Assembly: GCA_938041445.1 (NCBI GenBank)
Contig: CALISO010000011.1
Coordinates: 1-45,328, forward strand
Direction: 5' to 3'
Origin: an uncultured Saprospiraceae bacterium
GTDB taxonomy: Bacteria > Bacteroidota > Bacteroidia > Chitinophagales > Saprospiraceae
DNA: 45,328 bases
Part shown: one piece after another, positions 1-45,328 of the stretch
Position numbering within the stretch: position 1 is the first letter of the stretch
Layout of the letters: each line of letters begins with the position of its first letter
The notes under the pieces: generated by a model
Told to the model about the DNA's origin: nothing
The model's input: only the letters and a program-made list of their open reading frames with translations
Databases searched by the model: none
Made by a program: the position numbers and the translations under genes

Positions 1-1671
1 GATTACTTGGATTGGCGCTGAAAGACTGAAGCATCCCTCAAGGTCATTTGCATTTAATCCTGGCGCTAGTCCTGTGATGTCACCATCATATGCTAAGTGC
101 CAGATGTTACACACTCCTGCTCCTGCTCCGTCAAAGTCTACTACACTTGGCATTGGTGGTAATCCTAAGATATAGCCTTCGTCATCTGTTACGATCCATT
201 GGAATGTTGATCCATTAGAGTTTGCTACTGTGATTGACCCTGCTGGTATCATATCTGCTTCGCCATCGCCTACTGTGAACTCAAATGGTCCACCGAATAA
301 GATTCCTCCGTTAGCTTGACAATCGCCTGCATTTGTTCTGATCACTTCTATTGGGTTAGAAAGACTGAAACAGCCTTCAAAATCTGCTGCGTTCATTCCA
401 GGTGCTAAACCTGTAATCTCTCCATCATATGCTAGATGCCAGATGTTACATACCCCTGCTCCTGCTCCGTCAAAGTCAACTACACTTGGCATTGGTGGTA
501 ATCCTAAAATGTAACCTTCATCATCAGTCACTACCCATTGAAATGTTGTTCCACTTGCATTGTCAAGAGTAATTGAACCTGCTGGAATCAAGTCTGGATC
601 ACCATCTACTGTAAACTCAAATGGTCCGCCTGAAATAATACCTCCATCAGGTTGCCTTCTTTCCACAGCAATACTATTAGAAAGTGCAAAACATCCATCT
701 ATATCCATTATCGTACTGCCCATCTCCAGACCGGTCAAGTTACCACTGAATGTAACTAAGTAAACGTTGCATACACCATTACCAGCTCCATCAAAATCAA
801 CGACATCAAATGAAGGTGGTAATCCTAAGATTTCGCCAGTATTACCATCTGTTATGACCCATTGAGTATCTGATCCTGTACCTGCTTCAACTGTAATAGC
901 ATCAGCTGCAATATTATCAGCAATACCATCTCCAACACAGAATGACTGATCTTCTCCTATTAAAGTAGCAGCTTCGACTTCACATGCAGTCATTGCAACA
1001 AATTGATCAATATCCCAAATAGAAATAGTTGCACCATTATCTATTGGGCAGAATGGTAAGATTCGAATTTGAAATAATGTAGATTGATCAACAACAAAGC
1101 CGTCGACCCCTTCAAGATCGAGTGTGTATAATTGCCAATCTTGTGTACTCGCTACACTATCGACTTGCAAAAGAACATTTCCATCTTCAGATTGAATCTG
1201 AACACCAAAATATTGAGCATAATTATTCGGGCCACTAGTACCATTTATCCAAGCAAAATTAGTTGGTGCTAAATGATAAAAACTTAAGGTGGTTAGTGAA
1301 GACGTTTGACCTTCTTCTGGATCTACTCTCAAGTCAATACGTACTGACCTCTCACTAGTAAAATCCGGAATACAGTCAGCTAAATAGCTAACACACATAG
1401 CTGGATTTCCATCGAAACCAGGTGTACAAGAATGTGAATTGCTTTCTGGGTTATCTCTATATAGATGACCTCCCTCTAAGGATAGCTCATTTGGATTGTC
1501 TCCTGAAACGTCAGCCGTGAATTCCGTAAAATCCATGTTTGTTCCTGAACTAAAGTTTGAAATACAATCGTCGAAATCGATTTCCAACGTTGTCTGAGCT
1601 TCACTGCTTATTGGAATTTGCAAGAGCAATAAGAGTAAAACCGTGAATAGTTTGTGTTGATATTGAATCAT
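1..1671 (-). CDS. Secreted repeat protein, C-terminal part beyond the window
   Basis: The frame is open for 557 codons from an ATG at 1671 to the left edge, so the C-terminus is missing. A signal peptide is visible (MIQYQHKLFTVLLLLLLQIP, then a cut near SSEAQ), so the product is exported. Residues about 30-230 look like a cysteine-containing beta domain of extracellular type. After this come three tandem units marked by LGLPP and VVDFDGAG. The FDGAG motifs lie near residues 294, 401 and 514, giving periods of 107 and 113 residues. Units two and three are almost identical (LGLPPMPSVVDFDGAGAGVC, then NIWHLAYDG and EGCFSLS); the first is more diverged. I associate this repeat with large Saprospiraceae surface proteins, often with a T9SS tail, but no tail can be seen here. 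Function unknown; adhesion or a surface layer role is only a guess. Confidence 0.85.
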   Translation of the reverse strand, partial: MIQYQHKLFTVLLLLLLQIPISSEAQTTLEIDFDDCISNFSSGTNMDFTEFTADVSGDNPNELSLEGGHLYRDNPESNSHSCTPGFDGNPAMCVSYLADCIPDFTSERSVRIDLRVDPEEGQTSSLTTLSFYHLAPTNFAWINGTSGPNNYAQYFGVQIQSEDGNVLLQVDSVASTQDWQLYTLDLEGVDGFVVDQSTLFQIRILPFCPIDNGATISIWDIDQFVAMTACEVEAATLIGEDQSFCVGDGIADNIAADAITVEAGTGSDTQWVITDGNTGEILGLPPSFDVVDFDGAGNGVCNVYLVTFSGNLTGLEMGSTIMDIDGCFALSNSIAVERRQPDGGIISGGPFEFTVDGDPDLIPAGSITLDNASGTTFQWVVTDDEGYILGLPPMPSVVDFDGAGAGVCNIWHLAYDGEITGLAPGMNAADFEGCFSLSNPIEVIRTNAGDCQANGGILFGGPFEFTVGDGEADMIPAGSITVANSNGSTFQWIVTDDEGYILGLPPMPSVVDFDGAGAGVCNIWHLAYDGDITGLAPGLNANDLEGCFSLSAPIQVI

Positions 1672-1871
1672 AATTTTTATTTTAATTACTCCCATTATGA
1701 TTTCAATTGGAAAAGGGTTGGCTACGATTTCAAAAAAAGTTAATGTTTAATTCAAAATGTCAGATGTCGACATTAATTTGGTAGTTTAGGAGATATTAGG
1801 ATTTTAAATTTCTAATTGGTGGAAAATCAGAATAATGTATTTGTAGATAACATTAGCATTAAGGATATAGC

Positions 1872-1910
1872 AAAAAAAAGAGGCACCTAACTTATCGTTA
1901 AGTGCCTCTT
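1872..1910 (-). terminator. Intrinsic terminator of dnaK
   Basis: Read on the minus strand, a 14-bp stem (arms 1897-1910 and 1878-1891, one G-T wobble) encloses a five-base loop. It is followed by a run of T formed by the A-run at 1872-1877. It lies 30 bases past the dnaK stop codon. Confidence 0.9.
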
Positions 1911-1939
1911 GGTATTTTACATAAGTGGAATAAAGCTTA

Positions 1940-3859
1940 CTAGCTATCCTCCTCGCTTACCTCTTCGAATTCTACATCCTCTGCAGCAGTGTCGTCCGAA
2001 CCTTCACCAGCATCTGCAGTCGCGCCTTCTGGACCAGCTCCACCTTCTCCAGCTTCTTGTGAAGCCTTGTAAATATCTTCGCTAGCTGCTTGCCAAGCTG
2101 TATTCAACTTCTCTGATGCGGTATCTATTGCTGCGATGTCTTGCATCTTATGCGCTTCTTTCAATTCTGCTACTGCAGCCTCTATAGTCTCCTTCTTCTC
2201 TGCAGGAATCTTATCACCGTAGTCCTTGATTTGTTTCTCAGTTTGGAAAACAAGTGTATCAGCAGCATTGAGCTTATCTACTTTCTCTCTAGCCTCTTTA
2301 TCAGCTGTTGCATTTGCTTCAGCTTCTTGCTTCATCTTTTCTATCTCTTCAGGAGAAAGTCCAGTTGAAGCTTCGATTCTGATATTTTGCTCTACGCCAG
2401 TTCCTTTGTCCTTTGCAGAAACGCTAAGTATACCATTAGCATCCATATCGAATGTGACCTCAATCTGTGGTACACCTCTAGGTGCTGGAGGGATACCGCT
2501 CAAAATAAATCTACCAACTGATCTGTTATCACGTGCCATTGGTCTTTCACCTTGCAGGATATGAATCTCTACACTAGGTTGATTCTCTGCAGCAGTTGAA
2601 TAAGTCTTAGTCTTTTTAGTTGGAATAGTTGAGTTAGCCTCAATGACCACATCATATACACCACCCATAGTCTCGATACCAAGTGAAAGTGGAGTGACAT
2701 CTAGTAAGAGCACATCTTGTACATCTCCACTCAACACACCACCTTGGATAGCAGCACCTACTGCAACTACCTCATCAGGATTGACAGACTTATTTGGCTT
2801 CTTGCCAAAAAACTCTTCTACTGCTTCTTGAATCTTAGGGATTCTAGTTGAACCACCTACAAGAATAATATCATCAATATCAGACTTAGATAAGCCGGCG
2901 TCTTTTAATGCCTCTTGACAAGGAATCAATGTTCTTTTGACAAGATCATCAGACATCTGCTCAAACTTAGCTCTAGTCAACTTAGTGACCAAGTGCTTAG
3001 GCACCCCATCCACTGCTGTGACATATGGCAAATTGATATCAGCTTGTGTCGAAGATGATAATTCAATCTTTGCTTTCTCTGCCGCTTCCTTTAGTCTTTG
3101 AAGCGCCATTGGATCTTTCTTAAGATCAATATTTTCAGCTGACTTAAACTCATCTGCTAAAAAGTCTATGATTAATTGATCAAAATCATCTCCTCCCAAG
3201 TGAGTATCACCATTAGTGGATTTTACCTCGAAAACACCGTCTCCAAGCTCTAGAATAGAAACATCAAATGTTCCTCCACCAAGGTCATAGACTACGATAG
3301 TACTATCTGATCCTTGCTTGTCCATACCGTAAGCAAGAGCCGCTGCAGTAGGTTCGTTGATAATTCGACTGACCTTTAGTCCTGCAATCTCACCAGCTTC
3401 CTTTGTTGCTTGTCTCTGAGAATCATTGAAGTATGCTGGCACAGTTACTACTGCTTCAGTCACCTCTGTCCCAAGAAAGTCTTCTGCAGTCTTTTTCATC
3501 TTCTGAAGGACCATTGCTGAGATTTCTTGTGGAGTGTATAGTCTATCATCAATCTTGACTCTGACTGTATCGTTGTCTCCTTTGACTACTTCATAAGCCA
3601 TACGATCAACCTCACTACCACTCTCGCTATATCTCTGACCCATAAATCGCTTTATCGAAGCAATCGTTCTTGTAGGATTAGTGATTGCTTGACGCTTTGC
3701 TGGATCACCCACTTTACGTTCTCCACCATCCAAAAATGCAATGACCGAAGGAGTCGTTCTTCTTCCTTCTTCATTAGGAATAACAACTGGCTCGTTTCCT
3801 TCCATTACTGAAACTACCGAATTCGTCGTACCTAAATCAATACCGATAATTTTACCCAT
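1940..3859 (-). CDS. dnaK: Molecular chaperone DnaK (Hsp70)
   Basis: This 639-residue protein is a full-length Hsp70, an ATP-driven cytoplasmic chaperone working with DnaJ and GrpE. The N-terminus has the phosphate-1 motif [14 protein letters not shown] (residues 5-18). [10 protein letters not shown] marks the second phosphate loop and [13 protein letters not shown] the adenosine motif. A substrate-binding domain with [14 protein letters not shown] follows from about residue 385, then a helical lid. The tail is Ala/Gly/Glu-rich and ends in an acidic [10 protein letters not shown], where the EEV resembles the Hsp70 tail. dnaJ and grpE are not adjacent. The gene stands alone, with its own terminator and a sigma-54-like element about 80 bases upstream (3941-3957). 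Confidence 0.98.
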
Positions 3860-3940
3860 ACTATATTATGTGTTTTATAAATGTTATTACTTATTTGTTG
3901 TAGTTGCAAATCTTTAAATCACCAACTACAGCAATACACA

Positions 3941-3957
3941 GTCAAGAGTTATACCAA
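3941..3957 (-). promoter_or_regulatory. Sigma-54-like -24/-12 promoter of dnaK
   Basis: On the minus strand the sequence TTGGTATAACTCTTGAC fits the sigma-54 consensus TGGYAYRN4TTGCW at all but the last positions (GG-N10-GA instead of GG-N10-GC). Transcription would start near 3930 and leave a leader of about 70 bases before the dnaK ATG. I saw no convincing TAnnTTTG box in the same gap. Repeated TGTCA/TGACA elements lie upstream at 4010-4043. Confidence 0.5.
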
Positions 3958-4009
3958 TCAGATTGGGGTCAAAATACTCTGACAAACCTACATAATAAGT
4001 ACTTTCAAA

Positions 4010-4043
4010 CTGTCAAACTTGTCAAAATGACTGACAGAATGAC
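4010..4043 (-). promoter_or_regulatory. TGTCA/TGACA repeat cluster upstream of dnaK
   Basis: Within 34 bases the minus strand carries CTGTCA, CTGTCA, TTGACA and TTGACAG, forming an overlapping direct and inverted repeat. A further TTTGTCAG lies at 3979-3986. The cluster sits 55-88 bases upstream of the -24 element, a usual distance for an enhancer-binding activator. The protein that would bind is unknown. Confidence 0.45.
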
Positions 4044-4134
4044 TTAGGTTCTAAAAAGAATTAGATCTCACCATTTAGGATCATTGAAATCTACTTTGGA
4101 AATGCATAGCTTGAAATAGGTTATCTGGACTGGA

Positions 4135-5451
4135 TCAGTCTCCAAGTTCGACTCCCATTAAATTCCCACTACTCAAGAGGAGTAAGACATCATATTGCTG
4201 CCAGCTATCTATAAGATCCCGTAAGCTACTGGCATCATAAATTACGTTGCAATCTTTTGATGCAAATGCAGACTTAATCTCTTCTGGATCAAGGACTGGC
4301 ATGCCTTTAATAATAAAAGCATGCTTATCTACACAGACTGCAGCAGCCACTACATCGTCAAAGACTCCTGCATACTGTGGTATAAAATCTGCCAGCATGC
4401 TACTATAGGAATGCAATTCTACAATGACACCAATTTTTTCATCCGGATGATTCTCAACTACTGCTTCTATAGTTGCTCTTACTTTACTTGGTGCATGGCC
4501 AAAGTCTCTATATATTTTTGGATTGGATTCCTGAATCAATTGTTGTCTCATCGCCGCTCCTTGGAAAGATTGCAATGAACGCAAACCATCTTCTATATCG
4601 ATACCAAGTTCTCTAGTTACTAATAATGCAGCATGCATATTTTTTCGATTGTGTCGACCAAAAATATGCATTTGATATTCTACACCATTACTAGCGACAA
4701 TATCACCTACTCCATCTAACCCAAGATATCCTTTTACATTTAGTCTATCTGCATATTGATTTACTAAGTCTACAAGCTGTGGATCATTGGCGTCATAGTA
4801 CACAGAAGCACCATCTGCAAGAGTACTTAGCAAGTTATCAAATTGAGATGCGTAATCATCAGCTGTTGGAAATACATTGGCATGATCCCAAGCAATGCCC
4901 GTGATGATGGTGATATGCGGATTATAATGCACAAATTTAGGCCTTCGGTCAATCGCTGAAGAAAGGTATTCATCTCCTTCAATAACGATCAATGGAGCAT
5001 CTGACAACTGCACCATCAAGTCAAAGTCAGCTAATTGAGCTCCGACTAAATAATCATAATCTTTCTTTTGTTTCTTCAATATATGCATCAACATTGAAGT
5101 CGTAGTTGTTTTACCGTGGCTACCTGCTACAATTACACGTTGTTTATCTTGAGAGTGAGATGCTATGAATTCTGGAAATGATTGAATTTGTATTCCTAAC
5201 TCTGTTGCAGCCAATAACTCAGGATTATCAATCTTAGCATGCATACCTAGAATGATAAGATCGATGTCATTAGTGATAGTCTTTGGGAACCAACCAAACT
5301 CTGATGGCAGTAGCCCTTCTTCAGATAACTTGTCGTGAGATATCCCATAAATTACATCATCTGAACCAGTCACAGAATGCCCATTGCGACTAAGAGCGAT
5401 GGCAAGGTTATGCATGATACTTCCGCCTATTGCGATAAAATGAATTCTCAT
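4135..5451 (-). CDS. mpl: Mpl-type UDP-N-acetylmuramate tripeptide ligase (murein recycling)
   Basis: The 438-residue product is a Mur-ligase family member most like Mpl, which attaches recycled L-Ala-gamma-D-Glu-meso-DAP to UDP-MurNAc in the cytoplasm. The N-terminal Rossmann-like part starts MRIHFIAIGGSIMHNLAIAL, typical of MurC/Mpl. The ATP-binding loop is GSHGKTTT (residues 110-117, Lys114). IEGDEYLSSAIDRRPKF and GIAWDHANVFP are the Mpl forms of the central-domain motifs, and FGRHNRKNMHAAL and DFGHAPSKVRATIEA match the rest. The length is close to that of the family. The gene lies 15 bases downstream of the cobalamin adenosyltransferase gene on the same strand, so the two are probably co-transcribed. 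Confidence 0.93.
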   Translation of the reverse strand: MRIHFIAIGGSIMHNLAIALSRNGHSVTGSDDVIYGISHDKLSEEGLLPSEFGWFPKTITNDIDLIILGMHAKIDNPELLAATELGIQIQSFPEFIASHSQDKQRVIVAGSHGKTTTTSMLMHILKKQKKDYDYLVGAQLADFDLMVQLSDAPLIVIEGDEYLSSAIDRRPKFVHYNPHITIITGIAWDHANVFPTADDYASQFDNLLSTLADGASVYYDANDPQLVDLVNQYADRLNVKGYLGLDGVGDIVASNGVEYQMHIFGRHNRKNMHAALLVTRELGIDIEDGLRSLQSFQGAAMRQQLIQESNPKIYRDFGHAPSKVRATIEAVVENHPDEKIGVIVELHSYSSMLADFIPQYAGVFDDVVAAAVCVDKHAFIIKGMPVLDPEEIKSAFASKDCNVIYDASSLRDLIDSWQQYDVLLLLSSGNLMGVELGD

Positions 5452-5466
5452 ATTACTTAATGGATA

Positions 5467-6012
5467 TTAGGATTGCCAGGTGACGTCTTCATGACCCAGA
5501 TCCGCATTAATATGCCTAGCTAGCACGAAAAGATAATCTGATAGCCTATTGATATATGGTACCACAAATTCGAATGCTGAGTTGGTTAAATCTAAACCTA
5601 CAATTCGTCTTTCTGCTCGACGGCAAATCGTGCGGCATACATGAGCATAAGCTGTCGCTTTCGAACCACCAGGTAAAATGAATTGTGTTAGTGGTTTCAA
5701 ATCTTTCTGCATCTCATCGATACCATCTTCAAGTACCTTGATATCTGCTACATCCAAACCACTAAGACTTGCTAATAGACTCTCATCTGCTGTTGCGAGT
5801 AGTGATCCAATATTAAACAATAAATGTTGGATTCGAATTAAGGTCGCACTCATTGGATAAGTGTCCTTTAACTCTGAAATGAGTAAACCCAAAAAACTAT
5901 TGAGTTCATCCACTGTGCCATATGATTCAAGGCGCAAGTCATCCTTAGATATCCGATCGCCTCCAAATAAACTAGACTTCCCTTCATCACCTGTTTTAGT
6001 ATATATCTTCAT
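5467..6012 (-). CDS. pduO: PduO-type ATP:cob(I)alamin adenosyltransferase
   Basis: The 181-residue product is a PduO/MMAB-type corrinoid adenosyltransferase, which moves the 5'-deoxyadenosyl group of ATP onto cob(I)alamin to make coenzyme B12. The N-terminal motif YTKTGDEGKSSLFGGDRISK is the family ATP-binding signature. It is followed by ESYGTVDELNSFLG, and the helical core carries FILPGGS and CRTICRRAERR. Length agrees with the family. No other B12 gene is nearby, so the partner enzyme (for example methylmalonyl-CoA mutase) must lie elsewhere. It is divergent from rlmH across a 115-base gap and heads a likely operon with mpl. Confidence 0.93.
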   Translation of the reverse strand: MKIYTKTGDEGKSSLFGGDRISKDDLRLESYGTVDELNSFLGLLISELKDTYPMSATLIRIQHLLFNIGSLLATADESLLASLSGLDVADIKVLEDGIDEMQKDLKPLTQFILPGGSKATAYAHVCRTICRRAERRIVGLDLTNSAFEFVVPYINRLSDYLFVLARHINADLGHEDVTWQS

Positions 6013-6076
6013 ATTTGTTAATCATAGTTATTATGAATGGATAAAGATAATCTGCTTCACAGAAGTTCATCACGAA

Positions 6077-6109
6077 TTGATTAGAATTCGATCTCATCGT
6101 GTACATTTG
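6077..6109 (+). promoter_or_regulatory. Candidate Bacteroidota promoter of rlmH
   Basis: TTG at 6077-6079, then 22 bases, then TACATTTG at 6102-6109, an exact TAnnTTTG box. The expected start lies about 12 bases before the rlmH ATG at 6128. This also supports choosing that ATG over any earlier start. Confidence 0.5.
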
Positions 6110-6127
6110 GTCATTATAAATCGCTTT

Positions 6128-6595
6128 ATGGCAAATGTCAAACTTATCTATTTTGGAAAATCTAAATTCCCATTTGTAGAGGAAGGTGTACAAACCTTCG
6201 TTAAGCGAATCAAGCATTATACTAAGTTTGAAATCAAACAGCTTACACCAAAGTATAAGGGTAACGATGCGAATGCCACTATGAAAGTGGAAGAAGACGC
6301 TTTGTTAAAAACTCTAACTAACAAAGACTTTTTAGTACTTCTCGATGAAGGTGGAAGGCAATACGGTTCAGTAAAGTTTGCAAATCAATTAACAAAGTGG
6401 CGAATGCAAAGTCCAAATATCGTATTTGTGATTGGTGGCGCTTATGGATTTTCAGCTAACATTCACAAAAAGTGTCAACGTAAGCTATCATTATCAGAGA
6501 TGACATTCTCTCATCAGTTGATCAAGGTGATATTCCTAGAACAATTGTATCGGGCATTTACAATTATCAATGGAGAGTCATACCACAATCCATAG
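6128..6595 (+). CDS. rlmH: 23S rRNA (pseudouridine1915-N3)-methyltransferase RlmH
   Basis: The 155-residue product is RlmH, a SPOUT methyltransferase that methylates pseudouridine 1915 in helix 69 of 23S rRNA. I start at the ATG at 6128, beginning MANVKLIYFGKSKFPFVEEG. The frame is open further upstream, but that part is antisense to the adenosyltransferase gene and unlike the family. The SAM-binding knot is visible as LLDEGGRQYGS, FVIGGAYGFS and LSLSEMTFSHQLIKVIFLEQ, followed by LYRAFTIINGESYHN at the C-terminus. Length matches the family (about 155). The gene is single, with its own probable promoter. Confidence 0.95.
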   Translation: MANVKLIYFGKSKFPFVEEGVQTFVKRIKHYTKFEIKQLTPKYKGNDANATMKVEEDALLKTLTNKDFLVLLDEGGRQYGSVKFANQLTKWRMQSPNIVFVIGGAYGFSANIHKKCQRKLSLSEMTFSHQLIKVIFLEQLYRAFTIINGESYHNP

Positions 6596-6654
6596 CAAGA
6601 GCTTTGATATGACAGACTATAACTTGATTTAACAAAAGTAAAACAACAGGTGGC

Positions 6655-8358
6655 TTACTTCACAAGGGTACCATTTGCAAATTCAGCGATATATGAATTT
6701 GGATAAGCTGTAGAGAATGCTGACTTATGGACATCTTGGCTTTCCATTAATGTACTGAAAGCTCCGAGCGAATAAATAAACTTCTCACCTGTAAAGTATA
6801 CAACCAAATTGTCGTGTCTTTTCCACAGTTCATCGGCAGGATCTAGCGCTGTAGCTTCTTCTCTAATGACAATTCGATAACCAGTAAATCCATCAGCCGC
6901 AGGTTGTGGAGCTTCAGTTTCTACAATTGTCTCCTCTACAATTACAGGTTGTACATCAGGAACAGTTTTCACTATTGTTTCTTCGATGATTGGCTCTTCA
7001 ATAATGGGATCCTTTATGATAGGTTTAGTCTTTTCAGCAAGACCTGAGTCATCAACTAAAACAGGTTCTATGACTTCATCATATTGTTTTTCCATTTCTA
7101 ACTTAGCCTGTGCTGCATCTAAAATCTGTTTGTTCTCTTCAGCAAGTTGCTGTGCTTTTGCTTTTTCTCTGTTATTCTGAGCCTCAATCATCTCCAATTG
7201 ACTAGTATCTCCTGCGGCTACTTTTATGACACCTTGATCTTGAATCTCTGCAAGCATCTCATCCATAAATTCTTCTTGCTTCATTTGTGCAAGCGTCTTT
7301 TGTATGGCTCCAGTATCGTTAATTCCTACTATTTCTAAGTCTGTTCGTCGATTACGAGCATGCTGCTCATCGGTACACTCCACTCCGTCAACACATCCAT
7401 TATTAATTTTCTCTTCTCCATATCCTTTATAATTGATACGTTTGGATGAGATGACACCTCTACTTCTCAGATAACTTACAGCTGATTGTGCTCTTTTCTC
7501 TGAAAGAGCTTGATTACTTGAAGCGCTACCTCGACTATCAGTATGAGATCCAAGTAATAAAGAAAGGTGAGGATTATCAGTCATCATTGTGATTACCTTA
7601 TCTAACTCTTCTTTACCTTCAGCTTTCAAATCCCACTTACCTAAATCATAGTATAGGTTATTAACAGCCAACTTCTTTCCTCTGAATATAGAATCCATTT
7701 GAACATTGGCAAGTAAAACACCATTCTGATTACCTTCAGTCAAGTTATCCGTAACACCTGGCTTCACATCACCTACTCCCTCGAAACATAAAATACAACC
7801 ATCAACATTGACAAACGCTTCCATTCGCTTTGCAAGGTATCCTTCTTTACGGATGAGGATTGTATAGTGATTACCCTTTGACATATGTAGCTTGAATTCA
7901 TGGTCTTGATGATCTTCAAGGACGAGTACTGGTTCTCTATCTGTGTTATTGTATACCTCGATCAATGCACCTTTAATTTGGTCTACAACTTGATTTTCAT
8001 CCGTTCTAGACTCTGCTAGGGTCACCTCAAAAAAGTATCCAGGTTCTCGCTTCATTTCATACTTGAGGAATGTCTTACCATCTGCAACGGTGATTTTCTC
8101 CTCCATTGGGTTGAAGTAACTCTTGATAATGTCAAGATCATAGTCACCAGCAACAGGCACATCAAACTCAAAGAATCCATCATTATTGGTATAAGATGTT
8201 GCGACTAAGTTTTCATCAGAATCGTATGCTTTAATTTCTACACCATAGAGATATCCTCTATTCCCTGATTCAAAGACATATCCTTGAACATTAAAATCTT
8301 GAGCTGAAAGTTGAATTGCAAGTCCAACTATGCAAGTAATTAAGATTGTCCTTATCAT
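6655..8358 (-). CDS. OmpA-family outer membrane protein with regulatory-like and SPOR-like domains
   Basis: The 567-residue product begins with a signal peptide (MIRTILITCIVGLAIQLSAQ). Residues about 22-110 resemble a carboxypeptidase-regulatory-like beta sandwich (VQGYVFESGNRGYLYGVEIK). Residues about 235-345 form an OmpA peptidoglycan-binding domain: LYYDLGKWDLKAEGKEELDK, GSHTDSRGSASSNQALSEKR, and NRRTDLEIVG. A charged, probably coiled segment follows (residues about 360-430), then a Glu/Pro/Ile-rich linker with IIEEPIIEETIVKT. The last 75 residues (GYRIVIREEATAL to the end) look like a SPOR-type fold. It is therefore likely to link the outer membrane to peptidoglycan. It is convergent with rlmH and divergent from fmt. 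The SPOR assignment is from pattern only. Confidence 0.88.
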   Translation of the reverse strand: MIRTILITCIVGLAIQLSAQDFNVQGYVFESGNRGYLYGVEIKAYDSDENLVATSYTNNDGFFEFDVPVAGDYDLDIIKSYFNPMEEKITVADGKTFLKYEMKREPGYFFEVTLAESRTDENQVVDQIKGALIEVYNNTDREPVLVLEDHQDHEFKLHMSKGNHYTILIRKEGYLAKRMEAFVNVDGCILCFEGVGDVKPGVTDNLTEGNQNGVLLANVQMDSIFRGKKLAVNNLYYDLGKWDLKAEGKEELDKVITMMTDNPHLSLLLGSHTDSRGSASSNQALSEKRAQSAVSYLRSRGVISSKRINYKGYGEEKINNGCVDGVECTDEQHARNRRTDLEIVGINDTGAIQKTLAQMKQEEFMDEMLAEIQDQGVIKVAAGDTSQLEMIEAQNNREKAKAQQLAEENKQILDAAQAKLEMEKQYDEVIEPVLVDDSGLAEKTKPIIKDPIIEEPIIEETIVKTVPDVQPVIVEETIVETEAPQPAADGFTGYRIVIREEATALDPADELWKRHDNLVVYFTGEKFIYSLGAFSTLMESQDVHKSAFSTAYPNSYIAEFANGTLVK

Positions 8359-8397
8359 TGTGTGGTGTTTAGTAAGCTTAAATTCCTATAATGGATA

Positions 8398-8427
8398 CAA
8401 ATATCGGGGATTTTCATTCACTATCAA
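8398..8427 (-). promoter_or_regulatory. Candidate promoter of the OmpA/SPOR gene
   Basis: On the minus strand TTG (8427-8425) is followed after 19 bases by GATATTTG (8405-8398), one base off TAnnTTTG. It lies 40 bases before the start codon at 8358. Confidence 0.5.
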
Positions 8428-8481
8428 TGCACTTTTAGTAAACATTAACTAAGTCTGAACAACCGAAATCCAACACAATAT

Positions 8482-9396
8482 ATGGCTTTGAAGATTGTAT
8501 TTATGGGTACTCCTGATTTTGCCGTACCATCATTAGCTGCACTTAACGCTTCTCATCATGAGGTCGTGGGTGTAATCACATCAACAGATAAGTATGGTGG
8601 AAGAGGTAAAAAGACCCTTTTGGAATCAGCGGTAAAGAAGTATGCAATTGAACACAACATCCCCGTTCTCCAACCGAAAAATCTGAAATCAGCAGAATTT
8701 GGAGAAGAACTCAAAGCGCTGAATGCTGACTTACAAGTGGTCGTGGCATTCAGAATGTTACCTGCCGTGGTATGGGATATGCCTAGACTTGGAACAATGA
8801 ATTTACATGGATCACTGTTACCAAAGTACAGAGGTGCAGCACCAATCAACTGGGCAATTATCAAAGGCGAGAAAGTAACGGGTCTGACCACATTTTTGCT
8901 CCAACATGAAATTGATACAGGAGATACACTGGAACAAGCGAAAGTACCCATTGACTATAAGGATACAGCTGGATCTCTTCACGATAAAATGATGACAGTC
9001 GGAGCTGACTTAGTTGCTAGCAGCGTTGATAAGATAGCTTCTGGCGATTATCAGCTTACACCGCAAGATGATGCCTTTGTAACTAAGGCTCCAAAGATAT
9101 TTTCCAAAACTTGCCAAATAGATTTCAATCAATCAACTCGTAATGTTTATAACTTCATCAGAGGTCTTAATCCCTATCCGGGAGCTTTCGCTAAAAACGC
9201 AGAGGAGAATACTATGAAAATCTTTACTTGTGAAGAGTCAGTGGAAACTCATAAAGATAAACCCGGAGATTTAGTGATTACAAATCAAAAACTGAAGTAT
9301 GCTACAATTGATGGCTATATCAATGTGCAATCACTACAAGTATCAGGAAAACGAAGAATGTCTGTGCAGGATTATCTTAATGGTATCAAGTCTTAG
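8482..9396 (+). CDS. fmt: Methionyl-tRNA formyltransferase
   Basis: The 304-residue product formylates initiator methionyl-tRNA with 10-formyltetrahydrofolate. The N-terminus MALKIVFMGTPDFAVPSLAA is characteristic. The hydrolase/transferase core contains MNLHGSLLPKYRGAAPINWA with the catalytic Asn and His, and the catalytic Asp lies in HEIDTGDT. The C-terminal tRNA-binding domain includes NFIRGLNPYPGAFA. Length agrees with the family. The usual partner def (peptide deformylase) is not adjacent. The stop codon overlaps the stop of the convergent small gene by four bases (TTAG). Confidence 0.97.
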   Translation: MALKIVFMGTPDFAVPSLAALNASHHEVVGVITSTDKYGGRGKKTLLESAVKKYAIEHNIPVLQPKNLKSAEFGEELKALNADLQVVVAFRMLPAVVWDMPRLGTMNLHGSLLPKYRGAAPINWAIIKGEKVTGLTTFLLQHEIDTGDTLEQAKVPIDYKDTAGSLHDKMMTVGADLVASSVDKIASGDYQLTPQDDAFVTKAPKIFSKTCQIDFNQSTRNVYNFIRGLNPYPGAFAKNAEENTMKIFTCEESVETHKDKPGDLVITNQKLKYATIDGYINVQSLQVSGKRRMSVQDYLNGIKS

Positions 9397-9605
9397 ATTC
9401 TGAAAAAATCAATGACTACACGGGCTAAAAACTCTACAAACCCAGATCTAACGTCTGCTTGTCCACTTTCATCGTAGAGCGAATTATCAAATTGATAGCT
9501 GAGCAAATCTGCAGAAGTATGTGTCTCTAGAAGTAAAAAAGTAGCTGATAGCAAGCCTAGAATACCAACAACGAACAGAACTTTTGGATAGGAAAGATTT
9601 CTCAT
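9393..9605 (-). CDS. Small single-pass membrane or secreted protein, unknown
   Basis: I do not recognise this 70-residue product. Residues 8-27 (KVLFVVGILGLLSATFLLLE) form one hydrophobic helix that could be a membrane anchor or signal. The rest is polar with many Asp and Ser and ends in VVIDFFRI. Evidence that it is real: a promoter-like TTG-N20-TATATTTA lies just upstream (9654-9624), and it shares a four-base stop overlap with fmt, a pattern repeated at two other convergent gene pairs here. It could instead be a chance frame. Confidence 0.55.
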   Translation of the reverse strand: MRNLSYPKVLFVVGILGLLSATFLLLETHTSADLLSYQFDNSLYDESGQADVRSGFVEFLARVVIDFFRI

Positions 9606-9623
9606 AATTGTCTTGTATTGACA

Positions 9624-9654
9624 TAAATATAAGGATTTCTTATATAATCTACAA
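9624..9654 (-). promoter_or_regulatory. Candidate promoter of the small gene at 9393-9605
   Basis: On the minus strand TTG (9654-9652), 20 bases, then TATATTTA (9631-9624), one base off TAnnTTTG. The ATG is at 9605, so the leader would be about 10 bases. Confidence 0.45.
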
Positions 9655-9655
9655 C

Positions 9656-10669
9656 TTATTGACCTGTAGATAAAAACTCCATTGTATCAATTCCGTCAGC
9701 ATAATCACTCAATGCAGGCTGCTGACATTGCCCTAAACTCACCTTCCGTGGATGTTCAATATCTATAATATTGGTTGATATACATTGGATATTCTCATCT
9801 TCCAATGATATAAATTGATAGACCTGTTCTAATTCATCATACCTTCTGATATGGACAGTAGAAATTCTTGAAAAGAGCTCCACTGACTCTCTTGTGATAA
9901 AAAATCCATTACTCTTAAAATCTTCTTTATTCAGTAGATATAAAGCTGTTGTGTATTCAAAATTATTAAAATACTTATTGTGGTGTTGGTAACTTTCGAA
10001 AGGTTCTATTGCTTCGAATAGTTGATCAACATTATAGCTTTGAGGTACAGCAATCGTTGATACATTGCGACATCCTAACCCGTAATATGCTAACATATCA
10101 TCGGCCAATAATCCTAATGATTCTTTTGACTCTGTTCCATCTAATACGGCAACTGATGTTCGATTTTTTCTAATGAGGTGTGGGATATCTCTAAAATAGT
10201 ATTCAAAATACCTTGAAGAATTATTGCTGCCGGTAGCAATAATTTTATCACATGATGGTAACCTATCCACAACTTCTACTAAGTCTACTTCTATCTCCGC
10301 TGCCATAAGTAGATAAGGAATCAAGACAGAATCTTTATCTGACAACTTCACCTTTGTTTTATAGCCTGAAAGAATCCCACAAAGCATATCATGAAAACCT
10401 ACCATTGGGATATTTCCAGCCATTACAATTCCAAGGATTGGGTTCTTGTCTACACTACTTAAAGGGGCATACTTTGCGAGCCAATTGATGAGTAAGTGCT
10501 CAGCAAGAAAGTTGTCGAGTACCCCTTTGAGCATCCGTGTAGTAGCTTCCGGAGTGAACCATGGATTATTAGCAGCGACGGTAGAGAAGAGTCCATTATC
10601 ATTGCTCAACAAGGATTTTATTACTCTAGTCAGACGATTGACAGCAAGTAGTCTGTTTTCTGTGTTCAT
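9656..10669 (-). CDS. LuxC-like acyl-CoA reductase
   Basis: The product (337 residues from the ATG at 10669) belongs to the LuxC/aldehyde-dehydrogenase-like acyl-CoA reductase family, which reduces fatty acyl groups to aldehydes with NADPH. MAGNIPMVGFHDMLCGILSG resembles the LuxC nucleotide-binding region, and YYGLGCRNVS holds the likely nucleophilic cysteine (Cys200). I choose this start because MNTENRLLAVNRL resembles the N-terminus of related Bacteroidota proteins and because its ATG overlaps the rluD stop as TAATG, which suggests coupled translation. An ATG 13 codons upstream (10708) is also possible. There are no luxA/B/D/E genes, so bioluminescence is not implied; the substrate is unknown. 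Confidence 0.83.
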   Translation of the reverse strand: MNTENRLLAVNRLTRVIKSLLSNDNGLFSTVAANNPWFTPEATTRMLKGVLDNFLAEHLLINWLAKYAPLSSVDKNPILGIVMAGNIPMVGFHDMLCGILSGYKTKVKLSDKDSVLIPYLLMAAEIEVDLVEVVDRLPSCDKIIATGSNNSSRYFEYYFRDIPHLIRKNRTSVAVLDGTESKESLGLLADDMLAYYGLGCRNVSTIAVPQSYNVDQLFEAIEPFESYQHHNKYFNNFEYTTALYLLNKEDFKSNGFFITRESVELFSRISTVHIRRYDELEQVYQFISLEDENIQCISTNIIDIEHPRKVSLGQCQQPALSDYADGIDTMEFLSTGQ

Positions 10670-11718
10670 TACATCAATTCTTTTCTTGATTGAATGTAAG
10701 ATTGCCATTTAGTGACAACTTCCTGCATATCTTCAGGCATCTCAGCTGTAAACTCCATTCTTTCTCCTGTAGTAGGATGAGTAAATCCCAAATATCTAGC
10801 ATGCAAAGCCTGCCGAGGACAAACAGTAAAGCAATTATTAACAAATTGCTTATACTTGTTGAATACAGTTCCTTTGACAATCTTATCCCCGCCATATCGA
10901 TCATCATTGAATACGGGATGTCCACGATGCTTAAGGTGGACTCTGATCTGGTGGGTACGACCTGTTTCCAATTTACACTTGATGAGACTAACATAATACA
11001 TCCCTTGGTGTGTCCGATAATGTGTAATCGCATGCTTTCCCATTAATTCATCATCGACTACCGTGTATAAGATTCTATTCGTTGGGCTACGTCCAAGATA
11101 GTTGGAGATTGTATCATGTTCTGGGTCTGGTTGACCCCACACAAGAGCTACATACTCTCTATCAATTGTATGTTTGAAAAATTGCTTTGCTAAATGACTT
11201 AAAGCAAATTCTGTTTTTCCTATTACTAGCAGCCCTGATGTGTTTTTATCAAGTCGATGGACTAACCCCATTCTATCAATACTGTTACCCTCGGCCACTG
11301 GTAACTCTTTATCCTTAAAGTATCCTGCAAGTCCATTAACCAATGTACCAGATGGATTACCAATCCCTGGATGAACAACTAGTCCTGCTGGCTTATGAAT
11401 AATCATTAAATCATCATCTTCATATCGAATATCAAGAGGTATATCCTCGGGTTCAATAACATTCCCCAGCTTGATCATCCTAGGCAAGATGACTTGTATC
11501 TTATCATTTGGCCTTACCTTATAATTGGACTTAATTTTCTGTTCATTAACCTCTACAGCTCCAGCCATAATAACAGCCTGAATTTTATTCCTAGAGATAT
11601 TTTGAAGTTTTGATTGTATGAACTTATCGATTCTAACTGGAGCCTGACCAGGGTCGACTACAATATTCACTTCATCAATTGTAGGTTCTTGCTGATTGAG
11701 AGTTTCTTCAGTTCCCAT
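10669..11718 (-). CDS. rluD: RluD-family 23S rRNA pseudouridine synthase
   Basis: The 349-residue product isomerises uridine to pseudouridine, by family most likely in helix 69 of 23S rRNA. An N-terminal S4 RNA-binding domain spans about residues 24-85 (RIDKFIQSKLQNISRNKIQA). The catalytic domain follows, with IHKPAGLVVHPG and GLVHRLDKNTSGLLVIGK, where Asp157 is the expected nucleophile. LETGRTHQIRVHLKHRGHP and ARYLGFTHPTTGERM match the conserved C-terminal parts. Length is normal. The stop overlaps the start of the downstream acyl-CoA reductase gene. RluC or RluA specificity cannot be excluded by eye. Confidence 0.94.
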   Translation of the reverse strand: MGTEETLNQQEPTIDEVNIVVDPGQAPVRIDKFIQSKLQNISRNKIQAVIMAGAVEVNEQKIKSNYKVRPNDKIQVILPRMIKLGNVIEPEDIPLDIRYEDDDLMIIHKPAGLVVHPGIGNPSGTLVNGLAGYFKDKELPVAEGNSIDRMGLVHRLDKNTSGLLVIGKTEFALSHLAKQFFKHTIDREYVALVWGQPDPEHDTISNYLGRSPTNRILYTVVDDELMGKHAITHYRTHQGMYYVSLIKCKLETGRTHQIRVHLKHRGHPVFNDDRYGGDKIVKGTVFNKYKQFVNNCFTVCPRQALHARYLGFTHPTTGERMEFTAEMPEDMQEVVTKWQSYIQSRKELM

Positions 11719-11757
11719 AAGTCTCTATATGATTACTCAAATGTTTGAGGATTACAA

Positions 11758-12432
11758 TTAAAAGACAAAGGTGGCTCCAATTTGATACTTAATCGTATTA
11801 GTAATAGAAAAATATTCTTCGAAATTATCTATCAAAGGGAAAACTCCTTCTCCATTGTTGAGGAGATAAGTTGTTGCTCCACCAAAAAGATATTGTGCTC
11901 CAATATTAAGATGCGCTTGTTCGACAATCATCACAGTCACACCTAGCCCTCCTCCAAAAAGTAAAGACGTATCTCGATGAATATTATCCTGTTCAGTGGT
12001 ATTTTCGTCTACATCAAAAAATGTATTCGTCCTGAATGTACGGATACCCCCCAATCCTTGAACGTATGGATCTAGTCTCCACCATCCTATATCAGGATAA
12101 TGTCTGATAACAGCTGACAAGTCGAAATAACCAGATCTGATGGTCTCAAACCCTTCTGATAGTTCATCATAATTTTTAAGTGTAAAGGATGCACCAGCAA
12201 ACCAAGTATCTTGATTATTGAATTGCCTCAAAACAACCAATTCAAAAGTATTCAACCCTCTTCCATTCAGTAAGTCATCAAATCTATCCTGTGCTTTTAC
12301 AATATTGAAGTCAAGCTCAGCGAAGTATAAAGGTCTTTCGCTAGATTGTCCAAAACTAGACCAGGGCAATGCTGTCATCACGAGGAGTATGAACGTATAT
12401 TTGCGAAAGCGAGTGATATCAATCAAAATCAT
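11758..12432 (-). CDS. Small outer-membrane beta-barrel protein
   Basis: The product (224 residues) has a signal peptide in MILIDITRFRKYTFILLVMT followed by ALPWSSFGQSS. The mature part alternates polar and hydrophobic residues like beta strands (WFAGASFTLKNY, GYFDLSAVIRHYPD, GLGVTVMIVEQAHLNIGAQY) and ends in the aromatic IGATFVF, typical of outer-membrane barrels. I start at 12432; the frame stays open to 12537, but the extra 35 residues lack signal-peptide character and would run into the divergent gene at 12467. It resembles other Bacteroidota porin-like proteins only in general form; function unknown. Confidence 0.75.
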   Translation of the reverse strand: MILIDITRFRKYTFILLVMTALPWSSFGQSSERPLYFAELDFNIVKAQDRFDDLLNGRGLNTFELVVLRQFNNQDTWFAGASFTLKNYDELSEGFETIRSGYFDLSAVIRHYPDIGWWRLDPYVQGLGGIRTFRTNTFFDVDENTTEQDNIHRDTSLLFGGGLGVTVMIVEQAHLNIGAQYLFGGATTYLLNNGEGVFPLIDNFEEYFSITNTIKYQIGATFVF

Positions 12433-12466
12433 ATTTTCTAAAATTGAACTTAGATAGCCATAAACC

Positions 12467-13672
12467 ATGACTAAACATTCTAATAACCTGAGTTTTGAAA
12501 CAATATGTTCCTCAGAAGTAGAAGAATTAAGACACAATCCTTCACATATCTTACCTATCTATGCTTCATCATCCTTTGTATTCGAAGACACCCAGCACTC
12601 TATTGATGTGTTTACCAATCAGAAAGATGGGCATTTATATTCCAGATATGCCAATCCAACAGTAGATTCTGTTGCGAAAAAATTGGCACGTCTAGAAACG
12701 TTTGGCACTGATATAGAAGGATACTGTTTATTGACAAATTCTGGGATGTCAGCCATTAGTCTTGTGTTCGCTGCTTTTCTCAATCATGGAGATACAATAT
12801 TAACACAAGCCGATCTTTATGGAGGCACAACTGAACTTATAAATAAAGTCTTTGCTAGATTTGGAATCAATGCTATATATGTTGATTTGACAGACATTGA
12901 TGTTGTGGAGAAGGCTCTTATTGAGCATAACATCACAATGATCTATGCAGAGACTCCAGCCAACCCATCATTGAGATGTATTGACCTGGCAGCCACAGCT
13001 CGAATAGCTAAGCAACATCATTGTATGACTGTTGTAGACAATACGTTTTGCACTCCTTATATACAACGTCCACTTGCACTTGACATCGATGTGGTTATTC
13101 ACAGTACCACGAAGTCCTTAAATGGACATGGCAATAGTATCGGAGGTGCAGTTATCGCTGATGCAAAATATAAACACCAACTTTGGCAATCCTACAAACT
13201 CATCGGACTGAACCCCAGTCCCTTTGAAGCTTGGTTACTGCACAATGGTATGAAAACTTTGACTCTTCGAGTAAGTAAAGCATGTGATAATGCGATGGTC
13301 GTTGCCAAATTTCTAGAAACCCACAACAAAGTCGGACAAGTGAATTATCCTGGACTACCCAACCATGCTTCTTACAACATAGCTTCTAGTCAAATGTCAA
13401 AATTTGGCTCAATGTTGAGCTTTGAGCTAAAAGGTGGATTTGATGCTGGCAAAAGTCTAATGGATAATGTCAGCCTGATCACATTAGCTCCTACACTTGG
13501 TGATCTAGACACGCTGATGCTACATCCAGCATCCAGCTCTCACTTAAATATTAAGAGAGAAATAAGAGAGTCTGTGGGTATTACAGATGGGTTAGTCCGA
13601 ATGAGTGTAGGGATCGAAGAATCTGAAGACTTAATCAAAGATTTATCCGCCGCTCTTAATACTATCTCATAA
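12467..13672 (+). CDS. PLP-dependent trans-sulfuration enzyme (Cys/Met metabolism family)
   Basis: The 401-residue product belongs to the cystathionine gamma-synthase / cystathionine lyase / methionine gamma-lyase family. The PLP-binding lysine is Lys216 in HSTTKSLNGHG. YSRYANPTVDSVAKKLARLE, YAETPANPSLRC, VVDNTFCTPYIQRPL and the C-terminal GLVRMSVGIEESEDLI are family signatures. CTPYIQRPL resembles methionine gamma-lyase, but the cysteine expected in the LYGC motif of that enzyme is glycine here (LYGGT). Whether it makes cystathionine, cleaves it, or releases methanethiol is therefore undecided. The MBL-fold gene starts 21 bases downstream and may be co-transcribed. Confidence 0.9.
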   Translation: MTKHSNNLSFETICSSEVEELRHNPSHILPIYASSSFVFEDTQHSIDVFTNQKDGHLYSRYANPTVDSVAKKLARLETFGTDIEGYCLLTNSGMSAISLVFAAFLNHGDTILTQADLYGGTTELINKVFARFGINAIYVDLTDIDVVEKALIEHNITMIYAETPANPSLRCIDLAATARIAKQHHCMTVVDNTFCTPYIQRPLALDIDVVIHSTTKSLNGHGNSIGGAVIADAKYKHQLWQSYKLIGLNPSPFEAWLLHNGMKTLTLRVSKACDNAMVVAKFLETHNKVGQVNYPGLPNHASYNIASSQMSKFGSMLSFELKGGFDAGKSLMDNVSLITLAPTLGDLDTLMLHPASSSHLNIKREIRESVGITDGLVRMSVGIEESEDLIKDLSAALNTIS

Positions 13673-13693
13673 ACAATATCAATTACATAAGCT

Positions 13694-14548
13694 ATGAAAT
13701 TACACATAATAGAAACAGGAAAATTTAAGCTTGATGGTGGGGCAATGTTTGGAGTCGTACCTAAGCAAATGTGGAATCGGATGAACCCAGCTGATGACAA
13801 CAATATGTGTACTTGGAGTATGAGATGTCTATTAGTGGTTGATGGTGATAGAAGAATCTTAATCGACACAGGAATGGGAGACAAACAAGATGAAAGGTTT
13901 ATGTCTCATTTTGAGCCACATGGAGATGAATCACTGATCACATCATTGAGCGAAGTTGGATATATTCCTGATGATATTACGGATGTATTCTTGACACATT
14001 TGCACTTTGACCACTGTGGAGGTGCAGTGTCTAAGCATAACAATGATAATCTCTTTCCTACATTTCCAAATGCCAAATACTGGGTCTCTGAAAGTCATCT
14101 TAAAACGGCACTCTCTCCAAACTATCGAGAAAAAGCTTCATTTCTCAAAGAAAATATCCAACCACTAATTGATTATGGTGTCATTGCCTATGTTGAAGAA
14201 TCCGAAGTCACACAATGGACTGAAAACATCTCAGTGAAATTCTATAATGGTCATACAACAAGTATGATGGTACCGACTATCAGTTTACCTAACGGTAAAA
14301 AACTCACTTATCCAGCTGATCTCCTTCCATCAAGCTTCCATGTAAGGATGCCATATGTGATGAGTTATGATATTAGACCGCTTGTCACATTGGAAGATAA
14401 AGCAAAGTTTTATGCAGAAGTGGCAGTTCCTGACCATTACATATTTTTTGAGCATGACCCAGAAACCATCACTGGGCAGATAGTAAAAAATAGCAAAGGT
14501 CGATTTGAAATAAAAGCTGCAAATCTTGATGATATTACATCGCTATAA
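13694..14548 (+). CDS. MBL-fold metallo-hydrolase
   Basis: The 284-residue product has the metallo-beta-lactamase fold motif HLHFDHCGG, with the metal ligands His102, His104, Asp106 and His107. Further ligands are probably FYNGHTTSMM (His), YPADLLPS (Asp) and YIFFEHDPE (His). There is no signal peptide, so it is cytoplasmic. Within the superfamily it looks like the lactonase / N-acyl homoserine lactonase-like hydrolases, but the substrate cannot be told from sequence. It follows the trans-sulfuration gene after 21 bases, and that pairing may be functional. Confidence 0.85.
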   Translation: MKLHIIETGKFKLDGGAMFGVVPKQMWNRMNPADDNNMCTWSMRCLLVVDGDRRILIDTGMGDKQDERFMSHFEPHGDESLITSLSEVGYIPDDITDVFLTHLHFDHCGGAVSKHNNDNLFPTFPNAKYWVSESHLKTALSPNYREKASFLKENIQPLIDYGVIAYVEESEVTQWTENISVKFYNGHTTSMMVPTISLPNGKKLTYPADLLPSSFHVRMPYVMSYDIRPLVTLEDKAKFYAEVAVPDHYIFFEHDPETITGQIVKNSKGRFEIKAANLDDITSL

Positions 14549-14585
14549 ATACGAGGCATGCAACATTCAGCAATCCAAATTGTAG

Positions 14586-14593
14586 TAACTTTG
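14586..14593 (+). promoter_or_regulatory. Possible -7 box of ilvE
   Basis: TAACTTTG fits TAnnTTTG and lies 34 bases before the ilvE ATG. There is no TTG at the usual -33 distance, so this is weak. Confidence 0.3.
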
Positions 14594-14627
14594 TAGTAAC
14601 CTAGTAATAATCAAAACTATCAACCCT

Positions 14628-15692
14628 ATGATTCCTATAGTTCATACTCAAAATTCTAAGTTACCAAGTCTAGATTTCAATAATATCCCATTTGGAACTG
14701 TGTTTTCAGACCATATGTTTTATGCGGAGTTTGAAAATGGAAAGTGGCAAAAAATGGAGATTAGACCACTAGAAAACCTGTCTATTCACCCTTCGAACTT
14801 AGCTTGGCACTATGGTCAGTCAATTTTTGAAGGTATGAAGGCAACCAAGCACCAAGATGGGACGCCAATGTTAATGAGGCCCGAGATGCATGCGCAGAGA
14901 ATGAATGCCTCAGCTGATAGAATGTGTATGCCCAATATGCCTGAAGAAACATTCATAGAAGCGGTATCAGCACTAGTCTCACTTGAAGCTGATTGGATTC
15001 CGCCAGCTAAAGGAAGTGCATTGTATTTAAGACCGATTATGTTTGCTGCAGATGAGTTTATTGGTGTTAAACCAAGCAGTAAGTATATCTATATGATTAT
15101 GGCATTGCCAGTAGGTCCATACTATGCTACTCCTCTCAAGTTAAAGGCTGAAAATGAATATATCAGAGCAGCAGATGGAGGAACAGGTGAAGCTAAGACT
15201 GCAGGTAACTATGCAGCATCTCTATACCCATGGAAGAAAGCGAAAGAAGAAGGTTTTGATCAAATTATGTGGTTAGATGCTAAAGAAAGAAAATATGTCC
15301 AAGAAGCTGGAACTATGAATATTTTCTTTGTTATTGACGGTAAAGTCGTAACTCCTGCAACATCAGGATCGATTCTAAAGGGAATTACTAGAGATTCGAT
15401 TATCAAAGTCCTTAAATCTGAAGGCTATACTGTCGAAGAAAGAGATATTACAATTGATGAAGTGATGACTGCCGGTAAAAATGGGAGTATGACTGAATGC
15501 TTTGGAACTGGTACTGCGGCTGTAGTCATCCACGTAAAAGAAGTTGGTTATAAAGGTGATACAATTACATTGGATGCAGATCAATTCAAAGTAGCTCCTT
15601 TTGCGAAAGGCTATATTGACTCTCTGCGTAATGGAAGTATTGAAGATAAATTTGACTGGACAATCAAGTTACAACAACAAGTAAAGGCATAG
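14628..15692 (+). CDS. ilvE: Branched-chain amino acid aminotransferase
   Basis: The 354-residue product transfers amino groups between branched-chain amino acids and 2-oxoglutarate using PLP; it is a class IV aminotransferase. The PLP lysine is Lys190 in GTGEAKTAGNYA. HYGQSIFEGMKA, LYLRPIMFAAD, QIMWLDAKERKYVQEAGTMN and CFGTGTAAVV are the conserved segments of the longer, eukaryote-like BCAT form. Length fits that form. The 3' end of the gene forms one arm of a 13-bp stem with the downstream gap (15681-15717). Confidence 0.95.
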   Translation: MIPIVHTQNSKLPSLDFNNIPFGTVFSDHMFYAEFENGKWQKMEIRPLENLSIHPSNLAWHYGQSIFEGMKATKHQDGTPMLMRPEMHAQRMNASADRMCMPNMPEETFIEAVSALVSLEADWIPPAKGSALYLRPIMFAADEFIGVKPSSKYIYMIMALPVGPYYATPLKLKAENEYIRAADGGTGEAKTAGNYAASLYPWKKAKEEGFDQIMWLDAKERKYVQEAGTMNIFFVIDGKVVTPATSGSILKGITRDSIIKVLKSEGYTVEERDITIDEVMTAGKNGSMTECFGTGTAAVVIHVKEVGYKGDTITLDADQFKVAPFAKGYIDSLRNGSIEDKFDWTIKLQQQVKA

Positions 15693-15717
15693 ACCTACAA
15701 GTGATCTATGCCTTTAC
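15681..15717. terminator. 13-bp perfect stem between ilvE and a convergent gene
   Basis: Arms 15681-15693 and 15705-15717 are perfect inverted repeats (GTAAAGGCATAGA / TCTATGCCTTTAC) around an 11-base loop. The left arm contains the ilvE stop codon. There is no clear T-run on either side. Its place between convergent genes suggests a bidirectional transcription end or a 3' RNA-stability stem. Confidence 0.55.
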
Positions 15718-15749
15718 TCAATAAGCAATCTTCTAGCTTGCTGTCATTC

Positions 15750-16394
15750 TTAGAAGTTATAGGAAGCTTGGAACCAATATTCAGCGAACCCGTTGTAATC
15801 TCTTAATCTATCATTCATAATAAATAATAACTCAGCTCCGAATTTCCAATCTCCCCATCCTTGAAGGATACCACCACCTAAGTACAAGCCACCTTGTGTT
15901 TCTCTAGCACCAGGAATGAGGAATCCATTATCCTGTCTAGCCAGATTATTAATATCATACTCCACTTGAGCATAGAACTGTTGAAAAACCTTAGCTCTAG
16001 AATAGACTCCAAAGCCATAATCATGAAAGGATTGATCGTTAGCTTGTCCTTGCTCATTAAATAAGAGCAATCTGTATTTTCCAGCAACGCCGGCAGATAA
16101 CCAATCGGTTACTTTGTATCCTGTATTTACTTTGGCAGCGATTGAGAATATATTTCCAGTAAACGTCAGACTTCCAGCCTTAATATCAGTATTGAGTTGA
16201 TTCAATAGATTGAAAGTTTCAGAATCTGAAGACCGAGTCCTAGTTGATTTGGATTCTGATCTAGAATCTGTTGGAGCAGTTGTTGTCTCACGCTTTTTAG
16301 TTCCAGTCTTTCGCTGGGCATTTGCATCAGTGAAAACCCCGATACAAAAAAGGAGGACTAGGGGTAATATATAGGTGTTTTTCATAGTATTCAT
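15750..16394 (-). CDS. Small outer-membrane protein, beta-barrel type
   Basis: The 214-residue product has a signal peptide (MNTMKNTYILPLVLLFCIGV, then FTDANAQ). A short basic and Ser/Thr-rich linker follows (residues 28-60). From about residue 65 amphipathic strands alternate (GSLTFTGNIFSIAAKVNTGY, GVYSRAKVFQQFYAQVEYDI, GLYLGGGILQGWGDWKFGAE) and the protein ends YWFQASYNF, with a C-terminal aromatic typical of outer-membrane barrels. The start could also be the ATG three codons later (16385), which begins MKNT. Function unknown. It is divergent from the large PKD protease. Confidence 0.75.
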   Translation of the reverse strand: MNTMKNTYILPLVLLFCIGVFTDANAQRKTGTKKRETTTAPTDSRSESKSTRTRSSDSETFNLLNQLNTDIKAGSLTFTGNIFSIAAKVNTGYKVTDWLSAGVAGKYRLLLFNEQGQANDQSFHDYGFGVYSRAKVFQQFYAQVEYDINNLARQDNGFLIPGARETQGGLYLGGGILQGWGDWKFGAELLFIMNDRLRDYNGFAEYWFQASYNF

Positions 16395-16487
16395 GACGTT
16401 TGTATTAAAAATGTTTAAAGGTAAGCAGTAGTTAGAACTTTACAATTGTATATTGAGTTAAGTAAATGCTGACAATAGTTACCAAAA

Positions 16488-19400
16488 ATGCTAAATTTTA
16501 AGTTAATGACACCCAATTCTTTATCTACCCTATTATTCCTACTTACAATTCCTTTTATTTCATATTCTGCTGACCCAATAAAATTGTTCGTCGAGTCTGA
16601 ACAAAAAACTTCTAAGCAAGATGAAATTCCATATTCTACTCTCATAGTAGATCAAGAGGTTCAGGCACAAATTTATAATTCCAAATCTTCTTCATTAGTT
16701 TTAGAGGTTCCATATTTAGGAAAAAATTATGAAGTTGAACTCTACTCTTATGATTTATTAACACCTGGTTTCAAACTTATGACAAATAATGATGTCGAGA
16801 TACCATATACACCTGGTGTGTTTTATCGAGGTCATATAAGTGAGACTGGAGGTCTAGTTGCCTTCACATTCTTTGAAGACGACATCATAGGACTAATGTC
16901 CACCAAAAAAGGTAAAGTACTCAACATAGGAAAACCTGCAGAAGGAAAGCAAGGAGAATATGTCATCTATAATACTAATGATGTTAAGTCCAAACCGAAT
17001 ATGGACTGTGGCACTGAAGAATTACCTGAGTATGCTGGACAACTAGAATCAATGCTCAATAGTGTTGGATCATCCACACGGATGGGAGATTGTGTAAACT
17101 TTTATGTAGAAGCAGATTATGATCTGAATGTAAATAAAGGTGGTGTTGTCCCAGCTACGGACTATTTAACAGGTCTCTGGAATCCTGTGGCGACAATATT
17201 TGACGAAGAGGATATCGAGGTAAACATTTCTGAAATCTTCGTTTGGGATGTAGAAGACGGATACAATAACAATAACTCAATTACCGCACTTAACGAATTT
17301 AGAGATAACAATCCAACTTACAATGGGGACCTAGCTCATTTAATGTCCTTGGGAGGAAATAATATTGGTGGTGTAGCTTGGTTAGATGTAATCTGCTCTA
17401 ACAACTTTGGTTATGCATACAGTAATATCAATGCGAATTACAACAGCTTTCCATCATACAGTTGGACAGTCAATGTAGTTACACACGAGATTGGACATAA
17501 TCTTGGATCACCGCATACACATAGTTGTTCTTGGGCAGGTGGTGCAATTGATGGTTGTGTTGCATCTGAAGGAAGTTGCCCGGATGGACCTGATCCAGTT
17601 GGTGGTGGTACGATAATGAGTTACTGTCACCTGACAAGTTTTGGTGTAAATTTCAATAACGGCTTTGGCCCATTACCTGGTGATTTGATTAGAGACGAAG
17701 TCGACTCAGCTAATTGCTTGGGGGATTGTATAGACTTAGTAGAAGGAGATCCTCCTGTGGCTGATTTTTCATGGGAGGTTATAGAGTCTTGTGCAGGTAC
17801 TCCAGCAGAAGTTGAGTACTTCGATGAATCTGCTGATGATCCTACAGAATGGTTATGGACATTTCCTGGTGGAAACCCTTCAACAAGTACTGAGCAAAAC
17901 CCTGTTGTAACTTATGATGCAGTGGGCATTTATGGAGCTACTTTGGAGGTTACAAATGCCTACGGAGATGATGAAATAACTTATGACGAGGTAATTGATG
18001 TTGAGGCTAGCCCTATTGCTCTATTTGATGTCACGGTATTAGATGGTATCGCTTTTACTGACAATTTTAGTCAGTTTTCACTAGAATATGAGTGGGATTT
18101 TGGAGATGGATTTACAAGTACATCATACGAACCATTTCATGAATATGCAGAAGATGGCTTCTACACAATCACACTTGTAGGATCCAATGATTGCACAGAT
18201 GATACTTATTCTGTAGAGATAGAAGTTGCTACACCTCCTGTAGCTGCATTTACAATGTCTAATGGTGAAGGATGTGTAAGTTGGGATGTAGAATTTACCT
18301 CTACAAGTTCTAACAATACAGATGAATGGGAGTGGAGTTTCCCTGGAGGTAATCCAAGTGTTTCAACTGATCCAGATGTGACAGTAACCTATAATGACCC
18401 AGGAGTATATGATGTTACATTAACTGTATCGAATGAAACTGGAACAGATACCTATACTGTTGTTGATGCCATTATAGTACAAGATTTGCCTATTTCAGAT
18501 TTCAGCTATGTCATTAATGAAGGCGAAGTATCATTTACCAATTTATCAAGTGATGCTTATAGTTATTTGTGGGAATTTGGTGATGGTTCATCAAGTACTT
18601 CTACAAACCCTGTATACACATATTTAGCTGGCGGGACATTTACTGTATCACTTACAAGCACTAACGACTGTGGTGACACTGTATCTAGTCAAGATATCAT
18701 AATAATTCTAGAACCAGAAGCGCTGTTTACTTATAGCAGTACAGAAGGATGTGCAACACATACTGTTCAATATACCGATATGAGTTCTCAAGCAGACACT
18801 TACTTCTGGGAATTCGAAGGTGGTATCCCTGCTACTTCTACCGAAATTAATCCATTGGTGGATTATACAGAAGCAGGTGTGTTTGATGTATCACTTACCG
18901 TGACAAATGGGTTTGGAGATAATGTATACGAATTGACTGATCTTGTATCCATTGATGATGTACCAGAAACAGAGTTCTCCGCTTCTGCTGATGAAGGTAC
19001 TGTGACATTTACCAATGAAACAACAAATGCAAATACATACCTTTGGATATTTGGTGACAGCAATTCATCTACTGAAGAAAACCCTGTACATACATATGAT
19101 GAGCCAGGATCATATACGGTCACTCTTGTAGCAACTAACGATTGTGGCGATAGTCAATATATTTCTCAAATTGTTGCAGCAATTCCACCAATAGCAGGAT
19201 TCGCTAGCTCATCAACTGAGGGCTGTGCTGTACATACTGTAACATTTACTGATGAAAGTAGTAATGCCGATTCCTACCTTTGGGTATTTGATGGTGGTAT
19301 CCCTGCAACATCGACAGAAGCCAGTCCGATAGTAGACTATCAAGCAGAAGGAATTTATACTGTAACCTTAACTGTTACAAATCCATATGGAACTGATGAA

Positions 19401-22400
19401 TTGGTCTTAGAAGATCAAGTAATTATCAATGATGTCCCAACTGCCGAGTTTTCGTATACAGCGGATGAAGGTAATATTGATTTCTCCAATGAGTCAACTA
19501 ATGCTGATTCTTACTTGTGGGACTTTGGTGATGGAAATACTTCAACAATGACAAGCCCTAGTCACACATATGATAGTGCAGGCGCATACTCTGTCACATT
19601 AACTGCAACAAATGAATGCGGTACTTCTGAGCATACTGATGAAGTGATTGCTGCGATTGTGCCTATTGCTGGATTTAGCAATACAGCATCTGATGGTTGT
19701 GTAACTCATACAGTTGAATTCACAAATACAAGTAGTGATGGTGAATCGTATTTATGGGAGTTTGAAGGTGGAACGCCTTCGACATCAACTGAAGAAAATC
19801 CTGTTATAGATTATACCACTACAGGAACATTCGATGTATCCATCACAGTAACTAATGCTTATGGTTCTGATGAAATCACCCTAGAAGATTTAATAGTTGT
19901 CGAAGATTTACCAAATACAGATTTCGATTATGTAACGGAGATTTATACAACTACATTCACTAATGTTACTGAAGGTGGAAGCAATCCAACTTGGGATTTT
20001 GGTGATGGCAATACATCAACAGAGGACAACCCTGTTCACACATATGATACAGAAGGCACCTACTTTGTCACTCTGACAACTGAAAACAACTGTGGTCAAT
20101 CTGTTCAAACAGAGCCAGTGACAATCAGCGATACTCCATCTATATTCATCAGTGCTAATGTGACAGAAAGCTGTTTGCCAAATGCCACATTTACATTTAG
20201 TGATGAGTCTATAAATTCAGAAGAGATACTATGGGAATTCCCTGGAGGAAACCCATCAACATCGACTGACCCTAATCCAACAGTGACATATGATGCCGTA
20301 GGGACTTACGACGTAATAGTTATAGCAACTAATTCAAGTGGATCAGAAGAATTGACGTTTGAAGACTATGTCACAGTAAATGATGAGCCAAATGCTCAGT
20401 TCAGCGTCGAGAATGATGGATTGGAGATCAATATCACAAACTCTAGTGAATATGGAAATTCATATGATTGGGATTTTGGTGATTCTAGTACTAGCTCAGA
20501 ATTTGAGCCCAATCATACCTATGATGAGGAAGGTTTATATACAGTAACTCTTGAAGTTACTAATCAATGTGGCACCTCTATTACTGACTTTGAGGTAAAC
20601 AACTATACCCTACCAAGTGCAAGCATTACACAGAATAAAGAAGAAGCTTGTATCAATGAGAATGTTAGATATTTCAGTAATGCAAGCGATAATGCGATAT
20701 CATTCTCTTGGTCGTTAGAAGGTGCAACGCCAAGTACGTCTACATTGAGAAACCCTCTTGTACAATATGAAAGTGGTGGTACTTACTCAGTCACCTTAGT
20801 TGTCAGCAACCCCGCAGGTGAAACAACCTATACATTTGACAATACTGTTGAGATATATGACGAACCGATTTCATTATTCACACAAACAAATGATGCCCTG
20901 ACGACAACATTTACCAATGAATCAGAGAATGGAACTACCTATCTGTGGGACTTTGGTGATGGGATGACGAGCACTGATGTGAATCCTGAGCATATTTACA
21001 CAGAAGAAGGAATATACACGGTATCTCTCAGTACAACGAATATCTGTGGTACTGTAACGACAGATTCAGAATTCCACAATTATTCATTACCAACTGCCGA
21101 CTTCCGTCAAAATAAGGATTTCGCATGTGTAGGCGAAAATGTAAGATATATCCAAGAAGCAAGTTCTAACTCAGTTGAGTTTGAATGGTCACTTCAAGGT
21201 GCAAACCCATCAACATCAAATGCTAAGAACGTCTTAGTGACATACGATACACCAGGCACATATGATGTGACTTTGACAGTTTCTAATCCTGCTGGAACTG
21301 ATGATCTAGTTAAAACATCTACTGTAACGATCATTGAAGAACCAACGACAGCATTTACTGTTATAAGCGACTTATTCAACGTGTCATTCGTCGATCAAGG
21401 TATAGGAGCTGATACATATAGCTGGGACTTTGGTGATGGCAACACTAGCACAGATCAGAATCCTGAGCACACATATGAATCGGACGGTTCATATGAAGTG
21501 ATATTGTCTACAAGCAATGATTGTGGTACTACAACACAGACACAAACAGTTGTTGTGAGTATGAGACCTACTGCTAACTTCACTACAGTTCAAGGAATTG
21601 GTAATTCAGCTTGTGTACCAGCGACAATTCAATATCAAAATTTATCATCATCTAATGTAGTGACTGTACTATGGACATTCCCAGGAGGTAGCCCAAGTAC
21701 AAGTACTGAATTTGACCCAGCTGTGACTTACGACAATGTAGGCACATACGAAGCAACTCTGGAAGTCTTTAGCTCAGATGATAGTGATGCGATTACAATT
21801 GAATCTGTTGTGCAAGTTGTTGATCAACCAGTTTCATCATTTACATTAAGTATGGATGTTCTGGATATTGTAGCCACAGATGAGTCAGAGTATGCTGAAT
21901 CAATTACTTGGTCAGTTGATGGTATTGAAGTGGGTACAGGTTCTGAATTTTCTTATCTGCCAATGTTCAATGGTCAATATGAAATAGAGCAAACTGTAGT
22001 AAATGCTTGTGGTGAGATCTCATCACGACAATCAATTGAAGTGACAACCTATCCGGATGCGAGTTTCTCAGCGACAGAAAGAGATATTTGTGAAGGAAAT
22101 ACGGTATCATATACTGCGACATTTGAGGATAACTTGACGTACTTGTGGACATTTGAAGGTGGAGAGCCTTCAACGAGCACTGAGCAAAATCCTACCGTAA
22201 CCTACCCTACCATTGGAGTTTATCCTGTAGCACTTGCGGTTACTAATATTGGAGGAGATTCAGATATCTTATCTGAAGATTATGTAACAGTAGGTGAAGC
22301 ACCAGTTGCTGAACCAACATTTGGCCTAGACGGAGATTCTACGATTGACGCAAGTGTCGAGCAGATTGAAGGAATGTCATATGAATGGTATGTAAATGGA

Positions 22401-22790
22401 GAGCTTGTATCAAGTACAGATGCCCTAACCTATGAAATGACTGAAACTGGAACATATAACGTCACATTGATTGCAAGCAATGATTGTGATGAGCTAATCA
22501 TTAATGAGGAGTACCAATTTGTAAGATCATCAACAGAAGATGAACTCTTCTCAGATATACTGATTATGCCAAATCCAGCAACGGAATACTTGACAATAAA
22601 TGTAGACTTAAGTACACATAATGGAATGGAATATCGATTGCTAGATATAACTGGCAATCGAATTTTATCAGGATCTATTGATACCGATAATACCCAGTTG
22701 AATATAGAAAACGTCCCTGGTGGTGTCTATATCTTATCACTTAGTCTAAATGACAAATTCAAATACGAAAAGATTGTGATTTCTAAGTAG
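16488..22790 (+). CDS. Giant secreted metalloprotease with 20 PKD domains and T9SS sorting domain
   Basis: The 2100-residue product carries a signal peptide (an internal start at Met7 is equally likely). Next come a propeptide-like region (about 30-190) and a reprolysin-like zinc protease domain (about 195-415). The protease domain has HEIGHNLGSPH (His333, Glu334, His337, His343) and a Met-turn in GGTIMSYC (Met377). From residue 422 to about 2010 there are 20 PKD-type Ig-like domains of about 80 residues, alternating between an A form (PGGNPSTST) and a B form (WDFGDGNTST). Residues 2023-2100 (DILIMPNPATEYLTINVDLS to KIVISK) form a T9SS type A sorting domain, so the protein is exported by T9SS and anchored or released at the surface. 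Substrate unknown; a role in degrading extracellular protein is likely. Confidence 0.93.
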   Translation: MLNFKLMTPNSLSTLLFLLTIPFISYSADPIKLFVESEQKTSKQDEIPYSTLIVDQEVQAQIYNSKSSSLVLEVPYLGKNYEVELYSYDLLTPGFKLMTNNDVEIPYTPGVFYRGHISETGGLVAFTFFEDDIIGLMSTKKGKVLNIGKPAEGKQGEYVIYNTNDVKSKPNMDCGTEELPEYAGQLESMLNSVGSSTRMGDCVNFYVEADYDLNVNKGGVVPATDYLTGLWNPVATIFDEEDIEVNISEIFVWDVEDGYNNNNSITALNEFRDNNPTYNGDLAHLMSLGGNNIGGVAWLDVICSNNFGYAYSNINANYNSFPSYSWTVNVVTHEIGHNLGSPHTHSCSWAGGAIDGCVASEGSCPDGPDPVGGGTIMSYCHLTSFGVNFNNGFGPLPGDLIRDEVDSANCLGDCIDLVEGDPPVADFSWEVIESCAGTPAEVEYFDESADDPTEWLWTFPGGNPSTSTEQNPVVTYDAVGIYGATLEVTNAYGDDEITYDEVIDVEASPIALFDVTVLDGIAFTDNFSQFSLEYEWDFGDGFTSTSYEPFHEYAEDGFYTITLVGSNDCTDDTYSVEIEVATPPVAAFTMSNGEGCVSWDVEFTSTSSNNTDEWEWSFPGGNPSVSTDPDVTVTYNDPGVYDVTLTVSNETGTDTYTVVDAIIVQDLPISDFSYVINEGEVSFTNLSSDAYSYLWEFGDGSSSTSTNPVYTYLAGGTFTVSLTSTNDCGDTVSSQDIIIILEPEALFTYSSTEGCATHTVQYTDMSSQADTYFWEFEGGIPATSTEINPLVDYTEAGVFDVSLTVTNGFGDNVYELTDLVSIDDVPETEFSASADEGTVTFTNETTNANTYLWIFGDSNSSTEENPVHTYDEPGSYTVTLVATNDCGDSQYISQIVAAIPPIAGFASSSTEGCAVHTVTFTDESSNADSYLWVFDGGIPATSTEASPIVDYQAEGIYTVTLTVTNPYGTDELVLEDQVIINDVPTAEFSYTADEGNIDFSNESTNADSYLWDFGDGNTSTMTSPSHTYDSAGAYSVTLTATNECGTSEHTDEVIAAIVPIAGFSNTASDGCVTHTVEFTNTSSDGESYLWEFEGGTPSTSTEENPVIDYTTTGTFDVSITVTNAYGSDEITLEDLIVVEDLPNTDFDYVTEIYTTTFTNVTEGGSNPTWDFGDGNTSTEDNPVHTYDTEGTYFVTLTTENNCGQSVQTEPVTISDTPSIFISANVTESCLPNATFTFSDESINSEEILWEFPGGNPSTSTDPNPTVTYDAVGTYDVIVIATNSSGSEELTFEDYVTVNDEPNAQFSVENDGLEINITNSSEYGNSYDWDFGDSSTSSEFEPNHTYDEEGLYTVTLEVTNQCGTSITDFEVNNYTLPSASITQNKEEACINENVRYFSNASDNAISFSWSLEGATPSTSTLRNPLVQYESGGTYSVTLVVSNPAGETTYTFDNTVEIYDEPISLFTQTNDALTTTFTNESENGTTYLWDFGDGMTSTDVNPEHIYTEEGIYTVSLSTTNICGTVTTDSEFHNYSLPTADFRQNKDFACVGENVRYIQEASSNSVEFEWSLQGANPSTSNAKNVLVTYDTPGTYDVTLTVSNPAGTDDLVKTSTVTIIEEPTTAFTVISDLFNVSFVDQGIGADTYSWDFGDGNTSTDQNPEHTYESDGSYEVILSTSNDCGTTTQTQTVVVSMRPTANFTTVQGIGNSACVPATIQYQNLSSSNVVTVLWTFPGGSPSTSTEFDPAVTYDNVGTYEATLEVFSSDDSDAITIESVVQVVDQPVSSFTLSMDVLDIVATDESEYAESITWSVDGIEVGTGSEFSYLPMFNGQYEIEQTVVNACGEISSRQSIEVTTYPDASFSATERDICEGNTVSYTATFEDNLTYLWTFEGGEPSTSTEQNPTVTYPTIGVYPVALAVTNIGGDSDILSEDYVTVGEAPVAEPTFGLDGDSTIDASVEQIEGMSYEWYVNGELVSSTDALTYEMTETGTYNVTLIASNDCDELIINEEYQFVRSSTEDELFSDILIMPNPATEYLTINVDLSTHNGMEYRLLDITGNRILSGSIDTDNTQLNIENVPGGVYILSLSLNDKFKYEKIVISK
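17751..22524 (+). repeat. Coding tandem array of ten A/B PKD domain pairs
   Basis: By eye I count 20 PKD units in strict alternation, with a pair period of about 155-160 residues. A units carry an early cysteine (GCAT, GCVT, ACIN and so on) and a GGxPSTST loop. B units carry WDFGDG and a late cysteine in TNxCG. Each unit has exactly one cysteine. The array probably grew by duplication of a two-domain unit. Confidence 0.85.
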
Positions 22791-22815
22791 CAGAAATTTC
22801 AAAATAACGATATCG

Positions 22816-22856
22816 AATGTCCGATCTTTTTAAAAGATTGGACATTTGTTTTTTTT
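22816..22856 (+). terminator. Intrinsic terminator of the PKD protease gene
   Basis: Arms 22816-22830 and 22832-22846 pair over 15 positions (one wobble; the innermost pairs form the loop). The run TTTGTTTTTTTT follows. It starts 26 bases past the stop codon. Confidence 0.85.
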
Positions 22857-22933
22857 AATCTATTATTCTCCACCATTACGGTCTAACCTTTTCATAGAAA
22901 AAGGTATAACTTTATATAAGGAAACAATCATAT

Positions 22934-25204
22934 ATGGCAGGTACGCTAGCAATAACAACAAAAGAGTCGATTATAGTCAGTAAGAAGTTTGATGCACTTT
23001 TTGATAAGATGCAAAGCAAACTAAGAGGTGATGACGAATCGAACCTTATCAAAGCATTTGAACTAGCTCGAGATGCACATGGTAATCAGCGAAGGAAGTC
23101 AGGAGAGCCTTATATACTCCATCCAATAGAAGTTGCAAGGATTTGTACTGAAGAGATTGGCCTTGGCCCTACAGCTGTTATTGCCGCATTGCTCCATGAT
23201 GTAGTAGAAGATACTGGTATCTCACAAGAAGATATCTTAATTCAATTTGGGCCAAAAATTTCCAAGATTGTAGATGGACTGACGAAAATTGATGGGCTGT
23301 ACAATGTAGGAAGCCCACAAGCTCAAAATCTGAAGAAGGTACTAAGTACACTTGTGGAAGATGTTCGGGTAATTCTGATCAAAATGGCCGATAGATTACA
23401 CAATCTTAGGACTATCGATAGTATGCCAAAGCATAAACAATTGAGAATAGCAGCTGAGACTGCCTACATCTATGCTCCGCTGGCTCACAGACTTGGACTT
23501 TACAATGTCAAAACTGAGTATGAAGATATCATCCTTAAGATCAATGAGCCTGAAAACTATGAATACGTGGTCTCAAAGATTAAGGATACGGACGAGGCTA
23601 GACAACTTTATATCAAGGACTTCTTTGAGCCACTGAATAAGAAGTTGGAGATGCTCGCAAGAGAGACAAATCATCGTTATCTACTGGATGGAAATGCTAA
23701 AGACAGGCAACCATTTAGATACCGTACTCAAGGTCGTGTCAAAGCAATAAGCTCAATAAATAATAAGCTCAAAAAGAAGAATATCCCTTTTGAGAAAGTG
23801 TATGATCTTTTTGCAATAAGAATTATCGCAGATGTACCAAAGGAAGATGAAAAGCGTATCTGTTGGCAAATCTATTCTCTAGTGACGGATGTATATAAAC
23901 CTATACCTGAAAGGCTAAAGGATTGGGTTACCTCACCCAAAAGTAATGGGTATGAATCATTGCATACCACTGTGATTGGGCCTGATGGAAACTATGTAGA
24001 AATACAGATTCGATCAGAACGGATGAATGAAATATCAGAACGTGGATTTGCCGCTCACTGGAAGTATAAAGGAATTAAGGATGAGAATAGCGTCTATGAT
24101 AGATGGCTAAATAACATTAGAGAGATTCTAGATGAACAACACACTGATGCTATAGAATTTATCAATGACTTCAAAACAAATCTATTCTCCGAAGAAGTAT
24201 ACGTCTTTACACCTAAGGGAGATATGAAAGTGTTACCGAAAGGTGCCACAGCCCTTGATTTCGCATTTGACATACACTCTGACATTGGGTATAAAACAAC
24301 GGCATTGAAGGTTAACGATCGCATCGTGCCTATGGGTTTCAAGCTGAGTAATGGGGATAGAGTCGAAGTAGTTACTAATAACAATCAGACACCTTCAGAG
24401 GCATGGTTGAAGATGGTAGTTACTGGTAAGGCAAGATCGAAGATTCGAGCTTCAATGAAGGAAGAACGAAGAAAACAAGGAGAACTTGGTAAAGAAGCCC
24501 TAGATAGAAAATTACGAAGAGTCAAAGCTGATTTCGAGTTGAATATCGATGAATTGGTGAAGTACTATGGTTTCAATTCTAGGCCTGACTTATACTTTGC
24601 CATAGCTGAGGATAATATCAAAATAAATCTTAAGGATTTTGAGATAGATGGTAAAAAACTCATCATCCCTAAGAAAGATCCGACTCAGCCTTCAGAGAAA
24701 AAAGGCGCAAGTGAATCAAAACCAGCAGTAAATGACGGAAGAAAGAAAACTAACATCCTCATTGATGGCGAACCGATAGATACTTATGAATTTGAACTAG
24801 CTACTTGCTGCAATCCTGTTCAAGGTGATTCCATATTTGGCTTTTTGACTACAGGTAATGGACTGAAAGTACACCGCATCAGTTGCAGGAATGCGAGTAA
24901 CTTACTAGGTAAATATGGCTATCGCGTTCTAAATGCAAGATGGACTCATCTTTCAAATAATGAATTTGTTGTGAAACTAAAAGTGACTGGCATAGATTCA
25001 GGTATAGGTGTAATCCAAAACCTTATCAACGAAATATCTAATAAGCTCAAAGTCAATATTCGATCTTTTAACATTAGTGGTGATGAAGGCTACTTTGAGA
25101 GTAATATTAACGTCGTAGTAAAAAACAAAGACCAATTATCAGTCGTTATGTCAACAATCAATAAACTTGAAGGTGTTGATGATGTCCAACGTGTAGAAAA
25201 TTAA
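22934..25204 (+). CDS. spoT: Bifunctional (p)ppGpp synthetase/hydrolase (RelA/SpoT homologue)
   Basis: The 756-residue product makes and degrades the stringent-response alarmone (p)ppGpp in the cytoplasm. The N-terminal hydrolase has the HD motif in AALLHDVVEDT (His88, Asp89), with GEPYILHPIEVARI before it and KMADRLHNLRT after it, so it should be active. The synthetase domain has YDLFAIRII and KSNGYESLHTTVIGPDGNYV. A TGS domain (VYVFTPKGDMKVLPKGATAL) follows, then a zinc-finger-like region (ATCCNPVQGDSIFGF) and a C-terminal ACT domain ending VDDVQRVEN. This is the complete Rel/Spo architecture and length. fur starts 15 bases downstream, so an operon is likely. Confidence 0.96.
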   Translation: MAGTLAITTKESIIVSKKFDALFDKMQSKLRGDDESNLIKAFELARDAHGNQRRKSGEPYILHPIEVARICTEEIGLGPTAVIAALLHDVVEDTGISQEDILIQFGPKISKIVDGLTKIDGLYNVGSPQAQNLKKVLSTLVEDVRVILIKMADRLHNLRTIDSMPKHKQLRIAAETAYIYAPLAHRLGLYNVKTEYEDIILKINEPENYEYVVSKIKDTDEARQLYIKDFFEPLNKKLEMLARETNHRYLLDGNAKDRQPFRYRTQGRVKAISSINNKLKKKNIPFEKVYDLFAIRIIADVPKEDEKRICWQIYSLVTDVYKPIPERLKDWVTSPKSNGYESLHTTVIGPDGNYVEIQIRSERMNEISERGFAAHWKYKGIKDENSVYDRWLNNIREILDEQHTDAIEFINDFKTNLFSEEVYVFTPKGDMKVLPKGATALDFAFDIHSDIGYKTTALKVNDRIVPMGFKLSNGDRVEVVTNNNQTPSEAWLKMVVTGKARSKIRASMKEERRKQGELGKEALDRKLRRVKADFELNIDELVKYYGFNSRPDLYFAIAEDNIKINLKDFEIDGKKLIIPKKDPTQPSEKKGASESKPAVNDGRKKTNILIDGEPIDTYEFELATCCNPVQGDSIFGFLTTGNGLKVHRISCRNASNLLGKYGYRVLNARWTHLSNNEFVVKLKVTGIDSGIGVIQNLINEISNKLKVNIRSFNISGDEGYFESNINVVVKNKDQLSVVMSTINKLEGVDDVQRVEN

Positions 25205-25219
25205 CCTACCTTTAGTACT

Positions 25220-25699
25220 ATGAGTCATACTTCAGAAGCCTTAGAAAATATCATTGCAGAAGTCAAGACGATTTTCTCTGCACATCTTGAAAAGCAGAAG
25301 TTTCGTAAGACACCTGAGAGATTCACAATCCTTGAAGAAATATATCGTCGTACTGATCACTTCGATGCAGAGGCGTTATATATTCATATGAAGGCACAAA
25401 ATTATCGAGTAAGCCGAGCGACTGTATATAACACACTAGAGCTACTAGTTAACTGCGATCTTGTCACTAAGCATCAGTTCGGAGAAAATACCGCCAGATA
25501 TGAGAAGGCTTACGGGTATAGGCAGCATGATCATATCATATGTGTGAACTGTGGGAAAGTTTTAGAATTCTGTGACCCACGAATCCAGCAGATTAAGGAT
25601 ATGATGGGAGATATTATGAATTTCAATGTGACTCATCATTCTCTCAACCTTTACGGTACTTGTAAAGGTGAATGTGGCTCACAAGCTTCAGAAAATTAA
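25220..25699 (+). CDS. fur: Fur-family metal-responsive transcriptional repressor
   Basis: The 159-residue product is a Fur/Zur/PerR-type regulator. The winged helix includes KTPERFTILEEIYRRTDHFD and YRVSRATVYNTLELLV. The dimerisation/metal domain has HDHIICVNCGKVLEFCDP with the CxxC pair Cys108/Cys111, and a second CxxxC pair (Cys148/Cys152) near the C-terminus, giving a structural zinc site. The sensed metal cannot be told from the sequence. It follows spoT closely on the same strand. Its stop overlaps the convergent GNAT-like gene by four bases (TTAA). Confidence 0.92.
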   Translation: MSHTSEALENIIAEVKTIFSAHLEKQKFRKTPERFTILEEIYRRTDHFDAEALYIHMKAQNYRVSRATVYNTLELLVNCDLVTKHQFGENTARYEKAYGYRQHDHIICVNCGKVLEFCDPRIQQIKDMMGDIMNFNVTHHSLNLYGTCKGECGSQASEN

Positions 25700-26934
25700 G
25701 ATTTCATCTCCTTGAATGGAGACCTTGGGGTCCATTTGTTCTCAGGAATAAAGATTGGCACTACCTTTTTCATTGCATTGTTGAGTAGATTATTCTGCGC
25801 TTGAGTATATACTACATAGTCTTGCGGTAATGCACCTATAGAACTCTTGATTTCCAGGGCGGTTCTCGAGAGATTTAATTCTTGACATCCACAAGCAATT
25901 GCCTTTTCTAATAGCCAAAGTAGAATATTGAGATAGAGTTGATACTTGATGTTATATTCTTCATCATAACCTAGGAAATGCCCATGAGTACAATTGTCAT
26001 CAATAATGGTAGAATAGTAAGCAATCATTTTATCTTCAAGATAAATACCTTTAATTTCTACAGCATCACCCATTCTTTCCTTTATGGTAATGAAGTAATC
26101 CTTATTTAATTTGAATAGGTTGAATGCAGAGTAAGAGACTACAGACTCATACATCTCATACATACGTTCTCTACTCTCCTTAAGATCTTCAATTGACAGT
26201 AATCTTACTTCAAGTTCTGCTCCTAGCTTCTTAGCTCGTTTAATTCTAGTCCTGGCCTTGGACTTCATAGAAGCCAGATAACCCTCAAAGTCCTTCCACT
26301 CAGGATTAACCTGAACTATCATCGCTGGGTCAACACTATAGCCCATATAATTCTTATGTTCGAATTTTGATGTGTACTTATTCTCATCGACCATAAAATC
26401 CTTAATCATCGTCGTCTTGATTTTGACTTTGTTGGATTTGGAAACTTTAATGAAGTGCTGGCATGATTCATGGACTAGTCTGGATCTATCCTTAAGTGTA
26501 ACAGAATCGCTAAATCGAAATCCATACTCTCCAGTGATAGATACATTACCAACTACCAGCAAGTTATCATTTATTAACCTAGCGCCTAATCTTTTGACTC
26601 GAGCAAATAGTCTATCAAATAAATTGTCGCTTGTTGGCTGAATATCAAGACTCCTGTATAAACTGAAGTCTTTGACTTGCCAATAGATTATCCCAACACA
26701 TTTGCCATCTAGTGTAAATGTGCCATACTTATATGAAATGTCTTCAAGAGGAGCTAGTTCAAGTACTCTTAAATATTGACTTGACATCAAAATTTCACTA
26801 TCAGTAAATCTATCCCATTGGCTAGCAATCGGAGTAATAGAATCAGAAATAGCGATATTATAACCTCCAAACAAAGGAGATGCATCATCCAACAAACATT
26901 GTTGATCTGTATGTGACGAAGAAGGAATATCCAA
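25696..26934 (-). CDS. GNAT/FemAB-like acyltransferase, unknown substrate
   Basis: The 412-residue product resembles the FemAB / BioF2-like branch of the GNAT fold. The central WKDFEGYLASMKSKARTRIK, followed by RAKKLGAELEVRLLSIEDL, is the typical basic segment plus strand of that group. Later strands EIKGIYLEDKMIAYYSTIID and GHFLGYDEEYNIKYQLYLNI agree with a CoA- or aminoacyl-tRNA-dependent transferase. There is no signal peptide, so it is cytoplasmic. The acceptor is unknown; cell-envelope precursors are the usual ones. It lies 62 bases downstream of the lipoprotein gene on the same strand. Confidence 0.65.
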   Translation of the reverse strand: MDIPSSSHTDQQCLLDDASPLFGGYNIAISDSITPIASQWDRFTDSEILMSSQYLRVLELAPLEDISYKYGTFTLDGKCVGIIYWQVKDFSLYRSLDIQPTSDNLFDRLFARVKRLGARLINDNLLVVGNVSITGEYGFRFSDSVTLKDRSRLVHESCQHFIKVSKSNKVKIKTTMIKDFMVDENKYTSKFEHKNYMGYSVDPAMIVQVNPEWKDFEGYLASMKSKARTRIKRAKKLGAELEVRLLSIEDLKESRERMYEMYESVVSYSAFNLFKLNKDYFITIKERMGDAVEIKGIYLEDKMIAYYSTIIDDNCTHGHFLGYDEEYNIKYQLYLNILLWLLEKAIACGCQELNLSRTALEIKSSIGALPQDYVVYTQAQNNLLNNAMKKVVPIFIPENKWTPRSPFKEMKS

Positions 26935-26996
26935 TTGATTAAGAATAAGGCTACCGCATTGATGATTTACAGAACGAAGGTAATCCTAAAAATGTT

Positions 26997-27500
26997 CTAT
27001 TGTACTTGCTCCAAAATGCGTAATGCTTTTAAATCGTTAGCCCACTCGTGTTGGCTGCATACATTCAACTCACAATTTGTCTTGAACCAGCTATCTATCA
27101 GGCTTTTATACCTGATTTCACTCATACTCCACTCATTATAATTAGCTGCTTTGATTAATTCATATTCGTCATCTGGCTTACACAAGACAAATGACATCAA
27201 TGTGGAATCAAGCGTAAAATTGTAAACTCCGATTGGTATATATTTAAGTTTATCACCTTTAGAAGCAGCAGGTCCAAGTAACATACCGTAGACATTGTCA
27301 TTAAGCCTTCCAATATTAAATATCGTTGGTACTTTAGTCTTCATCACGGAGTCAGGAAGTAGGCTTCCAGAAGGATAGTCGATCTTGAGTTCAAATTCTG
27401 AAATTGGTTCATATGGTCCAGAGCCATCTGCTGGTTTTTGTTGGCAAGCCGATAGTATGGTCATTATTAATAGACATATTGAAATATACTTGATGGTCAT
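26997..27500 (-). CDS. Lipoprotein resembling inorganic pyrophosphatase, apparently without catalytic core
   Basis: The 167-residue product has a lipoprotein signal peptide with lipobox LSAC (Cys19). The body resembles the lipoprotein-type family I pyrophosphatases of Bacteroidota. FELKIDYPSG matches their first strand, KLKYIPIGVYNFTLDST the strand after the active site, and ELIKAANYNEW plus SLIDSWFKTN the C-terminal helices. The acidic active-site block (normally of the GDGDALDVLV kind) between the YG motif and the PIG motif is missing: here YGMLLGPAASKGDKLKYIPI closes it up. It may therefore be a non-catalytic relative at the periplasmic side of a membrane. The family link is from memory of motifs and is moderate. 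Confidence 0.7.
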   Translation of the reverse strand: MTIKYISICLLIMTILSACQQKPADGSGPYEPISEFELKIDYPSGSLLPDSVMKTKVPTIFNIGRLNDNVYGMLLGPAASKGDKLKYIPIGVYNFTLDSTLMSFVLCKPDDEYELIKAANYNEWSMSEIRYKSLIDSWFKTNCELNVCSQHEWANDLKALRILEQVQ

Positions 27501-27621
27501 AGTGTTATCGGGTTACTTTTAGTATGTAATGACTACTAATAGGCAAATTAAGAGATATCTCTAAGATATTTGGATGAAGGCGCATTATTTGCGTTACTTT
27601 GACGAACAAATTACGATACAA

Positions 27622-27957
27622 ATGGCAGATAGTTATTTCAATCCAGCGGATTTAAAGAAATTCCCAGAAATCACTGATTTTCAGAAAGAATATGGAGATA
27701 AATTCTTCGATTGGTATGGTACTGTATTTCAAGAAGGAGCATTGACAGCCAGAGAAAAATCATTAATAGCTCTAGCAGTTGCTCATACTGTTCAGTGTCC
27801 GTATTGTGTGGACGCTTATACAAATTCTTGCTTATCGAAAGGTGCAGATGAAGAGCAAATGATGGAAGCTGTACATGTAGCAGCAGCAATTAAAAGTGGC
27901 GCAACATTGGTAAATAGTGTGCAAATGATGAATCAAGTCAAGAAGAAAATGATGTAA
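27622..27957 (+). CDS. AhpD/CMD-like protein of the arsenosugar module
   Basis: The 111-residue product is a carboxymuconolactone decarboxylase (AhpD)-like protein with the redox pair Cys59/Cys62 in CPYCVDAYTNSC. This subfamily is found next to arsS in arsenosugar gene sets. I start at the ATG at 27622 because MADSYFNPADLKKF matches the family N-terminus; an in-frame ATG at 27574 would add 16 unlike residues. REKSLIALAVAHTVQCPYCV and EAVHVAAAIKSGATLVNSVQ are the conserved core. Its stop overlaps the arsS start as TAATG, so the two are translationally coupled. Its exact chemical role is not established, as far as I know. Confidence 0.87.
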   Translation: MADSYFNPADLKKFPEITDFQKEYGDKFFDWYGTVFQEGALTAREKSLIALAVAHTVQCPYCVDAYTNSCLSKGADEEQMMEAVHVAAAIKSGATLVNSVQMMNQVKKKMM

Positions 27958-29027
27958 TGGGAGTAAAGCAAAAAACTAAAACACTTAGTCGGACTAATAA
28001 TGATCTTGCAAATACGATTATTCAATTAGAAGTACTTAATGACAAGGATAAGTTAGACGACAACTTCATACCATTCGGTAAGAATATCAGTAATCATGGT
28101 TACTCAGATGGTATCATTCCAGTGAGGCCAGATATCTTTCAACTTAATATTGGCAAACTCTGCAACCAAACTTGTGCTCACTGTCACGTAGATGCAGGTC
28201 CTGATAAAAAAGTCGAAAATATGGATAGAAGTACACTAGAAAAGTGTCTTGCTATCATTACTAAGTACAGCATACCTACTGTAGATATTACAGGAGGAGC
28301 TCCCGAAATGAATCCTCACTTTAGATGGTTTGTAGAAGAGTGTACTGCTGCAGGTGCAAAAGTCATAGATCGATGTAATCTGACTATACTAGAAGCACAT
28401 GATAAATACCGTGACCTTCCAGAGTTCTTTGCAAAGCATAAGGTCGAAATCGTGTCTTCACTACCCTACTTCACGGCATCACGTACTGACAGCCAACGTG
28501 GAGATGGTGTTTTTGAGGCAAGTATTGCTGCTCTTAAGGCATTGAATAGAGTCGGATATGGGATGGAAGGAAGCGATCTTCAACTCAATCTTGTGTTCAA
28601 CCCATCTGGTGCATTCTTACCTGGTGATCAGGCAGAGCTTGAGACAGAATTCAAGCGCCAATTAAAGAGAAGGTACGATATTGAATTCAATAAGCTATTT
28701 GCCATTACAAATCTGCCAGTTAGTAGATTCTTAGATTACTTAATCTCTACTGATAATTACACTCACTATATGAGCGAACTCATCGGAGCATTTAATCCTG
28801 CAACGATCGATGGTCTTATGTGTCGAAATACGATTTCGGTGAGTTGGGATGGTCATATCTATGATTGTGATTTCAATCAAATGTTAGATTTAAAAGTTGC
28901 ATCTACATCTAATCATTTAGACAACTTTGACTTGGACACATTTATCAATCGCAAAGTTGTCATCAATCAACATTGCTATGGTTGTACTGCAGGAGCAGGT
29001 AGTAGCTGTGGTGGTGAAGTCTCATAA
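27957..29027 (+). CDS. arsS: Arsenosugar biosynthesis radical SAM protein ArsS
   Basis: The 356-residue product is a radical SAM enzyme of the ArsS type, proposed to join an adenosyl-derived group to methylated arsenic on the route to arsenosugars. The cluster motif CNQTCAHC (Cys69, Cys73, Cys76) follows PDIFQLNIGKL. VDITGGAPEMNPHFRWFVEE and LVFNPSGAFLPGDQAELE are subfamily signatures. The C-terminus has the extra cysteines CYGCTAGAGSSCGG (Cys340, Cys343, Cys351), at sites where some relatives use selenocysteine; here all are cysteine and no in-frame TGA is needed. No arsM (arsenite methyltransferase) lies nearby, so methylated arsenic would have to come from a distant gene. Confidence 0.9.
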   Translation: MGVKQKTKTLSRTNNDLANTIIQLEVLNDKDKLDDNFIPFGKNISNHGYSDGIIPVRPDIFQLNIGKLCNQTCAHCHVDAGPDKKVENMDRSTLEKCLAIITKYSIPTVDITGGAPEMNPHFRWFVEECTAAGAKVIDRCNLTILEAHDKYRDLPEFFAKHKVEIVSSLPYFTASRTDSQRGDGVFEASIAALKALNRVGYGMEGSDLQLNLVFNPSGAFLPGDQAELETEFKRQLKRRYDIEFNKLFAITNLPVSRFLDYLISTDNYTHYMSELIGAFNPATIDGLMCRNTISVSWDGHIYDCDFNQMLDLKVASTSNHLDNFDLDTFINRKVVINQHCYGCTAGAGSSCGGEVS

Positions 29028-29133
29028 AGATTTGAACCTTCTATAGTGTAATTGTTTCATCATTTGGTAAGACACGGATAATCTAGTATCCAATTGTTGA
29101 CTAAGATCGAAGGGTATCAAGTATCTTGGCACT

Positions 29134-30186
29134 ATGCAAACAACTATAAATCTCAACGAGACAAGTCTAAGCCGATTGATCACACATCATATCGGTAATA
29201 AGTCTCAAGAAGGACAACTCATTCTTAGAGAAGAAGAGACTCAGGTAGCAGAAGATGAGACTGAAAACTATCTCTCCTCATACTTCCTGGATACATTGAA
29301 AACAGAGGAGGTATTCGAACTAACTCATACAATCGACCTTCAGCACAATCCTGTGTATACACTTGCCAAAGAATTACTCAACGATAGGTCTCGATTCATA
29401 GAAATCTCTAAGAAACTAGGTCAGCTGTTATTTGAATCCAGCACGCATCCACGTATCAAGGAAGGGAAGTTGAGCATAGCAATATTTGAGCAAGTTCACT
29501 ATGATGATGAAGTGTGCACCGCTATTGGCATTTTCAAGTCTGAGACTTCTGTACCATTCTTGCAGATTCATGAAATGGAGTCTAACTACGCATTTAGCCA
29601 CGACTTTGGATTTGAATTAAAAGGTCTTGACAAGGCTTGCTTAATCATAGATCGCAATCAAGAAAATGGATTCTCATTGTTAATCAGAGATCATGCAAGT
29701 AAGCAATTGGAGGCTCAATATTGGACAGAAGATTTCTTAGGTGTCAGACCAATGAGCAATGATTACAATCTCACTAAGCAGTATCTATCATTGACTAAAG
29801 ACTTTGTAGTTAATACAGCGTCTGAAGATTTTATGATGAGCCCACCAGAGAAAATAGATATCCTCAATAAGACTATGGACTACTTCAAAGGCAATGAAAC
29901 ATTCGATAAAGATGACTTCTCTAAGAGTGTCTTCCCAGACGAAAAAATGCAAGATGCCTTTATGTCTTTTGATAATGAAAATGATGAAATACACCATCAC
30001 CATACGACTGACTCCTTCCCTATATCTCAGCGAGCAGTTAAGTCCCAATCAAATGTCTATAAGAGTGTCCTAAAATTAGATAAGAATTTTTCTGTCTACA
30101 TACATGGAGACAAATCTATGATAGAAAGAGGCATGGAGCCTAATGGAAGAAAGTACTACAAACTGTTCTACGAGAACGAGTCATAG
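29134..30186 (+). CDS. Nucleoid-associated protein (NdpA/YejK-like, NA37 family)
   Basis: The 350-residue product belongs to the 37-kDa nucleoid-associated protein family, as found in Bacteroidota. Segments that show this are LITHHIGNKSQEGQLILREE near the N-terminus, LGQLLFESSTHPRIKEGKLS, TAIGIFKSETSVPFLQI, KACLIIDRNQENGFSLLI and YWTEDFLGVRP. It probably binds DNA in the cytoplasm; its physiological role is poorly known. It stands alone on the plus strand, and the two minus-strand small RNAs described below converge on its 3' end. Confidence 0.85.
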   Translation: MQTTINLNETSLSRLITHHIGNKSQEGQLILREEETQVAEDETENYLSSYFLDTLKTEEVFELTHTIDLQHNPVYTLAKELLNDRSRFIEISKKLGQLLFESSTHPRIKEGKLSIAIFEQVHYDDEVCTAIGIFKSETSVPFLQIHEMESNYAFSHDFGFELKGLDKACLIIDRNQENGFSLLIRDHASKQLEAQYWTEDFLGVRPMSNDYNLTKQYLSLTKDFVVNTASEDFMMSPPEKIDILNKTMDYFKGNETFDKDDFSKSVFPDEKMQDAFMSFDNENDEIHHHHTTDSFPISQRAVKSQSNVYKSVLKLDKNFSVYIHGDKSMIERGMEPNGRKYYKLFYENES

Positions 30187-30202
30187 TAACCAGAGGTCAA
30201 GG

Positions 30203-30299
30203 CAAAAAAAAAGCCCTCTTTCTCAAGAGGACTCCAAACAATTATGAAAAAGCTCACGCTTCATCTTTAAAACGTTACATAGAACGTTTCGTTGTGTCT
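30203..30299 (-). ncRNA. Candidate small RNA B, homologue of small RNA A
   Basis: No protein gene explains this stretch. On the minus strand there is a 7-bp hairpin (AAACGTT / AACGTTT, 30289-30270). It is followed by a 40-base block (30262-30223) identical to one in unit A (30417-30378), then a 9-bp terminator stem (30233-30212) and a T-run (30211-30204). A weaker promoter (TTG at 30337-30335, N21, TATATTAT at 30313-30306) would start a transcript of about 95 bases. Flanks of the two units are not alike, so the shared block looks selected. The family is unknown to me. Ends are estimates. Confidence 0.6.
30204..30233 (-). terminator. Intrinsic terminator of small RNA B
   Basis: In minus-strand RNA, AGUCCUCUU and AAGAGGGCU pair over nine positions (third pair U-G) around a GAGA loop, then eight U. 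On the plus strand the same stem has an A-C mismatch and no T-run. Confidence 0.75.
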
Positions 30300-30360
30300 T
30301 TAACCATAATATAACATTTAATTTAAGTGTAAAACAACAATTGAAAGCTATATATGGTAT

Positions 30361-30490
30361 CAAAAAAGTCCCCTTCTTCAAGAGGACTCCAAACAATTAT
30401 GAAAAAGCTCACGCTTCTATTCTTAATACGTCTACCGCAACGTAGTTAATTTAAAATTTAATCAATACAGATAGCACACAATGTCTCTCT
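30361..30490 (-). ncRNA. Candidate small RNA A, tandem homologue of small RNA B
   Basis: On the minus strand a strong promoter (TTG 30527-30525, N20, TATATTTG 30504-30497) should start a transcript near 30490. It would run through a short hairpin (TACGT / ACGTA, 30444-30427), the 40-base block shared with unit B (30417-30378) and a terminator (30388-30362), giving an RNA of about 130 bases. The first hairpin differs in sequence from that of unit B but keeps pairing (TACGT/ACGTA against AAACGTT/AACGTTT). No good open frame exists on the minus strand. Plus-strand mini-frames beginning MKKLTL occur in both copies but are judged a by-product. Confidence 0.65.
30362..30388 (-). terminator. Intrinsic terminator of small RNA A
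   Basis: In minus-strand RNA, AGUCCUCUU and AAGGGGACU pair over nine positions (sixth pair U-G) around a GAAG loop, followed by five or six U. The wobble is at a different pair than in unit B. Confidence 0.75.
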
Positions 30491-30496
30491 GTGTCA

Positions 30497-30527
30497 CAAA
30501 TATATACTAAGAAACTTAGTATTTCAA
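30497..30527 (-). promoter_or_regulatory. Bacteroidota-type promoter of small RNA A
   Basis: TTG, 20 bases, TATATTTG on the minus strand: an exact match to TTG-N19-21-TAnnTTTG. It points away from the DUF2452 gene and into the repeat region, where there is no protein gene on that strand. Confidence 0.65.
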
Positions 30528-30750
30528 TGTTCCAACATATATTTTTCAGAAATGTAAATGACTGACATTTTTATGGCAAATTTATTGTGGTTTATCACCC
30601 CTTACTTTGACAAAGAACATTCAAAATTATCAAGTATGTCTCAAATCAACAATTTCTTAATAATCGCTCAATTTGAAATCAATATCATTAAGCAACTATC
30701 CAACAACTATTGTCAATGATTAGCGTTTCTTTTATTGTCACGCAAATAAT
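30528..30750. other. Gap upstream of the DUF2452 gene, no gene seen
   Basis: These 223 AT-rich bases hold no convincing frame on either strand. The only notable item is a sigma-54-like TGGCAAATTTATTGTG at 30574-30589 on the plus strand, 160 bases before the next gene, which is too poor a match to call. Confidence 0.5.
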
Positions 30751-31170
30751 ATGATGGACAAGAACCCTATAGACAAAGATAAGATAGCGGAAAACCCTCA
30801 CTTACTTCCCTATGCACATACATTAGGTAGTGCGATTATCCGACCAATAGATGAAGGAAAAATAAAAGGTACTGCACTAAAATCAATGTACAAGCAGACC
30901 GACAATCAGCTATCACAAATAAAGGAACAAGTAGATTTACTGGTACAACAAGCTCAAAAAATTCACGATAGAATTGAAATATCTGAAAGTATATATCTAG
31001 CTGAATGCAAAATAACGCCTCTTGTTGGTCACACTTATCATCTCTATGAAAAATCAGATGGTAACAGATTGTTATCAATGATAGGACCTGATGAATGGGG
31101 AGCTAGCTCTCCATATACTCATGTTGCACAGGTTGAACTTCTTGCTGATCACACTTGGGAAATACTATAA
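30751..31170 (+). CDS. DUF2452 family protein
   Basis: The 139-residue product matches my memory of the DUF2452 family: NPIDKDKIAENPHLLPYAHT at the N-terminus, KGTALKSMYKQTDNQLSQIK, ESIYLAECKITPLVGHTYHL, and LLADHTWEIL at the end. It has no signal peptide or membrane segment. The middle (residues about 45-75) is likely a helical coiled region. Function is unknown. The oligopeptidase gene follows after 83 bases on the same strand. Confidence 0.82.
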   Translation: MMDKNPIDKDKIAENPHLLPYAHTLGSAIIRPIDEGKIKGTALKSMYKQTDNQLSQIKEQVDLLVQQAQKIHDRIEISESIYLAECKITPLVGHTYHLYEKSDGNRLLSMIGPDEWGASSPYTHVAQVELLADHTWEIL

Positions 31171-31253
31171 ATCAGCAATTCATCTTACCGTATTTGGTTT
31201 TACTGCAATTACTTATCTTAGCATCATTACTGATGTATTAAAGCCAATTCTAT

Positions 31254-33479
31254 ATGAAGCTATCAACATTTTCATTGCTCTTTATCATTGCCACAGTCAT
31301 TACTATGGCTTGTATTGGCTGTACCCCTAAAACCACAACTCAAATCACCCAAACTGTAACTACTCCTATGCCATCTAAAAATCTCTACACGACAATATCA
31401 GGATTATCTGTACCGGTTGCAGAGAAAGTCGATCATCCTATGACTATTCACGGAGATACTAGACAAGATCCATACTTTTGGATGAGATTGACTGATGATC
31501 AAAAAAATGCTGAATCACCCGACGAGCAAACGCAAAAAGTACTTGACTATATTGGTGAAGAAAACGAATATAAAACAGCAGCACTAAGCCATACGGAAGG
31601 TTTCCAAGATGCATTGTTCGAAGAAATTACCGGTAGAATCAAGCAGAATGATGAAAGTGTCCCATACAAATATCAAGGGTATTACTATATCACTAAATAT
31701 GAAAGTGGAAAAGAATACCCTGTTTATAGTCGTAAGAAAGAAACGCTAGACGCAGCTAACGAACTACTCCTCGATGTAAATACACTAGCAGAAGGTCGAG
31801 ACTATTATGCCGTTGCAGGGATGAATGTCAATAGTAACAATACCATTCTTGCATATGGAGAAGATACATTGAGTAGGCGAATCTATACCATTCGATTCAA
31901 AAATCTAGAAACTGGGGATTACTATGATGATGTGATAGAAAACACCACTGGTAGTGTAGTATGGGCAGAAGGAAGTGAAGTAGTTTTCTACACAAGAAAG
32001 GATGATGCACTGAGATCATATAAAATCTTCAAGCATGTACTAGGAACTGACCCTAGCACAGACAAAGAAGTTTGGCATGAGGTAGATGATACCTACAACA
32101 CCTATGTATACAAGTCTAAATCAAAAAAATATATCATCATCGGATCAGGTTCTACCCTATCTGATGACTATCGATATATCAAAGCTGATCAACCAAATGC
32201 GAGTTGGACTGATTTCCAACCAAGAACTGAAAAACTCGAATATAGTATCAGCCATTATGGTGACAAATGGTATATCAGAACAAATAAGGATGGTGCTGAG
32301 AATTTCAAATTAATGACTTGTGATCTTAACAATACTAAGAAAGAAAACTGGAAAGAATTTATACCACATAGAGAGAATGCTCTTTTGCAATTTACAAGCC
32401 TATTTAATGATCACTTAGTGCTTAGTGAACGTATTGATGGAATCTCTAAGATTAAAATCATGCCTTGGGATGGTAGTGAAGGTCACTATATTCAATTTGA
32501 AGAAGATGCTTATGTTTCTTACCCAAGTACAAATCCAGAATTTGACACCGATGTTTTGAGGTTGTCATATAGCTCCCTCACCACTCCTAGAACAATCTTT
32601 GACTATGATATGAATGCAAAGACCTTCACTACGATGAAGCAACAAGAGGTAGTGGGAACATTCGATAAAAGTAATTACACTTCCGAACGGATTATGATAC
32701 CAGCTCGAGATGGTGTAATGGTGCCTATCAGCATAGTCTATCATAAAGACACACAGATTGACGGTACAGCACCGCTCCTACTTTATGGCTATGGCTCTTA
32801 TGGTAATAGTATTGATCCCTATTTCAGTTCAGTTAGACTGAGCTTACTTGACAGAGGATTCGTGTATGCGATTGCACATGTAAGAGGTGGTGAAGAGATG
32901 GGACGTCAATGGTATGAGAATGGTAAGTTTCTAAAGAAGAAAAACACCTTCTTTGACTTCATAGATTGTGGCAAGTACCTTACGGCAAATAACTACAGTG
33001 CTGACGATAAATTATTTGCGATGGGCGGAAGTGCTGGAGGATTGTTGATGGGTGCTATTATGAATTATGAACCAGATATGTGGAGAGGTGTAGTAGCCGC
33101 AGTACCCTTTGTAGATGTTGTATCAACAATGCTTGATGAGTCTATTCCACTTACAACAGGAGAATTCGATGAATGGGGTAATCCTAAAGATCTTGAATAC
33201 TATAATTACATCAAGAGTTACTCGCCATATGATAATGTAGAAGCTAAAGATTATCCGGCCACTTTGATCACCACAGGATACTTTGATTCTCAAGTTCAAT
33301 ATTGGGAACCAGTGAAGTGGATTGCTAAACTTAGAGAGTACAAGACCGATAATAACCCCCTCCTCCTACACTGTGAGATGGGAGCAGGTCACGGAGGTCA
33401 GTCAGGTAGATTTAGAAGATATAGAGAGACTGCACTGGAGTATGCCTTTATTCTAGACTTGATTGATGTGACAGAATAA
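31254..33479 (+). CDS. S9A prolyl-oligopeptidase family, oligopeptidase B-like lipoprotein
   Basis: The 741-residue product is a serine peptidase close to oligopeptidase B (protease II), which cleaves short peptides after Arg/Lys. The catalytic triad is Ser593 in GGSAGG, Asp678 in GYFDSQVQYWEP and His713 in GAGHGGQSGR. PFVDVVSTMLDESIPLTTGE and SYSPYDNVEA match PtrB. An N-terminal beta-propeller covers about residues 110-460. Unlike cytoplasmic PtrB, it starts with a hydrophobic signal ending in IGC (residues 21-23), so it is probably an exported lipoprotein. Confidence 0.93.
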   Translation: MKLSTFSLLFIIATVITMACIGCTPKTTTQITQTVTTPMPSKNLYTTISGLSVPVAEKVDHPMTIHGDTRQDPYFWMRLTDDQKNAESPDEQTQKVLDYIGEENEYKTAALSHTEGFQDALFEEITGRIKQNDESVPYKYQGYYYITKYESGKEYPVYSRKKETLDAANELLLDVNTLAEGRDYYAVAGMNVNSNNTILAYGEDTLSRRIYTIRFKNLETGDYYDDVIENTTGSVVWAEGSEVVFYTRKDDALRSYKIFKHVLGTDPSTDKEVWHEVDDTYNTYVYKSKSKKYIIIGSGSTLSDDYRYIKADQPNASWTDFQPRTEKLEYSISHYGDKWYIRTNKDGAENFKLMTCDLNNTKKENWKEFIPHRENALLQFTSLFNDHLVLSERIDGISKIKIMPWDGSEGHYIQFEEDAYVSYPSTNPEFDTDVLRLSYSSLTTPRTIFDYDMNAKTFTTMKQQEVVGTFDKSNYTSERIMIPARDGVMVPISIVYHKDTQIDGTAPLLLYGYGSYGNSIDPYFSSVRLSLLDRGFVYAIAHVRGGEEMGRQWYENGKFLKKKNTFFDFIDCGKYLTANNYSADDKLFAMGGSAGGLLMGAIMNYEPDMWRGVVAAVPFVDVVSTMLDESIPLTTGEFDEWGNPKDLEYYNYIKSYSPYDNVEAKDYPATLITTGYFDSQVQYWEPVKWIAKLREYKTDNNPLLLHCEMGAGHGGQSGRFRRYRETALEYAFILDLIDVTE

Positions 33480-33533
33480 GGCTGATATTACCAAATTGAT
33501 AAAGTCGCATTACTTACTAAACAATACTTAACT

Positions 33534-34745
33534 ATGGCATCACATAAGGTCACATTTAAAAATGAAAGAGGATTTCAATTATCAGGTAAGCTTGAAGTAC
33601 CTGCCGATAATAAGGTGACTGCATATGCCATTCTTGCTCACGTCTTTACTGGTAACAAAAACTTAATTGCAACTCGGACAATCTCCAAATGCTTAATGCA
33701 GCACGGTCTTGGGGTCCTAAGATTTGACTTTACTGGTTTAGGAGATAGTGAGGGTGACTTCGCTGACACTAATTTCAGTAGTAATGTCGCTGACCTCTTG
33801 GCTGCAGCGCAATTCTTAACAGACAACTATGAACCACCAAAACTCTTAGTGGGTCATTCACTGGGAGGCGCAGCGGTCATTTACGCAGCTGCACAGTTAG
33901 AAACAGTCAAGGCTGTCTCTACTATCGGTGCTCCTTCTGAACCCGAACATGTAACACACTTGCTATCAAAGCAAATAGATAAAATCAAACAAGAAGGAGT
34001 CGCTCAAGTCGATATTGGTGGACGAGAGTTTACAATCAAAAAACAGTTCTTAGAAGATTTAGCAAGTAAGGATATGTCACAAGTGCTGAGTGAATTGAAA
34101 AAACCAATACTTGTGATGCACTCTCCTCAAGACACCACAGTTGGAATAGAAAATGCTGCCCAAATCTACCATGCTGCTCATCATCCTAAGAGTTATATTT
34201 CACTAGATGGAGCTAATCATATGCTCACAGATAAGACCGATGCTCATTATGCAGGTGATATGGTGGCTTCATGGCTATGTAGATATTTAGATGACAAGAC
34301 TGAAGATTCACCACCACTCAAAACTAAGTCGAAAGTAGCCGCAAGACTAGGTGAAGATGGATTTACTACTGAAGTGATTGCAGGTAAGCATGCCTTCCTT
34401 GCGGATGACTCTGATGGTACTGGTGAACTAGATGTTGGGCCATCTCCATATCAATTACTAGCCTCTTCACTTGCTACTTGCAAGGTTATGACTGTTCAGA
34501 TGTATGCGAGAAGAAAAGAATGGCCTTTGGAAGATGTGGTAGCCCATGTCAACTATAGGAAGGAAGAACCATCTGAATCCTCAACAAGTGGTCTATATCT
34601 AACGTGTGAGCTAGAATTAACTGGAAATTTAGATCAAAAACAAATTGATCGTATCGTACAAATATCAAGTAAGTGCCCGGTTCAAAAAGCACTCTTAGGA
34701 AGTGCTGAAGTCAACACCTTTGCCAGAGACTCGGAGTCTGTCTAA
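33534..34745 (+). CDS. Alpha/beta hydrolase fused to OsmC-like domain
   Basis: The 403-residue product joins two enzymes. Residues 1-255 are an alpha/beta hydrolase with nucleophile Ser109 in VGHSLGG, Asp in MHSPQDTTVG and His in DGANHMLTD. Residues about 265-403 are an OsmC-type domain with the two redox cysteines, in SSLATCKVMTVQMYARR and SSKCPVQKALLG. OsmC proteins reduce organic hydroperoxides; the hydrolase half may release a peroxide or acyl substrate, but this is inference. The protein lacks a signal peptide. The fusion is a known architecture in several bacterial groups. Its stop overlaps the convergent gene by four bases. Confidence 0.93.
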   Translation: MASHKVTFKNERGFQLSGKLEVPADNKVTAYAILAHVFTGNKNLIATRTISKCLMQHGLGVLRFDFTGLGDSEGDFADTNFSSNVADLLAAAQFLTDNYEPPKLLVGHSLGGAAVIYAAAQLETVKAVSTIGAPSEPEHVTHLLSKQIDKIKQEGVAQVDIGGREFTIKKQFLEDLASKDMSQVLSELKKPILVMHSPQDTTVGIENAAQIYHAAHHPKSYISLDGANHMLTDKTDAHYAGDMVASWLCRYLDDKTEDSPPLKTKSKVAARLGEDGFTTEVIAGKHAFLADDSDGTGELDVGPSPYQLLASSLATCKVMTVQMYARRKEWPLEDVVAHVNYRKEEPSESSTSGLYLTCELELTGNLDQKQIDRIVQISSKCPVQKALLGSAEVNTFARDSESV

Positions 34746-35212
34746 ACACATTTATCAGCGCAGCTGCTTGAGGCAAAAGCATTGGGCTTAGCCTTGAACT
34801 CAAACCCCATAGCTAGGATGTAACCCATCGCTTCTTTGAGAGCAACATTGGATGCAAAGTTAGGATCAGTATTAATATCTGCATGTACTTCTAACTCTAC
34901 ATTGTATTGATCAAGAAGGTCACAGAGACTATAGGCAACTTCTATTGACTTAGCAACTTCAGTAATCATCCTTTCCTTTAGAGAGCCTAGGTTTCGTTTC
35001 TCATCTCTGCTGATATACATAAATCCGCCCTTCTTCTCTCGAAGGAAGACGATTACTGTAGCATAATGCACTATATCATGCTTGACTTGACTATCACTAC
35101 CGATACAGACCTTGAGCTTATGTCCAAGCGCTGTTTCTCTCTTTATTGCAGCCTCTACTGCATCTTTGATTGGGAGTTCAATTGACTGTCCATTGAAATT
35201 CTTCCAGTTCAT
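34742..35212 (-). CDS. RNase H-like YkuK family protein
   Basis: The 156-residue product resembles the YkuK (DUF458) family, which has an RNase H-like fold. KVCIGSDSQVKHDIVHYATV forms the first strands with an acidic site, and VELEVHADINTDPN a later strand with another acidic residue; MGYILAMGFEFKAKPNAFAS follows. The C-terminus has two cysteines (SSCADKCV). It is probably a cytoplasmic nuclease-like protein, but the activity is not proved. It is divergent from the YyaL-like gene. Confidence 0.8.
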   Translation of the reverse strand: MNWKNFNGQSIELPIKDAVEAAIKRETALGHKLKVCIGSDSQVKHDIVHYATVIVFLREKKGGFMYISRDEKRNLGSLKERMITEVAKSIEVAYSLCDLLDQYNVELEVHADINTDPNFASNVALKEAMGYILAMGFEFKAKPNAFASSSCADKCV

Positions 35213-35373
35213 AATGACATATTTATACTAATAATACGAAATAAATTCCTGATTATATGGCAGTTATGAATATGATAACAGTCAATTCGTCTGAGAATAA
35301 CCCTCTTCCAACATAATAAAGACTAGAAGAGTAATCTCAGAAATATTCGAGGTGTCTTGCTTACCTTTGAAGT

Positions 35374-37497
35374 ATGAAATTGACGATGATATATATGAGC
35401 ATTCTGCCTTTGGTGTTTTTTCTGAAGGAATGCTCACCTACACAGCCTACCACAGTAACAGACCATTCAGAATATGCACATACCAATGCATTGATTAATG
35501 AGTCAAGCCCATATTTGCTGCAGCATGCTCACAACCCTGTTGACTGGTATCCTTGGGGTGATGAAGCACTAGCTAAGGCAACAGAAGAAAAGAAACCTAT
35601 CATCATCAGTATCGGTTATGCCGCTTGTCATTGGTGTCACGTAATGGAGCACGAGTCATTTGAGGATGCGGAAGTTGCAGATTATATGAATAATAACTTT
35701 GTCTGCATTAAGGTGGATAGAGAAGAGCGACCTGATATCGATGACGTCTATATGACAGCATGTAATCTCATTACTGGTAAAGGTGGATGGCCACTAAATG
35801 CCATTGCCCTACCCGATGGAAAACCATTCTTTGCTGGGACATATTTTCCTAAGGAAGATTGGATGAATATCTTGAAGCAAATAGTAGACGTCAAGACGAA
35901 TGACTATGGAAAGCTTGTAGATAGCGCCAACAAAATAGCGGAAGGAATTCAAGAAACGGATATCGTAGAAGTCAATACTAATGAAGTAGATTGGTCACAA
36001 GCCTCACTGCAATCTATAGAAAGTAAGTTTATCAAAAGAATAGACTTTATCAATGGTGGTCGTCTAGGTGCCCCTAAATTTCCTATGCCAAATAACTATG
36101 AATTTTTGCTCAAGTATGGTACAAAGGAAAATGATAAAAAAGCACTCCAAGCTGTACAACACACTTTGGATAAAATGGCAAGAGGAGGTATCTATGATCA
36201 ATTAGGTGGAGGCTTTTCAAGGTATAGTGTTGATGAAGTATGGCTTGTCCCACACTTTGAAAAAATGCTATATGATAATGGACAACTAATCAGTCTATAT
36301 AGCCAAGGTTACCAAGTATTTAAGGAACCACTATACTTAGAAGTGATAGATGAAAGTATCGAATTCGTAAAAAGAGAATTGATGTCGTCTGACTATGGAT
36401 TCTATTCTAGTCTGGATGCTGATAGCGAAGGTGAAGAAGGAAAGTTCTATGTATTCTCTGAAGCAGAAGTTGACAGTTTGATCAAAGATGAATTAGATCT
36501 TAAGTACTTTAAGAAGACATACGATGTGTCGAAATCTGGCAATTGGGAACACAGCAATATCCTGAATAAGCCAAAGCCTATTAACGATATGGCAAATAAA
36601 TTTGGACTATCAGAAGAAGCTCTCAAAACTAGTTTGAATAGATCAAGAAAGATTCTATTTGACTACAGAGCTACCCGTATCAGACCCGGATTAGACGATA
36701 AGATCCTTGCTTCGTGGAATGGATTGATGCTCAAAGGTCTAGTGGATGCCTTTAATGCTACAGGCAATGATAAGTATCTGGATTTAGCACTGAAGAACGC
36801 TAACTTTATAAAGAAAAACTTCATCAAGGATGACTACAGAATGGATCGCAACTATAAGAATGGCAAATCGACCATCAATGCATTCTTAGACGACTATGCG
36901 TTTGTGGCATACGCATACCATAGCTTGTATGAAGCTACACTTGATGAGTCTTGGCTTGCATTATCTAAGAATCTTGTGGAATACACCCTCAAGCACTTTA
37001 ATAATGAAGAGACACAAATGTTTAACTATACTTCTGATCTAGACCCTCCACTCATTGCTCGTAAGACTGAGAACAATGATAATGTCATCCCTGGATCTAA
37101 TAGTATGATGGCTCGTAATCTATATCGTGTAGGGTCAATGTACTACGATCAAGAGTATATGAAAAAAGGAACTCAAATGCTGAAGAATCTTTATAATGAA
37201 ATTTCAGAAACAACGGCTCCGGATTTCTATAGTAATTGGTTGCAACTCTACTATGATAAAGTTAATCCTCCATATGAAGTAGCGATCATCGGAGACAATG
37301 CAGCAACACTTCGGAGTCAGCTATCTAAAAGTTATCTCGGTAATGCTATGTTACTAGGTGGTAAAGATGAAGGAAGTCTTCCATTGTTGAAAAATAAGCT
37401 CCAAGAAGGTGAAACAACTATCTATGTGTGCCAAAATAAGACTTGTAAATTACCTGTCTATAGTGCTCTAGATGCAATTAAGTTGATGCAGGATTGA
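35374..37497 (+). CDS. YyaL/SPATA20-like protein with thioredoxin-like domain, probably exported
   Basis: The 707-residue product is a DUF255 (YyaL) family protein. The N-terminal thioredoxin-like domain has [20 protein letters not shown], the cysteine pair in [14 protein letters not shown] (Cys85, Cys88), and [15 protein letters not shown]. The rest is an alpha/alpha-barrel like that of N-acylglucosamine epimerases and glycosidases ([37 protein letters not shown]). The first 20 residues form a short hydrophobic segment ending LKEC, an imperfect lipobox; most relatives are cytoplasmic. Function is not established for the family. Confidence 0.9.
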
Positions 37498-37735
37498 TGC
37501 TGAGGCAAATTTTGTCAAGGCAATAAATAAGACATAACTACACAAATAAATGGTTGCGCTTTATCATAAAGTTCAAGCAGCTAAACTAAGTATACTGATC
37601 AGAAAGTAGATTCTTTTTACTTTCTAGGTTATCAACAATGTTATTCATCTTGGTAGATTGATCGCTGCTATTAATCGATAAGATATGCTTACATAAACGT
37701 AGTAACCCTATATTTAGTAAAATTATATAAACCAA
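37498..37735. other. Gap upstream of the ABC exporter, one small stem
   Basis: No gene is visible in these 238 bases. A perfect 8-bp inverted repeat (AGAAAGTA / TACTTTCT, 37601-37625) could be a weak stem but lacks a T-run. TATATTTA at about 37710 is close to a -7 box for the exporter, without a clear TTG upstream. Confidence 0.4.
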
Positions 37736-38623
37736 GTGCCAATACTACAGACACATAATCTTACAAAAACATACGGGAATATCACTGCCCTTGATAATCT
37801 CGACTTCGTTGTTGAACAAGGACAGATTATGGGACTACTAGGTCCAAATGGAAGTGGTAAGACAACTACGTTGGGAATCATCTTAGGAGTCTTAAGGCAA
37901 AGTAGCGGAGAATTTACATGGTTTGATAATCCAGGTGACCCAACCCATAGGTTGCGGATTGGCTCTATCCTTGAGACACCTAACTTTTTTCCATACCTAG
38001 ATGCAGATCGCAATCTTGATATCGTCAGACAGATTAAGCAGGTAGAGAAGCAGTCATTTGATGACCTTTTAGACTTTGTAAAACTGAAAAAAAGGCGAAC
38101 GTCAAAGTTTAGTACTTACTCTCTAGGAATGAAACAACGACTCGCTATAGCAGCCACCTTGATAGGTGATCCTGATGTAGTAATCTTTGATGAACCTACA
38201 AATGGACTTGACCCAGAAGGTATCGCAGAAGTCAGAGATACGCTTAAGAAAGTAGCTAGTCAAGGAAAGACTGTCATCATGGCTAGCCACATGCTAGATG
38301 AAGTAGAAAAAATCTGCAGCCATGTGACTATCATCAAAAAAGGTAAAAAGCTAGTATCAGGTCCAGTGGGAGCAATATTATCTGATGACATAACAATAGA
38401 AATTGGGAGTCCTGACCTACATAGCCTTCAACAACTTCTTTCTACATATCCTGGTATCAATACAATTAGAGATTGTCATTCTTACTTAGAATGTAGCGCT
38501 GAAGCGAGTTTAGACATTAGTCAACTCAACACTGCCGCAGTCAGTAATGGAATTGCTATCAACCGTTTGATTGCACGTAAGAAAAGTCTAGAACAAGAGT
38601 TTTTACAAATTACCCAAAATTAG
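37736..38623 (+). CDS. ABC transporter ATP-binding protein (exporter type)
   Basis: The 295-residue product is the ATPase of an ABC-2 type exporter. It starts with GTG at 37736. Walker A is GPNGSGKTT (residues 36-44, Lys42), the signature is YSLGMKQRLAIA, Walker B is VVIFDEPTNGLDPEG, and the switch histidine is in MASHMLDEVEKIC. The C-terminal 85 residues are a small extra domain, common in CcmA-like exporter ATPases. The permease gene follows 9 bases downstream. The substrate is unknown. Confidence 0.93.
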   Translation: MPILQTHNLTKTYGNITALDNLDFVVEQGQIMGLLGPNGSGKTTTLGIILGVLRQSSGEFTWFDNPGDPTHRLRIGSILETPNFFPYLDADRNLDIVRQIKQVEKQSFDDLLDFVKLKKRRTSKFSTYSLGMKQRLAIAATLIGDPDVVIFDEPTNGLDPEGIAEVRDTLKKVASQGKTVIMASHMLDEVEKICSHVTIIKKGKKLVSGPVGAILSDDITIEIGSPDLHSLQQLLSTYPGINTIRDCHSYLECSAEASLDISQLNTAAVSNGIAINRLIARKKSLEQEFLQITQN

Positions 38624-38632
38624 GTTTAGCAT

Positions 38633-39442
38633 ATGTGGAAACTCCTTGTACTTGAATGGTCAAAATTTAACCGCAGTCCGGTCATAAGATTACTAATCAT
38701 TTTCTTCTTAATTCTCTTTCCAGGAGTGATCTATATTGCTAATCAAATTGCTGGATCTATCGCATTACTCCAAGGGAAGGACATGATGTATCAGTTTCCT
38801 AGAATCTGGACTTACCTAGGTAGCACTGGCAACTGGATGGTCTTTTTCTTTCTGGGAGTCCTCGCCATATACACAGTAGCTAATGAGGTGACATATAAGA
38901 CGATGCGACAAAGTATTATCAATGGTATGACTCGGCAGTCATACTTTCTTTCAAAAGTCTTGACCATTGTCTCATTAAGTCTAATGGCAACACTATATTA
39001 TGCTATCACAGCTATCCTACTTGGTATAATCGGTACTGAGAACTTAGACTTCGCAATGATCATGAATAATGAGCTTGCTGTATTACGGTTCTTCGTGATG
39101 TCGCTATCCTACTTAAGTTTTGCATTTTTCATAGCAATCTTATTGAAGCGATCTGGAATTGCTGTCTTTTCCTACTTGACATTTGTACTGATTGTGAGTT
39201 TGCTGATAAGAGCTGTTTTAGAACATGTACTCGGTTTTCCATATAATGAGTATTTGCCAATCCAAGCAACATCAAATCTTATGCCCAATCCACTATGGCC
39301 TCCTGGCGAAGCGTTTACAAATTTCCAAAACCCCAAACAGTTTCAAGGTGGTGAGTTAGGTATTCTACTTGCGCTAGTTTCAGGATATATTATGATGTGG
39401 CTAGGTCTAGCCTACTACATGTTTATGAAACGTGACTTGTAA
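38633..39442 (+). CDS. ABC-2 type transporter permease
   Basis: The 269-residue product has about six hydrophobic helices, starting LLIIFFLILFPGVIYIANQI and ending MMWLGLAYYMFMKRDL. The cytoplasmic loop EVTYKTMRQSIINGMTRQSY, after helix two, is the usual coupling motif of ABC-2 permeases. It works with the ATPase encoded just upstream as a dimeric exporter in the inner membrane. Nothing nearby points to the cargo. Confidence 0.88.
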   Translation: MWKLLVLEWSKFNRSPVIRLLIIFFLILFPGVIYIANQIAGSIALLQGKDMMYQFPRIWTYLGSTGNWMVFFFLGVLAIYTVANEVTYKTMRQSIINGMTRQSYFLSKVLTIVSLSLMATLYYAITAILLGIIGTENLDFAMIMNNELAVLRFFVMSLSYLSFAFFIAILLKRSGIAVFSYLTFVLIVSLLIRAVLEHVLGFPYNEYLPIQATSNLMPNPLWPPGEAFTNFQNPKQFQGGELGILLALVSGYIMMWLGLAYYMFMKRDL

Positions 39443-39505
39443 TGACATCTGCAGCATTATACTGAGGTTTTCCAACTTAGATTGTTCATAGCTAACAATA
39501 ATTCT

Positions 39506-40381
39506 CTACGATTTAGAAACCCTGATCAAGCCTTCTTGAACTACCGTGGAGACTAGTTTGCCATCTTGATCGTAAATACTCCCTATACCCATCCCTCTAG
39601 AGTTGCTAGCACTAGGACTATTGATCGCATACAAGAGCCAATCATTAAAGTCAAAATCTCTGTGGAACCACATTGCATGATCAATACTCGCTATGAATAA
39701 CTTGGTGGGATCAAACTTACCTCTATGTGGATGAATTGCTGTCAACAACAAATCATAGTCTGAGGTGTAAGCAAGTAGTTGTTGCTGAAGTGGCTTGCTT
39801 AACTCCTTTTTAGCAGTAAGCTTCATCCATACATTCTTGATAGCCTCATCAATATCAGCGTCAGGATCAGGTACTAGGATATTCTCTACAGGTCTAAATT
39901 CTATTGCACCTTGTGCCCTAGCCATCATTTTTTTATAGAGCCTAGGAGCAAAGTCTTTGATAACTGCGATTTGCTCTACATCGGTCTGGAGACCTCCAGG
40001 ACTGGCTACATCAGGTATTGTGCTTTGGTGATCAAATCCATCTTGATCCAATTGAAATGAAACCGCCATTACAAATATTGCCTTACCATTCTGACTTGCT
40101 GTAACTCTCCTTGTGGAAAAGCTACCACCATCTCGTGTCACGGCAACCTGATAGATAATAGGTCTAGTCACATCACCTGGTAACACAAAGTAGCCATGCA
40201 ATGAATGTGCAAATCTATCTTCTGCCACAGTACGATAAGCAGCATTAAGCGCTTGACCTAGTACTTGACCACCAAATACCCTCTTCCATGGTGTTACATA
40301 ATTCTGTCCTCTGAAGAGTGTCGTATCAAGTTGTTCTAGTTCAATAATATTGATCAGATCATCAAGTGATTTTAATGCCAC
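39506..40381 (-). CDS. tesB: Acyl-CoA thioesterase II (TesB)
   Basis: The 291-residue product hydrolyses acyl-CoA to free acid and CoA. It has two hotdog domains. The first carries RGQNYVTPWKRVFGGQVLGQ, HSLHGYFVLPGD and GGSFSTRRVTASQNGKAIFV. The second carries IASIDHAMWFHRDFDFNDWL, which includes the catalytic region, then GMGIGSIYDQDGKLVSTVVQ and EGLIRV. Length matches the family. It is transcribed alone, convergent with the ABC permease, with a TATATTTG box 47 bases upstream. Confidence 0.95.
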   Translation of the reverse strand: MALKSLDDLINIIELEQLDTTLFRGQNYVTPWKRVFGGQVLGQALNAAYRTVAEDRFAHSLHGYFVLPGDVTRPIIYQVAVTRDGGSFSTRRVTASQNGKAIFVMAVSFQLDQDGFDHQSTIPDVASPGGLQTDVEQIAVIKDFAPRLYKKMMARAQGAIEFRPVENILVPDPDADIDEAIKNVWMKLTAKKELSKPLQQQLLAYTSDYDLLLTAIHPHRGKFDPTKLFIASIDHAMWFHRDFDFNDWLLYAINSPSASNSRGMGIGSIYDQDGKLVSTVVQEGLIRVSKS

Positions 40382-40427
40382 GTGTTACTGTTTATGCGAT
40401 ATTGATAAAAGATAATTAATGCTGGTG

Positions 40428-40435
40428 CAAATATA
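40428..40435 (-). promoter_or_regulatory. -7 box of tesB
   Basis: TATATTTG on the minus strand matches TAnnTTTG exactly, 47 bases before the tesB start. The nearest upstream TTG is only 15 bases away, shorter than usual. Confidence 0.45.
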
Positions 40436-40615
40436 CTGCTAAATGAGGGTCAAGTTTGGCATTACACTTGAGAGTCAGATAAAGTCACCCAATTTAGCAA
40501 TAGTTCATTGTGGTTAATGCGTCCTAACATTGAAATTGAATGATTTAGTATTTGATTCATTATATTAGAGTTAAGGTATTTCTATTTTCTACCTCAATAT
40601 CAATAACCAGCAACT

Positions 40616-43225
40616 ATGAGAGTATTAATGATTCAATTGACATTTCTATTATACTCTTTTACTACACTTAGTAGTCAGGCCCCTTTCTTTACCACATGGT
40701 ACTTAGATAATCCCATAACAACTTATGAGAGTCAAGAAGCAAACTCTCTAGTCTCTGGTAATTGCACAGAACCGATCTTACTCACTACCTATGTAACCAA
40801 CTCTAATTGTTCTATCGCTGAAAATCTAATGAAAATTAGTGGTAACCTAGATCAAGCATTCGACGATGATTGCAATGCTTACTGTGGATTAACTGGCAAT
40901 CCTACACTATGGTATGAATTACCCATTGATACTAATGCGGCTATCCTTCAAGTGAGTGTAGATGGATTAGGGTTCAATGCAACATGGGGAATTTATGATT
41001 CTTGTGATGGTGATATCATACAAGGTGGATCATTGAATTATCCAATCCTTTGTGGAGAAGAATCTATCAATGGAGGAATACATTCAGTAGGAGTCGATTC
41101 TGAATTAACCCCTTCAATTTATATAGCGATATCTGCCACTGACAACATACTAGATGGATCATTCACTATGTCATATTCCACATCAATTATTTGCGAACCA
41201 TGTATTGGAGAATCAGAATTTGACTGTGATAATGGAGAATACATTCTGACAATTGATGAAGATGAAGATGGCATATTTGAAACAGTAATACCTAATGATG
41301 GAACTGGCAGCATTACTCAAAATACGAATGTAGAGATATGTTTTGAATATACATATGATACTTCAGGGACAGGTGCTGATTGGATTCATGGATTAGTACC
41401 AACCTTTGGAAACGGATGGGACCTTTCAGCAACAGATTTTTCATCTGTAAGTATTCCTGAATTTGATTGGTATGAAGAGTCTGACACTATCTGCTATCCC
41501 AGAGTAACGGAGACTATGCCTAACCTTTGTACATACCTTGCCAATGAAGGTAAACTCAAACTTTGTAATGTCAAGTGCCAAGATTGTCCTTGTGAAAATG
41601 GACCTGCTTTAGAAGTTAATTCTCCTATTCCAAGTGGATGGTTTGCTAATACATTTGCATGTGGCGGCAGTAATTGTCCTTATGAAGAGTATGGGTTATC
41701 CGGCGGAACCCAATATACATTTTCATTTTGTATTAAGGCTAAAACCAAAACATTTGACACAATAGAGGAATTTCAAGAAAACAACAATCTCTCAATCTCT
41801 TTTCAGACTTTTTCAGATGGAGTTACAGGATGTTGGGAAGATCCCGTTAGTGAATGTATCGTAGATCCTGCGGCACTAAGTCCGTACTACAATTTATTAT
41901 TCTACACTCAGATTGATGAAGCTGTATTCGATATATCCTCGAGCTGCATTGGTGCTGATGGTGTTGCAACTATCTTAAATAGCGGTGACTATGATCTGAT
42001 TCAATGGGATACAATAGGCAGTACTGGTAACACCTATACGATACCTGACTTACAGATAGATACTACTTTTATCATTACCTTGACTGATCGCAATGGTATG
42101 ATGACTTTTGAAAATGTTACGATGGTAGTGGATTCCAATCCAGAACCGGTGATCACAGGTTCATTATCTTTTTGTCCTGGATCAAATACAGTCCTAGGTC
42201 TTACTGATACGTACACAGCCTACGATTGGTCAACAAGTGATATGGAATCAACAACTACTATAAATAATATTGGAACGGTAAGTGTGACAGTAACTGATAC
42301 GAATGGATGTACCGGGTCAAGTTCAGTGGTCATTATAGAAAATTCTAACTTGTCAATTGCAGGAGATTCGATAAGCGTCTGTGATGATGGCGTCAGTACA
42401 GCGACTTTTGATGCAGGTGATTCTAATCCTAATTACTCATTTGATTGGGATGATAATTCGCTAGTAAATGGAACAGTTGCTAATGGCACATTGACTACTT
42501 CTATATCTGGCTCCTACTCAGTGACCGTCACTGATCTACTTACTAATTGTACAGGAACAGGAGTATATACGTTGACATTGGATACACAACCAATCATAGC
42601 ACTTACACCTGCAGATGATATCTGCAATGATAATGCTAATGGCAACACGATTATTAACTTGACTGACTATGAAGGTTCTAGTGACCCAGGTACTTGGTCG
42701 GATGATGATGCAGTATTTGGTGTTGCATTCGAACAGAATAACTTAGACTTTAATGGACTGCCTATTGGAGAATACACTTTTACATTTACGACAGCTGCTA
42801 ATGGCGAATGTCCAGCATTATCTCAGTCCCTATCAATTGCTGCAGTAGACTGTGGTCCAATCTTCGACTGTCCTGACCTGATGGCCAACTATGGTGACTC
42901 ATGCGATGATGGCGATATTATGACAGAGAATGATGTCATTCAAGCTGACTGTACATGTGGCGGAGAGATGATAACTGCCACACACAATCTCGCTGGATCG
43001 TCTATTGACATCTACCCCAACCCAGTCTCTGATGTGATTAAAATAGATGTTTCAAGTGAACTTCAATACAGCCTAACACTCTTCAGACTAGATGGTCAAA
43101 TAGTCTATCAAACAGTAAACGCAAAATCGATACCAGTAAGTAACCTAAGTAAAGGGATCTACATTCTTAAGATAAATGAATTGGATGGGACTAGTTACAT
43201 CATTGAGAAGATTGTGGTGGAGTAA
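40616..43225 (+). CDS. Cys-rich secreted protein with T9SS sorting domain
   Basis: The 869-residue product has a signal peptide (MRVLMIQLTFLLYSFTTLSS). Residues about 45-210 look like a beta-rich bacterial surface domain (LWYELPIDTNAAILQVSVDG, GFNATWGIYDSC). Many cysteines follow in the middle (CNVKCQDCPCENGP, CGGSNCPYEEYG), then Ig-like segments (YDWSTSDMESTTTINNIGTV) and a cysteine motif CDDGDIMTENDV...CTCGG that I know from Saprospiraceae surface proteins. The last 75 residues (IDIYPNPVSDVIKIDV to IIEKIVVE) are a T9SS type A sorting domain. So it is exported by T9SS; binding or structural role unknown. The RHS frame begins 26 bases after its stop. Confidence 0.9.
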   Translation: MRVLMIQLTFLLYSFTTLSSQAPFFTTWYLDNPITTYESQEANSLVSGNCTEPILLTTYVTNSNCSIAENLMKISGNLDQAFDDDCNAYCGLTGNPTLWYELPIDTNAAILQVSVDGLGFNATWGIYDSCDGDIIQGGSLNYPILCGEESINGGIHSVGVDSELTPSIYIAISATDNILDGSFTMSYSTSIICEPCIGESEFDCDNGEYILTIDEDEDGIFETVIPNDGTGSITQNTNVEICFEYTYDTSGTGADWIHGLVPTFGNGWDLSATDFSSVSIPEFDWYEESDTICYPRVTETMPNLCTYLANEGKLKLCNVKCQDCPCENGPALEVNSPIPSGWFANTFACGGSNCPYEEYGLSGGTQYTFSFCIKAKTKTFDTIEEFQENNNLSISFQTFSDGVTGCWEDPVSECIVDPAALSPYYNLLFYTQIDEAVFDISSSCIGADGVATILNSGDYDLIQWDTIGSTGNTYTIPDLQIDTTFIITLTDRNGMMTFENVTMVVDSNPEPVITGSLSFCPGSNTVLGLTDTYTAYDWSTSDMESTTTINNIGTVSVTVTDTNGCTGSSSVVIIENSNLSIAGDSISVCDDGVSTATFDAGDSNPNYSFDWDDNSLVNGTVANGTLTTSISGSYSVTVTDLLTNCTGTGVYTLTLDTQPIIALTPADDICNDNANGNTIINLTDYEGSSDPGTWSDDDAVFGVAFEQNNLDFNGLPIGEYTFTFTTAANGECPALSQSLSIAAVDCGPIFDCPDLMANYGDSCDDGDIMTENDVIQADCTCGGEMITATHNLAGSSIDIYPNPVSDVIKIDVSSELQYSLTLFRLDGQIVYQTVNAKSIPVSNLSKGIYILKINELDGTSYIIEKIVVE

Positions 43226-43251
43226 TATGACAAAGAAGGTGGACAGCATGA

Positions 43252-44580
43252 TTGAGCTTGAATGGAGATACTGAACTTGGATTTATCGGTGGAGGATCAT
43301 ATAATTTTACCAATGGCAATCTCACAAGTGGTAATGGAACTTCCGTAAGTAGTTATACTTATCAAAATCTACCACTATCTATCTCTACACCGTCAGGAGG
43401 TAGTGTTCGCAACTACTACGATGCCATCGGAGCTAAGCACAAGAGCGAAATCACTGATAATGGTGACACTTATGTGTATCACTATATCAGAGGCATAGAA
43501 TTCATCAACAATGAAATACATGCGGTAAATCTTAATGGTGGTAGATATGTCTACGAGAAAGATGAAGATGGAAAACCCGTTGATGATTACTATGAATGGA
43601 ACATACGAGATCACCTTGGGAATACAAGAATCAAATTTGCATATAAAAATGGTGATGGTGGCATCACGTATGATCCTGACAATCCAGAAGAAGATGAAAT
43701 ATTAGGAACCTACCACTACTACCCTTTTGGAATGGAAACGGAAGGAATCTGGACGCCTGATAGTAATCCAGAAATGCAGTACCTTTATAATGGTAAAGAA
43801 AAAGTGAAAGGATTGGGATGGTATGATTATGGGGCTAGGTACTATGATCCGGCTATAAGCCGATTTTCATCGGTCGATAGATTTGCAGATAAGTATCCAA
43901 ATCAATCTACGTATCATTATGTGGCCAACAATCCCATCAAATTTATTGACGTCAATGGTGATAGCATAGATGTCAGTACCTTGATGAAAGTCGATGCCAA
44001 ATTGGGTAATGGTATGGTTAATACAATTACTGATGACATACAGAATATTACAGGCTTAACATTGTCAATCGGGTCAAATGGTCATCTAACATATGCTAAG
44101 GATACAAGTGGAAATCCAGTTTATAGTCGAGGTAGTGAAGAAGCTCGAAATCTTCTTACATCGGCAATAAGTAATACGAAATCAATCAAAGTTGGATATC
44201 ATAGGAGTAAATCATACTCGGCTGGTGATGGAATTGTATTATCTGACAAACAGATAGATGGTTTCATTAGTGGAACTTCAACTGACCTTGATAATCGAAC
44301 TTTAGGCTACGGGATGACATTTTTGCATGAGGTAGATCATTCACCTGTGGGAAGTGGACATGTAGATTCAAAAGTTCTTGGAACTACTGGAGATGTAGTC
44401 GATCGTATGAATATAATCAGGGGTCAAATGGGATTTAAATGGGGGCAAAGCTTGTCTTATCCATCTTATCAAATGTCACCTGGTTCAAAAGATTCTTATA
44501 TACCATTTAGCCGTCCTTCTCTAAATTCCTTAAACAAGGGCTTGATTCCATTAACATCAAGAATTAAAGTAACGAGATAG
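43252..44580 (+). CDS. RHS-core protein with C-terminal HEVDH metallopeptidase-like toxin domain, 5' truncated
   Basis: The frame of 442 codons opens directly after a TGA and has no ATG before about codon 162; a TTG (43252) is the only early start. Residues about 1-235 are the C-terminal part of an RHS protein: EWNIRDHLGNTRIKFAYKNG, YHYYPFGMETEG, LYNGKEKVKGLGWYDYGARY, FADKYPNQSTYHYVANNPIK and the closing FIDVNGD. The remaining about 200 residues are unlike the core and contain GMTFLHEVDHSPVGSGH: HExxH (His359, Glu360, His363) with a possible third ligand, His370. This is the layout of a polymorphic toxin, here a putative zinc peptidase. The large N-terminal RHS part is missing, so it may be an orphan or displaced toxin tip. 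The next gene abuts it and may encode immunity. Confidence 0.75.
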   Translation: MSLNGDTELGFIGGGSYNFTNGNLTSGNGTSVSSYTYQNLPLSISTPSGGSVRNYYDAIGAKHKSEITDNGDTYVYHYIRGIEFINNEIHAVNLNGGRYVYEKDEDGKPVDDYYEWNIRDHLGNTRIKFAYKNGDGGITYDPDNPEEDEILGTYHYYPFGMETEGIWTPDSNPEMQYLYNGKEKVKGLGWYDYGARYYDPAISRFSSVDRFADKYPNQSTYHYVANNPIKFIDVNGDSIDVSTLMKVDAKLGNGMVNTITDDIQNITGLTLSIGSNGHLTYAKDTSGNPVYSRGSEEARNLLTSAISNTKSIKVGYHRSKSYSAGDGIVLSDKQIDGFISGTSTDLDNRTLGYGMTFLHEVDHSPVGSGHVDSKVLGTTGDVVDRMNIIRGQMGFKWGQSLSYPSYQMSPGSKDSYIPFSRPSLNSLNKGLIPLTSRIKVTR

Positions 44581-45102
44581 ATGAAAATTTATATAATATT
44601 ATTTATTGTAGGTTCATTAATACACTCTTGCGAAAGTCAAGATGTAAGTAGATATCAAGATGTACTTGGTAAAGTGAAAAATGAATGCGAAATAATTAAA
44701 GAAAAATTAGACCTGAAAGAGCAATGTGAAATTGAGTTTAGTACAAAGGTTGTAGGAATAAATATTACCCCCTTTCACAATGTGATTGATTCACTAAGTC
44801 TTATTGATAAGAATGAAGATGATGACTCCTTTGATGTAGCTAATCTCTTCGACATAGAAAATCATATAGAACCATATGAGGATTTAAGTTTAAGAAAGCT
44901 TGTGAATGAAGAGCTGAACTACAATGTCAAATTGTATTGTTCTAATACTTACAATGGTTTAATGACTTGTGAAGCTGTAGAGAAAGATCGATTAAACCCT
45001 AATAATGAATTACTATTTGGAAGGTCAATACTATTCTTATTCAAAATTACGAAATCAAATGAGGTTAAAAAACTCAGTTCAGTTGTTCTACACAATAACT
45101 AA
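44581..45102 (+). CDS. AT-rich lipoprotein, candidate immunity protein
   Basis: I do not recognise the family. The 173-residue product has a short signal peptide with lipobox IHSC (Cys17), so it should be a periplasm- or surface-facing lipoprotein. The mature part is rich in Glu, Asp, Asn and Leu, with three cysteines after Cys17 (NECEII, KEQCEIEF, YCSNTYNGLMTC region). The ATG directly follows the stop of the RHS toxin gene with no gap, the typical place of an immunity gene. G+C is low: 35 of 120 bases in 44641-44760, against about 40% in housekeeping genes here, which suggests recent transfer. The immunity role is inference from position. Confidence 0.65.
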   Translation: MKIYIILFIVGSLIHSCESQDVSRYQDVLGKVKNECEIIKEKLDLKEQCEIEFSTKVVGINITPFHNVIDSLSLIDKNEDDDSFDVANLFDIENHIEPYEDLSLRKLVNEELNYNVKLYCSNTYNGLMTCEAVEKDRLNPNNELLFGRSILFLFKITKSNEVKKLSSVVLHNN

Positions 45103-45103
45103 A

Positions 45104-45328
45104 TTAAGAATACGCCAATCGTGTTTTGACATCTCTAAGCACAGCAACAAGATTATATAATATACATTCCTTGTCCTTTTTTGGGCAGGGAATTTATCTC
45201 TTTAAGCCTACGGAGCATATCCTGATCACGGAACAGCTCATTCAATCCAGCTTCACCGATTAAATAGCCACAGTGGTATCAAGCTCATCAGCCAGACGCT
45301 TGACAGCATCAATAGATGGGTTTACTTC
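45104..45328 (-). pseudogene. Remnant of an XRE-type HTH regulator, C-terminal part, two frameshifts
   Basis: Read from the right edge on the minus strand, three frames join into one protein-like sequence. The first is VNPSIDAVKRLADELDTTV. After a one-base shift near 45270 comes GYLIGEAGLNELFRDQDMLR and RLKEINSLPKK. After a second shift at the six-T run 45177-45182 comes DKECILYNLVAVLRDVKTRL then AYS and stop (45106-45104). This is the usual tail of Bacteroidota XRE/Cro-like regulators after the HTH. The N-terminal HTH lies outside the window. Each frame alone stops early, so the gene is probably dead unless these are sequencing errors. It ends one base from the lipoprotein stop codon. Confidence 0.7.

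Follow-up and report, generated by a model that had tools for sequence, protein, structure and literature searches.

The gap at 30187–30750 between an NA37 nucleoid-associated gene and a DUF2452 gene, on a contig from an uncultured Saprospiraceae bacterium (hereafter, the host), very probably encodes RNA on its minus strand. Judging from the sequence, tandem sibling small RNAs produced there are likely to act in trans by pairing with the initiation regions of surface-lipoprotein mRNAs, which they would repress. Two homologous minus-strand genes, as proposed in the original prediction, are still the best reading of the gap, and the support comes from conservation in a genus-mate (G003) and from matches to the starts and leaders of lipoprotein genes. 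Coordinates refer to the window, i.e., the whole 45,328-nt stretch of DNA that was analysed.

Structure of the repeated locus

The two 40-nt blocks that had been claimed to be identical agree letter for letter at a spacing of 155 nt (Table 1), and the identity between the two copies is 93% over 56 nt. Each RNA core, as read from the sequence, consists of a GNRA-loop hairpin, a linker, and a terminator, in this order. The terminator stem is GGAGUCCUCUU-loop-AAGAGGGCUUU in the left copy and GGAGUCCUCUU-loop-AAGGGGACUUU in the right copy, followed by T; its 5' arm lies within the block, and the loop sequence varies between the copies. The predicted minus-strand stems fold in both copies. The 58-nt units reached −19.0 and −19.3 kcal/mol (4/200 and 0/200 shuffles folded as well, respectively), and the terminator scan listed the left terminator alone (1 found vs 0.4 expected). 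At full length, the folds were −27.0 kcal/mol for the left RNA (97 nt; 4/200 shuffles as good) and −30.3 kcal/mol for the right RNA (z −1.66; 15/200), and none of 200 shuffles was as good as the genus-mate RNA. The pairs of the GAAGC-GUGA-GCUUU hairpin are invariant in all copies and thus without covariation support. The hairpin ahead of the block also folds in each copy, with flanks that cannot be aligned. The mean predicted unpaired fraction of CAUAAUUGUUUG was 0.62 in the left copy, 0.21 in the right copy, and 0.49 in the genus-mate.

Table 1. Features of the gap and its neighbours, in window coordinates
Feature	Position	Strand	Remark
NA37 nucleoid-associated gene	29134–30186	+	5' neighbour of the gap; stop codon at 30186
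Intrinsic terminator, left copy	30204–30235	−	Stem 30235–30210; T-run 30212–30204
Left small RNA, predicted (~95 nt)	30205–30299	−	5' end as in the original prediction; 3' end at the terminator
Conserved 40-nt block, left copy	30223–30262	−	Equal to the right copy; 39 nt identical in the genus-mate
Linker UUCAUAAUUGUUU	30236–30248 (left); 30391–30403 (right)	−	Anti-start CAU at 30244–30246 in the left copy
Hairpin GAAGC-GUGA-GCUUU	30249–30262 (left); 30404–30417 (right)	−	Predicted in all three RNAs
Weak sigma-70-like site	30306–30333	−	Upstream of the left copy; chance level
Intrinsic terminator, right copy	30362–30390	−	Stem 30390–30365; T-run 30367–30362; absent from the terminator scan list
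Right small RNA, predicted (~130 nt)	30362–30490	−	Exact promoter match upstream
Conserved 40-nt block, right copy	30378–30417	−	Equal to the left copy; 39 nt shared with the genus-mate
Promoter-like TTG-N20-TATATTTG, right copy	30497–30527	−	Exact match; −7 box at 30504
Second promoter-like TTG-N20-TAATTTTG	30622–30652	−	Exact match, farther upstream of the right copy; −7 box at 30629
DUF2452 gene	30751–31170	+	Other neighbour of the gap

The original prediction also drew on stem differences that leave wobble pairs on the minus strand. The differences are real, but they are thin as evidence, comprising two pairs with neither changed on both sides; the genus-mate carries the left-copy versions of these pairs, and the shuffle control was uninformative. 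The wobble argument by itself is insufficient to carry the small-RNA reading, and it is the cross-species conservation that carries the case.

Promoters were sought with a pattern that we take to be the Bacteroidota consensus. The exact match claimed upstream of the right copy (apparently the ‘copy A’ of the original prediction) was found in place, and the second exact match farther upstream would yield a longer RNA of ~250 nt. The minus strand of the gap holds two of the three exact TTG-N19–21-TAnnTTTG matches of the whole window (both strands scanned), and on the plus strand an exact match of this pattern is lacking throughout the window. Among first-order resamplings of the minus strand of the gap, at least one match occurred in 9% and at least two in 0.5%. 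The weaker promoter claimed for the other (left) copy does exist as a sigma-70-like match, but in this region sites of this type are at chance level (5 found vs 3.3 expected). Because this match is weak, the left copy possibly depends on read-through from the right copy. On the same strand of the genus-mate, TTG-N19-TAAATTTG would give an RNA of ~200 nt.

Conservation and taxonomic range

The genus-mate G003 (contig CALLAW010000054.1) carries one copy in the same gap, with the core exact over 39 nt, while the flanks of the block are dissimilar and cannot be aligned across the three copies (two in the host and one in G003). The five neighbouring genes share 63–87% amino-acid identity between the two genomes, and their four-fold sites are identical at 14/33, 36/107, 22/66, 15/42, and 67/207 positions (154/455 in total), i.e., saturated. 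At such saturation, sequence under no selection would not have survived.

A sequence search of 60 genomes (host included) gave matches in two. With a 26-mer and up to three mismatches, three of the 398 family genomes matched, namely the host, the genus-mate, and G130; the last was rejected as a third RNA, as its match runs antisense to the start of an ordinary gene (MKKITISL). The exact 22-mer hit one record in a genome contig database from which the window's own genome was possibly left out, and this record was the G003 contig. The other genus-mates, G001 and G002, showed no copy in the regions read or by sequence searches, so that the RNA family, as far as it is recognisable by sequence, is confined to two of the four genomes examined of one genus. 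Searched as a 21-mer with up to three mismatches, the half of the block that forms the hairpin had no place beyond the RNA genes in the four genomes.

A covariance model searched against 199 family genomes gave a match at E ≤1 in 90 of them, and strong matches (below 1e-15) were obtained in the host and genus-mate only. The next-best E-values were 5.9e-4, 0.0028, and 0.0030, levels at which about 0.1 and 0.6 matches are expected over 199 genomes; this is a slight excess, with E-values that are rough. Among 13 weak loci that were inspected, seven begin at most 20 nt from where a reading frame ends, a position typical of mRNA terminators. One locus in another genus (G080, L056:1501–1571) has an intergenic hairpin, UUUUUUCAUAAUAGUCUGG, and then a terminator, a similar hairpin-UUUUUUCAUAAU-terminator layout; its fold was not clearly above shuffles (12/200 as good), and it was not counted as a family member.

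Two readings that would speak against the original prediction were rejected. A mobile repeat is ruled out by the copy numbers, i.e., two in the host (23-mer, up to two mismatches) and one in the genus-mate, and by the lack of an exact 20-mer in viral contigs. As for a protein gene, the 57-aa minus-strand ORF at 30223–30396 has no Pfam match, and by our reading the likeness to G003 stops at the block. An Rfam covariance search of the whole window returned no family at gathering score, in agreement with the original prediction, in which no known family was recognised.

Predicted lipoprotein targets

The block complement resembles a translation start (AAACAATT ATG AAAAAGCTC; for the core in longer form, GGACTCC AAACAATT ATG AAAAAGCTCACGC). 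Eleven non-self 17-mer matches with up to two mismatches were found in the host and genus-mate; ten open a frame of at least 129 aa at the ATG, nine of which we read as lipoprotein or secreted. The best match in the genus-mate is C103 (one mismatch), and C5 is among its seven two-mismatch matches. These counts say little alone because at up to three mismatches they barely exceed the reversed control (33 vs 32 in the genus-mate, not enriched; 51 vs 38 in the host, mildly so).

C103 and C5 belong to the same lipoprotein family, which has a carboxypeptidase-regulatory-like domain. A protein search with C103 gathered five members in the host, four in G003, three in G001, and four in G002, and the block complement was aligned to −200 to +30 of each gene to give a site score. 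The host members scored 40 (C119), 34 (C90), 34 (C117), 24 (C9), and 14 (C133), and those of G003 scored 40 (C103), 26 (C5), 18 (C6), and 18 (C96). The genus-mates without the RNA scored 20, 18, and 16 (G001) and 24, 18, 16, and 16 (G002), with none of the seven above 24. The maximum among sampled control genes was 30 in the host (n = 281) and 28 in G003 (n = 275). Three of the five host members thus scored at least 34, compared with 0/281 sampled genes (Fisher 2.6e-6, cut-off 32–34), and the sum of the top three was reached by none of 2000 first-order resampled blocks. The nine genes of the RNA-plus genomes differed from the seven of the RNA-minus genomes at P 0.03, a comparison in which C103 and C5 had been pre-selected as matches.

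The 20-mer GGACTCCAAACAATTATGAA (up to three mismatches) occurs at five places in the host, namely the two RNA genes and C90, C117, and C119; all three non-RNA places are in sense orientation at −100 to +17 of paralogous lipoprotein genes. The stretch was chosen after C119 and C90 had been seen, and the search used the RNA's own letters alone. Across the four genomes, the only further non-self places were a single one in G003 (C72) and a pair in G002. As a control, the reversed pattern gave 1, 1, 0, and 1 places in G000 (the host) to G003, and no G003 family member carries the 20-mer. At the C72 place (15745–15764; L090, L144), AGACTCCAAACAATATTGAAAAAA stands directly before an intrinsic-terminator-like hairpin; it is possibly a decoy or sponge for the RNA, at chance level by the reversed control.

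The predicted pairing covers the start codon in C119 and C103. In C117 (−43 to −24) and C90 (−100 to −79) the sites lie off the assumed start codon, in the presumed leader. The C90 site contains an in-frame ATG that precedes the start assumed from the signal peptide by ~28 codons, which makes the true start of this gene uncertain. When the C90 leader (L138) is aligned with that of the related operon of G003 C5 (L143), the RNA-matching stretch (4615–4634) falls in a 21-nt gap in G003; located just after a conserved piece, this gap may be due to the gain of a site or to the alignment itself. The 330 nt upstream of each of the nine starts examined contained no exact promoter.

A second candidate family is a small lipoprotein (CPxxAxCVWEG, by our reading), with members C29 and C59 in the host and C47 in G003; small lipoprotein genes of this kind carry near-copies of the block complement at their starts. 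The site is a 17-nt run in C29 and a 14-nt run in its relative C47; C59, the host orthologue from the protein search, scored 28, a level reached by 3/281 controls. Both C47 and C59 adjoin MacB-like permease genes, and no homologues were detected in G001 or G002 at E 0.001. The host counterpart of C103, C9, scored at a level reached by 13/281 controls. Duplex energies of −26 kcal/mol were reached by 15/281 host and 18/275 genus-mate controls, and −31 kcal/mol by one in each; ranking by energy parts targets from controls less well than the alignment score does.

The gene following C90, C117, and C119 in the host and C5 in G003 encodes sigma-70 region 2 and region 4 domains (ECF-type), and in three of these four clusters the third gene weakly resembles an outer-membrane barrel domain, below the cut-off. 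A search for genes similar to the C5 sigma factor revealed the same layout at host C133, G003 C6, two G001 loci (both on C17), and three G002 loci (C16, C23, and C31). This recurring cluster of a CarboxypepD_reg-type lipoprotein, an ECF-type sigma factor, and a third gene is possibly a lipoprotein-linked ECF system. Strong sites are present in three of the four host clusters, with C133 (14) lacking one, and in neither of the two G003 clusters (26 and 18). The strongest site of the genus-mate (C103, 40) belongs to a lipoprotein gene that has no sigma gene beside it in the stretch read, and the same holds for C9.

Proposed function

A conserved core complementary to several related mRNA initiation regions beyond chance was found in the host and, in part, in the genus-mate. 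We propose that minus-strand transcription would produce the sibling RNAs, each stopping at its own terminator, and that the core would pair with lipoprotein mRNA over the start codon or leader. Pairing with the lipoprotein mRNAs is probable, and repression is somewhat favoured as its outcome. Ribosome entry would be blocked, giving less lipoprotein and perhaps less product of the downstream sigma gene. The two copies would provide dose or separate promoters. GGAGUCC, the partner of GACUC(C) in three host targets, sits in the terminator stem (predicted unpaired 0.01), and so the stem would have to open for pairing; the linker of the right copy is predicted to be mostly paired. Orthologous targets are unequal in strength between the host and genus-mate, and the target sets overlap only in part.

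A broader and rather doubtful extension is that, one level above ECF signalling, a single RNA core turns off the leading lipoprotein gene in several paralogous lipoprotein/ECF sigma/third-gene clusters together. In this view the start of a lipoprotein gene, copied in reverse, may have given rise to the core, and target sites come and go in leaders. If true, alternative surface-sensing programmes would be held off together by one RNA core.

Alternative explanations

Real minus-strand RNAs might act otherwise, on a protein or on other mRNAs, the lipoprotein matches being a case of start regions looking alike; we regard this as unlikely. The complement is indeed a generic-looking start, with start-context log-odds that rank at the 98.6th percentile among 556 roughly called starts and exceed those of 99.9% of 3251 sampled ATGs, the strong targets are only partly shared between species, and the linker is partly paired in the prediction. 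However, when 39-mers were centred on the other called starts, none of the 556 matched the host family as well, and the match reaches GACTCC, upstream of the start context.

That MKKLTL... is read on the plus strand in all three copies and resembles the starts of host C119 and G003 C103 would fit a block whose plus strand derives from, or served as donor for, a lipoprotein gene start (ATG AAA AAG CTC ACG CTT), as a relic or donor copy rather than an RNA gene. This is very improbable, given that the frames stop after 8, 16 (right copy, our translation), and 10 codons with no common continuation, that a relic would not remain exact past silent-site saturation, and that it is the minus strand which carries the matches to terminators and promoters. 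A lipoprotein gene-start copy may be the origin of the RNA.

Tandem copies with a short MKKLTL plus-strand frame opposite the RNA also recall a type I toxin-antitoxin system (plus-strand micro-peptide, minus-strand antitoxin RNA), which we consider most improbable, as the 8-, 16-, and 10-residue peptides share little past the first six, the plus strand of the window is without an exact promoter match of the tested kind, and the match to the Fst antitoxin does not rise above chance (E 5.5). Finally, terminators alone at the convergent end of the NA37 gene, without a regulator, would explain why the left terminator is just downstream of the NA37 stop codon, but these terminators end other-strand transcripts and the conservation extends beyond the stem to the hairpin and linker, which leaves this explanation hardly credible.

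Comparison with known small RNAs

To our knowledge, small-RNA control in Bacteroidota beyond Bacteroides is little charted, and our literature search found no paper combining ‘Saprospira’, ‘small RNA’, and ‘sRNA’. Here, sequence alone was enough to define a conserved RNA together with its strand and core, and to predict a few targets, unusually concrete ones, down to the exact site.

The closest parallels to sibling RNAs that would pair with initiation regions come from two groups. The streptococcal csRNAs are several highly similar small RNAs with an unpaired anti-AUG between stem-loops, ccnAB being in tandem (PMC3091779, PMC4507080), and their action on the comC initiation region is supported by mutation (PMC4507080). 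The RNAs described here resemble csRNA (RF02379) in their sibling copies, in a CAU between two stem-loops, and in complementarity to initiation regions; here the CAU lies between hairpin and terminator, in a linker predicted to be unpaired to a varying extent (0.21 to 0.62). The RF02379 covariance scores were 17.9 and 17.7 against a gathering score of 57 bits (E 7 and 7.6), and this sub-threshold alignment matched UUUCAUAAU in the same place. Unlike the csRNAs, the present RNAs belong to another phylum and have, by our reading, GUUUGGAGUC beside the anti-start instead of an anti-SD. The csRNA promoters are CiaR-controlled.

In Bacteroides, the paralogous small RNAs FopS and GibS pair with mRNAs for envelope proteins close to the start codon, which lowers their translation, and a block of ribosome entry was shown in vitro for FopS-10 on a susC leader (PMC11697453). 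FopS is also bound by RbpB. The same phylum and the target class of envelope proteins are shared with our RNAs; the FopS seed R1 is in the 5' part, whereas here UUUUUCAUA lies between hairpin and terminator, and the chief targets are SusC-like transporters, in contrast to the surface lipoproteins predicted here (PMC11697453). GibS (RF04182) scored 23.9 and 21.6 for the host copies and 16.1 for the genus-mate against a gathering score of 115 bits, and FopS (RF04319) scored 17.0 against 56 bits for the left copy only, with no listing for the genus-mate RNA at E up to 10. GibS is among the best sub-threshold matches of both host copies (E 0.29 and 0.74; 6.8 in the genus-mate), and its consensus opens with GUGUUUUUCAUAG, sharing the letters UUUUUCAUA with the host RNA. 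We do not take this likeness as homology, because it is at chance level and UUUUUCAUA is expected in any anti-ATGAAAAA seed.

Rfp18 of Flavobacterium psychrophilum is a conserved Bacteroidota small RNA with one pairing region and several predicted secreted-protein targets (PMC9723704). By that description, it differs in that the pairing region is the third stem-loop and the predicted targets are mainly proteases (PMC9723704).

Overall, the predicted working is csRNA-like and FopS/GibS-like, yet the RNAs are placed by sequence outside those families; the kind of regulator is known, and the RNA family and its likely targets look new. The finding ties small RNAs to paralogous ECF sigma clusters, and the shared hairpin-linker-terminator layout suggests that anti-start sibling small RNAs had independent origins in streptococci and Bacteroidota.
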